A stretch of 64,000 nucleotides of DNA from contig CALUWK010000004.1 in NCBI GenBank assembly GCA_944324475.1, positions 1 through 64,000 on the forward strand, written 5' to 3'. The notes under the pieces are model-generated. The model searched no databases and was not told the DNA's origin. It worked only from the letters and a program-made list of their open reading frames with translations. The DNA is from Candidatus Gastranaerophilales bacterium. GTDB taxonomy: Bacteria > Cyanobacteriota > Vampirovibrionia > Gastranaerophilales > Gastranaerophilaceae. Made by a program: the position numbers and the translations under genes. This document shows positions 1 to 64,000 of this stretch, piece by piece. Every line of letters begins with the position of its first letter. Within the stretch, counting starts at the first letter, position 1.

Positions 1-131
1 AGGTGCCTGTGTTGGAGTTGGTGTTGGGGTAGGAGTTTGCGTTGGACCTTGAGTAGGTGCCTGTGTTGGAGTTGGTGTTGGGGTAGGAGTTTGCGTTGGA
101 CCTTGAGTAGGTGCCTGTGTTGGAGTTGGTG
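1..131. repeat. 54-bp tandem repeat coding Thr/Pro-rich 18-mers
   Basis: Copies start at 1, 55 and 109. The first two are identical over 54 bp; the third matches for about 23 bp and then diverges, marking the repeat boundary. The unit is a multiple of three, so copy number can change without shifting the frame. On the minus strand it encodes TPT, TQ, GPTQ and APTQ steps. More copies may lie beyond the window edge. Confidence 0.9.
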
Positions 132-1569
132 CTGTATCTTCTGTTTTATTTTGTGTAATTTTTTCTTCTTTTCCGTGAATATAAGCTATATTTTCAAGTT
201 TAATAACTTTATCATCGCTATATAGCATAAGTTCTTGTATAGGCAAGTTGAATAGCGTATCAATGTCAGTTAATTGGTCACCATATTGTGCATATAAAAA
301 GGGATTATTTTCAACTATTTGTTGAATTGCACTAGCTCCAAGGGCTTCAAGATTTGAAGCATCACCTTGTTCTCTTGCTTCAAGAATTGCGGATTTTAAA
401 TCAGTATCACCATATCCGATATAAGATAATAAATCCATTGTGGTTTCAATATCTACGGTGTTTGTATCTATTGATTCTTCAAGTGCATGTAAATAAGTAA
501 CGTCATCGCTTGTAAGGTCATATTTTTGTTGTGTTGCAATTTCTGTTGCTCTTTCTATGCTTAAACCATTTTCAGAAAGATATGAAAGAGCTGCATCTGG
601 ACACATTAGAGAAATTTTGCCATCTGTTGCGCTTTCCAATATTAAGTCAAGTGTATTTTCAAGATTTTCATTTTCGTAGTTAAAAATGTCATTATTACCT
701 TCTTCAAGCCATAAACTATGTAAAATCGCAGCACCTGCTTGTGTATCCAGCGATTCAATTCCATAGTTTTCGCAGATTGCTTTTGCAATTTCTTCTTTTG
801 GGTTATTTGCATTTTGTATATCGATTTCAATTTCGTTTTCGGCAGATTCAAATTTTAAATTACCCGTGAATTTGTCAGTATCAGTTGTTTCATCTTCTAA
901 AAGTGAAGCAATTTCTGGTGCAAAAATCATTTCTTGAGGATGTTCTATTGAAAAATCGGTTTCGTAAATAAGCTCAGGGGGTATTTCATCTGTTCTACAG
1001 TCTGCTGCATATTGTTCATATTGAGATTGTGAATATTTGTTTTGAATTGTTGTTATGTTTTCTTTAGCTTTGTCGCTTATGTCATAATCATCTACATTTA
1101 TGGTTTCACCGCTTATAATTTCTGAAATTATGTCACTTACAGTGTCTTGTTCTTCTTCTGTTACATCTGTTAAATCTTGAGCTACTTGTTGAGCAAGATA
1201 GGTTCTATTAATATCATCTATCATCCATCTGTTATGATCAACTGTTGACCAAGCAAGAGTGTTTTTTTCTTGTTCGTTCAATTCTCTTTCGTATAATTTT
1301 GATATTTGTTCAATTTGGTTGCCATCATCGTTTGCTTTAGCTATTGTAAACCAAGTTCCTTTTTCTTCTTTTGTTTTTACTTTATCGTCATCATAGTCAT
1401 CATTTAAGATGAATGTTAGTGAACTTTTATTTTCTTCCAGTCTGCTTCTTTGGGCTTCAAAAGCTGAAGCATCGTTTTGTGCTGTTTTTTGTTTGGGTGC
1501 GTTTAATTTTCCACTTTTTGAAATATCGTTGAATAACGACTTAATTTTTGAGTTAATGCTGATTTCCAT
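1..1569 (-). CDS. Acidic protein with C-terminal Pro/Thr repeat, partial (runs off window)
   Basis: The reading frame is open for 523 codons from the ATG at 1569 to the window edge, so the C-terminus lies outside. A GGAAGG ribosome binding site precedes the ATG. The N-terminus is MEISINSKIKSLFNDISKS; there is no signal peptide or membrane segment. The body (about residues 30-470) is rich in Asp, Glu, Asn and Gln and looks mostly helical, with no family I recognise. From about residue 480 the protein becomes a Thr/Pro/Gln/Ala repeat with an 18-residue period, encoded by a 54-bp tandem repeat. Such segments usually act as flexible linkers, so another domain may follow. The gene is convergent with nothing visible here, and the small membrane-protein gene upstream reads the same way. 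Function unknown. Confidence 0.75.
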   Translation of the reverse strand, partial: MEISINSKIKSLFNDISKSGKLNAPKQKTAQNDASAFEAQRSRLEENKSSLTFILNDDYDDDKVKTKEEKGTWFTIAKANDDGNQIEQISKLYERELNEQEKNTLAWSTVDHNRWMIDDINRTYLAQQVAQDLTDVTEEEQDTVSDIISEIISGETINVDDYDISDKAKENITTIQNKYSQSQYEQYAADCRTDEIPPELIYETDFSIEHPQEMIFAPEIASLLEDETTDTDKFTGNLKFESAENEIEIDIQNANNPKEEIAKAICENYGIESLDTQAGAAILHSLWLEEGNNDIFNYENENLENTLDLILESATDGKISLMCPDAALSYLSENGLSIERATEIATQQKYDLTSDDVTYLHALEESIDTNTVDIETTMDLLSYIGYGDTDLKSAILEAREQGDASNLEALGASAIQQIVENNPFLYAQYGDQLTDIDTLFNLPIQELMLYSDDKVIKLENIAYIHGKEEKITQNKTEDTAPTPTQAPTQGPTQTPTPTPTPTQAPTQGPTQTPTPTPTPTQAP

Positions 1570-1663
1570 AATAAAAACCTTCCTTGAATTTAACACTATT
1601 ATTTATATGTATCCACACAGTAAGGTTTTTAAAACAGTAAAATAAAAAATATTTAATAAAAAT

Positions 1664-2050
1664 TTACAATGCCATTAAAATTTTTCTTAATATTCTTCTT
1701 GAGGTTTCAATAAGTAACAATTTTTTAATATTTTTATAGTTAATTGATTTTAAGCCTTTTGATAAATTAAGTGAACGAATAAGAATAATGATTTGCACTA
1801 TATCAACTGTTATTTTTATTATTTGGCTTATTTTTATAAGTTTTTTATTTGTAATGAATGAAACAACTTTATTAATTTTTGTTATTGTTGATTTAATTTG
1901 TTTATTGATGGTAAGAATCATATTAAAAGTTAAAATTAGTTTATTGTGTATCATTTTAACTTTTTCTTCTATTTCAATTATTTTTATTATACAAAGTGTT
2001 GTTAAAATAATTTCAAAAAATATTAAAGTTATGAAAACAAAATCTAGCAT
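1664..2050 (-). CDS. Small membrane-anchored protein, unknown
   Basis: A 128-residue product with one hydrophobic N-terminal segment (about residues 3-24), followed by a Lys/Ile-rich amphipathic region and a second hydrophobic stretch near residues 80-92. The layout resembles small inner-membrane anchor proteins of the DUF948/YtxH kind, but I cannot assign a family. I prefer this strand over the overlapping plus-strand frame (1788-2063), which is almost pure hydrophobic low complexity. There is no ribosome binding site; a TATAAT at 2057-2062 lies exactly 6 nt before the ATG, which suggests a leaderless transcript. It is divergent from the MurT-like gene. Confidence 0.5.
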   Translation of the reverse strand: MLDFVFITLIFFEIILTTLCIIKIIEIEEKVKMIHNKLILTFNMILTINKQIKSTITKINKVVSFITNKKLIKISQIIKITVDIVQIIILIRSLNLSKGLKSINYKNIKKLLLIETSRRILRKILMAL

Positions 2051-2103
2051 TAATGTATTATAATATATGTAGTTAAAAATCTCTATACGTAATAAGGATT
2101 ATA

Positions 2104-3474
2104 ATGGATTTTAAAACAGCCGTCATATTACAAGGAAAAATATATAAATTATTAGAAAAATTCGGTATAGATAGAAATATTCATCTGGATTCTTTCATAG
2201 ATAATAACATGCCTGATATTATGTCAAGATTACAAACTTATGCAAAAGATTATAAAATTGCAATTTCTTCTACAAATGGTAAAAGAACGGTTGTTGATTT
2301 AATTAATCATGTTTTATCCGAGGCAGAAAAAAGTTACATAACAAACGTTGTAAAATCAGGAAAAAAATATCCCGTTTTAACTTCAATAATTTTAGATTTA
2401 TCAAGGACTTTTGATGTTTTTGGAAGTGATTATGAAAAAGATTATTATGTAATGGCTATGGATGAATTTGAACTTGGCGGATATTTTAATTCGATGAAGT
2501 TTGATTATCTTTTATTAAATAATCTTTTTTATGATCAAAAGGATAATTGTTCTTTGGTTGAAAAAAAAGAAAAAATTAGAGAAGCCCTTATTTTAAACTC
2601 AAAAACAAGTTTAATCATTAATGCGGATGAGCCAATGTTTTTTAAAATAGATGAGTTTAAAAGTGATGTTGCCATAAATAAAAAAAGAAATAAATTTTAT
2701 TTTGGATTTGAGAAAATAGAATATAATGATACAAATGAAAAATACGTTCAATATAATGATATTTTAAGATGTCCTATATGTGGTTGTAAATTGGATTATA
2801 AAAAAAGATTTTATTCACATTTGGGGCAATATGACTGTGAATGTGGCTTTAAGCGTCCAAAACTTGATATTAGTGCTACTGCTAAGGTTTTTTATGATTA
2901 TACATTTTTAAATGTTTTTTATAATGGTAATAAATATGCTTTTAAATTACCTTTTGGTGGAGTGTATAATGCATATAATGCTCTGGCGGCAATAGCTTTG
3001 GCTTTTAATTTGGGGATAGACAGAAAAACAATAGCATCTGCATTTGAAAGTTATTTGAATATATGCTCAAGGGATGAAATTGTTAAGTACAAAGGAAAAA
3101 ATGTAAAAATTAAAATAATAAAAAATCCTGTTTCATTGTCTGAAACAACAAGGGAGCTTTTAGGAAATAAAAATTCGAAAGTAATTTTTTGTTTAAATGA
3201 TGAACCTGAAGACGGAGTTGATACAAGTTGGATTTGGGGGGCAAATTTGGAGTCTTTAAGGAATTTTGAAAATAAAGTTTATGTTTGTTCAAATCGCTTT
3301 GATGATATGGCCTTAAGATTAAAATATGCGGGAGTTAATCCGTGTTTAATTATTATGGATAATTCGGTTAAAAATACTATAAAATCTTGTTATTGGGATA
3401 CAGAAGAAAATGAAAAAATAATAATTTTTGCAACTCCTTCTGTGTTGAATGAAGTTTATGGTACTTTAAGATAA
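2104..3474 (+). CDS. MurT-like Mur ligase family protein
   Basis: A 456-residue protein resembling MurT, the ligase subunit that with the glutaminase GatD amidates the D-Glu of lipid II. An N-terminal Mur-ligase ATPase region carries the P-loop sequence STNGKRT (Lys60); Mur ligases normally read TNGKTT or TNGKST, so Arg61 sits where a Ser/Thr is expected. A zinc-ribbon insertion typical of MurT is present: Cys223, Cys226, Cys245 and Cys247, with an extra Cys228. A C-terminal Mur-ligase domain follows, containing the FCLNDEPEDGVDTSW stretch. An AAGGA ribosome binding site lies just upstream of the ATG. No gatD is adjacent or elsewhere in the window. The family call is good; catalytic activity and partner are uncertain because of the altered P-loop. 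Confidence 0.75.
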   Translation: MDFKTAVILQGKIYKLLEKFGIDRNIHLDSFIDNNMPDIMSRLQTYAKDYKIAISSTNGKRTVVDLINHVLSEAEKSYITNVVKSGKKYPVLTSIILDLSRTFDVFGSDYEKDYYVMAMDEFELGGYFNSMKFDYLLLNNLFYDQKDNCSLVEKKEKIREALILNSKTSLIINADEPMFFKIDEFKSDVAINKKRNKFYFGFEKIEYNDTNEKYVQYNDILRCPICGCKLDYKKRFYSHLGQYDCECGFKRPKLDISATAKVFYDYTFLNVFYNGNKYAFKLPFGGVYNAYNALAAIALAFNLGIDRKTIASAFESYLNICSRDEIVKYKGKNVKIKIIKNPVSLSETTRELLGNKNSKVIFCLNDEPEDGVDTSWIWGANLESLRNFENKVYVCSNRFDDMALRLKYAGVNPCLIIMDNSVKNTIKSCYWDTEENEKIIIFATPSVLNEVYGTLR

Positions 3475-3600
3475 TATAAAATATTGCAATAAATTTAAAA
3501 AAAGTATAATATAATAAAATCAACTATCCAGTGTCATGATATTTAAAAGTTTCTTGCCTCGGTGGTCTGATATTTTACAAACAAATAAGGAGACCTTAAA

Positions 3601-3870
3601 ATGTACCAAGATCAAACTCTAGTGTGTGAAGATTGCGGAAAGGAATTCGTATTCACAGCAGGAGAACAAGAGTTTTATGCTCAGAAGGGACTCGTTAATA
3701 CTCCAAAAAGATGTCCTGATTGTCGAAAAGCTCGCAGAAGAAAATCTAGAAGAAAAATGTATGATGCAATTTGTTCTCAGTGCGGTGCGGAAACAAAAGT
3801 TCCTTTTAAGCCGGTTGAAGGTAAAGAAATTTATTGTAAAGAATGCTACGCAAAAAGACAAGAAGTATAA
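3601..3870 (+). CDS. Zinc-ribbon protein
   Basis: An 89-residue basic protein with four CxxC motifs: CEDC and CPDC in the first half, CSQC and CKEC in the second, separated by a strongly basic linker (KARRRKSRRK). This matches small zinc-ribbon proteins annotated as probable zinc-binding domain proteins; their function is unknown, though the basic linker suggests nucleic-acid contact. AAGGAG precedes the ATG with good spacing. A possible promoter lies upstream (TTGCAA at 3484 and TATAAT at 3505, with a short spacer), giving a leader of roughly 80 nt. The gene has its own terminator, so it is probably monocistronic. Confidence 0.8.
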   Translation: MYQDQTLVCEDCGKEFVFTAGEQEFYAQKGLVNTPKRCPDCRKARRRKSRRKMYDAICSQCGAETKVPFKPVEGKEIYCKECYAKRQEV

Positions 3871-3898
3871 AAACAGGGCAAAAACAGCCCTGTTTTTT
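3871..3898 (+). terminator. Rho-independent terminator of the zinc-ribbon gene
   Basis: AAACAGGGC pairs with GCCCTGTTT, separated by a short A-rich loop and followed by a T run. It begins immediately after the stop codon at 3870. Confidence 0.85.
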
Positions 3899-3968
3899 AA
3901 ATTGTTAAAAAATTGCAAAATTTTCTCTTTAAGTTTATTATATATACATTATAAAATTAAAAGGGAAA

Positions 3969-5816
3969 ATGATGTCATCCGGTCAATCGGTAATATCTGA
4001 CAGTGAAAATATAATAGAAGCAACTCAAGAGAATAAAAATAGGGTAGATAATACTAAATTAAAGGCTGTGATAAGAGCTTTTATAGCTAATATTGGTATA
4101 GCTTTTGTTAAGTTTATTTGTTTTTTGTTTTCAAAGAGTTCTGCAATGTTAGCTGAAGCGATTCACAGCGGGGTTGATTCATTTAACAGTATTTGTTTAT
4201 TGGTTGGTATAAAGAGAGGTTCTCGTCCTGCAGATAAAGAACATCCTTTTGGATACGGTCTTGAGGCTAATATTTGGGCTATGTTTGCGGCTTTATTGAT
4301 GTTGGGTGGTACTTTCGTTGCTATTTTTCATGGGATAGATAAGTTTTTTAACCCGCATGGGGCAGTTGAGCTTTTAAAAAATTATAATTATATTGCTATT
4401 GCGTTAATTATTAGTATGTTTTTTGAAGCTTGGGCAGTGTCAAGTGCTACAAATGCCGTTTTAGATGAAGCTCAGATAGTTGAAAAAAATTTTGTAAAAA
4501 GATTTTTTATATCTTTAAAATATGTAAGGAAGGTTCAAAGTCCTACTACAAAGTTTGTTTGGTATGAAGATACTGCTGCGTTTTCGGGTGTTTTTATAGC
4601 TTTGGTTGCTTTATCTGTTTCAAAATTTGTTATGCCTTCGGAATATGCTTATATTCCCGATGCTGTTGCATCTATTATAATTGGTATTATTTTGTTTTGT
4701 CTTGCAATATATTTAATCAGAAATAACGTTAGTAGCTTAACTGTTCAAGCAGCTCAACCAAGAGTAGAGGAGATTATAAGAAATGTTGCCGGTACAATTC
4801 ATGGTATAAGTAATGTTGTTGAATTAAAAACAATGGATTTGGGAACTTCAGGTCTCGTTATCAATATGACTATTGAAGTTAATCCTGAAACACAGATGAA
4901 GGATGCTGATGATATTGCTCAAATGCTTGAAAGAAAAATAAAAAATTATGTGAAAAATGTAAATCATGTCACAATAGAACTTCAAGCGCATGATGAAGAA
5001 GATAATTGGGAAGAAAAGTTTGAAAAATTAATCAAAGAAGGCGAAAAAATTGGAACAATAGATAATCATGAAGCAACGATGTTATCTAATTTCTTCTCTT
5101 TTGCAAATACTGTTGTTAAAGAAATTATGGTGCCTAGAACGGAAATTTGTTTTGTTAATGCAAATCAAACCATAGATGAATTATCAGAAATTATTATAAA
5201 TTCTGGTCATACTCGAATTCCTATGTATGAGGAAAATATAGATAATTTAGTTGGTATGATTAATGCTAAAGATGTTTTAAAAGTAATTAAAAATAATAAT
5301 GTTTCTGAAGATTTTTCAATTAAGTCTTTGGCAAGAGATATTTTGATAGTCCCCGAGAATAAATTTATAAGTGATTTGTTGTCTGATTTTACATCTTCTA
5401 AAAATCAAATAGCTGCTGTTGTTGATGAGCATGGCGGAATTGCAGGTATAGTCACTATTGAAGATATTATTGAGGAAATAATTGGCGAGATTTATGATGA
5501 ATTTGATAAAATTGAAACTCCTGAAATAGTTAAAATAGAAGATAATATTTTGAGTGTTTCGTCTAAAACAAGCATTGAAGATATAAATGAGAAGTTTGAT
5601 TTAGATATTCCAAATGAAGATTTTCAAACTATTGGTGGCTATGTTTTTGGGCTCTTGGGCAGGGAGCCTGAAATTAATGATGTTGTTGAAGATAAAAATA
5701 TTACATATACTATTTTAGAACTTGATGGTATAAAAATAACGAGAATAAAAATGCAAAAAAGCACACCTTTTGTGGATAAAGATGAAAATAATGAAAGTGT
5801 TGAGGGTGAAGAATGA
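3969..5816 (+). CDS. Fused cation diffusion facilitator and CorC-type CBS protein
   Basis: A 615-residue protein combining two metal-transport modules. About residues 30-340 form a CDF transporter of the ZnT9-like type: AIHSGVDS carries the HxxxD metal site, HPFGYGLE and the YEDTAAFSG segment are characteristic of that subgroup, and a cytoplasmic dimerisation domain follows. About residues 340-380 (LIKEGEKIG...) match the linker that precedes CBS domains in CorC/HlyC/CNNM proteins. Residues 385-505 are a CBS pair starting with EIMVPRTEI (Met387) and including VVDEHGGIAGIVTIEDI. Residues about 525-600 are the CorC_HlyC C-terminal domain. The usual DUF21 membrane domain of CorC proteins is absent; the CDF part takes its place. 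Two ATGs (3969, 3972) share an AAGGG site. The stop overlaps gpsA by 4 nt. The role is inferred: divalent metal export with nucleotide-sensing CBS control. Confidence 0.9.
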   Translation: MMSSGQSVISDSENIIEATQENKNRVDNTKLKAVIRAFIANIGIAFVKFICFLFSKSSAMLAEAIHSGVDSFNSICLLVGIKRGSRPADKEHPFGYGLEANIWAMFAALLMLGGTFVAIFHGIDKFFNPHGAVELLKNYNYIAIALIISMFFEAWAVSSATNAVLDEAQIVEKNFVKRFFISLKYVRKVQSPTTKFVWYEDTAAFSGVFIALVALSVSKFVMPSEYAYIPDAVASIIIGIILFCLAIYLIRNNVSSLTVQAAQPRVEEIIRNVAGTIHGISNVVELKTMDLGTSGLVINMTIEVNPETQMKDADDIAQMLERKIKNYVKNVNHVTIELQAHDEEDNWEEKFEKLIKEGEKIGTIDNHEATMLSNFFSFANTVVKEIMVPRTEICFVNANQTIDELSEIIINSGHTRIPMYEENIDNLVGMINAKDVLKVIKNNNVSEDFSIKSLARDILIVPENKFISDLLSDFTSSKNQIAAVVDEHGGIAGIVTIEDIIEEIIGEIYDEFDKIETPEIVKIEDNILSVSSKTSIEDINEKFDLDIPNEDFQTIGGYVFGLLGREPEINDVVEDKNITYTILELDGIKITRIKMQKSTPFVDKDENNESVEGEE

Positions 5817-6805
5817 AGTTGGCGGTTTTGGGTCCAGGATGCTGGGGTTTAACTATTGCAAAATTGTTAAATAATAATTTTGATGATATTGTTATTTGGG
5901 GCAGAAAGCAAGATATTTCGCCCATGCTTTTAAATGAAAAAAAAATTGATAAACCTCTTAAAATTGAATTGGATAAGAAGGTTCAAATTACTTCTGATTT
6001 AAAATCGGCGTTGTATGGCGCAGATATTATTTTGCTTGTTGTTGCAACATCAGGTATAAGGGCTGTAGTCGAGCAAATTAAGCAGGTTGGCATAGAAAAA
6101 AATCAAATTCTTGTTAATTTGTCTAAGGGTCTTGAATTGCCATCTTTAAAGAGAATGTCAGAGGTAATTTTAGAAATTTTGCCCGATATTAAATTTGCTG
6201 TTCTTTCTGGTCCCACATTGGCAAGGGAAATTATAGAAGGTCATCCAACTCTTGCTACGGTTGCTTCACCTGATATGGTCGTTGCTAAAAAAGTGCAGGA
6301 ATTTTTAAATGTTCCTTCAAAGTTTAGGTTGTACGCTAATTCTGATGTTATAGGTGTTGAATTGGGTGGAAGTTTGAAAAATGTTATTGCTATCGCGTCA
6401 GGTTTTGCAAGTGCTATGGGTCTTGGAGATAATTTAAGAGGGTCGCTTTTAACTCGTGGTATGGCTGAGATGGTTAGAGTTGGAATAGCTTTAGGTGCTA
6501 AGCCTCAAACATTATATGGTTTATCTGGAATGGGAGATTTGATAGCAACTGCTTCAAGTCCTTATTCAAGGAATTATACAGTAGGCTCTATGCTTGCAAA
6601 GGGTAAAAAAATTGATGATATTTTATTGGAGCTGGGTTCTGTTGCAGAAGGTGTTAAAACTTCAAAGGCATTATGCGAGTTAGCTTTTAAATTGGGAATT
6701 GACGTGCCAGTTTCAACTGCTATCTATGAAGCAGTATATACTGATATTACGCCAAAAGAAATTTTGGATAAATTAATGAATAGAAAGTTGAAGGAAGAAG
6801 ATTAA
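5813..6805 (+). CDS. gpsA: Glycerol-3-phosphate dehydrogenase [NAD(P)+]
   Basis: A cytoplasmic enzyme that reduces dihydroxyacetone phosphate to sn-glycerol-3-phosphate for phospholipid synthesis. At 330 residues it is the normal length. The N-terminus has the Rossmann motif GPGCWG; NLSKGLE, LSGPTLA and the C-terminal ELGGSLKNVIAIASG and GLSGMGDL signatures are all present. It starts inside the end of the CDF-CorC gene (ATGA overlap) and its stop shares a base with the next start (TAATG), so the three genes are probably translationally coupled. Confidence 0.95.
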   Translation: MKLAVLGPGCWGLTIAKLLNNNFDDIVIWGRKQDISPMLLNEKKIDKPLKIELDKKVQITSDLKSALYGADIILLVVATSGIRAVVEQIKQVGIEKNQILVNLSKGLELPSLKRMSEVILEILPDIKFAVLSGPTLAREIIEGHPTLATVASPDMVVAKKVQEFLNVPSKFRLYANSDVIGVELGGSLKNVIAIASGFASAMGLGDNLRGSLLTRGMAEMVRVGIALGAKPQTLYGLSGMGDLIATASSPYSRNYTVGSMLAKGKKIDDILLELGSVAEGVKTSKALCELAFKLGIDVPVSTAIYEAVYTDITPKEILDKLMNRKLKEED

Positions 6806-7422
6806 TGAAGAAAGTTTTTTCTTTAGTTATTTTATTTTTTGCGTTTTTAACATGCGGGTTCACTTTTCAAGAGGTTTTAGATAATCAAAAATTTTGTTTT
6901 GATAAAAAAACCGATCGATATATGCCATACAGTGAAGGTTGTTATGCTCTTGTTAAGAAATCAAATTCAGGTAGTGCAAGTTATAGTGAATATTATGGCG
7001 TTGATAATAATTTATTTTATGCTCCACCTACTAATTACGAATTTTTTGCAGGAGAAAAATTAGTTGGATTTAATAATGATGAGTTAAAATTTTACGAGAT
7101 AAAAGGTAAAAGTTCAAGGATTTTATCTAAAGATGAAATAAAAAAAATGTTTCCGGAGTATGAAATAATTTTAATTTCTGAGTTTGATAAAAATAAAAAA
7201 TATTATTTAAAAAATTCTTTGTTCAAATCGAAAAAAATTCTTATTTTAAATGATACAAACAGAACTTTTCATAAGTTTTTTGTATATCCGGAAAGTTCAA
7301 GGAATCCTCTTGATATAGGTTTAAAAGAAGGCATGGTTAAATCTTTGATAACGGTTTATGGGAAGAAAAATGTTCGCTTAAAGCATTTTGGAGGAGATGA
7401 ATTTGAGGTTGTTGTTAAGTAG
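6805..7422 (+). CDS. Secreted protein of unknown function
   Basis: A 205-residue protein with a clear signal peptide (MKKVFSLVILFFAFLTCGFT). The mature part is Lys-, Phe- and Tyr-rich with no family I recognise; the C-terminal 60 residues (about VYPESSRNPLDIG onward) look like a compact alpha/beta segment. It is coupled to gpsA by a TAATG overlap. No function can be assigned; envelope location is inferred from the signal peptide. The cysteine in the signal region lies in LTCGF, which weakly resembles a lipobox, so lipoprotein processing is possible. Confidence 0.75.
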   Translation: MKKVFSLVILFFAFLTCGFTFQEVLDNQKFCFDKKTDRYMPYSEGCYALVKKSNSGSASYSEYYGVDNNLFYAPPTNYEFFAGEKLVGFNNDELKFYEIKGKSSRILSKDEIKKMFPEYEIILISEFDKNKKYYLKNSLFKSKKILILNDTNRTFHKFFVYPESSRNPLDIGLKEGMVKSLITVYGKKNVRLKHFGGDEFEVVVK

Positions 7423-7427
7423 GGCTC

Positions 7428-7456
7428 TTGAATAATTTTTTTGTTTGTGTTATAAT
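7428..7456 (+). promoter_or_regulatory. Sigma-70-type promoter
   Basis: TTGAAT at 7428-7433, a 17-bp spacer, then TATAAT at 7451-7456. It lies between the upstream gene and the 88-residue ORF and sets the transcription start near 7463. This rules out the upstream in-frame start at 7445, which falls inside the promoter. Confidence 0.7.
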
Positions 7457-7483
7457 GGGGCATTCTTAGAAAGGTTGTGTTCG

Positions 7484-7750
7484 ATGTCTATAGTTACTCT
7501 GCTTGCTCGTCAAAATTTAATCGCCAGAAAAAATGATTTACAATACCAAATGTTGCAAAATTCTTCATCAATGAGGCGTATGTTGAATAGTAATGTTTTT
7601 TTTGGTGGCGGATTAAATTTAGCGGATATAAGTAGTCGTGAAACTGCTATGGATTTAGAAAACATTGCCGCTTCAAGCGAATTGATGGCAATAAATGCGG
7701 AATTAAATTCTCTAAACGACAGTTCGTCAAGATTTAATTATTTTGCATAG
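7484..7750 (+). CDS. Small helical protein of unknown function
   Basis: An 88-residue protein beginning MSIVTLLARQNLIARKN. The frame is open from 7445, but the promoter at 7428-7456 and an AAGG site at 7471-7474 (9-nt spacing) support the ATG at 7484. The sequence is rich in Asn, Ser, Leu and Ala and predicted to be helical, with no signal peptide or cysteine. Its last 13 bp overlap the end of hisS on the other strand. No family recognised. Its style (short, Asn/Ser/Ala-rich, ending in Phe-Ala) is similar to the gene at 37939, though the sequences do not visibly align. Confidence 0.7.
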   Translation: MSIVTLLARQNLIARKNDLQYQMLQNSSSMRRMLNSNVFFGGGLNLADISSRETAMDLENIAASSELMAINAELNSLNDSSSRFNYFA

Positions 7751-8988
7751 TAGTTTATAAGCTCTTCAAAGTTTTTTATTGTTGTTTGTTCGCCGCTTGC
7801 GAGATTTTTTAAGCTATAGAAGTTTTGTTTAATTTCATCATCACCCAGAATTATAGCATATTTGGCTGTTTTGGCTGCTTTTTCTAGTTGTTTTGTAAAT
7901 TTTCTTTTTTGTAAATCGAATTCAACACTTTTGTTGTTTTGTCTTAATTTTTGTGATAATTTTATTGCTTCTTTTGTATTATTTGATACAACAAAAAAAT
8001 CTGTTTTTTGGGGTGTTATCTTGTTTACAAGATTATAAAGTCTTTCAACTCCCATTGCAAAACCAATGGCAGGAGTTGAAGTGCCGCCAAGCATTTCAAC
8101 AAGTCCATCGTACCTGCCGCCCCCGCAAACGGCACTTTGGGAGCCAAGAGCTTCGCTTTTTATTTCAAAAACCGTACGATTGTAATAATCAAGCCCTCTG
8201 ACTAACATTTTGTTAACAGAGTATCTTATATTTAATTCATCAAGATAATTTTTAAGTTCACTGAAATGTTCTTTACATTCATCACAAATATAGTCTTTTA
8301 AAATAATTTCTTTTATTTCATCTTTTTCTAGAATTTTTTGACAATTTTCATTTTTACAATCTAAAATTCTTAACGGATTTTTTTCATACCTTATTTTGCA
8401 ATCATTGCAAAGTTCGTTTAAATATGGGGCTAATATATTTTTTATTGATTTTCTATAACCATCTTTACATTTAGAACATCCAAGAGTGTTTAATTCCACT
8501 GTTAAATTGTTGAGTCCGATTGAATTTAGAAAATCTGTGGCAAGCATAATAACTTCAACATCTGCCGTAGGTTCTTTGATTCCAAAAAGTTCAATTCCGA
8601 CTTGGTGAAATTGTCTTTGGCGACCCGCTTGCGGGCGTTCATAGCGAAACATTGGACCAAAATACCAGAATTTTTGAGGAGGGCTTTGTCGGTTTAAATT
8701 GTGTTCGATGAAGCTTCTTACAACTCCTGCTGTGTTTTCTGGACGCAGGGTTATTGAGGTTTCTTTTTTTTCAACTCCGCCAACTGAAAATGTATACATT
8801 TCCTTATTGACTATATCGGTTGAATCACCGACACCTCTATTAAATAATTCTGTTGCTTCAAAAATTGGGGTTTTTATTTCATTAAAACCAGCATTTTGAA
8901 AAATATTTTTTGCATTTTCAAAAATCCAATGCCAAGTAGCTATTTCATCACCAAATATGTCTTTTGTTCCGCGTTGAGCTTTTATCAT
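7738..8988 (-). CDS. hisS: Histidyl-tRNA synthetase
   Basis: A class II aminoacyl-tRNA synthetase charging tRNA-His; 416 residues, the usual length. Visible signatures: motif 2 within FWYFGPMFRYERPQAGRQRQ, the histidine-binding LVRGLDYYNRT segment and motif 3 around GFAMGVERL. A cysteine-rich stretch (CSKC, CNDC and CKNENC within residues about 155-205) is seen in many bacterial HisRS. The C-terminal anticodon-binding domain is complete. The ATG at 8988 lies 31 bp downstream of prfB, so the two genes are likely cotranscribed. The 3' end overlaps the convergent small gene by 13 bp. Confidence 0.95.
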   Translation of the reverse strand: MIKAQRGTKDIFGDEIATWHWIFENAKNIFQNAGFNEIKTPIFEATELFNRGVGDSTDIVNKEMYTFSVGGVEKKETSITLRPENTAGVVRSFIEHNLNRQSPPQKFWYFGPMFRYERPQAGRQRQFHQVGIELFGIKEPTADVEVIMLATDFLNSIGLNNLTVELNTLGCSKCKDGYRKSIKNILAPYLNELCNDCKIRYEKNPLRILDCKNENCQKILEKDEIKEIILKDYICDECKEHFSELKNYLDELNIRYSVNKMLVRGLDYYNRTVFEIKSEALGSQSAVCGGGRYDGLVEMLGGTSTPAIGFAMGVERLYNLVNKITPQKTDFFVVSNNTKEAIKLSQKLRQNNKSVEFDLQKRKFTKQLEKAAKTAKYAIILGDDEIKQNFYSLKNLASGEQTTIKNFEELINYYAK

Positions 8989-9019
8989 ACTTTTTCCTTA
9001 AAGTTATATTCAAATTGTA

Positions 9020-10124
9020 CTATAAATTTTTTTTTCTTAAATAGCTTTCAATGAAACCATCAATTTCGCCGTTCATAACTTCTTCTATATTGGTTGTTTC
9101 ATAACCTGTTCTGTGGTCTTTTACCATTTTATAAGGATGAAAGACGTAAGAGCGTATCTGTGAGCCAAAATTTACATCCATAACTTTACCTTTTATATTT
9201 TCTAATTTTTTTTCGTGTTCTGCTTGTTTTATTGCAAGCAGTTTTGAAGCTAACATTTGAAGTGCAGTTTCTTTATTTTGAAGTTGAGAGCGTTGTTGTT
9301 GGCATTTTACTACAATTCCTGTCGGAATATGTTTTATTCTGACGGCAGTTTCAACCTTGTTAACATTTTGTCCTCCTGCTCCACCTGAGCGCATAGTATC
9401 AATTTCAAGGTCTTCGGGGCGAAGGTCAATTTGTGTTTCAAAATTTTCAATGACGGGTGAAACTTCAAGTGAAGCAAAGCTTGTTTGTCTTTTGCCGTTG
9501 GCATTGAAAGGTGAAATTCTAACTAGTCTGTGGACGCCTTTTTCTGCTTTTGTGTATCCATAGGCATATAAACCGGAAACTTTAATGGTTGCAGATTTTA
9601 TACCTGCTTCGTCTCCTTCTGATTTGTCGAGAAGTTCTGTTGTGTAATTTTTCAGTTGTGCCCATCTTAGATACATTCTTAAAAGCATTTCTGCCCAATC
9701 TTGTGCATCAACGCCCCCTGCTCCTGCTGTAACTGTGAGAATGGCGTCATTTTTATCATATTCACCACTCAACATGTTTTCGAGGTCAAATTTATCAAAT
9801 TCCTTTTCAAGATTTTTTAAATTATTCAAACATTCCTCTAAAAGACCTTTGTCGTTTAATTCAAGGGCAATTTCAGAGTCATCTAGAGTATTTTTCCAAG
9901 AAGAAATTTTATCCAGTTTTGTTTTAATTTCTTTTTGTTCTTTTAAAAGTTTTGATGATTCTTGTTGATTTTGCCAGATATTTTCATTTTTTAATTTATA
10001 TGTTATTTTTTTAAGAGAATTTTCAAGTTCTTCTTTGTCAAAGACACCTTTCTATTGAATTGTATCTTTTTAAAAGAATATTTATTTTTTGTTTTACTTC
10101 ATCATGGATAAAATTTTCTGTCAT
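9020..10124 (-). CDS. prfB: Peptide chain release factor 2, with programmed +1 frameshift
   Basis: RF2 terminates translation at UGA and UAA. The main frame runs from 10039 to the stop at 9020 (339 residues) and carries the catalytic GGQ motif in GGAGGQNVN and the stop-recognition region. A short zero frame starts at ATG 10124, encodes 28 residues ([13 protein letters not shown]... to CL) and ends at an in-frame TGA (10040-10038). Slippage by +1 at CTT-TGA-C joins them into 367 residues, the normal RF2 length. The start has no ribosome binding site; TAAAAT lies exactly 6 nt upstream (10131-10136), so the mRNA may be leaderless. An internal TTG at 9829 is not the real start. Confidence 0.93.
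10038..10052 (-). promoter_or_regulatory. prfB programmed frameshift site
   Basis: Read on the minus strand: GAAAGGTGTCTTTGA followed by C. It contains an internal Shine-Dalgarno-like AAAGG/AGG, three bases, then CTT TGA C. This is the classic RF2 autoregulatory element: when RF2 is scarce, the slow UGA lets the ribosome slip +1 from CUU and make more RF2. Spacing between AGG and CTT is like that of E. coli, though the SD-like part is weaker (AAAGG rather than AGGGGG). Confidence 0.92.
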
Positions 10125-10203
10125 AAGTTTATTTTACTATAAAAATTTACTATGTTTTAAGTTTTTGATAAAATATTCATGTTTGAATATGGAGAAGTTG
10201 AAT

Positions 10204-10737
10204 ATGAATTGCATTGTTGAAATTGAAAAAATAAAAGAAAAAATCAGAGATGTTGCGGATTTTCCCAAAAAAGGGATTTTATTTCGTGATATAACAACTT
10301 TAATTAAGGATAAAGATGCTCTTAGAACAACTATAAATATTTTTTATGAGATTTTTAAAGATAAAAAAGTTGATTATATTGCAGGTATAGAATCGAGAGG
10401 TTTTATATTTGGCATGCCTTTAGCATATAAATTAAATTGTGGTTTTGTTCCAATTAGAAAACCTAATAAATTACCTTGTGAAGTTATTTCTGAGGAATAT
10501 GAGCTTGAATATGGAATAGATAAAATCGAGGTTCACAAAGATGCATTTAAAAAAGGTGATAGAGTTTTAATTGTGGATGATCTTCTTGCAACAGGCGGAA
10601 CAGCGGCAGCTGCGGTTAATTTAGTCTCAAAAATTGCAGATGTAATTGGTGTTGCTTTTGTGATTGAACTTACAGATTTGAATGGAAGAAAAAAACTTCC
10701 GAATAACATTGAAATCGTTTCTTTGGCAAAATATTAA
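10204..10737 (+). CDS. apt: Adenine phosphoribosyltransferase
   Basis: A purine salvage enzyme converting adenine and PRPP to AMP. The product is 177 residues, the usual length. Signatures: FPKKGILFRDITTL near the N-terminus, GIESRGFIFG, and the PRPP-binding loop VLIVDDLLATGGTA. The frame is open from 10060, but the ATG at 10204 has a GGAGAAG site at 10191-10197 with 6-nt spacing, and the upstream extension (hydrophobic, Phe-rich) is not conserved in the family. It is divergent from prfB. Confidence 0.93.
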   Translation: MNCIVEIEKIKEKIRDVADFPKKGILFRDITTLIKDKDALRTTINIFYEIFKDKKVDYIAGIESRGFIFGMPLAYKLNCGFVPIRKPNKLPCEVISEEYELEYGIDKIEVHKDAFKKGDRVLIVDDLLATGGTAAAAVNLVSKIADVIGVAFVIELTDLNGRKKLPNNIEIVSLAKY

Positions 10738-10768
10738 AATTATTGGAACGGTTAGATATAATTTTTCA

Positions 10769-10797
10769 AAAACTAAATCTTAGGGTTTAGTTTTTTT
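10769..10797 (+). terminator. Rho-independent terminator of apt
   Basis: AAACTAAA and TTTAGTTT form a stem around a TCTTAGGG loop, ending in seven Ts. It lies about 32 bp after the apt stop. The remaining 130 bp to the flagellar operon is AT-rich with no ORF; I see no convincing sigma-28 or sigma-54 element in it. Confidence 0.75.
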
Positions 10798-10933
10798 GTT
10801 AATTTCCATCTTTTGATTGATGATGTAGCAATAATAATTAGTCTATATTATGTATGTGGAGGTTTAAATTTAGATTTTAAATTTTACTTTCAAATTTTGT
10901 GATGGTAAGAATAAGTTATAAGGACCTTTGGGG

Positions 10934-11623
10934 ATGACACAGGGCATAGCTTCAAGTCTTAATTTGACGCTTATGCGTTTAAATTCAATAGAAAGTAATT
11001 TTACAGCGCTTCAAGGAATTTCAGATAAATTAAGCGGTGTTTCTGGGGCTTGTGTACCAAATATTGAAAATAAAGATTTTAAAACTATTTTAGATGAAAA
11101 AATTAAGCAAAATGATACTAAGGTAAATAAGCTCCCTGAAATTGATGAAGAAACGATTTCCGATATTATAGAGCCTGAAAAAAAGGAGGCGGTTAATTTA
11201 AAATCTAAAATTGATTTGAAAGCACAGATGAGCGATATTGATGAGATCGTTGAGACTTTTTCTTCTAAATATAATATCGATGGGGATTTTATAAAAGCTA
11301 TAATTAAGCAAGAATCAGGATTTAATCCTAACGCAACAAGTAAAAAAGGCGCAATGGGCTTAATGCAACTAATGCCTGCAACAGCAAAAAGCCTTGGTGT
11401 AATTAATGCGTATAATCCTTGGGAAAATGTTGAAGGCGGAGTTAAATATTTAAGAGGTCTTTTAGATAGATTTAATAATGATGAAAAACTCGCACTTGCC
11501 GCATACAATGCAGGACCAAATGCAGTTAAAAAGTATGGCGGTATACCTCCTTATAAAGAAACTCAAAATTATGTTAATTCAATTATGTCGGCATACGATA
11601 AAATAAAAGAGGCCAGATTATGA
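10934..11623 (+). CDS. Lytic transglycosylase (SLT domain), flagellar operon
   Basis: A 229-residue protein whose C-terminal half (about residues 100-225) is a goose-type lysozyme-like SLT domain. The catalytic Glu is in IIKQESGFNP, followed by GAMGLMQLMPATA and AAYNAGPNAV. The N-terminal 95 residues are unrelated and mostly helical, without a signal peptide, so export by the flagellar type III system is plausible. The ATG at 10934 fits the AAGGA at 10919-10923; an in-frame TTG at 10928 is too close. Its stop overlaps flgF (ATGA). It probably opens the peptidoglycan for rod passage, the job of the muramidase half of proteobacterial FlgJ, which is missing from FlgJ here. Confidence 0.85.
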   Translation: MTQGIASSLNLTLMRLNSIESNFTALQGISDKLSGVSGACVPNIENKDFKTILDEKIKQNDTKVNKLPEIDEETISDIIEPEKKEAVNLKSKIDLKAQMSDIDEIVETFSSKYNIDGDFIKAIIKQESGFNPNATSKKGAMGLMQLMPATAKSLGVINAYNPWENVEGGVKYLRGLLDRFNNDEKLALAAYNAGPNAVKKYGGIPPYKETQNYVNSIMSAYDKIKEARL

Positions 11624-12480
11624 TTACAAGAGGAATTGGGACAGTTGCAAAAGGTATGCAGGCATTGATTGATTTTGAAGATGTTACTGCTCATAATCTT
11701 GCAAATGTTACTACAACAGGTTTTAAAAAAACAAATATAACTTTTCAAGATATTATGCAATCGCAAGTTCAAGCTAAAAATGCTCAGGGAAATTATAAAA
11801 ATGTTGGTTCTTTGAGTTTTGGGGCAAGAACAGATAGAACTTATATTGATTTTTCTCAGGGTGGTTTGCAAGAAACTGGTTATAAACTTGATTTAGCTTT
11901 TCAGGGTGACGGTTTTTTCAAAATAAGATATCAGGATGTTCCTGATAATGTTCCTTATGATGAAAGTCATTATTATTATCAAAGAGTTGGAAATTTTGCA
12001 CTTACGACCGATAACTATTTGGTAAACAAGGATGGCGATTATGTTATGGATGTTAATGACCGCAGAATCAGAATTACCAGAGATCCTGAAACAAATGATT
12101 TAAATGAAATGAATAGACTTGACCTTTCGCAAGATTTGTTGATTGGAGAAAATGGGCAGATTGAATTGCTTAATCATAATTATCGAGCTTTTCTTCAAAA
12201 AATTCAGGTTGTAGATTTTATGGACAAAACAAAAATTTCTGGAATAGGGGAAGGAAAGTATCTTCCAATTTATGGACAGGATGCTGGAAGATATGTAAAA
12301 AATGATGGCACGTATAGTTTGCAGCAGGGAATGCTTGAAATGTCCAATGCTAATACTATTGTTGAAATGTTAAATTCGATTAATATTTCGAGAGGTTATG
12401 AATCTATGAGTACTATTTTAAAGCAAGAAAGTGAATCATTGCAGCAAGCAATCGGGTTAGGTAATATTTCATCAAGATAA
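11620..12480 (+). CDS. flgF: Flagellar proximal rod protein FlgF
   Basis: A 286-residue rod protein with the N-terminal flg_bb_rod motif (HNLANVTTTGFKK) and the C-terminal rod/hook domain (NTIVEMLNSINISRGYES). The central region has GDGFFKIRY and NFALTTDNYLV, typical of the FlgE/F/G family. Being the first of two FlgG-like genes and followed by a canonical flgG, it is most simply FlgF. It is coupled by ATGA to the transglycosylase gene. Not secreted by Sec; exported through the flagellar apparatus. Confidence 0.85.
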   Translation: MITRGIGTVAKGMQALIDFEDVTAHNLANVTTTGFKKTNITFQDIMQSQVQAKNAQGNYKNVGSLSFGARTDRTYIDFSQGGLQETGYKLDLAFQGDGFFKIRYQDVPDNVPYDESHYYYQRVGNFALTTDNYLVNKDGDYVMDVNDRRIRITRDPETNDLNEMNRLDLSQDLLIGENGQIELLNHNYRAFLQKIQVVDFMDKTKISGIGEGKYLPIYGQDAGRYVKNDGTYSLQQGMLEMSNANTIVEMLNSINISRGYESMSTILKQESESLQQAIGLGNISSR

Positions 12481-12495
12481 AGGAGTTTATATTAA

Positions 12496-13281
12496 ATGTT
12501 AAGAGCACTTACAACAGCAGCAACGGGTATGATAGCCCAACAAAATAATTTGGATGTTATTTCAAATAATATTGCAAATTTATCAACTTATGGATATAAA
12601 AAAGTTAGGGCCGAGTTTAAGGACTTATTAAGTCAGATTCATAGAACTCCTGGAGCTCAGATGGGCCAAGGTACATACCAACCGGTTGGTATAGAAGTCG
12701 GACTTGGTGTTAAAACTGCTGCTACAACAAGAATTTTTACAACAGGAACGCTTCAATCTACTGATAGACAGCTTGATATGGCAATAGCAGGAGACGGTTT
12801 TTTTCAAATTACACTGGATGACGGTTCTTTGGCATATACTAGAGACGGTTCTTGGCAAATGGATGCAAACGGACAACTGGTAACATCTGATGGCTATCAA
12901 TTACAGCCACCTATAACAATCCCTGTAAATGCAAAAGAAATTACTGTCTCGCAAGCAGGTATTGTTTCTTGTACAACAGGTACAAATTCTGAACAGACTC
13001 AATTAGGACAAATTCAACTTGTAAAATTTCAAAACCCTTCAGGTTTAATGGCGATAGGTCACAATTTGTATCGTGAAACTCAAGCATCAGGAACTCCTTT
13101 GCAGGGAACTGCAGGAGAAGAAGGTTATGGAACTATTGAACAATGCTTTATAGAAGGTTCAAATGTTCAAACGGTTGAAGAATTGATAGGTCTAATTAAA
13201 ACAGAACGTGCTTATGAATCAAATTCAAAAGTAATTACTGCAGGATCTGACATATTGCAGCAGACAAATCAGATAGTATAG
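12496..13281 (+). CDS. flgG: Flagellar distal rod protein FlgG
   Basis: A 261-residue protein of the exact FlgG length. It starts MLRALTTAATGMIAQQNNLD with SNNIANLSTYGYKK next, contains AGDGFFQITL and GYQLQPPITIP, and ends with SNVQTVEELIGLIKTERAYE. It forms the distal rod running through the P and L rings. An AAAGGAG site lies before the ATG. It follows flgF by 15 bp. Confidence 0.95.
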   Translation: MLRALTTAATGMIAQQNNLDVISNNIANLSTYGYKKVRAEFKDLLSQIHRTPGAQMGQGTYQPVGIEVGLGVKTAATTRIFTTGTLQSTDRQLDMAIAGDGFFQITLDDGSLAYTRDGSWQMDANGQLVTSDGYQLQPPITIPVNAKEITVSQAGIVSCTTGTNSEQTQLGQIQLVKFQNPSGLMAIGHNLYRETQASGTPLQGTAGEEGYGTIEQCFIEGSNVQTVEELIGLIKTERAYESNSKVITAGSDILQQTNQIV

Positions 13282-13291
13282 GGTTTAAGAA

Positions 13292-14014
13292 GTGAAAAAA
13301 GCAGCTAAAAATTTAATATTTTCTTTTTGTCTTGTTTTGTTTGGGCAGGCTGCTTTTTGCTATACTTTAACTGGTCAAGAATTAACGAGGATTATAAATC
13401 AAAATATTTCAAATGAAATAAAAAGTTTCGTAACAAAATATTCTGATGATTATAAAATTACCGTTTCAGGAATTCCAAAGGTAATAATTCAAACAGATGA
13501 AGTTGTTTGTCCTAAGATTGAAATATTATCTCAAAATTCTAAATTTCAACCGAATTTATATAAAAGGGTTATAATAAAAGATTCAAAAGGTAACATAATA
13601 AAGGCTTTTTCTGTAATTGTTCAAACATTAATATATAAAAATGTACTGGTAGCTTCAAATATTATTCCATATAATACTGAAATAAATTCGGAAAACACTG
13701 TCCTTGAAAAAAGAGAAATATCAAGGTATTTGGGTAAAACTTTAAGTGATAATTCAACAGGTTTTGTTTCTGCAAGGAATTATTCAAAGGGAAGTATTAT
13801 CTTGGCGGATTCTGTTAAACAAAAAGCATTGGTTTTAAAGGATTCTTGTGTAGATATTATATTTTTGTCTTCCAAAGGCTTAAAAATAACATTACAAGGG
13901 AAGGCTTTAAAAGAAGGAGCAATGGGCGATACCATCCTTGTTCGTTCAAACAAATATAATAAAATTTATAATGCAACAGTAAGTTCTTCAAATGAGGTAA
14001 CAGTAAGGATATAA
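13292..14014 (+). CDS. flgA: P-ring assembly chaperone FlgA
   Basis: A 240-residue periplasmic protein starting at GTG 13292, with a signal peptide (MKKAAKNLIFSFCLVLFGQAAFC). The C-terminal half is the SAF/FlgA domain: NTEINSENTVLEKREISR, then GSIILADSVKQK and TLQGKALKEGAMGDTILVR segments match FlgA. It helps assemble FlgI into the P ring, in keeping with the flgH and flgI genes that follow. It is 10 bp after flgG. Confidence 0.88.
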   Translation: MKKAAKNLIFSFCLVLFGQAAFCYTLTGQELTRIINQNISNEIKSFVTKYSDDYKITVSGIPKVIIQTDEVVCPKIEILSQNSKFQPNLYKRVIIKDSKGNIIKAFSVIVQTLIYKNVLVASNIIPYNTEINSENTVLEKREISRYLGKTLSDNSTGFVSARNYSKGSIILADSVKQKALVLKDSCVDIIFLSSKGLKITLQGKALKEGAMGDTILVRSNKYNKIYNATVSSSNEVTVRI

Positions 14015-14016
14015 GG

Positions 14017-14625
14017 ATGATGAAAAAGTTAGCTTTAACACTGATTATAATTTCAACTTTAACGGCAGGAGCGGAGAGTCTTTTTTCTTTAAATGCTTCT
14101 CAAAATGCTGTAATTGAACCAAGGGCTTTATATTCATCGGTCAGAGCAAGAGGTGTTGGAGATTTGGTTTCTATAGTAATTGATGAAGCTCCGAGCATGT
14201 CTGATACAGGTACTTATTCAACTTCAAAATCCAGTTCTTTGGCTGAAAATTTTACAAATGCTTTAAATACAATATTTAAAACAAGTTTAAAAGGTGCTTT
14301 GGATGGTACTAACGGTACATTGGATGTTTCTGGTCAAACTCAAATGGCAAGAAGTATGGTGTTGACAGATACTGTTGTGGCTCAGGTCGTACAAGTTTTA
14401 CCTAATGGGAATTTACTTGTACAGGGGAAGAAAAGCCTAGTTAATCAAAACGAAAGAATTGATTTGATTATTTCGGGGATTGTTGACCCTAAATGGATAA
14501 ATCAGTCAGGTGAAATTTTATCAAGCCAGGTTGCAAATCTTCAATTTGCTATGAATGGCGCTGGTACTGTATCTCGTGGTCAAAATGAAGGTATACTTGA
14601 TAAGGCAATTAGGACCATATTCTAA
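14017..14625 (+). CDS. flgH: Flagellar L-ring protein FlgH
   Basis: A 202-residue outer-membrane L-ring protein, slightly shorter than usual. ARGVGDLVSIVIDE, a Ser/Thr-rich stretch, VLPNGNLLVQGKK and the C-terminal QVANLQFAMNGAGTV match FlgH. The N-terminus is a signal peptide (MMKKLALTLIIISTLTAGAES) without the lipobox cysteine that makes most FlgH a lipoprotein. Either ATG 14017 or 14020 could be used. It implies an outer membrane. Confidence 0.92.
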   Translation: MMKKLALTLIIISTLTAGAESLFSLNASQNAVIEPRALYSSVRARGVGDLVSIVIDEAPSMSDTGTYSTSKSSSLAENFTNALNTIFKTSLKGALDGTNGTLDVSGQTQMARSMVLTDTVVAQVVQVLPNGNLLVQGKKSLVNQNERIDLIISGIVDPKWINQSGEILSSQVANLQFAMNGAGTVSRGQNEGILDKAIRTIF

Positions 14626-14640
14626 GATAGGATGATAGTG

Positions 14641-15759
14641 ATGAGAATTAAAAAGAAAATAGCTTTTTTACTTTTGTTGGTTATTACATTATTTTTACCC
14701 GTAACTCAGGTTAGTGCTATAACGGAACAGACATTAAGAATTAAAGATATAACCCATGTAAAAGGTATAAGGGAAAATCAGGTTGTAGGTTATGGGTTGG
14801 TTGTGGGGCTACAAAATACGGGTGATAATTCTCGTCATACACAAATGACAAGTCAACAAATGCTTCTTGCATTGGGTACGGTTATTGATCAATCTAATTA
14901 TATTCAAAAAGGCACGACTGCAGCAGTTATTGTTACTGCGACTATTCCGCCTTTTGCAAAAGAGGGGGATAAATTAGATGTTACGGTTTCTGCTATGGCA
15001 GATGCAAAGAGTTTGTCTGGTGGTGTTTTGGTGCAAACACAGTTAAGGGCTCCAAACGGAGAAATAGTTGCTGTTGCTCAGGGTCCTGTTACAGTAGGTG
15101 GAATTAGGGCTTCACAGGGTGGAGCTAGTGCTTCAAAAGGTGTTACGACAACAGGAAGAGTCCCAAATGGTGCAATAGTGGAACGTGATATTTTATCAAC
15201 TATAGGAGATGAGACCACTCTTACATTGCTTTTAGATAAAGCTGATTATACTATGGCAAGTAGAATTTCAAAAACTATTTCAACAAGGGTTGCTCCTGCC
15301 AGAGCTTTGGATGGTGGTGCGGTTGAAGTTACAATTCCTCAAAAGTACAGGAATGATAGAGTTACGTTTTTATCTTTAATTGAAAATCAAATAGTTGGTG
15401 CTGTAAGTGAAAAGGCTAAAGTTGTTGTAAATGAAAGAACAGGAACTATTGTTATTGGTGGAAATACTAAATTAATGCCTGCTGCAGTTGCTCATGGTGG
15501 TATAACTGTTACAATTATGGCAGAAAATAATGTTGTTCAACCAAACGCTTTTGCAGGGGGAAATACTGCGATTGTGCAAAATGCTCAAATTGAAATAACC
15601 GAAAAACAAGGTTCTCTTATTCAAATGGAAGCTAATTCCAGCTTGTCGGATTTAGTTGGTGCATTGAATAATATCGGAGTTACTCCTATGGATTTGATTG
15701 CAATATTGCAGGCATTATCATCTGCGGGCAGTCTGCAAGCTGAATTGGAGGTTATTTAG
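14641..15759 (+). CDS. flgI: Flagellar P-ring protein FlgI
   Basis: A periplasmic ring protein of 372 residues from ATG 14641; an in-frame ATG at 14632 touches the AGG ribosome binding site, so 14641 is preferred. A signal peptide (IAFLLLLVITLFLPVTQVSA) is followed by RIKDITHVKGIRENQVVGYG, VSAMADAKSLSGGVL and VVVNERTGTIVIGG, all characteristic. The C-terminus ends LVGALNNIGVTPMDLIAILQ. It lies directly before flgJ with no gap. Confidence 0.95.
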   Translation: MRIKKKIAFLLLLVITLFLPVTQVSAITEQTLRIKDITHVKGIRENQVVGYGLVVGLQNTGDNSRHTQMTSQQMLLALGTVIDQSNYIQKGTTAAVIVTATIPPFAKEGDKLDVTVSAMADAKSLSGGVLVQTQLRAPNGEIVAVAQGPVTVGGIRASQGGASASKGVTTTGRVPNGAIVERDILSTIGDETTLTLLLDKADYTMASRISKTISTRVAPARALDGGAVEVTIPQKYRNDRVTFLSLIENQIVGAVSEKAKVVVNERTGTIVIGGNTKLMPAAVAHGGITVTIMAENNVVQPNAFAGGNTAIVQNAQIEITEKQGSLIQMEANSSLSDLVGALNNIGVTPMDLIAILQALSSAGSLQAELEVI

Positions 15760-16095
15760 ATGAATAATTATATTGGCAGTGTGGGCTCAAGTTATATGCA
15801 GAATAGTTCGGATTTAGCGGAAATTGAAAATATTAAACGTGGTGCTAAAACTGAAAAAGAGCAATTAAAGCAAGTTGCAAAGGAATTTGAATCTATATTT
15901 GTTGCAAAAATGTTAAATGAAATGGAAAAAACTGTTGATAAAGAAGGTTCATTGTTTCAGGAATCTAAATATTTGGATAATTTAAAATCTTTTATGTACA
16001 ACGATATAGCGCGTACTATTGCAAATGATCCAAGATCAAGTATTGGAATTGCAAAACAAATGTACGAACAATTAGAAAAAACTGTTAAAGGATAG
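15760..16095 (+). CDS. flgJ: Rod-binding protein FlgJ, N-terminal domain only
   Basis: A 111-residue protein consisting only of the rod-binding domain: KEFESIFVAKMLNEMEKTV and the later FMYNDIARTI and GIAKQMYEQL stretches match FlgJ. The muramidase domain found in enterobacterial FlgJ is absent; a separate transglycosylase gene heads the operon. It acts as rod cap/scaffold. It starts immediately after the flgI stop. Confidence 0.88.
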   Translation: MNNYIGSVGSSYMQNSSDLAEIENIKRGAKTEKEQLKQVAKEFESIFVAKMLNEMEKTVDKEGSLFQESKYLDNLKSFMYNDIARTIANDPRSSIGIAKQMYEQLEKTVKG

Positions 16096-16099
16096 AAAA

Positions 16100-16402
16100 G
16101 TGGATATAAATAGTAATTCAAATATAAGCTCGTTAATTTCTTCACCTATTTCAAAATTAAATTTAAGTACTGCTTCTCGTGCATTTGAAAATACAAAAAC
16201 TCAACTCGAGGAGAGTGTACAATCGTCTGAAGATGTTAAAAAAGATGATATATCTTTAATTGAGGATACAAAAATTAGAAATAAAATTGATGTGGATGAG
16301 ATTAAAAAATATGCCGAGATTATGGGTGAAAAGTTGACAGTTGATGATATAAATTACGGTATAATGTATGGTAGAAGTGTAATTGCCGATTATAGTGCTT
16401 AA
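16100..16402 (+). CDS. flgM: Probable anti-sigma-28 factor FlgM
   Basis: A 100-residue protein starting at GTG 16100 with AAAGGA at 16086-16092. The N-terminal two thirds are Ser/Asn-rich and probably disordered; the C-terminal 40 residues (IDVDEIKKYAEIMGEKLT and DINYGIMYGRSVIADYSA) look like the helical sigma-binding part of a FlgM-like protein. Similarity alone is weak; position between flgJ and flgN-flgK-flgL supports the call. A near-consensus sigma-28 promoter elsewhere in the window shows that a FliA regulon probably exists. FlgM would be exported when the hook is finished, releasing FliA. Confidence 0.55.
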   Translation: MDINSNSNISSLISSPISKLNLSTASRAFENTKTQLEESVQSSEDVKKDDISLIEDTKIRNKIDVDEIKKYAEIMGEKLTVDDINYGIMYGRSVIADYSA

Positions 16403-16416
16403 GATGGGATAAAGAT

Positions 16417-16812
16417 ATGGTTTATATTGAAGTTTTAAATGCTTATAAAGAGTTGGAAGAAAATTTGCTTTTAAAAAATGATGCAATAATTAAAAAAGAT
16501 ATAGAACAACTTAATAAATTGGATGAAAATTTAAAGGTGTTAACAGAAAAAATAGGCAAGTTTGATTTAAAAAATTTGTCCAGTTCCTTTACTGACGATC
16601 AAAAAGCAGAATTAAGGCAACTTGGTGAAAAAATAAAGGTTATTCAAGAAAATAACGAAATATTAATAAAACATTCATTAGGTGTTATAAATGGTCTGTT
16701 ATCTGGCATATTAAATATAGCACAATCTGAAATGAATTCATATAATTCAAAAGGGTTGAGTTGTAGCGATGATGAGAGTTTAGATATTTCATCAATCATG
16801 GAAGAAGCATAA
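16417..16812 (+). CDS. flgN: FlgN-like chaperone for hook-filament junction proteins
   Basis: A 131-residue cytoplasmic protein that is helical and coiled-coil-like throughout (ELEENLLLKNDAIIKKDIEQ; KVIQENNEILIKHSLGVINGL). Size, helical content and position directly before flgK and flgL fit the FlgN family, which protects FlgK and FlgL until export. Sequence conservation in this family is low, so gene order carries much of the assignment. Confidence 0.7.
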   Translation: MVYIEVLNAYKELEENLLLKNDAIIKKDIEQLNKLDENLKVLTEKIGKFDLKNLSSSFTDDQKAELRQLGEKIKVIQENNEILIKHSLGVINGLLSGILNIAQSEMNSYNSKGLSCSDDESLDISSIMEEA

Positions 16813-16830
16813 TTAAAAGGATTTATTACT

Positions 16831-18378
16831 ATGTCGCTAAATCAAAGTATGAATATTTCTTTGGGTTCTATGAAAAACAATCAGTATGCACTTACTGTTG
16901 TTTCTCAGAATATTGCAAATATTAATGTTGAGGGATACCATAGGCAAAGAGTTAATTTTGTTACAAATGAATATACAACCAAGTGTAGAAACGTAATTGA
17001 AACTATTAAAGGAATGAATGGTGCAAGCATTTCATCTTTAACTGATTATATTGATGAAGGCATGCTTAAAGATTTAATTGGTAAAAATTCTGATGCTTCA
17101 TATTATAATACTTTAGTCGATGCACTTGGGGATTTGGAAGATATTGCTGATGACCTTGGTGATAATGGTTTAAATGCTCTTTTAAATGATTTTTTTACTG
17201 CAAGTGCTAATCTTGAAAAATATCCTGCAGATATGGCAATAAGACAGCAATATGTTCTTGCCGCGCAAAATGTAGCTGAAAAATTCAATGATATTTCAAA
17301 GAAATATGATAATATTCAAGAAGATAAATTTCAAACTGTTTCAATGAATGTGAGCAGTATAAATAGTCTTTTATCTAAATTGGCATCGGCAAATGAGGCT
17401 CATGCGAAAAATAGTCAAAGTTCTGAAACTCAAGCAAATATTAATTCTATTTTGGAAGAATTGTCTAATTATATTGATATTACAACTGATAAAAATGCAA
17501 ATGGAACAGTCAATCTTTATATTGGAGGAATTGCCGTTGTTCAAGGTAATGAACAAAAGTATACTTTAAATGCTGAATTTGATTCAACTAATCCTGATGA
17601 GGCGGTTAAATTTTCATTACAGTCAACTGAAAATCCTGATTATGTCATTGAAAATGGAATTAATGAGTCTTTTAAAAGTGGTTCGATGAAAGCTTATGTT
17701 GAATTTTTAAATGGCTCCGGGGGTTCATTTTCAAATATAAATGATATGAAAAATGCGCTAAATACTGCCGCTGCGGCTTTTGCAAATGCATTAAACGGTG
17801 TGCAAACATATGATAATGGAGATGTTTTTGCTGCTTCAATTACAACTGATGCTGATGGTAATTTAATTCTTGAAAAAGCTACAAATGCAATGTTTACAAC
17901 AAGTGATGGAACAGGTGTATTTAGTGCTTCAAATATTCAAGTTAATGCTGCTATAATTGAAGATCCCTTTTTGGTTGCAGCAGCAAGAATAGATTTGGCC
18001 GATTATACAGATGAAGCTGGAGTTGTTGATCCTGATTGGATTAAGGCTGTCGGAAATTCTGACAATGCAACGGAAATTACCGCATTGCAAAATGCAAAAA
18101 TATGTAGTTATGGCGGTGGAGTTAATAATTGTACCTTGTCTCAGTTTTTAACAAATAATGCCGCAAAAAATGGTACAGATTTGTCAAATATAGCAGCAAA
18201 AGCTGATACAGCACAGGGTTTAGCGGATAGTGCCATAACAAATTATGCTAATTTAGTTGGAGTTAATTTGGATGAAGAATTATCTGATATGATTAGATAT
18301 CAAAGAGCTTATGAAGCTTCTGCAAAGTTATTTTCAACAATAAACGATCTTATAGGCACAATTATTGGGATGGTGTAA
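16831..18378 (+). CDS. flgK: Hook-filament junction protein FlgK (HAP1)
   Basis: A 515-residue protein. The N-terminus has the SQNIANINVEGYHRQRV motif; residues about 90-170 (ALNDFF...YPADMAIRQQYV) match the D1 region; the C-terminus ends NLDEELSDMIRYQRAYEASA, the conserved terminal coiled coil. It joins hook to filament. An AAAGGA site precedes the ATG. Confidence 0.95.
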   Translation: MSLNQSMNISLGSMKNNQYALTVVSQNIANINVEGYHRQRVNFVTNEYTTKCRNVIETIKGMNGASISSLTDYIDEGMLKDLIGKNSDASYYNTLVDALGDLEDIADDLGDNGLNALLNDFFTASANLEKYPADMAIRQQYVLAAQNVAEKFNDISKKYDNIQEDKFQTVSMNVSSINSLLSKLASANEAHAKNSQSSETQANINSILEELSNYIDITTDKNANGTVNLYIGGIAVVQGNEQKYTLNAEFDSTNPDEAVKFSLQSTENPDYVIENGINESFKSGSMKAYVEFLNGSGGSFSNINDMKNALNTAAAAFANALNGVQTYDNGDVFAASITTDADGNLILEKATNAMFTTSDGTGVFSASNIQVNAAIIEDPFLVAAARIDLADYTDEAGVVDPDWIKAVGNSDNATEITALQNAKICSYGGGVNNCTLSQFLTNNAAKNGTDLSNIAAKADTAQGLADSAITNYANLVGVNLDEELSDMIRYQRAYEASAKLFSTINDLIGTIIGMV

Positions 18379-18398
18379 ATTAAAAAAGGATTTTTATT

Positions 18399-19310
18399 AT
18401 GCGTGTTTCAACTTCTGTAATGTCAAGTCTTGCAACAAATACTATGGGTAATGCATATAATAATTATGCAAATATTTTAGCTAAGATTGCTTCAAATAAA
18501 AATTTTACAAAAGTATCTGAAAATGTTGTTGATGCTACTAGAGTTTTAAAATTGAATGACCAATTAGCAAAATTAAATGAATATCAAAGTAATATTACCC
18601 ATGCAATGAATGAGATGAATCTGGCATATGATACATTGGGTAATGTAACTGAACAATTAAGCGCGATTAATTCTCTGATAGTTGAAGCTGCTAATGCTAC
18701 AACAACTCCTGACTCCGCTAAGGCTATAGCTGATGAAATTAAACAAAGAGTTGCGACAATAAGTGATGAGATGAATACGAAATACATGGATAATTTTATC
18801 TTTTCAGGTACTTATATTTATGAGCAACCTTATATAACTAATGATGCAGGTGAAATTATATATCAAGGTAGTTGTGAAGCTGCAGGGGAACGTAATTTAA
18901 CTATATCGGAAGATACTACGTTTGCATATAATTTTACTGGAGAGGCTATTTTTGGTAAGCAAGACGGTGTTAACGATTTCTTTTCCCAAATGCGTGATTT
19001 AGATAATCTTTTAAATGCTGATACATTAGATTATGATGCAATTAGAGATAAATTAAGTGTTCTTGATTCGGCTACAAGAGGAATTACTCTTGCATATGGT
19101 CAAATTTCTGCTAAGGTTTCAAAGCTTGAATCAACTCAAGAAATTAATAATGATACAATTACTTCTTTAACTGAGAAAAAAGTTGATTTGGAAGAAGTCG
19201 ACATAACCAAGGCTGCTGTTGATCTTGCAAATGCTCAAACTGCACTTCAGGCAAGCTACCAAATAGGTACTGCTATTCTTGGTAGTGTGTCACTTTTGGA
19301 TTATTTGTAG
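18399..19310 (+). CDS. flgL: Hook-filament junction protein FlgL (HAP3)
   Basis: A 303-residue flagellin-family protein: an N-terminal helical region (MRVSTSVMSSLATNTMGNAY), a DNFIFSGTY motif typical of FlgL, and a C-terminal helix rich in Ala, Leu and Gln (AAVDLANAQTALQASYQIG). It is the last gene of the flagellar operon and is followed by a terminator. No flagellin or fliD is in the window. Confidence 0.92.
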   Translation: MRVSTSVMSSLATNTMGNAYNNYANILAKIASNKNFTKVSENVVDATRVLKLNDQLAKLNEYQSNITHAMNEMNLAYDTLGNVTEQLSAINSLIVEAANATTTPDSAKAIADEIKQRVATISDEMNTKYMDNFIFSGTYIYEQPYITNDAGEIIYQGSCEAAGERNLTISEDTTFAYNFTGEAIFGKQDGVNDFFSQMRDLDNLLNADTLDYDAIRDKLSVLDSATRGITLAYGQISAKVSKLESTQEINNDTITSLTEKKVDLEEVDITKAAVDLANAQTALQASYQIGTAILGSVSLLDYL

Positions 19311-19349
19311 AGAGCTATTTGCAAAAATATGTTTAAAACTTACCATTGT

Positions 19350-19377
19350 CCTCTTATGATTTAAGAGGCTTTTTTTA
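19350..19377 (+). terminator. Terminator of the flagellar operon
   Basis: CCTCTTA and TAAGAGG form a hairpin with a short loop followed by CTTTTTTT, 40 bp after the flgL stop. Confidence 0.85.
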
Positions 19378-19431
19378 TACTTACATTATAAATCTTTAGA
19401 TTTATTTTTCTATAAAAATCATCTATATGGA

Positions 19432-21348
19432 CTACATTTTTTTAAATTCTTCAATAGAATATATGAAAGCTTCAACTAGTTCTTTTGAATATTTTTTGTT
19501 TACGTTTTGCTTTATTTCTTCTATAGCTTCATCTATTGTATAGGCTTTTCTGTATGGACGATAAGAAATCATCGCAAAGTAGCTGTCAGTAATTAAAATT
19601 ATTTGAGATGTGGTTGGAATTTCTTCACCTTTTTTGTTACTTGGATAGCCTGTTCCATCCCAATTTTCGTGATGATGTTCTATTATCGGAATAATATTTG
19701 AAACGGAACTTATTGGTTTTAAAATTTCTTGTGCTCCTACTATGGGGTGTTTTTTAATTTCGTCTTTCTCTTTTTGATTAAGAGGTGCTGGTTTTTTCAA
19801 AAGTTCCTTTGGCATCATAGTATTTCCGATGTCATATAAGAGCATTGCAATTTTTAACTTGTCGATTTCTGCTTTTGAAAGGTTCATTCTTTTTGCTATT
19901 AATGTTGCTAAGGTAACTTTATTTTTTGTGCTTCCCTCTTGATATAAAGGAAAATACGATTTTGATATTGAATCAACTATGCTATATAGCATTTCTTGAG
20001 TTGAGGTTCCTGATGAATCATTTTGTTTTAGTTGTAATTTTTCAATTAAATCAGATGCAACTTTTTTATTAAACGGAATTCGATGTTGAGTTAATATGTC
20101 TACAAAGGCATCAATTGCAATATCTTGCCATGAAGTTATGTTATCTGTATCTGCAAGAGTTACTTGGTTTCTTCCCTTTTGTTTTGATGAATACATTGCT
20201 TTGTCGCACATTTCAAAGAGTTCATCAATGTTTGTTGTTTGTTCTATGAAACTTGCAACACCTAATGAAGCCGTTATACCGTTTTCTAAACCTTCAATTT
20301 TGGCTGATTCAATAGATGTTCTTATACGTTCTGCTGCTGCAATTCCACCTTTTGTGTCAATTCCAGGTAATATTATAAAAAATTCTTCTCCTCCAAAACG
20401 AGAGGGAATGTCGACACTTCTGGCATTCTTTGTTATAACATTTGCGATGGTTATAATGGCTTTATCACCCATTGAATGGCCGTAAGTGTCGTTAATTTTT
20501 TTTAGGTGATCAAGGTCGAGTCCGATTAAACAAAATGGTTGTTTTGTTCTGAGTGAGCGGGTTGCTTCTCGATGAAGGGCATCCTCGAAAAATCTCCTGT
20601 TAAAAAGATTAGTTAAATGGTCTGTAACTGCTTGTTTTTTAACTGTTTCAAAAAGATTTGCTATTGTTATTGCAAGTTCAATTTGTCTTGTAAATAGATT
20701 TAGAAAGCTTAATTCATCTCCTTTGAGTTCTTTTCTGGGAGAAAAAACGGATAAAAATCCGCTAAATTGATCCTTAACGGAGATTGGAAAAATTATTATT
20801 GTTTTAACATTATTGTTTTCGGTGTATTTTTTGAAAGCTTCTTCGTTAATGTTTGGAATATTATCTTGAATAAATTCTTTTAAACTTATATAATAGCTTA
20901 CTTCTTTGTTTTTAACAGCATTTTCGATTATTCCGTTTTCTTTTGGATATAGTTTAAAGTCATATATATTTTCATCTGTTAAATCTGACATTTTAGATGA
21001 AAAATCGTTTTCAAGATAGGTTTTGAGAATGTAGCAGGGACCTTTTTCATCATATTGTTTTTGGGCAATAAAACTGTAAATATATCCAAATTCACCGTAT
21101 AAACTTGAAACAATGGTCTCCAGTACGCTGGATAAGGGTCTTGATGAGTTCATCATATCCCAGACTTGTTCAAGCGTTAAAAGAGTTTGATTTGCAAGGC
21201 GTAATTCTTCTGTGCGTTGAGCAATTTCTTTTTCGAGGACAATATTTCTCTGGTATACCTCGTAAACATCTTTTGTTTCATCGGCAATTTTGCTTTCAAC
21301 ATCTTTTAGTTTTTTGGCTGACTGTGATAACCAATCTAAAATTCCCAT
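19432..21348 (-). CDS. GAF-GGDEF-HD-GYP protein (c-di-GMP turnover), altered HD site
   Basis: A 638-residue cytoplasmic protein. A coiled coil (residues about 15-60) precedes a GAF sensor (about 65-215). The GGDEF domain (about 225-390) has GGEEF at 319-323 and an RSVD inhibitory I-site at 310-313, exactly five residues before it, so diguanylate cyclase activity is likely. The C-terminal HD-GYP domain keeps HHHENWDGTGYP (558-569) but the HD pair itself reads Tyr505-Asp506 in LLYDIGN instead of LLHDIGK, so phosphodiesterase activity is doubtful. It lies between the flagellar operon and pilT, in keeping with motility control. TATAAT is exactly 6 nt before the ATG and no ribosome binding site is seen. 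Confidence 0.9.
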   Translation of the reverse strand: MGILDWLSQSAKKLKDVESKIADETKDVYEVYQRNIVLEKEIAQRTEELRLANQTLLTLEQVWDMMNSSRPLSSVLETIVSSLYGEFGYIYSFIAQKQYDEKGPCYILKTYLENDFSSKMSDLTDENIYDFKLYPKENGIIENAVKNKEVSYYISLKEFIQDNIPNINEEAFKKYTENNNVKTIIIFPISVKDQFSGFLSVFSPRKELKGDELSFLNLFTRQIELAITIANLFETVKKQAVTDHLTNLFNRRFFEDALHREATRSLRTKQPFCLIGLDLDHLKKINDTYGHSMGDKAIITIANVITKNARSVDIPSRFGGEEFFIILPGIDTKGGIAAAERIRTSIESAKIEGLENGITASLGVASFIEQTTNIDELFEMCDKAMYSSKQKGRNQVTLADTDNITSWQDIAIDAFVDILTQHRIPFNKKVASDLIEKLQLKQNDSSGTSTQEMLYSIVDSISKSYFPLYQEGSTKNKVTLATLIAKRMNLSKAEIDKLKIAMLLYDIGNTMMPKELLKKPAPLNQKEKDEIKKHPIVGAQEILKPISSVSNIIPIIEHHHENWDGTGYPSNKKGEEIPTTSQIILITDSYFAMISYRPYRKAYTIDEAIEEIKQNVNKKYSKELVEAFIYSIEEFKKM

Positions 21349-21354
21349 AGGTTG

Positions 21355-21360
21355 ATTATA
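21355..21360 (-). promoter_or_regulatory. Possible leaderless promoter -10 element
   Basis: TATAAT followed by CAACCT and the ATG of the GGDEF/HD-GYP gene. Transcription would start at about the A of the ATG. A TTTACT about 18 bp upstream could be the -35 element. Confidence 0.45.
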
Positions 21361-21468
21361 ACCTAATAATTTTAAAAAAGTAAAGAAAATAGTTTAAATT
21401 GTTGATTAATAAAATGTTTAATCATAGTATTCTTAAAAATATCAGATGTAATTATATAGGATATTGTA

Positions 21469-22560
21469 ATGGTAATTGAAGAAATTTTAGAATTGGCTGT
21501 TTCGAAAAAAGCAAGTGATATACATATATCGGCTAATTTACCACCTGTTCTCAGAATTGATGGTAAATTGTTTAGAACAAATTTGCCGGTTTTGTCTTCT
21601 GATGACGTTGAGACTATAATTTTTCCGATTTTATCGAATGATCAAAGAAGAGAATTGGAACAAAATTGGGAATTGGATTTTGGATACGGACTTCATGGGG
21701 TTGGTCGTTTTCGTGTGAATGTTTATCGTGATAAAGGTTCTTATGCGGCTGCATTTAGAACAATAAATTCAACACCTCCTAATTTTGACGATTTAGGTTT
21801 GCCTGAAGTTATGAAAAAAATTGCTGAGCGTCCACGTGGCTTGATTCTTGTAACAGGACCCACAGGGTCAGGTAAATCCACTACTCTTGCTGCTATGATA
21901 GATTACATTAATTCAACAAGGGTAGAACACGTATTAACTATAGAAGATCCTATTGAGTTTATTCATCAAAGTAAAAAATGTGTTATTCATCAACGTGAAC
22001 TTGGACAAGATACAAAGTCTGTTGCAAATGCTCTAAAGTCTGCATTACGCGAAGATCCTGATGTTATACTGGTTGGTGAAATGAGAGACCTTGAAACTAT
22101 GCGTCTTGCTTTAACTGCAGCAGAAACAGGGCATTTGGTTTTGGGAACACTGCATACTTCAAGTGCTTCTCAGACAATAGATAGAATTGTTGATATTTTT
22201 CCTGAAGTTCAACAACAACAAATTAGATTACAGTTATCAATAAGCTTGGTTGCCGTATTTTCACAGTGCTTGTTGCCAAAACTTCAACCGAATGGTATGA
22301 AAAAAGGTCGCGTTATGGCGCAAGAAATTATGATTGTTAATTCTGCTATAGCAAATTTAATTCGAGAACAGAAAACCGCGCAAATATATTCTGCTATTCA
22401 AACAGGTACAGGAGTTGGAATGCAGACGTTAGATATGTGTTTAAAAGATTTGGTTAATAAAAAATTGGTTGATCCTTTGGATGCTATTACTAAATCGCAA
22501 CGACCTGATGAATTTAAACGTTCAATTGGGATGATTGACAGCGGACATGGTTTTATGTAA
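21469..22560 (+). CDS. pilT: Type IV pilus retraction ATPase PilT
   Basis: A 363-residue hexameric ATPase. SDIHISANLPPVLRIDGKL at the N-terminus, Walker A in GPTGSGKST, the Asp box IEDPIEF, Walker B in DPDVILVGEMRD, and the His box LGTLHTSSASQTIDR are all present. The AIRNLIRE-like motif reads AIANLIREQK, as in PilT rather than PilB. It powers pilus retraction and twitching. It stands alone here, apart from other pilus genes. AGGA lies about 8 nt upstream of the start. Confidence 0.95.
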   Translation: MVIEEILELAVSKKASDIHISANLPPVLRIDGKLFRTNLPVLSSDDVETIIFPILSNDQRRELEQNWELDFGYGLHGVGRFRVNVYRDKGSYAAAFRTINSTPPNFDDLGLPEVMKKIAERPRGLILVTGPTGSGKSTTLAAMIDYINSTRVEHVLTIEDPIEFIHQSKKCVIHQRELGQDTKSVANALKSALREDPDVILVGEMRDLETMRLALTAAETGHLVLGTLHTSSASQTIDRIVDIFPEVQQQQIRLQLSISLVAVFSQCLLPKLQPNGMKKGRVMAQEIMIVNSAIANLIREQKTAQIYSAIQTGTGVGMQTLDMCLKDLVNKKLVDPLDAITKSQRPDEFKRSIGMIDSGHGFM

Positions 22561-22613
22561 TTGTTAAGAAACTATAAAATAAATAAAATTAATATTTGTA
22601 AAAATTTATGTTC

Positions 22614-22641
22614 TTGTTAAAATTATTATACAGTGTAAAAT
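22614..22641 (+). promoter_or_regulatory. Putative promoter of the rpmG-secE-nusG-rplK-rplA region
   Basis: TTGTTA at 22614-22619, a 16-bp spacer, and an extended -10 TGTAAAAT (hexamer 22636-22641). Confidence 0.5.
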
Positions 22642-22646
22642 TAATC

Positions 22647-22672
22647 AGAATGTCCCGTGTTGTGGACATTCT
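22647..22672 (+). repeat. Perfect 9-bp inverted repeat in the rpmG leader
   Basis: AGAATGTCC and GGACATTCT enclose an 8-nt loop just downstream of the putative promoter and about 50 nt before rpmG. No T run follows, so it is not a simple terminator. It could be a mRNA leader structure for translational control of the ribosomal protein or a stabilising 5' stem. Confidence 0.6.
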
Positions 22673-22720
22673 ATTAATAAGGAACGTTAAAGTTTTAGAC
22701 CCCAAGAAAGGCAGTAGACA

Positions 22721-22888
22721 ATGGGAATTAAAGGCAAAAATGATAAAATGGTAGTTCTTGCTTGCGAGGATTGTAAGGAGAGAAATTATACTACTACCAA
22801 GAATAAAAAAACAAATAAAGAAAGAATGGAGTTGAACAAATATTGTCCAACTTGTAGAAAACATACTGTTCATAAGGAAACTAAATAA
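22721..22888 (+). CDS. rpmG: 50S ribosomal protein L33
   Basis: A 55-residue protein, the normal size for L33: [18 protein letters not shown] at the start, [14 protein letters not shown] at the end. Two CxxC pairs show it is the zinc-binding (C+) form. AAGAAAGG precedes the ATG. The order rpmG, tRNA-Trp, secE, nusG, rplK, rplA is a common bacterial arrangement. Confidence 0.95.
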
Positions 22889-22905
22889 AGATTTACGCTA
22901 AATTA

Positions 22906-22978
22906 GCGTCCTTAGTTCAGTTGGTAGAACGTCGGTCTCCAAAACCGGATGTCGAGGGTTCGAGTCCTTCAGGGCGCG
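22906..22978 (+). tRNA. trnW: tRNA-Trp (CCA anticodon)
   Basis: A full cloverleaf: acceptor GCGTCCT pairs with AGGGCGC plus discriminator G; anticodon stem TCGGT/ACCGG with loop CTCCAAA gives anticodon CCA at 22939-22941; T arm has TTCGAGT loop. The 3' CCA is not encoded. It sits in the usual position before secE. Confidence 0.97.
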
Positions 22979-23004
22979 ATTTATAAAAATGGAAAGTAAC
23001 AAAC

Positions 23005-23223
23005 ATGGCACCTGTTGAGAAAAATATAGTAAAAAGTGATTATAAAGAAATGTTAACAACCTATTTTAAGGGTGTTAAGGCTGAGTGGTCAAAGGTTTCG
23101 TGGCCTACCCGTAAGCAAGTTATTGTTGAAACCGGGGTTGTATTAGCTGTTGTTGTGTTTTTTACTTTGGTTGTGTATTTTATGGATATAATTTTTAAAG
23201 CTCTTTTGGGTCTAATTAAGTAA
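23005..23223 (+). CDS. secE: Preprotein translocase subunit SecE
   Basis: A 72-residue single-pass inner-membrane protein: a cytoplasmic helix containing VKAEWSKVSWPTRKQV, the family signature, and one C-terminal membrane segment. It stabilises SecY in the translocon. nusG follows 10 bp later. Confidence 0.95.
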   Translation: MAPVEKNIVKSDYKEMLTTYFKGVKAEWSKVSWPTRKQVIVETGVVLAVVVFFTLVVYFMDIIFKALLGLIK

Positions 23224-23233
23224 AGGTTGAAAA

Positions 23234-23869
23234 ATGGCAGAAAAAGAAAATGAAATGCAAAATTCTTCAAATGAAAACATTAATGAAAATGTTGAGGAGA
23301 ATATCTACATTAGTAAAGAGCCTACTCATAATGTTGAAAAGGCACCTAAGAAAAGATGGTATGTTGTTCATACTTATTCGGGATATGAAAATAAGGTTAA
23401 AGTTAATCTCGAGAAACGTATTGAATATATGAACATGGGTGAAAAGATTTTTAGGATTGAAGTTCCTCAAAAGACAATTACTCAAGTTCGTGCAGGTAAA
23501 AAAACAAAAAAAGAAGAAAAGATTTTCCCTGGATATGTTTTAGTTGAAATGATAATGGATGATGATTCTTGGTATGTTGTAAGACATACAGCAGGTGTTA
23601 CTAAATTTGTTGGTACGGCTAAAAAACCAATTCCTGCAAAGGATTCGGAAATCAAAAAAATTATTCATAGAGGTCAACAAACAACTGCAAAAGTTGAACT
23701 TGATGTTAAAGTTGGCGATAAGGTTCGTATTGTTTCGGGACCTTTTGCCGAATTTATCGGTGATATTACTGAAGTTTATCCTGATAAATCAAAACTAAGG
23801 GCTATGGTGTCTATATTTGGTCGTGAGACACCTGTAGAGTTGGAATATAAACAAATTCAAAAAGTATAA
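23234..23869 (+). CDS. nusG: Transcription termination/antitermination factor NusG
   Basis: A 211-residue protein. An acidic N-terminal extension of about 36 residues precedes the NGN domain (WYVVHTYSGYENKVK; FPGYVLVEM; TAGVTKFVG), and a KOW domain (GDKVRIVSGPFAEF) ends it. It binds RNA polymerase and couples transcription to translation or Rho. The extension is the main difference from E. coli NusG. Confidence 0.95.
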   Translation: MAEKENEMQNSSNENINENVEENIYISKEPTHNVEKAPKKRWYVVHTYSGYENKVKVNLEKRIEYMNMGEKIFRIEVPQKTITQVRAGKKTKKEEKIFPGYVLVEMIMDDDSWYVVRHTAGVTKFVGTAKKPIPAKDSEIKKIIHRGQQTTAKVELDVKVGDKVRIVSGPFAEFIGDITEVYPDKSKLRAMVSIFGRETPVELEYKQIQKV

Positions 23870-23899
23870 TGTGCAAATTGTGGAAGGGTTAAAAACCCG

Positions 23900-23916
23900 T
23901 AATTACCACGAAAGGA
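23900..23916 (+). repeat. Leader element copy 1, before rplK
   Basis: TAATTACCACGAAAGGA, identical to 24388-24404 before rplA. It ends in the ribosome binding site. A short hairpin (GGGTT/AACCC, 23887-23897) precedes it. Confidence 0.8.
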
Positions 23917-23923
23917 GAATAAA

Positions 23924-24361
23924 ATGGCACCTAAATCAAACAAAAAAATTACCGGCAAAATTAAACTGCAAATTGAAGCCGGAAAGGCAAATCCATCACC
24001 TCCGGTTGGTCCGGCTTTGGGTCAAAAGGGCGTTAATATAATGGAATTTTGCAAACAGTTCAATGAAAGAACTGCTTCTCAGGCAGGATATATTATTCCT
24101 GTTGTAATTGATGTTTATGAAGACAGATCATTTGATTTTGTAGTTAAATCACCACCTGCGGCAGTTTTAATTAAGAAAGAATTAAATCTTCCAAAAGGTT
24201 CTTCTGTTCCTAATAAGACTAAAGTTGCTCAAATTACTCAGGAACAGCTTGAAAAAATTGCAAAAATTAAAATGAATGACTTAAATGCAACTACTCTTGA
24301 GGCTGCTGTAGAAATGATTAAAGGTACAGCAAGAGCTATGGGTGTTACTGTTGCTCAATAG
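23924..24361 (+). CDS. rplK: 50S ribosomal protein L11
   Basis: A 145-residue protein, full length: [20 protein letters not shown] and [14 protein letters not shown] at the N-terminus, [12 protein letters not shown] in the middle and [10 protein letters not shown] at the C-terminus. It forms the stalk base with 23S rRNA. AAAGGAG gives a strong ribosome binding site. Confidence 0.97.
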
Positions 24362-24387
24362 TTAGAGATGGGAGGCAATTTTGCCGC

Positions 24388-24404
24388 TAATTACCACGAA
24401 AGGA
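24388..24404 (+). repeat. Leader element copy 2, before rplA
   Basis: TAATTACCACGAAAGGA, identical to the copy before rplK over 17 nt. It is also preceded by a small hairpin, GGCAA/TTGCC (24374-24385). The repeat supports an rplA start at 24413 rather than the in-frame ATG at 24368, which lies upstream of the element. Confidence 0.8.
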
Positions 24405-24412
24405 AGAAGAAA

Positions 24413-25138
24413 ATGTCGAAATTAACAAAAAAACAAAAGAAAATAAACGAGATGTTGGAGGGATTTGTTCAACCTACATCCGCGCTTGAAGCAATTAAAA
24501 AGCTTCAGGAAGTTGCGAGTGTAACATCTAAATTTGACGAAACGCTAGAATGTCATATGCGTCTTGGTATTGATGTAAAACATGCTGACCAACAAATTAG
24601 ATCAACAACAGTTTTGCCTGCGGGATTAGGTAAAGAAGTCAGAGTTTGTGTGATTGCGAAAGCAGATCTTGTTTCTGCGGCTAAAGATGCAGGGGCAAAT
24701 GAAGCAGGTTCTGAGGAAATTATTGATAAAATTTCAGGCGGCTGGTTTGAATTTGATACATTGATTGCAACACCTGATATGATGCCAAAGCTTGGTAAAT
24801 TAGGTAGAGTACTTGGTCCTAAGGGCTTAATGCCAAATCCAAAAACAGGTACAGTTACAGTTGATGTAGCTAAAGCCGTTAAGGACGCAAAAGCAGGTAA
24901 AGTTGAATTTCGTGCTGATAAGCAAGGTATGATTCACGTACCGTTGGGTAAAATGAAATTTTCAACAGATGATTTGATGAAAAATTTTGTAACTTTAGCT
25001 GATGCAGTATTAAAAGCAAAGCCTTCAAGTGCTAAAGGTACATATTTAAAATCAATATACCTTTCTACCACTATGGGACCGGGTATCAAATTGGATGCTA
25101 GAAATATCCCGACAGAAGTTAAGGCTTATGCCGGTTAG
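24413..25138 (+). CDS. rplA: 50S ribosomal protein L1
   Basis: A 241-residue protein, full length: [33 protein letters not shown] and [19 protein letters not shown] are diagnostic. It binds 23S rRNA at the L1 stalk and in many bacteria represses its own operon. The start at 24413 follows an AAAGGAAGAAG site; the 15-residue upstream extension is rejected. A strong terminator-like hairpin follows within 20 bp of the stop, and rplJ/rplL do not follow. Confidence 0.96.
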
Positions 25139-25610
25139 TATAAGGCGAAATATATTTGAAAGCACAGTCTATAAGAAATTTAGGGCTGTGCTTTCTTTAG
25201 TTTTTCATTATTTGCATAAAAAATTTTTGTGGGGTATATTTAAGAAAATTGATGAAAAATTTTTTAAATTTTTGTTTGTTGGTTTTTTAAATACTATTGT
25301 AAGTTATATTTTGTATGCATTTTTTGTGTTGATTGGCTTGATTCCAAATTTAGCATTATTCTTTCAATATATTTTAGGTGTATTATGGAATTTTAAAACG
25401 ACAGGTGTAATAGTCTTTAAAAATCACAATAATAGGCTTATATTTAAGTTTGTAGGAACCTATGTGATAACGTTTTTTATAAACAGTTTATTTTTAAATA
25501 TTTTAGCAGTTCAAGTCGGACTGAACGAATACATATCGCAAGCAATCCTTATTTTTCCTGTTGCAGTTTTGTCATTTTTGTTATTTAAATTTTGGGTGTT
25601 TAAGGAATAA
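25128..25610 (+). CDS. GtrA-family membrane protein
   Basis: The conserved part (from about 25255) has four hydrophobic segments and the GtrA pattern: [25 protein letters not shown], and [10 protein letters not shown] at the end. GtrA proteins are linked to transfer of lipid-bound sugars across the membrane for cell-surface glycans. The start is uncertain: ATG 25128 lies inside rplA and has no ribosome binding site, while TTG codons at 25212 and 25227 lie just after the terminator hairpin. The frame is open further upstream to 25095, but that is inside rplA. The C-terminal family assignment is solid, the N-terminus is not. Confidence 0.75.
25158..25205 (+). terminator. Terminator or attenuator after rplA
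   Basis: GAAAGCACAG (25158-25167) and CTGTGCTTTC (25186-25195) form a perfect 10-bp stem with an 18-nt loop, followed by TTTAGTTTTT. It lies inside the open frame that leads into gtrA, so it is either the operon terminator with gtrA starting downstream, or an attenuator read through into gtrA. Confidence 0.75.
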
Positions 25611-25646
25611 TTTTATAGGCAATACATTAAACCATAGAGGGTTAAA

Positions 25647-25736
25647 ATGCCTACTGAACTTATCACAATCCAAAAGTGGGTCATGGGGTGTAGATTATTC
25701 CAAATTTCTAAAATAGTTGTTTTAAACATAGAATGA
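25647..25736 (+). CDS. Possible 29-residue small ORF, weak
   Basis: ATG with AGAGGG about 5 nt upstream, encoding a 29-residue peptide (starts MPTELITIQKWVMGC) that ends in a hydrophobic stretch. It lies in a 245-bp gap between gtrA and a terminator. Nothing else is seen in this gap. Without homologues this could be chance. Confidence 0.2.
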   Translation: MPTELITIQKWVMGCRLFQISKIVVLNIE

Positions 25737-25799
25737 TTATATAATTATTCATTTTTTTTTCAATCATCCTTGTATATTAGTTCATTTGGTTGAATTTAA

Positions 25800-25832
25800 A
25801 AAGCTTAATTGCTATATTGACAATTAAGCTTT
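25800..25832 (-). terminator. Terminator of the NPISFKG protein gene
   Basis: A perfect 12-bp stem, AAAGCTTAATTG with CAATTAAGCTTT, loop 9 nt, flanked by T-rich sequence on both strands. It lies 24 bp beyond the stop of the minus-strand gene and could also stop transcription from gtrA. Confidence 0.8.
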
Positions 25833-25855
25833 AGTTTTATTGACTTTATATATTA

Positions 25856-26269
25856 TTATGCTTGGGCGTTAACTTTGGTTTCAAATTGTTCTGTTTCTTT
25901 AATTTCTTCAGGATATTCACCTTTGTACGCTTTAACTATATCTGCTATTTTTAGTGCAAAATTACCAAAAATTGACCCATAAAATCCTGCAGTAGAAAGA
26001 ATTGTTAGTGCTTTGCTATTCTTCATTAATGCAATACCTGCTGAGAGACTTGAGAATATTCCTAAAACGGTTAAACCAACTGTACCGCCTAAGAATTTTA
26101 GCCCTGCCTTATTGTTTCCGTTCATAAAATGTCCTAATCCTGGAATGAAAAATGAACCGACTGCAGGGGCAAAACCTCCTGTTCTCTTTTCATGTTGAAC
26201 GGATTGGTTAGCTTGAGCTTGTTTGGTATTTCCTTTGAATGAAATTGGATTAATTGCTGAAACCGACAT
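25856..26269 (-). CDS. Small membrane protein with NPISFKG N-terminus
   Basis: A 137-residue protein starting MSVSAINPISFKGNTKQ, a polar N-terminus of about 30 residues, then SFFIPGLGHFMNGN, which resembles the PGLGQ turn of TM2/DUF5683-type small membrane proteins, and two to three hydrophobic helices (about residues 35-110). The NPISFKG start is one I associate with many proteins of Gastranaerophilales-type bacteria; that is recalled knowledge. AAGGAG gives a good ribosome binding site. Function unknown. Confidence 0.75.
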   Translation of the reverse strand: MSVSAINPISFKGNTKQAQANQSVQHEKRTGGFAPAVGSFFIPGLGHFMNGNNKAGLKFLGGTVGLTVLGIFSSLSAGIALMKNSKALTILSTAGFYGSIFGNFALKIADIVKAYKGEYPEEIKETEQFETKVNAQA

Positions 26270-26334
26270 TTTAATATCTCCTTAGGTTTACTTGATAAAC
26301 TTATAATATTTGTGAACAATTTTGTTTGTTATTT

Positions 26335-27099
26335 TTATGAAATTTTTTTACAAAAATTAATATAGAAATAGTTTAATATATGATTCGCCATAATATATCC
26401 CACAACGGCAGGGACAATTGGAGTAGAAGCGGGTGTAAATTTAGTTAATTCAATTAAGTCTCCGTTTTTGTTTTTAATTTTTTCTATTGTTTTAATTTTT
26501 TTTAGGTTTTTTGCCTTTTCTTCACTCCAAACAACGGGCAAATTATTAAAAATATTTTCTTTTTTTAATTTTGATAAAATATTTTTGATAAATTGGTCAT
26601 TAGATTTTACTTCTGATAAATCGGTTATTTTTAGTTTGGTACAATCTATTCTGTTTCCAGCTCCAAAGCTTGTTATGATTTTTATATTGTTTTCTTTAGA
26701 ATATTTTATAAGTTTAATTTTCGATTTTAGAGAATCTATTGCATCAACAATAAAATCAGGTTTTTCATTAAATATTTTTTTATTTTTTTCTTCAGTATAA
26801 AAATCATCAAAAATTCTAAGGTTAATATTTGGGTTAATATCAAGTAATCTTTTTTTAAATATTTCTGTTTTTTTGTGACCTATTGTTGAATTTAGTGCTA
26901 TTATTTGTCTGTTTATGTTGCTTTTTGAAATTGTATCATAGTCAATAATAGTAAAATTTTCAATTCCTGTGCGGCAAAGAGCTTCAAGCGCATATCCTCC
27001 TACTCCCCCTAATCCAAATACAAAAATATTCCTTGTTCGTAAAAAATTTTGAAAATCTTGCCCCCAGTATAAAATATTTCTTGAAAAAATCTCATTCAT
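26335..27099 (-). CDS. tcdA: tRNA threonylcarbamoyladenosine dehydratase (TcdA/CsdL)
   Basis: A 254-residue E1-like enzyme that cyclises t6A37 to ct6A in tRNAs. The ATP-binding FGLGGVGGYALEAL motif near residue 30, DYDTISKSNINRQ and the FGAGNR segment match TcdA; the C-terminal FTPASTPIVPAVVGY stretch distinguishes it from ThiF and MoeB. It lacks the CxxC zinc pairs of MoeB. It shares one base with the upstream Clp-N gene (TAATG), so it is read with the tail of the pyr operon. Confidence 0.88.
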   Translation of the reverse strand: MNEIFSRNILYWGQDFQNFLRTRNIFVFGLGGVGGYALEALCRTGIENFTIIDYDTISKSNINRQIIALNSTIGHKKTEIFKKRLLDINPNINLRIFDDFYTEEKNKKIFNEKPDFIVDAIDSLKSKIKLIKYSKENNIKIITSFGAGNRIDCTKLKITDLSEVKSNDQFIKNILSKLKKENIFNNLPVVWSEEKAKNLKKIKTIEKIKNKNGDLIELTKFTPASTPIVPAVVGYIMANHILNYFYINFCKKIS

Positions 27100-28463
27100 T
27101 ATAAATCCATTCCGCCAAGAAGTTCTTGTTTGATTCCTTGGCGAATTTCAAGGATGTCTGTTCCAAGGTTGCTTAAAACTTGCATCGCAGTGCAATTTGG
27201 CATTTTGGTTATTCCATATAAAAGGTTTTCAGATTTTATTTTTGTTCGTTTGTGTTCTCTGGCGGTTTCATAAGCAACTTCCAGAATTTTTTTTGCTCTT
27301 TGACTGTATGATAGCGTTGTTTTGTCTTTTTGCGGTTTGATAATCTTTTTAATTTCATTCCTTGCATCTTTTAAATTTATTCCAAGTCTCCTCAGAGTAT
27401 CTGCTGCAATTCCTGTTCCATAAGATAAAATTCCTAAAAGTATCATTTCGGTTCCTATGGTATAACAATTCAAGTTTAATGCTTCTTCTTTTGCAAGTCT
27501 CAAAATTGCAAGAGTTTCAGGTATTTTGTCGTTCATTTTTTTCATGACTATATCTTCAAAGTCTACGCTTGCAGGAATTAGTTCGGATAAAATTTTATAT
27601 GCAATTCCTCTTTTTGATTTCAAAATTCCTAAAATAACATGTTCAGGTAAAATTCCAACACTTCCTGATTCTTTAGCGCAGTCCAGAGCGAGCATAAGCG
27701 CTAAAAAAGCATTGGGAGTAAATATAATTTGTTTTTCGGAATTTTCAAACTCATCTTTTCTTGAAGTAAAAGTGCTTAATTTTTTGTTAAAATTTTCATT
27801 TGTAATATCGTATTTATTTAAAATTTCTACTATGGGATAATTTTTATTATCCAAAATTGATTGGAGTAATTGTTCGCTACCTACTATTTCATAATCAGAG
27901 GTCGTAGCTTTAGCTTTAGCATTTTCTAAAATTTCAGAAATAATTTTTTCTTTAAAAAAGTTATTTATGTTTGAAAGTTGTGTATTTTCAATTATTTCTT
28001 CAGGATGAAGATTTTTTATTTCTGCGCTTTTATCTAAAATTCTTTTTAAATTTTGAATAATTTTTTCTTCATTTATATTGAATTTTTTTAAGATGTTATA
28101 AGCCCCGCAATCTTTTTTCATTAAAATTGCAAGAGCTATATGTTGAGGCATTACAAACTTGGAATTTAGTTCATCAGTGAGTTCAACTGCTTTTTTCAAT
28201 ATATCTCTTGCTTCTTTTGAAAAAAGAATATCGTCATTTTGTTTTCTATTTGGAAAAATTTCTGTACTGTTATGGACTTCAATAGTTAGTTCTCCAAAAT
28301 TTATTTTATCAAAATTTAAAATTTTAGCTTGAACTCCTTTGGATTTAGCAACAAGCCCCAAAAGAAGATGTTGCGACAAAACCCTACTATGGCAAAATTG
28401 AGCTGCATAATTCTGTGCACTTTGAACGACATCTATTGCTTTTTGTGTAAATTTTTCAAACAT
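27099..28463 (-). CDS. Protein made of three Clp N-terminal modules, no ATPase
   Basis: A 454-residue protein with Clp N-domain repeats only. Module 1 (about residues 1-150) is the clearest: FTQKAIDVVQSAQNYA, SQHLLLGLV, SKEARDILKKAVEL and PQHIALAIL. Module 2 (about 175-315) is divergent. Module 3 (about 320-450) has GTEMILLGILSYGTGIAADTL and SQRAKKILEVAYETA with SENLLYGI. There is no Walker motif, so it is not ClpC or ClpB. N-domains bind substrates and adaptors, so it may be an adaptor or anti-adaptor for a Clp protease. It lies 27 bp after carB and overlaps tcdA by one base. Confidence 0.85.
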   Translation of the reverse strand: MFEKFTQKAIDVVQSAQNYAAQFCHSRVLSQHLLLGLVAKSKGVQAKILNFDKINFGELTIEVHNSTEIFPNRKQNDDILFSKEARDILKKAVELTDELNSKFVMPQHIALAILMKKDCGAYNILKKFNINEEKIIQNLKRILDKSAEIKNLHPEEIIENTQLSNINNFFKEKIISEILENAKAKATTSDYEIVGSEQLLQSILDNKNYPIVEILNKYDITNENFNKKLSTFTSRKDEFENSEKQIIFTPNAFLALMLALDCAKESGSVGILPEHVILGILKSKRGIAYKILSELIPASVDFEDIVMKKMNDKIPETLAILRLAKEEALNLNCYTIGTEMILLGILSYGTGIAADTLRRLGINLKDARNEIKKIIKPQKDKTTLSYSQRAKKILEVAYETAREHKRTKIKSENLLYGITKMPNCTAMQVLSNLGTDILEIRQGIKQELLGGMDL

Positions 28464-28490
28464 TGTATTTAATATATACCAAATATAATT

Positions 28491-31400
28491 TTATTTGAAT
28501 AGTTCCATAAAATTTTTCTTTCGGTAATTTGTAATTGTATCATAGGTAAGGACGGTGTTTTTGTCAAAAACTTTATAGGCAGTTAGAAATGCACTTGCGG
28601 TATCAATCGAAGTAAAACTTGGAATACCATACATTTGTGCTATTGTTCTAATTTGAAAACCTGAATGTTGAGAGTTTTTGCCTGTGGTTGGTGTATTTAT
28701 AATGAAACTTAAACGACCGTTTTTCATACGTTTTTGAAGTTTATCAATCATAAATTTTTCAATCATTTTGGATGGTATTCCGTTTTTTTCAAGAAATTTA
28801 TGAGTTCCCCAGGTTGCCATTATAAAGAAACCTTGTTTGAATAAGCGTTTTATAACAGGTAGTGCGGGTTTTTTGCAGTGATCATTTAAAGATACAAGTA
28901 CTCTTTGTTTGGATTTTGAAAATTTATATCCTCCTGCTAAAAATGCTTTATATAGTGCTTTTTTATAGCTTGTATCTATGCCAAGAACTTCTCCTGTTGA
29001 CTTCATTTCAGGGGCAAGGGCAGGATCAATCCTATTTAATTTTTGCCATGAGAAAATTGGCATTTTAACACTTACGAGTTTTGATTTTTTGTATAATCCA
29101 ACGCCAAAACCTCCTCTTCTTACAGATTTTCCAAGAATTGCTTTAATTGCAATATTTACCATTGGAATACCTGTTACTTTACTCATAATAGGTACTGTTC
29201 TTGAGGCTCTTGGATTTACTTCGATTACATAGACTTTATCGTCTTTTATTATGAATTGAATATTCATTAATCCTTTAATATTCAATTTTCTTGCTATTTT
29301 TGTTGCGTATTTAACAAGAATTTTTTCATTTTTTCTTGAAATATTTTGACTTGGATATATACTCATTGAGTCACCCGAGTGTACCCCTGCTCGTTCAATG
29401 TGTTCGCATATTCCAGGAATGAGGACATCTCTTCCATCGGAAATAGCGTCTAGTTCAACTTCTTGACCTTCAAGATATTGGTCAATTAAGACAGGATGTT
29501 CATTAGAAAATTTAAAAGCTTCGGTAATGTACGTTAAAAGTTCTTCATCATTATATACAACTTGCATACCCCTACCACCGATTACATAACTTGGGCGTAC
29601 TAAAACAGGATATCCTATTTCTTTAACAGCATTTAGTGCTTGAGTTGTTGATGTAACCGCACATCCTTTTGGTTGAGGGATTTTTAGTTCTCTTAAGAGT
29701 TTTTCAAAAACTTTTCTATCTTCAACTGCGTTGATGCTTTCTATACTTGTGCCAAGAATTTTAACTCCTTGTGCCTGCAGTTCTTCAGCTAGATTGATTG
29801 CTGTTTGTCCTCCAAATTGAACCAGAACACCTTTTGGATTTTCTTTTTTTATTACATTCATAACATATTCTGTTCTCATAGGCTCAAAATATAGCCTTGT
29901 TGCTATATCAAAATCAGTAGAAAGAGTTTCAGGGTTAGAATTTATCATTACTGATTCATATCCTGATTTTAAAAGCTCATCTGCCGCATGAACTGAACAG
30001 TAATCAAATTCTATACCTTGACCTATTCTAATGGGGCCTGATCCTAGTACTATTATATTTTCTTTTGGTTTTTTGTTGCTTTCTTGGCTTTTTATTTTAT
30101 ATTCTTCTACTTCATCTTCTTCTCCCCATGTTGAATAAAAATAAGGAGTAGTTGCACTAAATTCTGCTGCACAAGTATCAACTAGTCTGAAAGAGGCTTG
30201 AAGATTAAAATTTTGTATTTTTTCGATTGTACATTGAGTTAGATTCATTATTTCATCATCTAAAAAGCCTTGTTGTTTAGCTTTTAAATAAAGTTCTTTG
30301 GTTAATTGTTTTGTTGTAAGTTCTTTTTCAACATCAACAATTTCTTTTATTTTTGCTACAAACCATTTGTCTATTTTTGTAATTGCGCATAGTTTATTTA
30401 TTTCATTTCCATTGCTTATCGCCTGAGCAAGACGAAATATTCTTCTGTCATCTTGAATATATAAATCAATGAGCAGTTCATCATTGCCAAGATTTTCAAA
30501 GCCTCGATGTAAAAGTCCTGTGTATCTTTCTTCGAGTGAAGCAACGGCCTTTTTGAAAGCAGAATTAAATGTTCTGCCTATTGCCATAATTTCTCCAGTT
30601 GCTTTCATTTTTGTACCTAAAATCCTATCCCCTGATGAGAATTTATCAAAAGGCCATTTTGGAATTTTTACTACAACATAATCAAGAGCAGGTTCAAATG
30701 CTGCTGTGGTTTTGCCTGTAATAGAGTTTTTAATTTCATGTAAATTGTAACCTATTGCAATTTTTGTTGCTACTTTTGCAATGGGATAACCTGTTGCTTT
30801 GCTTGCTAATGCTGATGAACGTGAGACTCTGGGATTAACTTCAATTACATAGTATTGATTTGACATTGTATCAAGTGCAAATTGCACATTGCAACCACCT
30901 TCAATTTTTAAGGCTTTTATTATTTTTATAGCACTCGTTCTTAACATTTGAAATTCATTGTTAGTTAGAGTTTGGCTTGGTGCAACAACAAAACTGTCAC
31001 CTGTATGTATTCCTATAGGGTCAATGTTTTCCATGTTGCAAATTATGATACAGGTGTCATTTGCATCTCTAATAACTTCATATTCTATTTCTTTAAAGCC
31101 TGCTATTGATTTTTCAACTAATACTTGATTGATTGGAGATTGTGTTAAACCTTGATGAACTATTTCTTCATATTCTTTTTCATTTCTTGCAATACCACCG
31201 CCTGCTCCTCCCAATGTAAAGGCAGGTCTAATGATTATCGGATAGCCTATTTTATGACAGAAATCCAGTGCTTCTTCCCAGTTTGAAACAATGGCGCTTT
31301 CAGGCACTGGCTCACCTATTTCTTGCATTAAGTTTTTAAAAAGTTCTCTGTCTTCTGCTTTTTTGATGGATTCAATTTGTGTACCAAGCAATTTAACTTT

Positions 31401-31730
31401 ATATTTTTCCAGAACTCCGGCTTTATCCAATTCGCAGGCAAGATTTAGTGCTGTTTGCCCTCCAAGTGTGGCAATAAGACCCTGCGGGCGTTCTTTTTTT
31501 ATTATTTCTGTTAAGCATTCTACTGTCAATGGTTCTATATATACTTTTGAAGCAATTTCTTCATCTGTCATGATTGTTGCAGGATTAGAATTGACAAGGA
31601 CTATTTCTATTTTTTCTTCTTTTAGTGCTCTGCAAGCTTGTACCCCTGCATAGTCAAATTCTGCTGCTTGACCTATTACAATGGGACCAGAACCTATCAC
31701 AAGAACTTTTTTTAGAGACTTATCTTTCAT
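28491..31730 (-). CDS. carB: Carbamoyl-phosphate synthase large subunit
   Basis: A 1079-residue enzyme, full length, making carbamoyl phosphate from bicarbonate, two ATP and ammonia supplied by CarA. The two homologous ATP-grasp halves are visible (IGSGPIVIGQAAEFDYAG and LGSGPIRIGQGIEFDYCS; GGQTALNLA and GGQTAINLA; VIEVNPRVSRSSALASK and VIEVNPRASRTVP). The C-terminal MGS-like regulatory domain ends it. It overlaps carA by 11 bp. Confidence 0.97.
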   Translation of the reverse strand: MKDKSLKKVLVIGSGPIVIGQAAEFDYAGVQACRALKEEKIEIVLVNSNPATIMTDEEIASKVYIEPLTVECLTEIIKKERPQGLIATLGGQTALNLACELDKAGVLEKYKVKLLGTQIESIKKAEDRELFKNLMQEIGEPVPESAIVSNWEEALDFCHKIGYPIIIRPAFTLGGAGGGIARNEKEYEEIVHQGLTQSPINQVLVEKSIAGFKEIEYEVIRDANDTCIIICNMENIDPIGIHTGDSFVVAPSQTLTNNEFQMLRTSAIKIIKALKIEGGCNVQFALDTMSNQYYVIEVNPRVSRSSALASKATGYPIAKVATKIAIGYNLHEIKNSITGKTTAAFEPALDYVVVKIPKWPFDKFSSGDRILGTKMKATGEIMAIGRTFNSAFKKAVASLEERYTGLLHRGFENLGNDELLIDLYIQDDRRIFRLAQAISNGNEINKLCAITKIDKWFVAKIKEIVDVEKELTTKQLTKELYLKAKQQGFLDDEIMNLTQCTIEKIQNFNLQASFRLVDTCAAEFSATTPYFYSTWGEEDEVEEYKIKSQESNKKPKENIIVLGSGPIRIGQGIEFDYCSVHAADELLKSGYESVMINSNPETLSTDFDIATRLYFEPMRTEYVMNVIKKENPKGVLVQFGGQTAINLAEELQAQGVKILGTSIESINAVEDRKVFEKLLRELKIPQPKGCAVTSTTQALNAVKEIGYPVLVRPSYVIGGRGMQVVYNDEELLTYITEAFKFSNEHPVLIDQYLEGQEVELDAISDGRDVLIPGICEHIERAGVHSGDSMSIYPSQNISRKNEKILVKYATKIARKLNIKGLMNIQFIIKDDKVYVIEVNPRASRTVPIMSKVTGIPMVNIAIKAILGKSVRRGGFGVGLYKKSKLVSVKMPIFSWQKLNRIDPALAPEMKSTGEVLGIDTSYKKALYKAFLAGGYKFSKSKQRVLVSLNDHCKKPALPVIKRLFKQGFFIMATWGTHKFLEKNGIPSKMIEKFMIDKLQKRMKNGRLSFIINTPTTGKNSQHSGFQIRTIAQMYGIPSFTSIDTASAFLTAYKVFDKNTVLTYDTITNYRKKNFMELFK

Positions 31731-32826
31731 TTTTTACCTCGTTAATTCTATTAATATCTTTTTTCATTATATTTACCCATTCATCAAAAATAATAGAGGC
31801 ATCTTCAGGCCCAGGATTTGCTTCTGGGTGAAATTGAACGGCATAAATTCCAAGGCTTGATATTTCAAAACCTTCAAGGGTATCATCATTTAGATTTTTA
31901 TATGTAGGACGCATAAATTTGGTTATATTTTCAGTATCAACTGCGTATCCGTGATTTTGACTTGTTATCATAACTTTGTTGTTTTCCAGATTTATAACGG
32001 GATGATTGCCACCTCTGTGTCCGTATTTAAGTTTATATGTTTTTGCTCCTGAGGCGATGGCTAGAAGTTGATAACCTAAGCAAATGCCAAATATAGGTAG
32101 TTTTCCCATGATTTGTTTAATTTGTGAAATTTGAAAAGTAAAATCTGCAGGATCCCCTGGCCCATTTGATAAAAATAATGCATCATAATCATTTTCAAGT
32201 ATTTCTTTGGCTTCAATAGAAGCAGGATAGACAGTTATTCTGCAATCTCTTTTTGCTAATGATGATAATATACCCTTTTTTGCTCCATAGTCAATAAAAG
32301 CCAGATTTATTTTTCCTTTGGGATTAAAAATGTATCTGTTTTTGCAGGATACATCTAAAATTATATCGTTACTTATTTTAAAGCTTTGTATTTCTTCCAG
32401 TTTTTGGGATATGAAATCTTTGTCTACATCGTTTGAAGTTATAAAAGCGCTCATAGTGCCTACTTCTCTGATTTTTTTTACAAGACTTCTTGTATCTATT
32501 CCTTCAAGAGCAATTATATTTTTCATTTTTAAGTAATTTGAAAGATTTTCTCTTGATTTATAGTGACTTTCATATTTACAAAAGTTTTTTGCTATAAAAC
32601 CTGTCAAGGCAGGATTGTCTGATTCAAAATCAAAATCATTTATTCCATAATTCCCAATTTCAGGATAAGTCATAATTACTATTTGCTTTGCATAACTTGG
32701 ATCAGTTAAAATTTCTTGGTAGCCTGTCATTGAAGTGTTAAAGACAATTTCGCCGCTATAACCTCCAATGGCTCCGAAAGAATCTCCTTTGATAACTGTT
32801 CCATCCTGTAAAATAAGTGTTCCCAT
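31720..32826 (-). CDS. carA: Carbamoyl-phosphate synthase small subunit
   Basis: A 368-residue glutaminase subunit. The N-terminal domain has VFNTSMTGYQEILTDPSY; the class I amidotransferase domain has the Cys in PIFGICLGYQLLA and the catalytic His/Glu in QFHPEANPGPEDA. It feeds ammonia to CarB. It starts 2 bp after pyrF ends. Confidence 0.97.
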   Translation of the reverse strand: MGTLILQDGTVIKGDSFGAIGGYSGEIVFNTSMTGYQEILTDPSYAKQIVIMTYPEIGNYGINDFDFESDNPALTGFIAKNFCKYESHYKSRENLSNYLKMKNIIALEGIDTRSLVKKIREVGTMSAFITSNDVDKDFISQKLEEIQSFKISNDIILDVSCKNRYIFNPKGKINLAFIDYGAKKGILSSLAKRDCRITVYPASIEAKEILENDYDALFLSNGPGDPADFTFQISQIKQIMGKLPIFGICLGYQLLAIASGAKTYKLKYGHRGGNHPVINLENNKVMITSQNHGYAVDTENITKFMRPTYKNLNDDTLEGFEISSLGIYAVQFHPEANPGPEDASIIFDEWVNIMKKDINRINEVKNER

Positions 32827-32828
32827 TA

Positions 32829-33563
32829 TTAGTTTCCTTCAATTTCATCATAAACTTTTTTAATTGCTTCGATTGCATTTTCCGCTTTTGTTATAGCTCT
32901 TCCTAGAACAATATAATCGGCTCCTTCTTTAATTGCACTTGTTGGAGTTGCAATTCTCTTTTGATCATTTTTAGCACTCCAAGATGGTCTTATTCCGGGA
33001 GTTAAGACGATAAAATCTTTTCCTAATTCTTTTTTAATTAGGGGAAGTTCGTTTGCTGATGCTACAACTCCGTTTAGCCCTGCTAGTTTTGCATTTTTTG
33101 CAAGTTTTAAGACGAAATCTTCTGTTTTATATTTATTTTCAAGTTCGTTTTGTAGTATTTCGTCTGAAATGCTTGTAAGTATTGTTACAGCCAGAATTAT
33201 TGGTTTTTCTATTCCAAGTTTTTCGCTTGCTTCAAAAGCTCCTTTTTTTGCGGCTTTCATCATTTCTATTCCACCTGTTGCATGGACATTAAAGAAGTTT
33301 GCTCCATTTTTAATTATATTATAAGAGGCTTTTTCAACCGTATTTGGTATATCATGAAGTTTTACATCCAAAAAGAAATTAGCATTTTTTTCTTTTATAT
33401 AATTTATAATTTCAAGCCCATAACCGCAAAAAAGCTGCAATCCGACTTTGAATGTTCCAATATAAGGACTTAGTTTTTCAACTAAAATTTTTGCGTCTTC
33501 TATTTTTTCAACATCCAGCGCCAACATAAGCCTTTTTTTGATTTGTTCATTAATTTCAATCAT
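32829..33563 (-). CDS. pyrF: Orotidine 5'-phosphate decarboxylase
   Basis: A 244-residue TIM-barrel enzyme converting OMP to UMP. The catalytic FLDVKLHDIPNTV motif, ATGGIEMMKAA, and the phosphate-binding LTPGIRPS with DYIVLGRAIT are present. It overlaps pyrC by 8 bp. Confidence 0.96.
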   Translation of the reverse strand: MIEINEQIKKRLMLALDVEKIEDAKILVEKLSPYIGTFKVGLQLFCGYGLEIINYIKEKNANFFLDVKLHDIPNTVEKASYNIIKNGANFFNVHATGGIEMMKAAKKGAFEASEKLGIEKPIILAVTILTSISDEILQNELENKYKTEDFVLKLAKNAKLAGLNGVVASANELPLIKKELGKDFIVLTPGIRPSWSAKNDQKRIATPTSAIKEGADYIVLGRAITKAENAIEAIKKVYDEIEGN

Positions 33564-34545
33564 TTATAACTTTTCCTTTTAATTTCATTCCTTTGTATGG
33601 TGATATTTTGCACTTTGTTTTAAAAAGCTTTGGAACAACAATCCAACTATCATCAAGAGCTACTTTTATCATTGTTTTATTTTTTATTTTTAAAATTTTT
33701 CTTGGGTTATATGCCATTTTTTCTAATGTTTTTTCAAGTCCTAAAAGCATGTATGTGAGAGAAAAAGCTGTTTCGAGACCCGTTATTCCGTTAGGTGAGT
33801 TAAAATAAGGTTGTAGTTTTTCTTCGTCACTGTGTGGCGCATGATCCGTTGCAACAACATCTATTGTCCCATCCATAAGCCCTTCCATAATGGCTCTTTT
33901 ATCTGCTTGAGTTCCGAGGGGCGGGTTCATTTTGAATGTGCCTGTATTATCTATATCTTCATTTGTAAAAGTAAAATAGTGAGGAGCAGTTTCTGCTGTT
34001 ATATTCAGATTATTTTTTTTAGCTTCCCTTATTAAATCGACACTTTCTTTTTTTGAAATGTGGCAAAAGTGCAATCTCGGCTTAAAACCTTCAATAATTG
34101 CTTGTTTATATGTCTCAATTTGCCATTTTACTTCTTGAGTTTCATTTTCACAGTGTGATAAAATTAGTTCTTCCGATTTTAGAGCTTCTAAAAATATTTT
34201 TTTATTCAAAATAGGTAGACCGTCGTTTGAAAAAGCTATAGCACCTGCTTTTTTTAGTTCTTTAAAATCTGTAAGTTCTTCACTGTCAAGATTTTTTGTA
34301 ACGGCTGCAACTGGGTAGATGTTAAATTTATATTTTTTTGCTTTGTGTAAAATTTCTTTAATTACTCTAGAATTATCACATACGGGTTTTGTGTTGGGCA
34401 TTGTGCAAACACCCCTAAAACCTCCTGCTATGGCCGATTGAATCCCTGTTTCAATAGTTTCTTTATATGTATAACCGGGGTCTCTAAAATGAACATGCAT
34501 ATCTATTAGGGAAGGTATTTTAGTGATTTTAAATTCTTTTTTCAT
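33556..34545 (-). CDS. pyrC: Dihydroorotase, short form
   Basis: An amidohydrolase cyclising carbamoyl-aspartate. Metal and catalytic elements are visible: DMHVHFRDPG, TMPNTKP, SHCEN, FCHIS and VVATDHAPHS. At 329 residues it is roughly 100 shorter than class I PyrC; the shortening is mainly in the segment between SHCEN and FCHIS and at the C-terminus. The protein should still be active because all recognisable motifs remain, and it is the only pyrC in the operon. Confidence 0.9.
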   Translation of the reverse strand: MKKEFKITKIPSLIDMHVHFRDPGYTYKETIETGIQSAIAGGFRGVCTMPNTKPVCDNSRVIKEILHKAKKYKFNIYPVAAVTKNLDSEELTDFKELKKAGAIAFSNDGLPILNKKIFLEALKSEELILSHCENETQEVKWQIETYKQAIIEGFKPRLHFCHISKKESVDLIREAKKNNLNITAETAPHYFTFTNEDIDNTGTFKMNPPLGTQADKRAIMEGLMDGTIDVVATDHAPHSDEEKLQPYFNSPNGITGLETAFSLTYMLLGLEKTLEKMAYNPRKILKIKNKTMIKVALDDSWIVVPKLFKTKCKISPYKGMKLKGKVIND

Positions 34546-34548
34546 TGC

Positions 34549-35439
34549 TTATAAACCTTGAGCGTTAAGTATCATATCTAAAACAGCCATTCTTACATAT
34601 ACTCCGTTTTTAGCTTGATTTAGTATAGTTCTTGCATTTTGGAGTTCAAATACGTTTGAATTAATTTCAATATCTTTGTTTATCGGACCCGGATGCATCA
34701 AAAAGGCTGCATAGGGCAGATTGTCTTTTGTTATTTGATAATTTTTTATGTATTCATCAAAATCAATTTTTTCTTGTAATCTTTCTTTTTGGATTCTAAG
34801 TGCCATGATAATATCTACGTCTTCAAAAGCTTCTTTTAAGGATACAAAATATTCAACACCTTCAATTTTTTCTCCTGTTAAATTTTCAGGAGCAAGGCAT
34901 CTTATTTTCATATTAAATTTTTTAAGCAAATTAATATTTGATTTTGCAACTCTTGAATGTGCTATGTCTCCGACTATAACAATAGTTTTGTCTGATAAAT
35001 TTAAAAAATGTTTTTTTATTGTATAAAAATCTAAAAGTGCTTGCGTAGGGTGGGATTTTGTTCCGCTACCTGCATTTATAAAAGAAATTTCTTGAAAATA
35101 ATTTTTTTTAGATAAATTTTCAACGAGTTCATTATCTTGATGTCGCATAATAATAACATTCATGCCTATTGCAGATAAGTTGTTAATTGTATCAAATAAA
35201 TCTTCACCTTTTTGAATTGATGAAGTATTTGCTATAAAGTCGTATTTATTTGTGTGTATTTTATTTTCTGCCATTTCAAATGACATTTTTGTTCTTGTTG
35301 AGTTTTCAAAAAACATATTTACAATATGTGCATTCAAGTGGTTAGCTTTTCTTATGCCTTTTTCGAAATCTAATGCACGATTGTATATTTGGTTAATTTC
35401 TTCTGTTGTTAAATTTTCTATGTTGATTAAATGTTTCAT
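34549..35439 (-). CDS. pyrB: Aspartate carbamoyltransferase catalytic subunit
   Basis: A 296-residue enzyme. The carbamoyl-phosphate loop FFENSTRTKMSFE, RHQDNE, HPTQALLDFYTI and the aspartate-binding region near FLMHPGPINKDIEI are present. No pyrI regulatory subunit is in the operon, as in Gram-positive-type ATCase. Confidence 0.96.
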   Translation of the reverse strand: MKHLINIENLTTEEINQIYNRALDFEKGIRKANHLNAHIVNMFFENSTRTKMSFEMAENKIHTNKYDFIANTSSIQKGEDLFDTINNLSAIGMNVIIMRHQDNELVENLSKKNYFQEISFINAGSGTKSHPTQALLDFYTIKKHFLNLSDKTIVIVGDIAHSRVAKSNINLLKKFNMKIRCLAPENLTGEKIEGVEYFVSLKEAFEDVDIIMALRIQKERLQEKIDFDEYIKNYQITKDNLPYAAFLMHPGPINKDIEINSNVFELQNARTILNQAKNGVYVRMAVLDMILNAQGL

Positions 35440-35442
35440 AAT

Positions 35443-36012
35443 TTATTTTCCAATTCTGCTTCCGGGTTTTATTAATTCAATTCCTTGTTTGCATAAAGGA
35501 CAATTTTCAGGCTCATAGGTAACAGGAGAAGATTTTAAAAGCGAATGTATTTTAAATTGATTATTAAGTTTTCCTTGAGTTCTGTCTACTATGCAAGCTA
35601 CTCCCATAATTTCGCAGTTAAAATCTTTTAGAGCTTCTTTTGTTTCAAAAATTGTTCTTGCTGTAGTAATTACGTCTTCTATTATTATTATTTTTTCACC
35701 TTTTTTAAGCGAATACCCCCTTCTTAGCTGCATAACTCCGTCTTTTCTTTCTACAAAAAGATTTCTTTTTTTTGTTTGTTTTGCAACTTCGTATCCGAAT
35801 ATTATTGCTCCTATTGCGGGAGATACGACAGTTTCAAAGTTGATATTTTGTAATTTTTGTGCAAGTTCATAAGCTAAAGTTTCAACAATATTAGGATATT
35901 GGTATAGTTTTGCACATTGAAAATATGTATCCGAATGTAGTCCTGAAGTTAGGCAAAAATGACCTTTTAAAAGCCCTTGTGCTTGTATAAGTAAATTTTC
36001 AACATCTGCCAT
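35443..36012 (-). CDS. pyrE: Orotate phosphoribosyltransferase
   Basis: A 189-residue enzyme joining orotate to PRPP. FCLTSGLHSDTYFQCAK and the PRPP loop IIIEDVITTARTI are visible (the usual TTGGS reads TTART). The C-terminal CPLCKQGIELIKPGSR extension occurs in one PyrE subgroup. Start and stop abut pyrD and pyrB. Confidence 0.94.
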   Translation of the reverse strand: MADVENLLIQAQGLLKGHFCLTSGLHSDTYFQCAKLYQYPNIVETLAYELAQKLQNINFETVVSPAIGAIIFGYEVAKQTKKRNLFVERKDGVMQLRRGYSLKKGEKIIIIEDVITTARTIFETKEALKDFNCEIMGVACIVDRTQGKLNNQFKIHSLLKSSPVTYEPENCPLCKQGIELIKPGSRIGK

Positions 36013-36950
36013 TATTTTGTTTCCTTTATTTTATTTTTTAATTCTTCGAAATTTTTAAAGTTGTTTTTTTCAATGAAATCACTGAGTTCAATAGCTAAAT
36101 CTGTACAAATTGAAGGTTTTATAAAATTTGCAGTACCTATTTGAAAAGCATCGGCCCCCGCTAAAATAAATTCAAATAAATCAGATAGCTTTGTAATTCC
36201 TCCCATTGCAATTATAGGTAGATTTGTTGAGTTTCTTATTTCTTCTATCATATATAGAGCTATAGGTTTGATGCAAGGGCCTGAAAGTCCTCCTTTTACA
36301 CTTTTTTTAATAAATTTTTGTCCGTCAAATTGTATTTTTATTCCCAGTCCTCTTAGGGTATTGATTGCGCTAATGCAATCTGCTCCGCCATTTTCTGTTG
36401 CTTTTGCAAGCAATTTTATATTATTTGTATTTGGGGAAAGTTTAACAATTAAAAAATTGTTGTAATTTTCTCTAATTTTGCTTATTAATTTAAATAAACT
36501 GTCAGGATTTAAACCAAATTCAAGGCATCCTGATTTAACATTCGGACATGAAACATTTACTTCCAGCGCTTTGATATTGTATTTTTGTGCAATTTCTGCT
36601 AGTTTTTCGTAATCTTCAATGGTGCTACCTGCAATATTTAAAAGGAAGTCTATATTTTTAGATTTTAATATTGGTAGTTTTTCTTTTATAAATGTTTCAA
36701 TTCCAACATTTTCAAGTCCTATTCTGTTTATCATTCCGTTTTGTACTTCGAAAATTCTATCGCCTTCATTTCCTAACCTTTTTTCAAGAGTTATTCCCTT
36801 GGTTGAAATTGCACCAAAGTAATTTGAATCAATAAAATCTTGAAATTCATCGTTATAGCCGTATGTTCCGCTTGCTGCTATAATTGGACTTTTTATTTCA
36901 AAAGTTTTTTCTTTATTTTTTAGGATAGTTTTTAAATTTTCTAATCCCAT
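36012..36950 (-). CDS. pyrD: Dihydroorotate dehydrogenase, catalytic subunit (class 1B)
   Basis: A 312-residue FMN enzyme oxidising dihydroorotate. The class 1 catalytic Cys is in NVSCPNVKSGCLEFG; AASGTYGY and PIIAMGGITKLSDLFEFILAGA (FMN phosphate site) are present. The adjacent pyrK shows it is the NAD-linked 1B type. It overlaps pyrK by 10 bp and shares a base with pyrE. Confidence 0.95.
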   Translation of the reverse strand: MGLENLKTILKNKEKTFEIKSPIIAASGTYGYNDEFQDFIDSNYFGAISTKGITLEKRLGNEGDRIFEVQNGMINRIGLENVGIETFIKEKLPILKSKNIDFLLNIAGSTIEDYEKLAEIAQKYNIKALEVNVSCPNVKSGCLEFGLNPDSLFKLISKIRENYNNFLIVKLSPNTNNIKLLAKATENGGADCISAINTLRGLGIKIQFDGQKFIKKSVKGGLSGPCIKPIALYMIEEIRNSTNLPIIAMGGITKLSDLFEFILAGADAFQIGTANFIKPSICTDLAIELSDFIEKNNFKNFEELKNKIKETK

Positions 36951-37663
36951 ATAATGTCACTTCCTTTAAAAACGGGACCGTCTTTGCATACTGAAGCGTT
37001 TATTACTTTACCATTTTTCATTAATTTAATTATACATCCCCTGCATACTCCGATTGAACAAGCCATAACTTTTTCCATTGCAATTTGCGAGGGTATGTTA
37101 TATTTTTTTGAAAGTTCTGTTATCCCTTTTAAGACAGGCATAGGCCCGCATGAATAAATTATTTCAATATTTTTATTTTTAATAATTTTATCAAGATGAT
37201 AAAGAACACTTCCGCCTATAATGGTTTCATCACTTCCTTTAATGTTTTCTTCATTTGATTTAAAGCCTGTTATGAGGTAATTTTCAATATTTTTTTTATT
37301 TAAAGTATTTTTTAGAAAAATCATTGGTGCAATGCCAATTCCTGCTCCTACAAGGAGTGATTTTTTATTTTCAATAGTAAATCCGTTTCCTAAAGGAGCA
37401 AGAAAGTCAATATAATCTCCTTTTTTAAGATTTGAAAGATATTTTGTTCCTTCCCCTTTTAATTTGAAAAGTATTGTTATAATGTGGTTTTCAAAATTTG
37501 CAATTGAAAAAGGACGTCTTAAAGTCGTATTTGGACAATAAATTGATATAAATTGTCCAGCGTTTGCTTGTTTTAATGGAGATGAAATATCCATTTTGCA
37601 AGTATCTTTTGCAATTTTTTCAATATATATTATTTCTCCTTTAAAATTCGCTTTTGTGTTCAT
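36941..37663 (-). CDS. pyrK: Dihydroorotate dehydrogenase electron transfer subunit
   Basis: A 240-residue FAD and 2Fe-2S protein passing electrons from PyrD to NAD. The FAD site has LRRPFSIAN; LVGAGIGIAPMI binds the nucleotide; the iron-sulfur cysteines are in ACSIGVCRGC and ASVCKDGPVF. As first gene of the operon its ATG overlaps the stop of a leader peptide (ATGA). Confidence 0.95.
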   Translation of the reverse strand: MNTKANFKGEIIYIEKIAKDTCKMDISSPLKQANAGQFISIYCPNTTLRRPFSIANFENHIITILFKLKGEGTKYLSNLKKGDYIDFLAPLGNGFTIENKKSLLVGAGIGIAPMIFLKNTLNKKNIENYLITGFKSNEENIKGSDETIIGGSVLYHLDKIIKNKNIEIIYSCGPMPVLKGITELSKKYNIPSQIAMEKVMACSIGVCRGCIIKLMKNGKVINASVCKDGPVFKGSDIIWD

Positions 37664-37719
37664 TTTTTCCGTTCTAAAAAAAGAAGGCTAAAATACTCAT
37701 TTTGCCTTCCCTTTTTCAT
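37660..37719 (-). CDS. pyr operon leader peptide (putative)
   Basis: A 19-residue frame (MKKGRQNEYFSLLFLERKK) that runs through the attenuator hairpin and whose TGA overlaps the pyrK ATG. The position mimics the E. coli pyrBI leader, where a coupled ribosome prevents the terminator from forming when UTP is low. No strong ribosome binding site is seen before it, so translation is not certain. Confidence 0.5.
   Translation of the reverse strand: MKKGRQNEYFSLLFLERKK
37675..37709 (-). terminator. Attenuator of the pyr operon
   Basis: On the minus strand GAAGGCAAAAT pairs with ATTTTaGCCTTC (one bulged A) and is followed by TTTTTTTA. It is a complete intrinsic terminator ending only 12 nt before pyrK, so it must be bypassed to express the operon. 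Confidence 0.85.
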
Positions 37720-37867
37720 ACTTCAATATTTATAAATTCTAATTCTTTTTATATTCATAACTTTTTCCAATTTACGAGTATTATATATTGAATAATTTTT
37801 TTAATAAATACTAATTAAAGCTTTGTTAATATATGTAAATATTTGTTACAAAAATATTGGAAAAATC

Positions 37868-37894
37868 TAAAGTTTAAATTTAGTTTGTCGATAT
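37868..37894 (+). promoter_or_regulatory. Sigma-28 (FliA) type promoter
   Basis: TAAAGTTT (37868-37875), 11 bp, then GTCGATAT (37887-37894). The enterobacterial FliA consensus is TAAAGTTT-N11-GCCGATAA, so 14 of 16 positions agree with exact spacing. The start of transcription would be near 37900, giving about a 38-nt leader before the ATG at 37939. Confidence 0.75.
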
Positions 37895-37938
37895 TAACAC
37901 TATAAGGAAAAAGACAATAAAGTGAGATAAGGTAAAAG

Positions 37939-38442
37939 ATGAGCTTAAATTTGAATACAGCTTTATATGGAATGAATGGTGTTGATGTAAACAGTGCAAA
38001 TCGTGTTGCAAAAGAAATATTAAATACTGAATCAAAAACTCAACCAACTGTTCAATATATTGATTATTCAAAATTTAATAGAGCATCTTTAGGGATAGAT
38101 TTATATTCTTCTAGAACAAATGTAGATTTGCAAAAACAAATTGCATTGACTCAAGCAGGACTTTATGCCAAGGCAGTTGATGTTGCACAGTTAAATTCAA
38201 GTGCTGCAGCAAATTTATATTCTGCTAGAACTGTTCAAAAGAATGTTGAATTGACTCAAAGTGTTGCTCAAGGTGCTGATTTAACTGCTCCAAAACAGCT
38301 TGAGCCAAATAGAAATGTGATAGAATTGTTCAATATTACTGATAAAAATTCAAATTCATCAAATGGATTTAATCCATTTCAGGCTGGCGAAGAAGTATCA
38401 AGAGAGGAAAAAAAGGAGGCAGATATTAATCTGTTTGCTTAA
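37939..38442 (+). CDS. Unknown protein behind a sigma-28 promoter
   Basis: A 167-residue soluble protein starting MSLNLNTALYGMNGVDVNSA. No signal peptide, membrane segment or cysteine. Residues about 60-125 (QKQIALTQAGLYAKAVDVAQ, LNSSAAANLYSARTVQ) form an Ala/Gln/Leu/Ser-rich helix reminiscent of flagellar axial proteins, but it is not a flagellin and no family is recognised. The C-terminus is acidic and ends INLFA. AAGG lies 7 nt before the ATG. The sigma-28 promoter suggests a late flagellar or chemotaxis role. Confidence 0.8.
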   Translation: MSLNLNTALYGMNGVDVNSANRVAKEILNTESKTQPTVQYIDYSKFNRASLGIDLYSSRTNVDLQKQIALTQAGLYAKAVDVAQLNSSAAANLYSARTVQKNVELTQSVAQGADLTAPKQLEPNRNVIELFNITDKNSNSSNGFNPFQAGEEVSREEKKEADINLFA

Positions 38443-38487
38443 ATATGAAAATTTATTTTCTATACTTTTCCTTTCAATAACATCAAA

Positions 38488-38520
38488 GCTCCGGAAGATT
38501 TTATTTTCGGAGCGTTACTT
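38488..38520 (+). terminator. Hairpin between convergent genes
   Basis: GCTCCG (38488-38493) and CGGAGC (38508-38513), extended by A/T pairs, followed by GTTACTTTTT. It overlaps the last codons of the minus-strand octanoyltransferase gene. The T tract is interrupted, so termination strength is uncertain. Confidence 0.5.
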
Positions 38521-39181
38521 TTTCAAATTTTTCAATAAAACCTTCTTTTAGTGCTCCAATTATTTGTCTTGTTGATAAATTTGGGTTAATTTCATTTAGG
38601 GTTATTATATTTTCTTTTTCTATTTCTTGATTAAATATTTTTTCAATCAGTTTAAAGTCAAGTTCATAGGGGATTGAACCATGTTGTAACAAGTAATTTT
38701 CTTTTCTGTATTGAGCTGAGCCTATGAATTTTTTGCCTTGATATGATATATCTGCTCCTGAAGATATGTTCATACAATAATTACAATTTTTGTGTTCATT
38801 TTTTGTGTAATTCAGTTCAATTCCAAGTCTTTTAAAACCTAAAATAAGCCCATCTGATATTTCTTTATAGCTTTCCATTATGTTTTGATTAAAGATTGGA
38901 GAAACAAAAGAATAGGTAAGTTCTTTGTCGTGTAAAAGAGCTCTTCCGCCTGTAGGCCTTTTAACTATATCGAGTCCTAAATTGCTACAACAATTTTCTT
39001 TTTGATTTCTTCCTAGAGAAATGCATTTCGGATACCATTGATAAAATCTTATAATCGCATAATTAATTTTTTTTTCTATTGCAAAATTAAGGATAGAAAG
39101 GTCAAAATCCATGTTAAACTTACCATTGTTTACAATGTTACAATTATTCTCTATAAAATTGACTTTCATAAAATAAATCAT
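38501..39181 (-). CDS. Octanoyltransferase/lipoate-protein ligase family (LipM-like)
   Basis: A 226-residue BPL/LplA/LipB-family enzyme attaching octanoate or lipoate to lipoyl domains. SLGRNQKE, VKRPTGGRALLHDKELTYS and GKKFIGSAQYR are diagnostic. A Cys in NYCMNISSG lies 18 residues before GSAQ, the same distance as I recall for the catalytic Cys of B. subtilis LipM, which favours LipM over LplA. The start could also be ATG 39169. No ribosome binding site; TATTAT lies 6 nt before the ATG at 39181. Confidence 0.85.
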   Translation of the reverse strand: MIYFMKVNFIENNCNIVNNGKFNMDFDLSILNFAIEKKINYAIIRFYQWYPKCISLGRNQKENCCSNLGLDIVKRPTGGRALLHDKELTYSFVSPIFNQNIMESYKEISDGLILGFKRLGIELNYTKNEHKNCNYCMNISSGADISYQGKKFIGSAQYRKENYLLQHGSIPYELDFKLIEKIFNQEIEKENIITLNEINPNLSTRQIIGALKEGFIEKFEKVTLRK

Positions 39182-39193
39182 ATCATGATAATA
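39181..39193. promoter_or_regulatory. Overlapping divergent leaderless promoters (putative)
   Basis: Only 11 bp separate the two divergent start codons. On the minus strand TATTAT (39188-39193) lies 6 nt before ATG 39181; on the plus strand TATCAT (39181-39186) lies 6 nt before ATG 39193. The two -10-like boxes overlap the opposite start codons, so transcription in the two directions would be mutually exclusive. Confidence 0.35.
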
Positions 39194-39471
39194 TGAGGAT
39201 GATACAAAAACTTAAATTATTTGAGCAAAGCGTTGTTTTTATGAGATGGGCAACAGACGCTGAGTTTGGCAAGATTTTATATGTGGGGGATGATTTTGTT
39301 GAATTTTTAGCGCTTAACCCAGAGACTATGGAATATGGTGATAAGATTTTAATTAACTCACAGTTGATATTGGAAGTTATGGTTTCAGGTTATGAAATTT
39401 CAAGGTTAATTGCTGAAATTTCTGCAAAAGTTACCGCTAATACCTTAGATTCCGATAATTTCTCTTTTTAA
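39193..39471 (+). CDS. Small protein of unknown function
   Basis: A 92-residue soluble protein. The central part (KILYVGDDFVEFLALNPETM and DKILINSQLILEV) has alternating hydrophobic residues suggesting a small beta-barrel of Sm-like type, followed by a C-terminal helix. No family recognised. The start may be ATG 39193 or 39199; no clear ribosome binding site is present. Its last 27 bp overlap the histidine kinase gene on the other strand. Confidence 0.65.
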   Translation: MRMIQKLKLFEQSVVFMRWATDAEFGKILYVGDDFVEFLALNPETMEYGDKILINSQLILEVMVSGYEISRLIAEISAKVTANTLDSDNFSF

Positions 39472-40098
39472 ACTGTTTTTTAGTTCGGGAATTTTTAAAT
39501 TGACGATGGCTGTATTTCTTGTCTTGCTGAATTTTAAATCAACTTTTGTTGCTTTTGAAAGTTTTTCGCAGAAATCAAGTCCTAAAGAAAAATTATCAGT
39601 AGCTTCATTGAAAGAGTTTTTAAAATCCGCACAAATGTAACTGCCTTTTTTATATAATTCAATTATTGCCGTTTGGTTTTTGCTTGCATGAAGTGCAATG
39701 TTAGAAATAATATTTCCTATTATACTAGATAAAAAAATTTCGATTGAATTTACTATATAATTTTCTTCTTGAAAAATTATGTCTATGTGGATATTTTTGT
39801 TTATAAAAATATATTTGTAGTTTTCAATTTTTTTGTCGATTAATTTTTTAATGTCACATGGGGTAATTTTATTTTCGAATTTGCCGATTTTAAAACTGTA
39901 ATTGACTAAGAAGTTTTCAATATATTCGATTACATCAAGAGTCGTTTCAAAAATATCTTTATTAAGTTCATTGTCAAGTTTATTTTGAAGAGCAATTTTA
40001 ATGCTATATAGGGGACTTTTTATATCGTGCAAAATGTTTGCAATTAATTTTTCATTTTCATTAATAATCGTTAGTGTTTTATCTAATATTTTTTCCAT
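39445..40098 (-). CDS. Small sensorless histidine kinase-like protein
   Basis: A 217-residue cytoplasmic protein with the two core kinase domains only. The H-box has His24 in ILHDIKSPLYS; the ATPase domain has an N-box-like NIISNIALHAS and a late FSLGLDFCEKLSKA G2-like segment; the G1 (DxGxG) motif is replaced by FKNSFNE. No membrane segment, PAS or GAF domain, and no response regulator is adjacent. It could be a kinase taking input through a partner, or a phosphotransfer/pseudokinase protein given the missing G1. Confidence 0.7.
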   Translation of the reverse strand: MEKILDKTLTIINENEKLIANILHDIKSPLYSIKIALQNKLDNELNKDIFETTLDVIEYIENFLVNYSFKIGKFENKITPCDIKKLIDKKIENYKYIFINKNIHIDIIFQEENYIVNSIEIFLSSIIGNIISNIALHASKNQTAIIELYKKGSYICADFKNSFNEATDNFSLGLDFCEKLSKATKVDLKFSKTRNTAIVNLKIPELKNSLKREIIGI

Positions 40099-40230
40099 AG
40101 TACAAAACTAAACCGTAATAGAAGAAAAATATATTACCCAATAGGGTAATATATTTGATTTTTAGGTATAATTTTTTTATTTTGTTTTTCGTTTGAAATT
40201 AGCTTATAGGGCTAAAATTTTTAAAAAGTC

Positions 40231-40258
40231 TTTACGTAAAATTATCACTTGGTACAAT
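40231..40258 (+). promoter_or_regulatory. Putative promoter of pgi-speB
   Basis: TTTACG at 40231-40236, a 16-bp spacer, and TACAAT at 40253-40258, about 30 bp before the pgi start. Confidence 0.45.
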
Positions 40259-40288
40259 AATAGTAGTCGGAGTTATTAAGGTATTCAA

Positions 40289-41683
40289 ATGATTAAACTA
40301 GATTATTCAAATATTTCAAGTCAGGTTATTGGTGATGAAGGTCTTGATTTAGCTAATTGTTTTAGTGAATATGCGCCAAAAATTCAAGAAATAATTACAA
40401 ATTTAAACATGAATAAAGATAAACCCGGCTCTTGGCTTCAGTGGATGAATTTAGGCTATAACGAAGAAACCGTTTGGTATGTTAAAGAATTTGCAGCTAT
40501 GGTTGATGGCAGATTTGATAACGTTTTAGTTTTGGGTATCGGAGGGTCTGCATTGGGCGCTCAAGCGCTATCTGAAGCACTTTTAAAACCTTATTGGAAT
40601 TTACTAACTAAAGAACAACGAGAAAATTTACCTAGAATATTTTTCTTAGATAACATCGACCCTGATCAAATTACAGCTCTTTTAGATATGTTGGATTTAA
40701 AAAAGACTTTAGTAAATGTTATTACAAAATCAGGCTCAACAGCTGAAACAATGAGCCAATTTATGATTATAAAAGATAGATTGCAAAAATTATTGGGTGA
40801 TGATTACAGGAAAAATGTAGTAGCAACAACAGATAAACAAGCTGGAATTTTAAGACAATTAGCAAACGAAGAAGGTTATAAAACCTTCGTTGTTCCTGAT
40901 GATGTAGGCGGAAGATTTAGCGTATTTTCAGCAGTTGGCTTAGTACCTTTAGCGCTTGTTGGGCTTGATATTGATGAAATTATCAGAGGGATAAAAATAA
41001 TGGATTTAGCCCTTAAAAATACTGATATAAACAAAAATATTGCGGCTCAAAATGCCCTAATTCATTATTTAATGGATAAGCAAAAAGGAAAATATATTTC
41101 TGTTATGATGCCTTATTCATCTCGTTTAAAATATGTTTCTGATTGGTATGTGCAACTTTGGGCTGAATCATTAGGAAAAGAATACGATAGAAACGGCACT
41201 AAAGTAAATAACGGTCCAACACCTATAAAAGCCTTGGGTGCGACTGATCAACACAGCCAAATTCAACTTTATAATGAAGGAAAAAATGATAAAGTTATAA
41301 CTTTTATAAGAGTTGATGAATTTGATAATACGCTTGAAATACCAAATATATTTGAATATACAGGATTGAATTATTTAGGCGGTAAGACAATCAATCGTCT
41401 TATAAACGCGGAAGCCGATGCTACTGCTGTTGCTTTAGCAGATTTTAAACGTCCAAATTTAACTATTCATCTTCCTAAAATTAATGAATATTATTTAGCT
41501 CAATTATTCTATATGCTTGAAATGCAGACTGCTATAATTGGTGAATTGTATGATATAGACGCATTTAATCAACCTGGGGTTGAACAAGCAAAAAATTATA
41601 CTTATGCGCTTATGGGAAGATTGGGTTATGAAGAATCAGCAGCCGAGTTGAATGAAAAAATAAATAGGAGTATAAATGCTTAA
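40289..41683 (+). CDS. pgi: Glucose-6-phosphate isomerase
   Basis: A 464-residue glycolytic enzyme interconverting glucose-6-P and fructose-6-P. VLGIGGSALGAQAL, VITKSGSTAETM, GGRFSVFSAVGLVPL and GATDQHSQIQLY are visible. Length is like Gram-positive and cyanobacterial short forms rather than the 550-residue E. coli type. AAGG precedes the ATG. It overlaps speB by 8 bp. Confidence 0.95.
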   Translation: MIKLDYSNISSQVIGDEGLDLANCFSEYAPKIQEIITNLNMNKDKPGSWLQWMNLGYNEETVWYVKEFAAMVDGRFDNVLVLGIGGSALGAQALSEALLKPYWNLLTKEQRENLPRIFFLDNIDPDQITALLDMLDLKKTLVNVITKSGSTAETMSQFMIIKDRLQKLLGDDYRKNVVATTDKQAGILRQLANEEGYKTFVVPDDVGGRFSVFSAVGLVPLALVGLDIDEIIRGIKIMDLALKNTDINKNIAAQNALIHYLMDKQKGKYISVMMPYSSRLKYVSDWYVQLWAESLGKEYDRNGTKVNNGPTPIKALGATDQHSQIQLYNEGKNDKVITFIRVDEFDNTLEIPNIFEYTGLNYLGGKTINRLINAEADATAVALADFKRPNLTIHLPKINEYYLAQLFYMLEMQTAIIGELYDIDAFNQPGVEQAKNYTYALMGRLGYEESAAELNEKINRSINA

Positions 41684-42512
41684 GGGGCCTTTTTTATCAA
41701 AAGATTTTATCGGAGCAAATCCTGATTATAATTCATCAAAAATTGTAATGCTTGGGCTTCCTTATGATTGTACTTGCTCAAATCGAGCTGGAACTCGTTT
41801 TGCGCCTCAAGCAGCAAGATTGGAAAGTATCGGTATTGAAACATATTCTGTATATTTTGATTCTGATATGGAAGATTGTTCTTTTTATGATGCGGGTGAT
41901 TTGGAATATCCTTTTGGAAATGCAAAAAAGGCTCTTGATATAACTGAAGAAAATGTTGATTGTATTTATAATGACAATAAAAAGCTTTTAGGCGTCGGCG
42001 GTGAGCATTTAATTACGCTAGCCAGCGTTAAATCAGTTTTAAAAAAATATGATAATGTTGCTGTTATTCAATTTGATGCTCATACAGATTTAAGAGAACA
42101 ATATTTAGGAGAAGAGCTTACGCACAGTGGTGTAATGTATCAGATAGCAAAATTAATCGGCTATGAAAACATTGCTCAAATAGGCTTAAGAAGCGGTGAA
42201 AAAGAAGAATTTGATATAGTTAGAAAATACGATACTTTAAAAACTAAAAAAGAACAATTGGATAAATTTAGAAATAAAAATATCTTTTTAACTATTGACC
42301 TTGATGTATTGGATCCAAGTCTTATGAGCGGAGTTGGAACTCCGGAAGCCGGCGGTTTAACTTATCTTGAGCTTATGGATTGGTTATTGTATCTAAAAGA
42401 TTTCAATATCATAGGTGCCGATATAATGGAGCTTGCACCTGATATTGATATTACAAAAACCTCAACCGCTACAGCTTGTAAATTGATTAGAGAAGTTTTA
42501 ATGCTTTTATAA
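41676..42512 (+). CDS. speB: Agmatinase (arginase family)
   Basis: A 278-residue binuclear Mn enzyme hydrolysing agmatine to putrescine and urea. Metal ligands are in GVGGEH, FDAHTDLR and LTIDLDVLDPS. The family call is firm; agmatine over arginine or another guanidino substrate rests on overall similarity. It is coupled to pgi. The 3' end overlaps coaE on the opposite strand by 26 bp. Confidence 0.85.
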   Translation: MLKGPFLSKDFIGANPDYNSSKIVMLGLPYDCTCSNRAGTRFAPQAARLESIGIETYSVYFDSDMEDCSFYDAGDLEYPFGNAKKALDITEENVDCIYNDNKKLLGVGGEHLITLASVKSVLKKYDNVAVIQFDAHTDLREQYLGEELTHSGVMYQIAKLIGYENIAQIGLRSGEKEEFDIVRKYDTLKTKKEQLDKFRNKNIFLTIDLDVLDPSLMSGVGTPEAGGLTYLELMDWLLYLKDFNIIGADIMELAPDIDITKTSTATACKLIREVLMLL

Positions 42513-43041
42513 TTTTCATTGTTTCTATTTCGAGTTTTTTAAGGTCAGCATTATTTTTTATAATAAAATCAGCTTTGTTTTTTGCATTTTCATTTTGAGA
42601 TTTAATTCTTTTTATGGCTTCATTTTTGTTAAAATTATTTCTTTTGATTAATCTTTCCAGTCTTAAATTTTCATCAGTATCTATAAAAATAATTTTATTA
42701 AAAAGATTATCAAATTTTGCTTCAAAAATTAAAGCTCCCGAAATAAAAACAAAAGTTTCATCTTTATATTTTTCAAATATTTTTAAAATTTCTTTTTTTA
42801 AAAACGGATAGATTATTTGTTCTAATTTTTCTTTTTTATTTTTATCGTTGAATACGATTTTTCCTAATTCTTTTCTGTTTGTTGTTTGAAATTCTTTTAT
42901 AACATCATTTTTACATTCATTTTCAAGAAGATTATGGGAAATTTTATCAAGATCAAATACAATATATCCCATATTTTTTATTATGGTTTCAACTTCACTT
43001 TTTCCGGATGCAATATTACCCGTTATACCAATTTTTAGCAT
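42487..43041 (-). CDS. coaE: Dephospho-CoA kinase
   Basis: A 184-residue P-loop kinase for the last step of CoA synthesis. GITGNIASGKSEV (Walker A) and FDLDKISHNLL (substrate site) at the N-terminus, RLERLIKRN lid segment in the middle. No ribosome binding site; TAAAAT (43048-43053) lies exactly 6 nt before the ATG, with TTGAAT 18 bp further upstream. Confidence 0.93.
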   Translation of the reverse strand: MLKIGITGNIASGKSEVETIIKNMGYIVFDLDKISHNLLENECKNDVIKEFQTTNRKELGKIVFNDKNKKEKLEQIIYPFLKKEILKIFEKYKDETFVFISGALIFEAKFDNLFNKIIFIDTDENLRLERLIKRNNFNKNEAIKRIKSQNENAKNKADFIIKNNADLKKLEIETMKIIKALKLL

Positions 43042-43044
43042 AGC

Positions 43045-43073
43045 TTTATTTTAACTTAAAATTGGTGTATAAT
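43045..43073 (+). promoter_or_regulatory. Putative promoter of the BI-1/recJ genes
   Basis: TTTATT at 43045-43050, 17 bp, TATAAT at 43068-43073. The start point near 43080 excludes ATG 43078 as the translation start of the following gene. Confidence 0.55.
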
Positions 43074-43104
43074 TCAAATGAAATATTTTAAAAAAGGGGA
43101 GATT

Positions 43105-43833
43105 ATGACATCAAATCCAATGTTAAATTCAAGAGTCGCAGAAAATGTGATAATGGATTCTAAACCTATGACTGTTCAGGGTGCTATTAATAAAACAATG
43201 ATTCTTTTAGGTATTGTTGTTTTAAGTGGGTATTATACTTGGACATTGTGTGCTCAAGGTTTTGCAGATAAAGCAATGCTTTTAGCTATGGTGTCTGCTA
43301 TAGCTGGTTTAGTTCTTGCAATTATTGCTTCTTTTAATCCAAAGTCGTCAAGAATTACTGCTCCTGCTTATGCAATTTGCGAAGGTCTTTTGGTTGGTTC
43401 TGTGAGTTATGCTTATTCAACGTTATATGATGGTATTATTTTGCATGCTGTTGGAATAACTCTTTTAACAATGTTTGTTATGTTGTTTGCCTATAAAACA
43501 AAGTTAATTCAAGCAACAGATACATTCAGAAGGGTTGTATTTATTTCAACCGTTGCAATAGCAATTTTTTATTTAGTTGGTTTTATTGGGTCTCTTTTGG
43601 GTCATCCTATGACAATATTTAACGGTTCTATGATAGGGATTGGCGTAAGTCTTTTAATATGCGTTATAGCAGCCTTAAATTTTGTTTTGGACTTTGATTT
43701 TATTGAAAGAGGAAGCAATAATAACCTGCCCGATTATTTTGAATGGTACGGGGGTTTTGCACTTTTAGTTACTGTAATTTGGTTATATTTTGAAATATTA
43801 AGGTTATTGGCTCAGCTTAATAGAAGAAATTAG
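43105..43833 (+). CDS. Bax inhibitor-1/YccA family membrane protein
   Basis: A 242-residue protein with seven hydrophobic segments. ICEGLLVGSVSYAY and the C-terminal LDFDFIERGSNNNLPDYFEWYGGFAL stretch match the Bax1-I/YccA family of putative calcium-leak channels and FtsH interactors. ATG 43105 with AAGGGGAG is the start; the frame upstream (ATG 43078) overlaps the promoter. Confidence 0.88.
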   Translation: MTSNPMLNSRVAENVIMDSKPMTVQGAINKTMILLGIVVLSGYYTWTLCAQGFADKAMLLAMVSAIAGLVLAIIASFNPKSSRITAPAYAICEGLLVGSVSYAYSTLYDGIILHAVGITLLTMFVMLFAYKTKLIQATDTFRRVVFISTVAIAIFYLVGFIGSLLGHPMTIFNGSMIGIGVSLLICVIAALNFVLDFDFIERGSNNNLPDYFEWYGGFALLVTVIWLYFEILRLLAQLNRRN

Positions 43834-43844
43834 TTTGAAGAAAA

Positions 43845-46187
43845 ATGCAGTATAGAAAAATTGCCATAAAAGAAAAACAATTAATAAAAAGCTCAACAAA
43901 AGATTCTCTTTTGGATGAGCTTTTAGCTTTGAAAAATATAACTTCATCCACAGATATAAAAATTTTTTTAAACCCTTCAAGAGATTATTTTATTTCTCCT
44001 TATGCTTTTTCAGATATGAAAAAAGTAAAAGATAGAATATTGGCTGCTATTGAAAAAAAGCAAAAAATTCTTGTTTGGGGTGATTTTGACTGTGATGGAG
44101 TTACATCTTCTTCAATTTTATATAAAGCGCTTACGGAGCTTGGTGCTGATGTTATTGTTTTTATACCGGATAGGTTGTTGCATGGGCATGGATTAAATTC
44201 AAAAGAATTAATAAAATTCATTTCAAAAGAAAAAGTTAAATTGGTTATTACGGTTGATTGCGGAATTTCAAATATAAGCGAAGTAAATCTTTTAAAGGGT
44301 TTGGGCGTAGATGTTATTATAACGGATCACCATGCAGCGGATGGAAAAATTCCTGAGGCTTATGCAATTATTAATCCTCAAGTAAATAATTCTATTAAAG
44401 AAGATGTACCAATTAAGGACATAATTTCTTTAAGTTATAATTCGGGAGCCGCGATAGCATATAAACTTGCAGTTGCTTTATTGGAAGAAAATAAAAATGA
44501 TGATTTAAAAGATGAGTTATTAATAATTTCTGCTTGTGGAATAGTAGCAGATGTTGTTCCTTTAGTTGGAGAAAATCGTTCAATAGTTGCAGTTGCACTG
44601 GAGCTTTTAAATCAAAAAAAGGAAAAATCTCAAAAAGCAATTTATAGGCTTTTATCAAAGAATTGCAAGGATAAAATTACAAGTTATGATATAGCTTTCA
44701 TTTTGGCTCCAAGAATTAATGCGGTAGGAAGGCTTGCAAATGCTTCTTTGTCTTTTGAATTTTTGACAACAGAAGATGACAATAAACTTGATGTTATAAT
44801 CGAAAAACTTGAAAATTATAATAAAATAAGACAGGGAAAATGCCAAGAAACTTATGATGATATAATTTCTTATTTGAGTAAAAATAAAGATGAACTTAAT
44901 AATCCGGCTATTATTTTAATTAATGAAAATTGGCACATAGGTGTGATTGGAATAGCGGCTTCTAAAGTTGTTGAAGAATTTAATAAACCTTGTTTTTTGA
45001 TGACGGTGGATGAAAATAATTTTGCAAGGTGTTCAATAAGAAGTAATGATTCAATTAATGTTTACAATATTATTAAACAAAATGAAGACTTATTTTTAGG
45101 ATTTGGTGGTCACAAGCTTGCAGGCGGATTCAGTTTTGATTTGAATAAAGTTTCATTTGATAAGGTTAAAAACTCTATTTTGGAGTCAATAAAAAATGAA
45201 ACGGAAGAAATCAAAGCGGAGAATGTTTTGTTTGCAGATGTTGAACTTAAGCCCGAAGATGTTGAAATAAATATCTTTGATACAATAAATAAATTAGAAC
45301 CTTTTGGTGAAGGAAATGAAGCTCCTTTGTTTGCGATGTTTGATGTAATTTTAAAAGAACAAAAAACAATGGGAAAAGAGGGTAATCATTTAAGTTTAAC
45401 TATTGAAAAAGATAGTAAAAAATTCAGGTGTGTAAAATGGGGTGAAGGTTTTGTTGAAATTCCTGTTGGAAGTAGGTGTGATATTGCCTTTTTTCCTCGT
45501 CTTAATACTTTTAATGGTGAAACTACTGTTCAATTTGAGATTTGTGACATCTTTTTTGAAGGTTTAAGAAAAGAAAAGAAATTTTTAAAAATTTTTGATC
45601 ATAGAAAAAAGACTGGAATTTTAGATTCAGTTTTGGATTATGTTAAAAAGGATGCATTTGATATTGGTATTTGGGTGAAAAATCCGGAAATGAAGGAAAA
45701 GCTTGTATCAATAAAAGATAGATTTATTGAAAATTTTTCTTATCATAAAGGGTTAATGTTTTTTGATTATCCATCTTCAAAAGAAGAATTTTTTGAGATT
45801 ATATCAAATGTTAAACCAGAAAAAGTACATTTTATGAATTTAATAATTGATGAAAATCTTGAAAATTACATCAAAAAATTGAATGGCATGATAAAATATT
45901 GCGCAAATAAATTATCAGGGAAAGTTGAAATTCAAAGATTGTCTCAAGCTCTTACAGTAAGTGAGAATTTTGTTCGATTGGCACTTGAGATATTAGAGGA
46001 TATAGGTTCAATTAAAATTTTGAATACAGATAAAATTGAATATATAAAATCTTTTAACTATAAAGAATTTAAGAATAATTCTTTATTTGAATTGTTGGAA
46101 GATGAGTTTGGTTCAATTCTTGAATTTAAAAAATCTCTTTTAAATTGCGAAATAAAAGAAATTGAGGAATTAATAATAGAAAATTGA
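43845..46187 (+). CDS. recJ: Single-stranded-DNA-specific exonuclease RecJ
   Basis: A 780-residue 5'-3' exonuclease for recombination and repair. DHH-family motifs are intact: GDFDCDGVTSSS, VDCGIS, ITDHHAADG; the DHHA1 domain has GFGGHKLAGGFSF (about residues 420-435). An OB-fold and a C-terminal extension of about 200 residues give a length like B. subtilis RecJ rather than E. coli (577). It lies 11 bp after the BI-1 gene. Confidence 0.94.
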   Translation: MQYRKIAIKEKQLIKSSTKDSLLDELLALKNITSSTDIKIFLNPSRDYFISPYAFSDMKKVKDRILAAIEKKQKILVWGDFDCDGVTSSSILYKALTELGADVIVFIPDRLLHGHGLNSKELIKFISKEKVKLVITVDCGISNISEVNLLKGLGVDVIITDHHAADGKIPEAYAIINPQVNNSIKEDVPIKDIISLSYNSGAAIAYKLAVALLEENKNDDLKDELLIISACGIVADVVPLVGENRSIVAVALELLNQKKEKSQKAIYRLLSKNCKDKITSYDIAFILAPRINAVGRLANASLSFEFLTTEDDNKLDVIIEKLENYNKIRQGKCQETYDDIISYLSKNKDELNNPAIILINENWHIGVIGIAASKVVEEFNKPCFLMTVDENNFARCSIRSNDSINVYNIIKQNEDLFLGFGGHKLAGGFSFDLNKVSFDKVKNSILESIKNETEEIKAENVLFADVELKPEDVEINIFDTINKLEPFGEGNEAPLFAMFDVILKEQKTMGKEGNHLSLTIEKDSKKFRCVKWGEGFVEIPVGSRCDIAFFPRLNTFNGETTVQFEICDIFFEGLRKEKKFLKIFDHRKKTGILDSVLDYVKKDAFDIGIWVKNPEMKEKLVSIKDRFIENFSYHKGLMFFDYPSSKEEFFEIISNVKPEKVHFMNLIIDENLENYIKKLNGMIKYCANKLSGKVEIQRLSQALTVSENFVRLALEILEDIGSIKILNTDKIEYIKSFNYKEFKNNSLFELLEDEFGSILEFKKSLLNCEIKEIEELIIEN

Positions 46188-46273
46188 AATGTTTGATGTA
46201 AAATTTTGTAATAATTAGGCGGGCATGTAATTATATGCTATAAATATAATATATGTAGGGAGTTGTAGTTGAA

Positions 46274-46558
46274 ATGCCTGAAGAAATTCAAGAAAATGCA
46301 GTGGATTTTAAAAATATTTTGAAAGTTGCAAATGTAGAAGTAACATTGTGCGCTGAGCTTGGCAGAACTAAACTTTCTTTAAAAGATATAATTGAATATG
46401 ACAAAGGTTCAATAATAACTCTGGATAAAATGGAAGATGAGGCAATAGATATTTTTGTAAATGATATTTTAATTGCAAAGGGAAAAATTGTAGCAATAGA
46501 AGACTCTTATGGAATAAAAATAGTTGAAATAATTGAAAATAAAGAGTTAAAAGTGTAA
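46274..46558 (+). CDS. fliN: Flagellar motor switch protein FliN (C-terminal domain type)
   Basis: A 94-residue protein consisting of the SpoA/FliN C-ring domain: VEVTLCAELGRTKLSLKDI, GSIITLDKMEDEAIDIFVN and VAIEDSYGIKIVEI are typical. It sits in the C-ring of the flagellar switch. It is 27 kb from the flg operon and cotranscribed with non-flagellar genes. AGGGAG is 11 nt upstream. Confidence 0.88.
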   Translation: MPEEIQENAVDFKNILKVANVEVTLCAELGRTKLSLKDIIEYDKGSIITLDKMEDEAIDIFVNDILIAKGKIVAIEDSYGIKIVEIIENKELKV

Positions 46559-46560
46559 AA

Positions 46561-47295
46561 ATGATAAATATTTTAAGATATGAAAAGAATATGCAAAAAG
46601 ATGGCATAACACAAGAAGCTCAAGAGAAGCTGTTTAATTCCAGAGTGCTTGTTATGGGAGCTGGAGGACTTGGTTCAGGTGTTATTATGAATCTTGCTGC
46701 ACTTGGTGTTGGTCAGATAAAAATAATTGATGGTGATATAGTTGAAGAAACAAATTTAAACAGGCAAATCATTCACAAATATAAAAATATAGGCAGAGCA
46801 AAGGTTATATCTGCTAAAGATTGGGTGCATGAATTTAATCCTGATATTAAAGTTGAACTTGATAAAATCCGAATAAATGAATTGAATTATTTTAATATTA
46901 TTCAGGGTTATGATATAATTATCGATTGTTTTGATTCTTATGAAGCAAAGTATATGTTAAATGAGATTGCCGTCCGTCATAAAAAAGTTTTGATTCATGG
47001 AGCGATACAGGGTTTTAGGGGTCAGATTACTACAATTGTTTCTCCTAAAACAGGATGTCTTTCTTGTGTAATGCAAAAACCTAGAGTTTTTAAAGAGGAG
47101 AATTATGCTTCAATTTCTCCTGTAGTTAATACAATATCTTCTCTGCAAGCTCTTGAAGCTATGAAGGTTATAACGGGTGAGGGCGAACCTCTTTTAAATA
47201 AAATTATGATATTTGACGGGCTAAAGTCGGAGTTTAAAATTTTGAATTATGCGAAAAATATTGCTTGTGAAGAATGTAGTTTGAGTGAGATTTAG
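46561..47295 (+). CDS. ThiF/MoeB/HesA family adenylyltransferase
   Basis: A 244-residue E1-like enzyme that would adenylylate the C-terminus of a sulfur-carrier protein. The ATP site is VMGAGGLGSGVIMNLAALG; DGDIVEETNLNRQ follows; zinc CxxC pairs are CLSC and CEEC. This matches MoeB/ThiF rather than TcdA (a separate TcdA is at 26335). No thiS or moaD is nearby, so the pathway (thiamin or molybdopterin) is open. It starts 2 bp after fliN. Confidence 0.88.
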   Translation: MINILRYEKNMQKDGITQEAQEKLFNSRVLVMGAGGLGSGVIMNLAALGVGQIKIIDGDIVEETNLNRQIIHKYKNIGRAKVISAKDWVHEFNPDIKVELDKIRINELNYFNIIQGYDIIIDCFDSYEAKYMLNEIAVRHKKVLIHGAIQGFRGQITTIVSPKTGCLSCVMQKPRVFKEENYASISPVVNTISSLQALEAMKVITGEGEPLLNKIMIFDGLKSEFKILNYAKNIACEECSLSEI

Positions 47296-47296
47296 T

Positions 47297-48055
47297 ATGG
47301 AAGAATTAAAGTTAAAATATATAAGAATATTGATTGGTTTTATTGTTTTGTTGTCGTTATCCTCTATAACAATAAAAAGCCATGTTAAAAATATAACGAA
47401 AGCTAAACAAGCAGCTAAAGAAATTCAAGAATTAAATATGGAAACTCAAAAAATTGCAGAGCAAGCAATTCAAGAAACTAATCCAGAAATAAAACAGGTT
47501 AGAATTGCTCAAGAACCAGTGACTGAACCCGAATTGCAAGAAGAAATTTACTCACAAGAAGGCACAGCGCAGTTAAATAATGAATTTGAAAAAGAAGGTC
47601 TTAGAAAAATGGGTGAAGGTGATTATGATAATGCAATTTTATATTTTGAAGAAGCTTTTGAAAAAAGTAATACTGAAGATAAAAAAAGAGTTGCCAATTA
47701 TCTTGTTCAATGTTACGAGCAAAAAGGCGAAATGTCAGGTATAATAAGTGTTTATGATAGATTGTTGCTACATATACAAGATGATAATGAAAAGATTGTT
47801 ATAAATAATAAACTTGCTTCTTGTTTTATGAAAATGGGCAATAAAGAACAAGCGTTAAAATATTATGAAGATATTTATGCAATAGATAGTTCTAAAGAAA
47901 ACTTTATTTTTATTGGTGATATATTAATTGAGCTTAATGATAAAGACAAATTGTTAGCATACGTTCAAGACCATTTGATGAGATATCCTCAAGATGAAGA
48001 ATTTTTAAAGAAGTATATAGATTTTATTAATCCTGATGAAAATAGTCAAGAATAA
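47297..48055 (+). CDS. Membrane-anchored TPR protein
   Basis: A 252-residue protein with one N-terminal membrane segment (about residues 8-25), a Gln/Glu-rich linker (about 35-95), and tetratricopeptide repeats from about 100 to the end (GLRKMGEGDYDNAILYFEEA; ALKYYEDIYAID). Starts at ATG 47297, 1 bp after the ThiF-like stop; an in-frame ATG at 47285 lies inside that gene. TPRs imply protein binding; partner unknown. The 3' end overlaps wecB by 29 bp. Confidence 0.8.
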   Translation: MEELKLKYIRILIGFIVLLSLSSITIKSHVKNITKAKQAAKEIQELNMETQKIAEQAIQETNPEIKQVRIAQEPVTEPELQEEIYSQEGTAQLNNEFEKEGLRKMGEGDYDNAILYFEEAFEKSNTEDKKRVANYLVQCYEQKGEMSGIISVYDRLLLHIQDDNEKIVINNKLASCFMKMGNKEQALKYYEDIYAIDSSKENFIFIGDILIELNDKDKLLAYVQDHLMRYPQDEEFLKKYIDFINPDENSQE

Positions 48056-49142
48056 TTTTTTCTATATATTCACAGGCATGACCATCACCATATGGGTTAA
48101 TTGCTTTTGACATTTTTTGGTATTTTTCTTTATTATCCAAAAGTTCTTGAACAGAATTTATAATCTTTTTCTTGTTTGTTCCGACGAGTTCAACTCCGCC
48201 ATATTCAATCGCTTCGGGACGTTCAGTTTCTTCTCTTAAAACAAGCACGGGTTTACCTAAGGCTGGTGCTTCTTCTTGTATACCACCAGAATCAGTTAAA
48301 ATTATGTGCGATTTTTTCATCAGGGTACAAAATGGTGCATAATCCAAAGGTTCAATTAATTTAATTCTTTCTGTGTCTTTAAGTATAGGTATAACAGTGT
48401 TTCTTACGTTTGGATTTAAGTGCATTGGGTAGACTATTTCTATGTCTTTATTTTTTTTAATTAATTCTTTTATGGCTAAGCAGATGTTTTCAAGGGGCTT
48501 GCCAAAATTTTCACGTCTGTGCGAAGTTAAAAGAACTGTTTTTAAGTTGTTATTTAATCCTATAAAATCAAGATTAACGGGTTTATTATTAACAACATAA
48601 AAAAGAGCATCAATTACGGTATTTCCTGTTTTATAATACCCTTTTCTTATCCCTGAATTTATTATATTTTGAACAGCTTTATCTGTAGGGCAAAACATTA
48701 AGTCTGAAACTGAATCAACCAAAACCCTGTTTATTTCTTCTGGAAAAGGATAATTTTTATCAAATGTTCTTAAACCCGCTTCAATGTGGCCTATTTTTGT
48801 TCTGGAATAAAAAGCACTTAAAGCACTCAGACTTGCTGTTGTAGTATCTCCGTGAACAAGTACAAGATCAAAATTTTCTTTTTCAAATATTTCTTTTGTT
48901 TTTAATAAAATATCGGAAGATAATTCCCATAAATTTTGATTTGGTTTCATTAAGTTTAAGTCAAAATCAGGTTTAATTTCAAAAAGTTCAAGTACGCTAT
49001 CAAGCATTTGTCTATGTTGAGCTGTTACTATTGTATAAACTTTAAAAAAAATGTTTTCTTTTAATTTTTTTACCAAAGGACACATCTTAATTGCTTCGGG
49101 ACGTGTTCCAAAAATGAGAGCTATTTTGATTTTTTTATCCAT
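48027..49142 (-). CDS. wecB: UDP-N-acetylglucosamine 2-epimerase
   Basis: A 371-residue enzyme giving UDP-ManNAc for surface polysaccharide. FGTRPEAIKMCPLV, VHGDTTTASLSALSA, HIEAGLRTFD, TSHRREN and LTDSGGIQEEAPALGKPVLV are diagnostic. It points to an ManNAc-containing envelope glycan. A TAAAAT box is 9 nt before the ATG and no ribosome binding site is visible. Confidence 0.95.
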   Translation of the reverse strand: MDKKIKIALIFGTRPEAIKMCPLVKKLKENIFFKVYTIVTAQHRQMLDSVLELFEIKPDFDLNLMKPNQNLWELSSDILLKTKEIFEKENFDLVLVHGDTTTASLSALSAFYSRTKIGHIEAGLRTFDKNYPFPEEINRVLVDSVSDLMFCPTDKAVQNIINSGIRKGYYKTGNTVIDALFYVVNNKPVNLDFIGLNNNLKTVLLTSHRRENFGKPLENICLAIKELIKKNKDIEIVYPMHLNPNVRNTVIPILKDTERIKLIEPLDYAPFCTLMKKSHIILTDSGGIQEEAPALGKPVLVLREETERPEAIEYGGVELVGTNKKKIINSVQELLDNKEKYQKMSKAINPYGDGHACEYIEKIILDYFHQD

Positions 49143-49181
49143 AACGCTTTAATTTTACATAAAGAAGCATTTTTAATCAAT

Positions 49182-50393
49182 CTATTTTATGTTGAATCTT
49201 GAGTAGAAAAATTTTATGAGCGATTCTATATTTTTAACTCCTCTGACATGTATAATAGCCGGATTTTTACCGTATAGAAAATCATGGTAGCTTATTTGGT
49301 AGTTTTCTTGAGTGGCAAGGTCAATCCATAGATTTTCATGGAATTTTGATTCGTTATAATCAGGAATATTTTTTTCATAGTAGGGGATATAGCTTGTTAA
49401 TATATTAACAAAGTTTCTTCTTCCGTTGTATTTTAGGTAATTTTTTCTTGGAGAATAGTTTTTTTGATTTGTAATTACTTTATGAATGCTATCCGCAAGA
49501 GCTTGAGGACTAAAGTCTGCTAATTCTCCCGAGTTTCCAAAGAAAATGGGATGGTTTCCTCTTGCATATTTATTATGGTCTTTAAAAACTACAACAGGAG
49601 TGTTACAGCTCATTGCTTCATTTATAGAGCGATTTTTGCCTTCAATTAATGATGTAAGTACACAACATTTTGCACTGCTATAATATTTCGGAAGTTCTTT
49701 ATATTGAACAAATGGTATTATTTTTAAGTAATTTTTATCTTTTAAAATATTTTTTACGGTTTTTATTTCATTAAGATAATCACTTCTTATATCAGAAAAA
49801 TCTTCTTTTTTAGATATAACACCCATAATCCAAACAGCATTTAAAATTTTATTGTATTTTTTTTCATATTCAAGAAGTGCATTAGCAAGTATTGGAATAT
49901 TCTTTATTTTGGCAGGTGTTGAAACACAAAGTACATCAATTTCTCTTGGTGTATAAAAAGAGGGGGCTATTATGTATTCATTTGTGAAATCCGCATCTTG
50001 CAAGGGAACAAAAATTATGTCTTTTTTGTTTTGGTATTTGTTTTTATGGTAATTTTCTCTTTCTTTATTTTCATAGCAGGAAAAATATATATCTGCCCTG
50101 TCGCACCAGGAATAACTTGACCACATGGTATATGCTCCTGCAAAAAAGATTTTTTTAATATCAGGGAAAAGTTTCAGTAAATATTCTGTTCCCTGGGAGA
50201 AAAAAACTCCTTTAGTTATTTTATTTTCATAATTTAGCGGAGGAATCGGAATTATAAAATCTATTTTTTCGTGTAAATTGGTCTCATCCTCCATAAATTC
50301 ACCCGTATAAGCGTCAATATCATCCCAAATTTGTTCTATGGGTTTATTGATGTTTGGGTTTAAAAAATATTCTCTTGGGTATTTACCTTTCAT
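49182..50393 (-). CDS. GT4-like glycosyltransferase
   Basis: A 403-residue GT-B protein. The C-terminal half has the GT4 pattern: [20 protein letters not shown] (E-x7-E region), TPVVVFKD and [14 protein letters not shown]. The N-terminal half ([20 protein letters not shown]) is not close to a family I can name. Donor and acceptor unknown. It lies 40 bp before wecB on the same strand, so a role in the same surface glycan is likely. TATTAT lies 6 nt before the ATG. Confidence 0.75.
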
Positions 50394-50451
50394 AAATTTA
50401 TAATATCAGATTTTGCGGCATTGTTTATTTTTTTCCTTATAAATAATCCTT

Positions 50452-50480
50452 TTGCTTTACTTTTGCCTTTATTGTATAAT
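50452..50480 (+). promoter_or_regulatory. gyrA promoter
   Basis: TTGCTT at 50452-50457, 17 bp, TATAAT at 50475-50480. It lies within the ORF's upstream frame and so supports TTG 50514 as the gyrA start. Confidence 0.65.
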
Positions 50481-50513
50481 ATACCTATAAGACTAGTTGA
50501 GAAGGAGTTTATT

Positions 50514-53081
50514 TTGTCCCAAACTAACCTATTTGATGAAGGAAAAGTCGTTCCCGTTAATATTCGTGAAGAAATGAAACGCTGCTATATAGATTATGCT
50601 ATGAGCGTTATTGTAGGACGTGCTTTGCCTGATGTTCGTGATGGCTTAAAGCCTGTTCATAGACGTATTTTATTTGCTATGAATGAATTGGGTATGACGC
50701 CCGATAAACCTTTTAAAAAATGCGCTCGTATTGTCGGTGAAGTTTTGGGTAAATATCATCCCCACGGCGATAGCTCCGTATATGAAGCACTTGTTCGTAT
50801 GGCACAGGATTTTTCAACAAGATATTTAACAGTCGATGGACATGGTAATTTTGGTTCAGTAGATGGCGACGGTGCTGCTGCAATGCGTTATACAGAAGCA
50901 AGAATGCACAAAATTACAACAGCTATGCTTGCTGATATTGATTGCGAGACGGTTAATTTTGTTCCGAATTTTGACGGTTCATTAGAAGAACCATCAGTTT
51001 TGCCTACGAGATTACCTATGCTTTTATTGAACGGAACATCGGGTATTGCAGTTGGTATGGCAACAAATATCCCTCCTCACAATTTAGATGAAGTAGTGGA
51101 TGGCACAATAGCCTTGATTGATAATCCTAATATTACAACCGAAGGTTTAATGCAATATATTAAAGGGCCGGATTTTCCGACTGCTGCAACAATTGTTGGA
51201 ACATCTGAGATTAAAAAAGCCTATGAAACAGGTAGGGGTTCAATTAAGATGCGTGCCGTTTCATCAATTGAAGAACTTCAAGGTGGCGCAGGACGCCAAG
51301 GAAGAAGTGCTATTGTTGTTACTGAAATCCCATATCAAGTCAATAAAGCTGAATTAATTAGAAAAATCGCTGAACTTGTTAAAGATGAAAAAATAAAAGG
51401 CATTTCCGATTTACGTGATGAATCTGATAGAGATGGTATGAGAATAGTAATTGAGCTAAAAAGGGACGCTAAACCCGATGTAGTTCGAAATAATTTATAT
51501 AAACAAACCGCCTTATCTACAAGTTTTGGTTTTAATATGGTGGCGCTTGTCGGTCAACAGCCTCGTTTATTGAATTTATATGAAGTTTTATCAGAATTTG
51601 TTGAACACAGGGTTGATGTTATTACGCGTCGTACAATGTTTTTCTTGAAAAAAGCGAAAGCAAGGGCTCATATATTAGAAGGCTTAATGATTGCTTTGAA
51701 TTCATTAGATGAAGTAATTGAATTAATTAAGAAATCTCCAAATACGGAATCTGCAAGAAGCGGTTTAATTAATCGTTTTGGCTTGGATGTGGAACAAGCT
51801 AACGCGATTTTAGAAATGCAATTAAGACGTTTAACAGGTTTGGAACAAGATAAAATAAGAGCAGAACATGCTGATTTATTAAAGAAAATTGAAGAATATG
51901 AAGAACTTTTATCTTCAAGAGAAAAGATTTTGACTTTGATTAAAACAGAATTATTGGAAGATAAAGAAAAATACGGTGATGAAAGAAAAACTCAAATCGT
52001 ACCCGAGGAAGGTGAGGTTACGGTCGAGGATTTAACTCCAAATACTCAAATGGCGGTATTTATCACTCGTCAAGGATATATTAAAAGAATTTCGCTAGAC
52101 ACTTTTGTTCGCCAAAATCGTGCTACAAGAGGAAAAGGTGGAATGAAGACTAAAGAAGATGATGATGTTGCTCATTTCTTTACTGCTATGATGCACGATA
52201 AAGTTCTATTTTTCTCATCCAAGGGACTTGTATATTCTTTAAATGTTTATGATTTTCCGGAAGGTTCAAGGCAATCAAAAGGATTACCCATTATAAATGT
52301 TCTTCCTATTGAACAGGATGAGACAATTACTGCAATAGTTCCTGTTAGCGAGTTTAAAGAAGATCTGAATTTGATAATGCTTACTAAAAAAGGATACATT
52401 AAAAGAATTTCATTGGATAACTTTAAATCTATAAGAAGAAACGGTTTAATTGCAATAGGTTTGGAAGAAAATGATACATTAAACTGGGTAAAATTGGCTT
52501 ATGGTAATGATGAAATTATAATCGGAACTTCCTGCGGAATGGCGATTCGTTTTTCTATAGAAGATTTAAGACCACTGGGACGTTCTGCTCGTGGTGTAAA
52601 TTCAATGAAATTGCGTTCTTCGGATGAAATCATCGGTTGCGATGTTGTACCTAAAGATTATGACGCTGATTTATTAGTGATAACTTCAGATGGTTTTGGC
52701 AAACGTTCAAAAATTTCAGAATTTAGAACACAAAACAGGGGTGGAATAGGACTTATTGCAACTAAGTTTAAATCTTCCGCTTCAAGATTAGTTGATTTAT
52801 CTATAGTAAAAGAAACCGATGAAATTATGGTAGTAACTGCAAATGGAGTTGTTACTCGTGTGAGTGCCTCGGATATTTCTCGTCAAGGAAGACCGGCAAC
52901 AGGTGTTAGGGTTCAGACGCTTGATGGAAATGATTATGTTGTTTCTGTTAATAAGATAGTTGATCCTGATGAGGATGAGACAAATAACAAGGAGGCACTT
53001 GTGAAAGCTGCCAAGGAAGAAATAAATTCAAATATTGAGCAGGGAAATATTTTTGAAAGTTCGACTGATAATATTGAATAG
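50514..53081 (+). CDS. gyrA: DNA gyrase subunit A
   Basis: An 855-residue type II topoisomerase subunit. The start is TTG 50514, with AAGGAG 6 nt upstream; the frame is open from 50421 but that region holds the promoter. Catalytic Tyr is in [10 protein letters not shown]; the quinolone region reads [15 protein letters not shown] (Ser retained at the E. coli Ser83 position, Glu at Asp87). The C-terminal DNA-wrapping propeller has a GyrA box that reads NRATRGKGG instead of QRRGGKG. The C-terminal tail is acidic. Confidence 0.96.
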
Positions 53082-53086
53082 TAAAA

Positions 53087-53120
53087 AATTAAAGGGTAAA
53101 ATCTTACCCTTTAATTTTTA
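53087..53120. terminator. Bidirectional terminator between gyrA and tmk
   Basis: AATTAAAGGGTAA and TTACCCTTTAATT form a perfect 13-bp stem with a 4-nt loop, followed by T runs in both directions. It overlaps the stop of the minus-strand thymidylate kinase gene. Confidence 0.88.
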
Positions 53121-53773
53121 GAATTTAATAGAGTATCAATTTTATTTTTTATAAGTTGGTGAATTTCTTCTTTTGATTTTGTTCCGTCGATTTCAATAAA
53201 ATTATATTCTTTTTCAAGTTTTTTATATTCATCAAGACATCTTTTTTGATATATTTCAAAACTGTTATAAATGTCTGTTGAAAGTCCTATATCTCTTCCT
53301 GATTCAAAGTAATCAAGAGCACCATTTTTTGCAATTAGTCTTTTAATTAAGGTTTGTGTGGGGACATTTAAGTAAAAAACTAAATCAGGTTGCGGAGCAA
53401 AACTATAGAGATTTTTAACCCATTTTATATCATGTCCTCTGACTGAATCTCTTACGTATGCCGTATAGATATATCTATCCATAAGAACAACAAAACCTGC
53501 TTTAAGAGCCGGTATGATTTCATTTTCGAGTCTATCAGTGTAATCAGCTGCATATAAAAGTGAAAAAGTTGTTGTATTTAAAAGGTTTTTTTCTTTTGCT
53601 TCATTTATAATGCCTGAAATAAGTCTTGAGGTTTTCCATTCTGAAACTGTACAACCGTAACATTTGTCTTTGATGTAATCAGATAGCATATTGACTTGTG
53701 TTGATTTGCCTGAACCGTCTGTTCCTTCGATTACAATTAAGAGTCCTTCATATCCGTGGTTTTTATTGTTCAT
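53111..53773 (-). CDS. Thymidylate kinase family protein, copy 1
   Basis: A 220-residue P-loop kinase. VIEGTDGSGKSTQ (P-loop), SLLYAADYTDRLE, and the DRYIYTAYVRD motif are typical of dTMP kinase relatives. It is one of a tandem pair overlapping by 11 bp. Which of the two makes dTDP is unclear; both keep the P-loop Lys and DR pair. No other tmk is in the window. Confidence 0.85.
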   Translation of the reverse strand: MNNKNHGYEGLLIVIEGTDGSGKSTQVNMLSDYIKDKCYGCTVSEWKTSRLISGIINEAKEKNLLNTTTFSLLYAADYTDRLENEIIPALKAGFVVLMDRYIYTAYVRDSVRGHDIKWVKNLYSFAPQPDLVFYLNVPTQTLIKRLIAKNGALDYFESGRDIGLSTDIYNSFEIYQKRCLDEYKKLEKEYNFIEIDGTKSKEEIHQLIKNKIDTLLNSKN

Positions 53774-54455
53774 AGATACCCTCTAAAACTATTTTGTTTT
53801 CTTTTAAAAGTTCAACAACTTTTTGTCGAATAAATTTTTGTTTTTCATGAATACTTGCCATAGCGTCAATTTTAATTAACCCAAATTCATCAATCATGCT
53901 TTTGTATTGTTCTACAATTCTGTTTTGAAAAATTACATAACTCTTATAAGGATTATTTGATAATTTCATATCCATGCCTGCTTCATAAAATTTTGGTTGA
54001 CGATTGGAGCAGATTCTATCCAAGCTATCCTTTGGCGAAACATCAAAATAAAACGTCATATCGGGTTTTATTGCAAAACCGTACATATTTCTAACCCATT
54101 TGGGGTCAACTTCTCTTGCGACATCTCTAGCAAAAGCAGTATAAACGTACCTATCCGCTAAAACTATAAATCCTGCTTTAAGGGCCGGTTTTATTGTTCG
54201 CTCAAGCCTATCTGCAAAGTCAACTGCATGTAAAAGCGAAAAAGTTCTTCCTGAAAGCAGATTTTTCTTTTTTGCTTTTTTTGTAGTGTTTGAAATAAGT
54301 TCGGATGAATTCCATTGAGTTAAAATAACATCGGCTCCTTTTGATTTTAGCCAACTATAAAGTAATTCAATTTGGGTTGATTTTCCTGAACCGTCAATTC
54401 CTTCTACACAAATTAGCACGCCAGAATAGGTATGTTTTTTTGAAAATCTTAACAT
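53763..54455 (-). CDS. Thymidylate kinase family protein, copy 2
   Basis: A 230-residue paralogue of the gene downstream. CVEGIDGSGKSTQ, SLLHAVDFADRLE, LADRYVYTAFARDVA and a shared PKW/IKWVRN-type segment show recent-to-moderate duplication with clear divergence. AAGGTAAG precedes the ATG. The pair may act as a heterodimer or have different nucleotide substrates. Confidence 0.85.
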   Translation of the reverse strand: MLRFSKKHTYSGVLICVEGIDGSGKSTQIELLYSWLKSKGADVILTQWNSSELISNTTKKAKKKNLLSGRTFSLLHAVDFADRLERTIKPALKAGFIVLADRYVYTAFARDVAREVDPKWVRNMYGFAIKPDMTFYFDVSPKDSLDRICSNRQPKFYEAGMDMKLSNNPYKSYVIFQNRIVEQYKSMIDEFGLIKIDAMASIHEKQKFIRQKVVELLKENKIVLEGIYEQ

Positions 54456-54563
54456 TTCTTACCTTGTTTTTTTAATTGTTCGATACTAATATTAATAATA
54501 GATTAGATTGTAAAAAATGTAAATCGAACTAAGTATAAAAGTGTTTTTAGCAGAGGAATTTAA

Positions 54564-55433
54564 ATGTTTTCAGGTATAGTTAAAAAGTCATTTGATACTG
54601 TAAATGAGAATTCTGCAATTACTTTATTTTTTGTTTTATTTTTAATTGCATTTAATTTTCTTTTACCATATATATTTTCGGCAAAATCTTTTGTTACAAC
54701 AGTCATGCTAGTGCTTTGTGCGTTTTTATTTACGGCAGTGTTTATTGCAGGTTGGATAAATGTTTTAAAAGAGTCTGTCGATAAAGAAAAAATTAAAGAA
54801 AAGAATTTTTCTGCAATATTTTTTGATGGTGCAGGAAAAAATATTGTCCCAGTTGTAGTGAGTTTATTTTTATATTTATTTTTGCTTGGTATTGTCCTTT
54901 TTTTGGTTGGAAGATTTGCACAGTATTTTTTTGGTAGTCTTGATTTTTTGTTTAAAGATATACTTAACATGACTCCTGAACAAAACTCTTTTATGGACTA
55001 TATTAAAAAACTTTCAGTTGAGCAGTTGTATGTAATATATGGTTGGCAGTTGAGTTTTATGCTTGCTATAGCTATTTTTAATTTTTTCTTTTTATTTATG
55101 GCTCCTGCTCTTGCTCAAGAAAGTAAAATAAATTTATTTTTAAAAGCTTTTTGGGCTTTCAAAAATTCTATATGTTTCACATTTAAAAATTTTATTCCAG
55201 TATTCGGAATATATTTTTTAATATGTTTTATTTCAGGTATTTTGAATATTATTAGAGCTATTACAATGGCAAATATTGTTCTTGCAATATTATTTTTATT
55301 TATTTACATATATTTTGTAGCTTATACTATTATGTTAATATTTAATTATTATGAGCAGAAAAATTATTGTAATAACGGGACCGACGGCATCAGGGAAGAC
55401 GAAATTAGCGATAAACCTTGCGAAGGTAATTGA
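54564..55433 (+). CDS. Multi-spanning membrane protein, unknown
   Basis: A 289-residue protein with about six hydrophobic segments (near residues 20-40, 48-68, 95-118, 155-185, 205-225, 232-260). No family recognised; the pattern resembles DUF975/glycerophosphoryl-diester phosphodiesterase-type membrane regions only loosely. GAGGAA precedes the ATG. It overlaps miaA by 83 bp in another frame, an unusually long overlap, with a polar C-terminus of about 22 residues encoded by the overlap. Confidence 0.75.
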   Translation: MFSGIVKKSFDTVNENSAITLFFVLFLIAFNFLLPYIFSAKSFVTTVMLVLCAFLFTAVFIAGWINVLKESVDKEKIKEKNFSAIFFDGAGKNIVPVVVSLFLYLFLLGIVLFLVGRFAQYFFGSLDFLFKDILNMTPEQNSFMDYIKKLSVEQLYVIYGWQLSFMLAIAIFNFFFLFMAPALAQESKINLFLKAFWAFKNSICFTFKNFIPVFGIYFLICFISGILNIIRAITMANIVLAILFLFIYIYFVAYTIMLIFNYYEQKNYCNNGTDGIREDEISDKPCEGN

Positions 55434-56229
55434 TGCTGAAATTATTTGTGCTGATTCGAGAATAGTATATAAAGGTCTTGATATTGTGTCGGCAAAACCG
55501 ACAAAAGTTGAAATGGATAATGTTAAGCATCATTTGATTGATATAGTTGAACCTGATGTTGAGTTTAGTGCCGGTGATTTTGTTGAACATTCTAAAAGAG
55601 CTATTTGTGAAATTCAAAATAGAAAAAAAAATGTTATAGTGTGTGGCGGAACTTGGTTTTATATAAAAAATTTACTTGGAAATAAGACACTTTTGGATTG
55701 TCCTTCTAATTGGGAATTGAGAAATGAATTATCAAAATATGAAAGTAGGGTTTTGTGGGAAAAATTAAATTTATTAGATGAAGATAGGGCCAAGAAAATT
55801 CATCCGAATAATAAAGATAAAATTATAAGGGCGCTTGAAATGTGTGAAATATTAAAAATGCCTGTAAGCAAATGTCAAAGGGCTGATAACAATGAATTTC
55901 AATCAATTTGGTTTATGTGTGGTTTTGAAAGAGAAGAACTATATAAAAGGATAAATAAAAGAGTTGATTTAATGTTCGAATCAGGTTTATTTGAGGAATG
56001 GCAACAAAATAAACAAAAATACCCTGATTCGAAAGTTCTTGAAAATACAATCGGTTATAAAGAGTTTTATGATTTAGAAAAAGGAATCTATTGTAATCTT
56101 AATAAGGCAATAGAAAAAATTAAGCAACATACAAGAAATTTTGCAAAAAGACAGTTAACGTACTTTAGAAGTAACAAAAATATAAAGTTAATAAAGAATT
56201 GTGATGATATTTTAAAGGAAATTAAATGA
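55351..56229 (+). CDS. miaA: tRNA dimethylallyltransferase
   Basis: A 292-residue enzyme adding an isopentenyl group to A37 of tRNAs reading UNN codons. ITGPTASGKTKLA P-loop, ADSRIVYKGLDI, GGTWFYIKNLL and the C-terminal TRNFAKRQLTYFR match MiaA. Its first 83 bp lie within the membrane-protein gene. It is coupled to the next gene by ATGA. Confidence 0.95.
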   Translation: MSRKIIVITGPTASGKTKLAINLAKVIDAEIICADSRIVYKGLDIVSAKPTKVEMDNVKHHLIDIVEPDVEFSAGDFVEHSKRAICEIQNRKKNVIVCGGTWFYIKNLLGNKTLLDCPSNWELRNELSKYESRVLWEKLNLLDEDRAKKIHPNNKDKIIRALEMCEILKMPVSKCQRADNNEFQSIWFMCGFEREELYKRINKRVDLMFESGLFEEWQQNKQKYPDSKVLENTIGYKEFYDLEKGIYCNLNKAIEKIKQHTRNFAKRQLTYFRSNKNIKLIKNCDDILKEIK

Positions 56230-56771
56230 AAAAGATTTTATTATTATTTATTGTTTTAATTTTTAATTGCTCTTTTGCTCAAGATATTGTTAAGGCAGGG
56301 ATTAAATATAATGAAGCAAGTGCTAAAGTAGAAGCATTTAAAGATATTCAAAGAAAGATTGAAAAACATTTTTATAAAAGTTATTTAAGGGACAAAAATT
56401 ATAAAGAAAATATTGAATTAATTGAAAAAAAGATTTATGTAGTTGAAGGTAAAAGAACAATTTGTCCGTTTTATTTGAGAAAAACATTTTTGTCTTATGC
56501 TATTGTTTATATGGATGAGCCAAGTATGGTATTTTACTACAATGTTTTTGGAAGTCTTGTTAAATTTGATATAATTGAAAAAAGTACTTATCCAAGAAGG
56601 ACTTTCGGCTATTCCAGATTTGGTAATTTAATTAGTGTTGCCTTTGAAGTTGATAACAATGAACAATTTATTTATGATAAAGATGGTAAATTAATTGCCC
56701 ATTGGTCAGGTTCGGAAATGATTGATGAAAAAACAAAATTTTTTAAAATTACAAGAATGATTGATGAATAA
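56226..56771 (+). CDS. Secreted protein of unknown function
   Basis: A 181-residue protein with a signal peptide (MKKILLLFIVLIFNCSFAQ). The mature part is basic and Tyr/Phe-rich; FGSLVKFDI, YSRFGNLISVAFE and YDKDGKLIAHW look like YD/RHS-type or MORN-like beta hairpins. No family assigned. It overlaps miaA by 4 bp. Confidence 0.7.
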   Translation: MKKILLLFIVLIFNCSFAQDIVKAGIKYNEASAKVEAFKDIQRKIEKHFYKSYLRDKNYKENIELIEKKIYVVEGKRTICPFYLRKTFLSYAIVYMDEPSMVFYYNVFGSLVKFDIIEKSTYPRRTFGYSRFGNLISVAFEVDNNEQFIYDKDGKLIAHWSGSEMIDEKTKFFKITRMIDE

Positions 56772-56864
56772 TTAAATTGCAAAAAAAAATTTTTTTGAGT
56801 ATTATATATGTACTCACTCAAAACCTCGCAAGATACATTAGTAATTTTGTGAAAGGAAGCTAAA

Positions 56865-57134
56865 ATGGCAAATATTAAATCTGCAAAAAAAAGAGTACTT
56901 GTTGCTCAAAGAAACACTGAAAGAAATACTGCTTTTAAGACAAGCATCAAGACTGCTGTTAAAAAAGCATTGGCTGTTGCGAATTCTGAAGATAAATCAG
57001 AATTAAATGTTGCTATATCTAAAGTGTATCAATTATGTGACAAAGCAGTAAGTAAAGGTATTTTACATAAAAATACAGCTGCCAGAAAAAAATCAAGATT
57101 AACTAAAGCTATCAACAAATTAACGGTAAAATAG
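56865..57134 (+). CDS. rpsT: 30S ribosomal protein S20
   Basis: An 89-residue basic helical protein: MANIKSAKKRVLVAQRNTER, FKTSIKTAVKKALA and LHKNTAARKKSRLTK are the family pattern. GAAAGGAAG precedes the ATG. Upstream, an AT-rich stretch with TATATATG and a GAGTA/TACTC inverted repeat probably includes the promoter. Confidence 0.97.
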   Translation: MANIKSAKKRVLVAQRNTERNTAFKTSIKTAVKKALAVANSEDKSELNVAISKVYQLCDKAVSKGILHKNTAARKKSRLTKAINKLTVK

Positions 57135-57153
57135 CGATAGTTAAGTTAAACTT

Positions 57154-57200
57154 AAAATCAAGAGCTTGGAAGTCATTATCCCAAGCTCTTGATTTTATAT
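57154..57200. terminator. Bidirectional terminator between rpsT and the alanine symporter
   Basis: AAAATCAAGAGCTTGG (57154-57169) and CCAAGCTCTTGATTTT (57181-57196): a perfect 16-bp stem with an 11-nt loop and T runs on both strands. Confidence 0.92.
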
Positions 57201-57203
57201 TAT

Positions 57204-58724
57204 TTAGATTGTTTTTTCTTCATCTTTAAAGAGTCTGCATACGTTGTACTTTTTGCAATATTCAATTAAATCTCTTTTTATTTCAGGGCACAATACATAT
57301 AAAGCAATAATATTAGGTACACACATAGCTATCATCATAGCATCTGTTATTTCAATAACTGATTTAACATTCATAACAGAACCTATAACAATAAATACAC
57401 AATAAATAAGATTAAAGGCTAATGCTCTTTTTTTGCCTTCACCGAATAAAAATGTCCATGCTTTTTGTCCGTAATATGCCCAAGAAATTAAAGTAGAAAG
57501 AGCAAACATAATTGCTACAAGAGATAAAATGATTGGAAAAAATGGAATTACTGATTGAAAAGCATTTGATGCAAGTTCTATGCCAGATATTTCTTTTGCT
57601 GCATGGGTACAAGCCCCTGAAAATATAATTGCAAAAGATGTGAAAAGACATAACACTCCTGTTAAAAATGTTTCAAGTAGAGCAACAAAGCCTTGTGATA
57701 TTGGCTCTTTCGTTTGAGCAGTCGCATAAACAATCGCAGCAGCACCTGTTCCTGCTTCATTTGATTGAACAGAACGTCTTAGTCCTATTATTATTGTTCC
57801 AAATACTCCACCTGCAACCGCTGTTGGATGGAATGCTTCTTTTAAAATTAAAGCAAGGGCACTTGGAATATTTAAGATATTTGCAAAAATAACGATTAAA
57901 CCTGATACAATATACATAATACACATTGTAGGAACAAGTATTGTTGTAATTTTTGCTATACTTTTAATACCGCCAACAGTTACCATTCCGACCAAGATTG
58001 CAATTATAAGTCCAAATACCCAACCGCAACCGTGCATAAAGCTGTTTTCTCCACCTGTAATAAATAGAAATTGGTGAGTTGATTGATTTATTTGAATCAT
58101 GTTTCCGCCTGTGATGCCGCCACCAATACAGAGAATGGCAAATAAAACAGATAAGGGTTGTCCTAGCCAGCGTAATTTGCGACGTGTTAAACCGTGAGCG
58201 ATGTAGTGCATCGGACCACCTGAAACAGAACCATCTTCATTAAATCTTCTGTATTTAACGGCAAGGGTCGCTTCAACAAATTTTATGGACATTCCTAAAA
58301 TTGCTCCCGCAAAAATCCAAAATGCAGCTCCCGGTCCCCCTATTGAAATTGAAATTGCAACACCTGCAATGCTGCCTATTCCAATAGTTCCAGAAAGTGC
58401 AGTTGCTAAAGCCTGAAAAGATGAAACTTCGCCACAACCGTTTTCATTTTTCTCTGCAGGTTTTGAAACGGTTTCAAGAGCATGTTTGAAGCCCCAAATG
58501 GCGATCCCTTTAAAATATATTGTAAAAAATATACCTGCAAATAATATCCAGAAAATTATGATTGGAACTTGTTGACCAAATAAATTAATTTTATAAAAAA
58601 TGATATTAGCTATAAAATCTGATATCGGCGCGATGTTTTTATCCATAAATTCATCAACATTCATTGCGTTTGCATTTGCTATTGTGAGTATTGTTGTCAA
58701 AAATAAAGCCGATATTTTTTTCAT
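57204..58724 (-). CDS. Sodium:alanine symporter (AGCS family)
   Basis: A 506-residue inner-membrane transporter with about eleven hydrophobic segments. GTIGIGSIAGVAISI, GGPGAAFWIF, VSGGPMHYI, RSVQSNEAGTGAAAI and LISWAYYGQKAW are AGCS signatures. The start is ATG 58724 with AAAGGG upstream; an in-frame TTG at 58733 is less likely. The first 23 residues look like a cleavable signal, which is common in longer AGCS members. Imports alanine or glycine with Na+. Confidence 0.93.
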   Translation of the reverse strand: MKKISALFLTTILTIANANAMNVDEFMDKNIAPISDFIANIIFYKINLFGQQVPIIIFWILFAGIFFTIYFKGIAIWGFKHALETVSKPAEKNENGCGEVSSFQALATALSGTIGIGSIAGVAISISIGGPGAAFWIFAGAILGMSIKFVEATLAVKYRRFNEDGSVSGGPMHYIAHGLTRRKLRWLGQPLSVLFAILCIGGGITGGNMIQINQSTHQFLFITGGENSFMHGCGWVFGLIIAILVGMVTVGGIKSIAKITTILVPTMCIMYIVSGLIVIFANILNIPSALALILKEAFHPTAVAGGVFGTIIIGLRRSVQSNEAGTGAAAIVYATAQTKEPISQGFVALLETFLTGVLCLFTSFAIIFSGACTHAAKEISGIELASNAFQSVIPFFPIILSLVAIMFALSTLISWAYYGQKAWTFLFGEGKKRALAFNLIYCVFIVIGSVMNVKSVIEITDAMMIAMCVPNIIALYVLCPEIKRDLIEYCKKYNVCRLFKDEEKTI

Positions 58725-58864
58725 AATTAACAAACCCTTTCTATTTTATATGGGGCAGGTTTAATATTATCAGGAATATATAAAAATTACTATTTTTGAA
58801 GTTTAGATTTTAACATTTTGTAAATAAGTAAACAAAATAAAGCTTTTTATATTATTCTATTCTT

Positions 58865-59644
58865 ATGAAATTAAGGTTCAAAGTTTGTTTAATAATTTTA
58901 CTTTTTGGAGTTTTGAATTTAGGTGTTTTAGCTTCTGAAGTTAAATTTATTTTTTTAACAGATATTGGTTTGCAGAAAAATAATGCCTATAAACTTCAAG
59001 AAACTATTAAAGAATTGAACAGCTACAAGGATGTTGATTTTATAGTTTTTGGTGGAGATAATCTTCAAAAAGCAAGTATCGAAAATTTGAATTATTTTAC
59101 ACATCTTTTAAGAAAAGTAAATAAAAAAACTGTTGTTTTATTGGGTAATTCGGATGTTTTATCAAGTTCGGGTATTAATAAAGATTACTATATGAAAAGA
59201 GTTAAGCGTGCTCTTTGGTGGCGCCATAGCAATAAACCTAATTTTACTTTTAAATCAAAAGGTTATTTGTTCGTTGTAATGGATGGTTCTAAACAGTATT
59301 TTCAATCTTCTAATGGTTATTATCCAAAAAGTGAGTTAATGTGGTTAGAAAAAACTCTTGAAAAAAATAAGAAAAAAGATGTAATTATTTTACAACATTT
59401 TCCGTTATTAGAGACTGAATCAAAATGGTTAGAAACAGCAAAAACAGAAGAATATAAGGAAATTTTAAATAAATATAAAAATGTTAAAGTTATTGTTTCT
59501 GGTCATTATGGTGAAGATATTGAATTGACACAAGACGGGATTTACCATATCGTAACTCAAAAATATAGTGAAAATGGAGCATATAAGATAATTGAAATTG
59601 ACTTAGTTAATGATTATATAGGGACTTATCTTGTTGTAGAATAA
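58865..59644 (+). CDS. Degenerate metallophosphoesterase-like secreted protein
   Basis: A 259-residue protein with a signal peptide (KVCLIILLFGVLNLGVLA). The calcineurin fold is recognisable (FLTDIG, FGGDN, LLGNSD, LQHFPL, SGHYGE) but several metal ligands differ: DxH reads DIG, GNHD reads GNSD, and GHxH reads GHYG. The first Asp, the GD, the isolated His and one GH remain. It may be a pseudoenzyme or use an altered metal site. No ribosome binding site; TATTCT lies 6 nt and TATTAT 9 nt before the ATG. Envelope location inferred. Confidence 0.75.
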   Translation: MKLRFKVCLIILLFGVLNLGVLASEVKFIFLTDIGLQKNNAYKLQETIKELNSYKDVDFIVFGGDNLQKASIENLNYFTHLLRKVNKKTVVLLGNSDVLSSSGINKDYYMKRVKRALWWRHSNKPNFTFKSKGYLFVVMDGSKQYFQSSNGYYPKSELMWLEKTLEKNKKKDVIILQHFPLLETESKWLETAKTEEYKEILNKYKNVKVIVSGHYGEDIELTQDGIYHIVTQKYSENGAYKIIEIDLVNDYIGTYLVVE

Positions 59645-59758
59645 ATGATATTAAATTTGTATAAAAAAATTGCCATTTTGAAAATTTTTCATATAGTATT
59701 TTAATTATATTTAAAACTTTGTTTTAAAAAGTAGCCAAGAGGTATTTTAGGAGGAAAT

Positions 59759-61099
59759 ATGACAGATACCCAAACAAAAAAAGCAAAAATTATTAAATTA
59801 TGCGAAGAAAATAACGTTGGTTTTATTAGATTGCAATTTTGTGATATTAATGGAACAATTAAAAATTTATCCTTGCCTGTAAGTCAATTAAATAAGGTTT
59901 TAAATAATGAAATTATGTTAGATGGTTCATCAATTAAGGGTTTTCGTAGCATTGAAACATCGGATATGTATTTTTTTCCTGATCTAGACACTTTTACGAT
60001 TCTTCCTTGGTGTGAAAGAGACGGAGAAAATGTTGCAAGAATAATTTGTGATATTCATAATGCGGATGGTACTCCTTTTGAAGGGTGTCCCAGATGTAAC
60101 TTAAAGAGAATGATTGCAAAAGCAGAAAGACTTGGCTACAAAATGAATGTTGGTCCAGAAGCAGAGTTTTTTATCTTTGAACTTGATAAAAATGGCGAAG
60201 CAACCACAAAACCGCATGATAAAGGCGGATATTATGATGCTGCTCCGACTGATATGGCGGAAGATATAAGGCGTGACATAGTAGGTAGTTTAGAAGCAAT
60301 GGATTTTGAAATTGAAGCTTCTCACCATGAAGTAGCAGACGGTCAACATGAAATTGATTTTAAATATGCAGATGCCTTAACTACGGCGGATAATATAATA
60401 ACTTTTAAGTATGTGGTTAAAAGCATTGCAACTGAATACGGAGTGCACGCTACTTTTATGCCAAAACCAATATTCGGTATTAACGGCTCAGGCATGCATT
60501 GTAATTTGTCTTTATTTAAAGATGGCAAAAATGTTTTTTATGCTCCGGAAAATGATTATCAGTTATCAAAAGAGGCACTTTATTCAATAGGTGGTGTTTT
60601 AAAACATGTTAAAGCTTTTACGGCAATAACAAACCCTCTTGTTAACAGTTATAAAAGGCTTGTCCCTGGGTATGAGGCACCTGTATATCTTGCTTGGAGT
60701 TTAGCAAACAGATCGGCTCTAATTAGGGTTCCTGCAAAACGAGGTGTAGCAACAAGAATAGAACTTCGCTCTCCTGACCCTTCTTGTAATCCATATTTAG
60801 CTCTTGCTTCTATATTAGGCGCTATTTTAGATGGTGTTGAAAATAAAATCGAGCCACCTCAACCTGTTGAAGAAAATATCTATGAAATGACTCCAAAGGA
60901 GTTGAAAAATGCAAATATTGAGTCACTTCCCGGAACATTATATGAAGCAATTGAACTTTTAAAACAGGATGAAGTTGTAAAAGATTCTTTAGGAGAACAT
61001 ATATACCACGAGTTTAGACTGGCAAAAGGTGTAGAGTGGGACAGATATAGAACTTATGTAACTCAGTGGGAGTTGGATTCTTATTTGAACGCATATTAA
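59759..61099 (+). CDS. glnA: Glutamine synthetase type I
   Basis: A 446-residue GSI-alpha-type enzyme making glutamine from glutamate and ammonia. [47 protein letters not shown] and [16 protein letters not shown] are signatures. Length matches B. subtilis or archaeal GS and lacks the GSI-beta insertion; regulation by feedback or a repressor is more likely than by adenylylation. AGGAGG gives a strong ribosome binding site. The upstream 114 bp are AT-rich with no clear riboswitch or NtcA box. Confidence 0.96.
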
Positions 61100-61124
61100 A
61101 AAAGCCCTATTAAGGGCTTTTTTA
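61098..61124. terminator. Bidirectional terminator after glnA
   Basis: AAAAAAGCCC (61098-61107) and GGGCTTTTTT (61114-61123) with a 6-nt loop. It overlaps the stop codons of glnA and the convergent alpha-oxoamine synthase gene. Confidence 0.9.
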
Positions 61125-62393
61125 ATATATTATTTTATACTGTTTTCCTTTTTTTATAATTATTTCACTTGCTAAATCGAGATCTTTATAACTTAAATCT
61201 TTCATTACACAAAGTCTTAATCTGCATTCTTTTCTTCTTACAGCAGGATAAGTTACAATATTAACATAAACTCCTTCATTTCTTAGCTCTTGATATAATT
61301 TGAATAATTTTGTTTCATCATATATCATAACAGGAATAATTGCGCTTTGAGAATTACCTATATCAAATCCGGCTTTTAAAAGTTTTTCTTTTAGATACAT
61401 CGTTTTTTCCATTAACTCTTTTCTTCCTGCTTTGTCTTGTTCAAAAAGGTTAAAAACTTCAATTAAACCTCCTGCAACAGAAGCGCTCATGGCTGTGGAG
61501 AAGAAGTATGTTCTTGCATAAAGTCTTAAATATTGTATAATTTCACGTTTAGCTGCACAATACCCACCAAGTCCTCCTGGAGCTTTGGATAACATTCCGA
61601 CATTAAGGTCAATTTTATCTCGAACATCATAAAATTCACTTGAGCCTTTGCCGGTTTTTCCTACAATTCCAACTCCATGGGCATCATCTACCATGATTTT
61701 ACAGTTATATTTATGAGCTAACTCAACTATTTCGTTCAATGGTGCTATGTCTCCATCCATGGAGAAAACCCCGTCTGTTATTATTAATCTTCCTGTTATG
61801 TTATCAGGAATTCTATTTAATATTTTTTCTAAGTATTTCATATTTCTGTGAGGGTATATTTTAATTTGCGCTCCTGATAATTGGCATCCGTCAAAAATTG
61901 AAGCATGGTTGGCGCTATCATTAATTATAATATCTTCACTGTTGCATAAAGCTGAAATTACTCCCACATTTGTCCCATAGCCTGATGGAAAAACAATAGC
62001 ATCTTCTGTTTCGTAAAATTTAGCAATTTTTTCTTCTAATGTACGATGCAGGTCGCATATTCCTGCGTAATTGGAAACTGCCCCCATGCCCATTCCAAAT
62101 CTTTCAAGTGCTTTTTTAGATGCATCCAAAACTTTTGGATGGTTTTGAATATTAAGGTATGAATTAGAGCCTAGCATGATAACATCATGTTTGTGACCGT
62201 TTTTTTCTTTTAATTTAACTAACGGTGATAGTTTATTTAAGCTTACCATTCCAAGAGCTTCATTTCCAGTTAAAACACCGCTTTTTAGAACTTCATCAAC
62301 TCTTTTTGTTTTATCAAATAAATCTTCGTTTTCTAAAGTATGAACAAAATTTTCAAATTTAATATTTATTGTTTGCGTTTCTAATGTAGACAA
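61122..62393 (-). CDS. Alpha-oxoamine synthase family enzyme (KBL/BioF/SPT type)
   Basis: A 423-residue PLP enzyme condensing an acyl-CoA with an amino acid. LGSNSYLNI, FPSGYGTNVGV, NDSANHASIFDG, DDAHGVG, and the PLP Lys in GMLSKAPGGLGGY are visible. It starts at TTG 62393 with GAGG 6 nt upstream. The N-terminal 60 residues extend beyond BioF/KBL and resemble longer family members such as serine palmitoyltransferases. No bio genes or tdh are nearby; substrate cannot be decided here. Next to waaA (divergent), a lipid role is possible. Confidence 0.85.
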   Translation of the reverse strand: MSTLETQTINIKFENFVHTLENEDLFDKTKRVDEVLKSGVLTGNEALGMVSLNKLSPLVKLKEKNGHKHDVIMLGSNSYLNIQNHPKVLDASKKALERFGMGMGAVSNYAGICDLHRTLEEKIAKFYETEDAIVFPSGYGTNVGVISALCNSEDIIINDSANHASIFDGCQLSGAQIKIYPHRNMKYLEKILNRIPDNITGRLIITDGVFSMDGDIAPLNEIVELAHKYNCKIMVDDAHGVGIVGKTGKGSSEFYDVRDKIDLNVGMLSKAPGGLGGYCAAKREIIQYLRLYARTYFFSTAMSASVAGGLIEVFNLFEQDKAGRKELMEKTMYLKEKLLKAGFDIGNSQSAIIPVMIYDETKLFKLYQELRNEGVYVNIVTYPAVRRKECRLRLCVMKDLSYKDLDLASEIIIKKGKQYKIIY

Positions 62394-62481
62394 TTTTACC
62401 TCACTTTTTAATAAATTATTTAAAAAATAATAATTTTTGTTATTGCAAAAAAGTATAATACTAATGCACTATTTTTTATTG

Positions 62482-62487
62482 TATAAT
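62482..62487 (+). promoter_or_regulatory. -10 element of the waaA promoter
   Basis: TATAAT 22 bp before ATG 62509, placing the transcript start near 62494. This excludes the upstream in-frame start at 62437. A clear -35 is not seen. Confidence 0.5.
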
Positions 62488-62508
62488 AGAGTAATATCAG
62501 GGATAGTT

Positions 62509-63777
62509 ATGAAACAGGATATGTTTGAAAAAATATTTAAAGCAATTTGTAAATCAATTAATTCAAAGACAGCAAAAGCATTGATACCATTAATTGATTT
62601 AACAAGAAAAATTAATAATAAACCATCTATACCAATAAAAGAGAAATTAGCAGAATTTGATTCTCCATCGCTAGGAGATAAAGTCATAATGCTTCATGGG
62701 GTTTCGGTTGGTGAAGTTGTATCATTGGAGAATTTAGTAAAAAAAATAAAAAGTAAGTTTCCAGATTTTAAACTCGTTATAACTACAGGAACACTTACAG
62801 GTCAAGAGTTAGCAAAAAAGAAATATGATAAATTGGCTGATTTTATTACATATTTTCCATTAGATATTTATGAAGCAGTTGAAAAATTTTTAGATAAAAT
62901 TAAGCCATCAGTTATATTAATAGCAGAAACTGAAATTTGGCCTAATTTTGCCTTTTGTGCAAAAGAAAAAAATATTCCTTTATATATAATAAATGGTAGA
63001 ATTTCAGATAAATCTTATCCTTCTTATTTAAAATTTAAGAAAATTTTTAAAATTATTTTAAACTGTTTTGATGGAGTGTTTTCTCAAAGCGAGCTTGATA
63101 ATAAAAGATTTATTTCTCTTGGAGTGGATGAGAAAAAAGCTCTTGTTATGAAAAATTTAAAGTTTGAAATTGAAAGAAAAAAATGCGATATCTTTTTAAA
63201 TTCTGCTTCTTCCAAGGTTTTTATTGCAGCATCGACACATAAGGGTGAAGATGAAATTGCACTTGATGCTTTTAAAAAATTGAAAGAAAAAAATAGAACT
63301 TTAAAAATGATTCTTGCTCCAAGGCACCTTACAAGATTAGATGAAGTTGAAAAATTAGTTAAAGAGACAGGTTTTAAATATGGTTTTAGAACTAAAAAAG
63401 ATGATTTTTCAAACAATGATATTATAATTTTGGATACTTTAGGTGAGTTATCTAAAATATATGAAATAGTTGATGTAGCGTATATTGGAGGAAGCTTCAA
63501 TAAAACGGGCGGACATAATCCTCTTGAAGCTACGATATATTCAAAACCTACAGTTTCGGGGCCTTCTGTTAAAAACTTTAGAGACATTTATGCTATTTTG
63601 GAGCGTGAAAAGGCAAGTTTTGTTGTAAAAAATAAATTTGAATTTTATTCGATATTAGAAAAATTGTTTAATGACGATGAATTTTATAACGAAATATCTA
63701 AAAATTGCGAAAGATGTTTTTTAAATCAACAAGGTGCTACTGAATTTGTAATTAATAAGTTAAAAGAAATTTTATAA
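62509..63777 (+). CDS. waaA: 3-deoxy-D-manno-octulosonic acid (Kdo) transferase
   Basis: A 422-residue GT-B enzyme adding Kdo to lipid A precursors at the inner membrane. LHGVSVGEVVSLENL carries the catalytic Glu; LIAETEIWPNF, INGRISDKS, SQSELDNKRF, AASTHKGEDEIAL, APRHLTRLDEV and YIGGSFNKTGGHNPLEA match family GT30. ATG 62509 has AGGGA upstream. The N-terminal hydrophobic anchor seen in E. coli WaaA is weak. It shows that the organism makes LPS-type lipid A-Kdo. Confidence 0.94.
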   Translation: MKQDMFEKIFKAICKSINSKTAKALIPLIDLTRKINNKPSIPIKEKLAEFDSPSLGDKVIMLHGVSVGEVVSLENLVKKIKSKFPDFKLVITTGTLTGQELAKKKYDKLADFITYFPLDIYEAVEKFLDKIKPSVILIAETEIWPNFAFCAKEKNIPLYIINGRISDKSYPSYLKFKKIFKIILNCFDGVFSQSELDNKRFISLGVDEKKALVMKNLKFEIERKKCDIFLNSASSKVFIAASTHKGEDEIALDAFKKLKEKNRTLKMILAPRHLTRLDEVEKLVKETGFKYGFRTKKDDFSNNDIIILDTLGELSKIYEIVDVAYIGGSFNKTGGHNPLEATIYSKPTVSGPSVKNFRDIYAILEREKASFVVKNKFEFYSILEKLFNDDEFYNEISKNCERCFLNQQGATEFVINKLKEIL

Positions 63778-63780
63778 TTT

Positions 63781-63807
63781 AAAAGCTCCCTTAAAGGGAG
63801 CTTTTAA
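63781..63807 (+). terminator. waaA terminator
   Basis: AAAAGCTCCC (63781-63790) and GGGAGCTTTT (63796-63805) with a 5-nt loop, immediately after the waaA stop. Confidence 0.88.
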
Positions 63808-63830
63808 TCTTTGATTAAACACTAATCTTC

Positions 63831-63894
63831 AACGGGAGCAGTCGAGGGCTTTTATCTCCCCGAACGTCAACCCGACAAGTTATAAATTCCCGTT
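63831..63894. other. GC-rich structured element, unclassified
   Basis: AACGGGA (63831-63837) pairs with TCCCGTT (63888-63894), closing a region with an inner GTCG/CGAC helix (63841-63844 with 63873-63876). It is clearly more GC-rich than its surroundings and lies between two convergent genes. It is not a tRNA, 5S, tmRNA or SRP RNA that I recognise. Strand unknown. Confidence 0.4.
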
Positions 63895-63911
63895 ATTTGT
63901 GTTTTATAACA

Positions 63912-64000
63912 TTATTTTGTGAAGTCTTTTAGATCTTTTACTCTTAATGCAAGATATGGGTCAGTTTTACCTTTATCTATTAAAAACATTACAAAAGTTT
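63912..64000 (-). CDS. C-terminal end of an unknown gene, partial
   Basis: A minus-strand frame enters from the window edge and stops at TAA (63914-63912). The visible 28 residues include LIDKGKTDPYLALRVKDLKD and end FTK. It is too short to assign. The codon use is like real genes nearby and the reading direction is convergent with waaA. Confidence 0.5.
   Translation of the reverse strand, partial: TFVMFLIDKGKTDPYLALRVKDLKDFTK

Follow-up and report, generated by a model that had tools for sequence, protein, structure and literature searches.

Proteins of the CNNM/CorB/CorC group, among them MtCorB, TpCorC and PaeA, join a CNNM (DUF21) membrane domain to a CBS pair and a CorC_HlyC domain. In MtCorB, the CBS pair contacts Mg-ATP via S234, R235, T313 and D316, and loss of ATP binding in CNNM/CorB proteins abolishes both CBS dimerisation and Mg2+ efflux (PMC8242095). 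Related cytoplasmic parts occur on other membrane proteins: MgpA (YoaE) and YegH have the arrangement TerC-CBS-CorC_HlyC, while CvrA is built as Na+/H+ exchanger-RCK-CorC_HlyC (PMC12421838). A 2025 paper describes the function of the CorC domain as unknown, and the CBS/CorC part has been proposed to sense cytoplasmic cations (PMC12421838). In the part of a transporter-regulation review drawn on here, CBS control of CNNM proteins and zinc control of cation diffusion facilitator (CDF) proteins at their cytoplasmic dimerisation domain (CTD) are treated separately, and no CDF with CBS domains appears (PMC10710835).

A gene near the start of a 64,000-nucleotide stretch of Candidatus Gastranaerophilales DNA (contig CALUWK010000004.1; the whole stretch is referred to as the window) brings the two families together in a single protein. 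Its whole cytoplasmic half is like that of CNNM/CorB/CorC proteins, but a CDF transporter stands in place of the CNNM/DUF21 membrane domain. It follows the same principle as MgpA and YegH, in which an unrelated membrane domain precedes the CBS-CorC part, although theirs is TerC. As in CvrA, a CorC_HlyC domain ends another kind of transporter; CvrA, however, has no CBS pair and a different transporter. With YiiP (FieF) and the ZnT exporters it has in common the six-helix fold, the HxxxD motif of TM2 and the dimerisation CTD, but it differs from them in having, as aligned, ED..A rather than HxxxD in TM5, in being without the YiiP CTD zinc ligands, and in carrying an additional C-terminal module of 270 residues. 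A subfamily of stand-alone CDFs has the same TM2/TM5 site, without the CBS-CorC module. The first-pass annotation knew of no described member, and no published CDF-CBS-CorC protein was found in the open-access literature either. It had, however, missed the precedent: a CBS-CorC part on a non-CNNM transporter is known in principle, and it is the combination with a CDF that is apparently new.

Architecture of the fusion gene

The gene is a single frame of 615 codons, running from an ATG at 3969 to a stop at 5814-5816 with zero internal stops (Table 1). Pfam recognises Cation_efflux (PF01545; E 2.7e-32, 112.6 bits against a cut-off of 26.6), ZT_dimer (E 8.2e-9) and two CBS domains (E 4.4e-15), both above their curated cut-offs, and CorC_HlyC (PF03471; E 1.5e-17, 63.8 bits against a cut-off of 27), with no match to the CNNM/DUF21 membrane domain (PF01595) in the 615-residue protein. 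Among NCBIfam models, TIGR01297 matches the CDF part (E 2e-43, 148.7 bits against a cut-off of 82.35) and the CorC model matches residues 338-597 (E 1.7e-48). Among solved structures, E. coli CorC (4hg0) gives the best match to the C-terminal half, in an unbroken alignment over residues 340-594.

Table 1. Positions, in the window, of the fusion gene, its parts and the following gene
Feature	Positions	Strand	Remarks
CDF-CBS-CorC fusion gene	3969..5816	+	615 aa, one frame
CDF transmembrane part, Cation_efflux, residues 35-257	4071..4739	+	Pfam and predicted model
CDF cytoplasmic dimerisation domain, ZT_dimer, residues 266-337	4764..4979	+	Without YiiP zinc ligands
CorC-type linker, predicted helical hairpin, residues 343-381	4995..5111	+	Counterpart: MtCorB acidic helical bundle
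CBS pair, residues 383-506	5115..5486	+	Mg-ATP-contacting T415, R416, T496, D499 kept
CorC_HlyC domain, residues 522-597	5532..5759	+	Pfam
gpsA, glycerol-3-phosphate dehydrogenase	5813..6805	+	4-base ATGA overlap with fusion gene

The predicted model places six helices of transmembrane length in the CDF part, at residues 12-55 (TM1 being the later part), 58-83, 98-127, 139-168, 192-220 and 228-258, followed by a ferredoxin-like CTD, an arrangement for which Foldseek returned YiiP and ZnT structures; the other half was matched to CorC and MtCorB. The AlphaFold model is of a monomer, with a pTM of 0.48, so that the placement of the two halves relative to each other in it is tentative. The two modules meet between the final CTD strand of the CDF part, near residue 340, and W347, at what is a domain boundary on both sides. 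The likeness of the linker to its MtCorB counterpart is one of position and predicted form; here it is acidic, with 11 D/E within residues 342-378, an acidity that differs between family members.

Distribution and origin of the fusion

All genome sets compared were drawn samples. Of 289 sampled Melainabacteria genomes, 68 carry the fusion protein, and an independent search of the 289 with the CDF part alone again gave 68 genomes, each with a frame of 609-686 codons; no unfused copy of this CDF type was found in any of them. The first-pass annotation had described a CDF and a CorC-type CBS module in one continuous frame, with a true domain boundary at the join rather than two genes read together, and this is borne out by the Pfam matches, by the open reading frame and by the orthologues: the junction is free of stops in 65 orthologues read full length, which come from independent assemblies and range down to ~37% identity, and the two parts are joined in 68 of 68 carriers. 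Two-gene homologues in close relatives, and a sequencing error that removed a stop at the junction, are thereby both answered in favour of a real fusion. The idea that a lost stop or an assembly join has merged two adjacent genes is refuted by this identical, unbroken architecture and has next to no probability left. The only parallel found for it is an Azospirillum plasmid on which CDF and CorC are encoded by two successive, separate genes, but that CorC half branches elsewhere in the tree.

In a wider sample of the phylum every match fell inside the Melainabacteria class, and in a scan of named genomes, where the matches listed were mostly ordinary CorC proteins, the carriers named among the matches listed were Candidatus Gastranaerophilales (Melainabacteria). 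The carriers are gut-dwelling relatives of the cyanobacteria. In the family to which the window belongs occurrence is patchy, several genera being without the fusion gene, which suggests losses. In-frame TGA codons considered in two genomes (G040, G045) proved to be mere read-through beyond the normal C-terminus. Candidate fusions outside the class, in Actinomycetota and Pseudomonadota (G783, G740, G754, G719, G954, G1097), were likewise rejected, their long frames being due to N-terminal run-in, with no CBS-CorC part.

A tree of the CDF part that also included 20 stand-alone relatives and 10 further CDFs gathered 27 of 27 sampled fusions into one clade (SH-aLRT 98), and a tree of the C-terminal half with 73 CorC proteins likewise gave a single fusion clade (SH-aLRT 98). 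Both were built by a quick method; a CDF tree enlarged with Bacillota and Chloroflexota relatives, built by a careful one, supported the fusion clade at 100/99. One well-supported clade for each half, analysed separately, points to a single old fusion that would have been inherited and conserved ever since. Both trees also divide the fusions alike, with a deep split that sets Gastranaerophilales apart from all others; joint inheritance of the two halves would lead one to expect such agreement.

In the tree of the C-terminal half, the fusions have as their closest neighbour a CNNM-type CorC (L188; PF01595 confirmed) from a fusion-less genome of the same class (SH-aLRT 92). This fits the replacement of a CNNM membrane domain by a CDF at domain boundaries, and upholds the first-pass description of a CorC-type protein whose membrane module has been exchanged. 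An origin of this half from a soluble, YbeX-like CorC had been considered because E. coli CorC, which is without a membrane domain, gave the best PDB and NCBIfam match; it was rejected, as soluble CorCs branch elsewhere and the same-class CNNM-type protein is nearest.

The CDF part itself is a member of a separate CDF subfamily whose TM5 motif is unusual, and its sister group consists of stand-alone CDFs of ~310-350 residues that have ED..A in TM5 and are without the CBS-CorC module. Such proteins were found in 44 of 246 sampled genomes of Actinomycetota, 89 of 299 of Pseudomonadota, 11 of 179 of Bacillota and 5 of 151 of Chloroflexota. In the CDF part, the fusions share 17 invariant or almost invariant positions that are less constant in these relatives. 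The CDF outside the class that is most like those of the fusions comes from Bacillota (L205; G1226:C245:4-873) and has 39% identity to P0001; the contig start truncates it close to the point at which a fused module would be expected, and no CorC half was found elsewhere in the G1226 assembly, so that this copy may be either stand-alone or fused. Three other Bacillota stand-alone CDFs (L206, L207 and L215) stop soon after a D-D-W or K-D-W stretch, which resembles the start of the fusion linker, EDNW. On the plasmid of Azospirillum ramasamyi (L149 1399-4080; NZ_CP029834.1), a CDF gene of the same subfamily is followed 400 bases on, on the same strand, by a separate CNNM-type CorC gene, which adjoins replication and partition genes.

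The gene gpsA adjoins the fusion gene throughout the genus and not outside it, and so does not belong to the system. On the upstream side, the immediate neighbour in the window is a small gene (3601-3870) encoding two treble-clef zinc fingers (zf_Tbcl, zf_Tbcl_2), which adjoins the fusion in part of the genus only, and a MurT-like Mur ligase gene farther upstream (2104-3474), identified by reading only, also stays beside the fusion in part of the genus. In three members of another family of the class (L051, L054 and L063; family f9) the fusion adjoins a gene of 130-150 codons that matches no Pfam family, beyond which lies flhA. The gene following the fusion in L026 encodes a flagellin, and in the window flagellar rod-type genes are found from 11620 onward. 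No conserved metal-related neighbour gene was seen in the neighbourhoods compared, and searches at gathering thresholds gave no metal riboswitch, so neither source points to a substrate.

Metal site, CTD and nucleotide contacts

TM2 carries the motif H66xxxD70, in line with the HxxxD or DxxxD of CDF metal sites, and TM5 carries E200 and D201 followed by xx and A204. In an alignment with E. coli FieF (YiiP), E200 stands at H153 and A204 at D157; the TM5 alignment is uncertain by a few residues, and a shift of that size may set D201 on D157. None of the four residues H66, D70, E200 and D201 varies among the fusions, and they are retained by at least 90% of the stand-alone relatives. As this TM5 motif differs from the HxxxD seen in zinc exporters of proven function, metal transport by the fusion stays putative. 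The first-pass annotation called the CDF part ZnT9-like, a label that stays tentative: the published modelled site of human ZnT9 (SLC30A9) is HD-DN (PMC5837213), which does not match ED..A.

In the fusion, the positions of the YiiP CTD ligands H232, H248, H283 and D285 are occupied by V, T, E and Q. These ligands are missing in the stand-alone relatives too, so their loss is not a consequence of the fusion; without them, the role of main cytoplasmic sensor probably falls to the CBS-CorC module. In that module, S234 and R235 of MtCorB correspond by alignment to T415 and R416, and T313 and D316 to T496 and D499. Among 27 of 27 members T496 and D499 are invariant, while position 416 is R or K and position 415 is T or S. 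At the position of MtCorB T207 the fusion has V388 (V or I across its family), and E. coli CorC likewise has I there. Because the residues contacting Mg-ATP are kept, gating of the exporter through the CBS pair is plausible.

Proposed gating by Mg-ATP and its alternatives

Taken together, these features lead us to favour, with some reservation, a reading in which the protein would be a homodimeric CDF exporter of divalent metal, gated by Mg-ATP through the attached CNNM/CorC cytoplasmic half. For the narrower proposal, in which cellular Mg-ATP (or free Mg2+) acts directly, via a captured CorC module, to control the exporter, our expectation is evenly balanced. CDF proteins work as homodimers, with transport under the control of their CTDs, and CorC CBS pairs dimerise on Mg-ATP, according to work on MtCorB (PMC8242095) and to the part of the review mentioned above (PMC10710835).

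By analogy with both, the fusion would form a homodimer, in which a complete cytoplasmic half, comprising linker hairpin, CBS pair and CorC_HlyC domain, is attached where the CDF dimerisation domain naturally ends. Binding of Mg-ATP between two CBS pairs would cause them to dimerise, and the hairpin may relay this movement so that the two CDF CTDs are drawn together. In YiiP it is zinc binding that makes the CTDs move together and thereby controls transport. Export by the fusion would be opened at high Mg-ATP or high free Mg2+, and the substrate would be a divalent metal (Zn2+, Mn2+, Fe2+ or Co2+, with Mg2+ less likely).

An alternative that we consider unlikely, though the strongest of those weighed, is that the protein exports mainly Mg2+ (or Co2+), the CDF substrate having shifted to the ion sensed by the CorC part, and that it serves as a substitute or backup for a CNNM-type CorC. 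All characterised proteins with a CorC domain are tied to cation efflux, several of them to Mg2+ or Co2+ (PMC12421838), and a TM5 without the canonical HxxxD, together with the hard acidic residues D70, E200 and D201, would suit Mg2+ or Mn2+. However, H66 in TM2, typical of Zn2+-type sites, is kept, and the same site is present in stand-alone relatives that have no CorC part, so it did not evolve with the module. The window's genome also encodes an ordinary CNNM-type CorC (L068; G000:C9:45698-46459), with a PF01595 match, and the fusion therefore does not simply replace such a protein.

It is rather improbable that the C-terminal module acts on other partners instead of the fused pore, with the fusion providing only a membrane anchor. 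The idea draws on the soluble CorC of E. coli and Salmonella, which is believed to regulate a transporter yet to be identified (PMC12421838), but the closest relative of the fusion's C-terminal half is a membrane-bound protein, a CNNM-type CorC, this half lies apart from the soluble groups, and its joining to the CDF part is without exception among the carriers. The 17 fusion-specific fixed positions of the CDF part are consistent with adaptation to the module, though no proof of it.

Less probable again is a CDF part dead in transport that serves as a membrane-bound metal sensor or scaffold. Dead metal sites usually drift, which is difficult to reconcile with the conservation of the four site residues in both fusions and relatives; in its favour are the change of the TM5 HxxxD to ED..A and the example of ZnT6, which has lost the motif and does not transport (PMC10932157).

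The fusion bears on two open questions, namely the role of CorC_HlyC and the way in which CBS pairs signal to the membrane part. Both become testable in a chimera made by nature whose transporter part belongs to a structurally well-understood family. With the same module now seen on CNNM, TerC and CDF membrane parts, these could be compared or exchanged in vitro. The fusion is also an example of a domain swap that a single bacterial class has retained since ancient times, and it suggests a new control for CDF exporters, whose known regulation is by zinc at their own CTD. If the proposed gating by Mg-ATP is true, this would be, as far as we know, the first CDF with nucleotide gating, the CBS-CorC half would be a portable regulator, and in these bacteria the export of trace metals would be coupled to energy and magnesium status.
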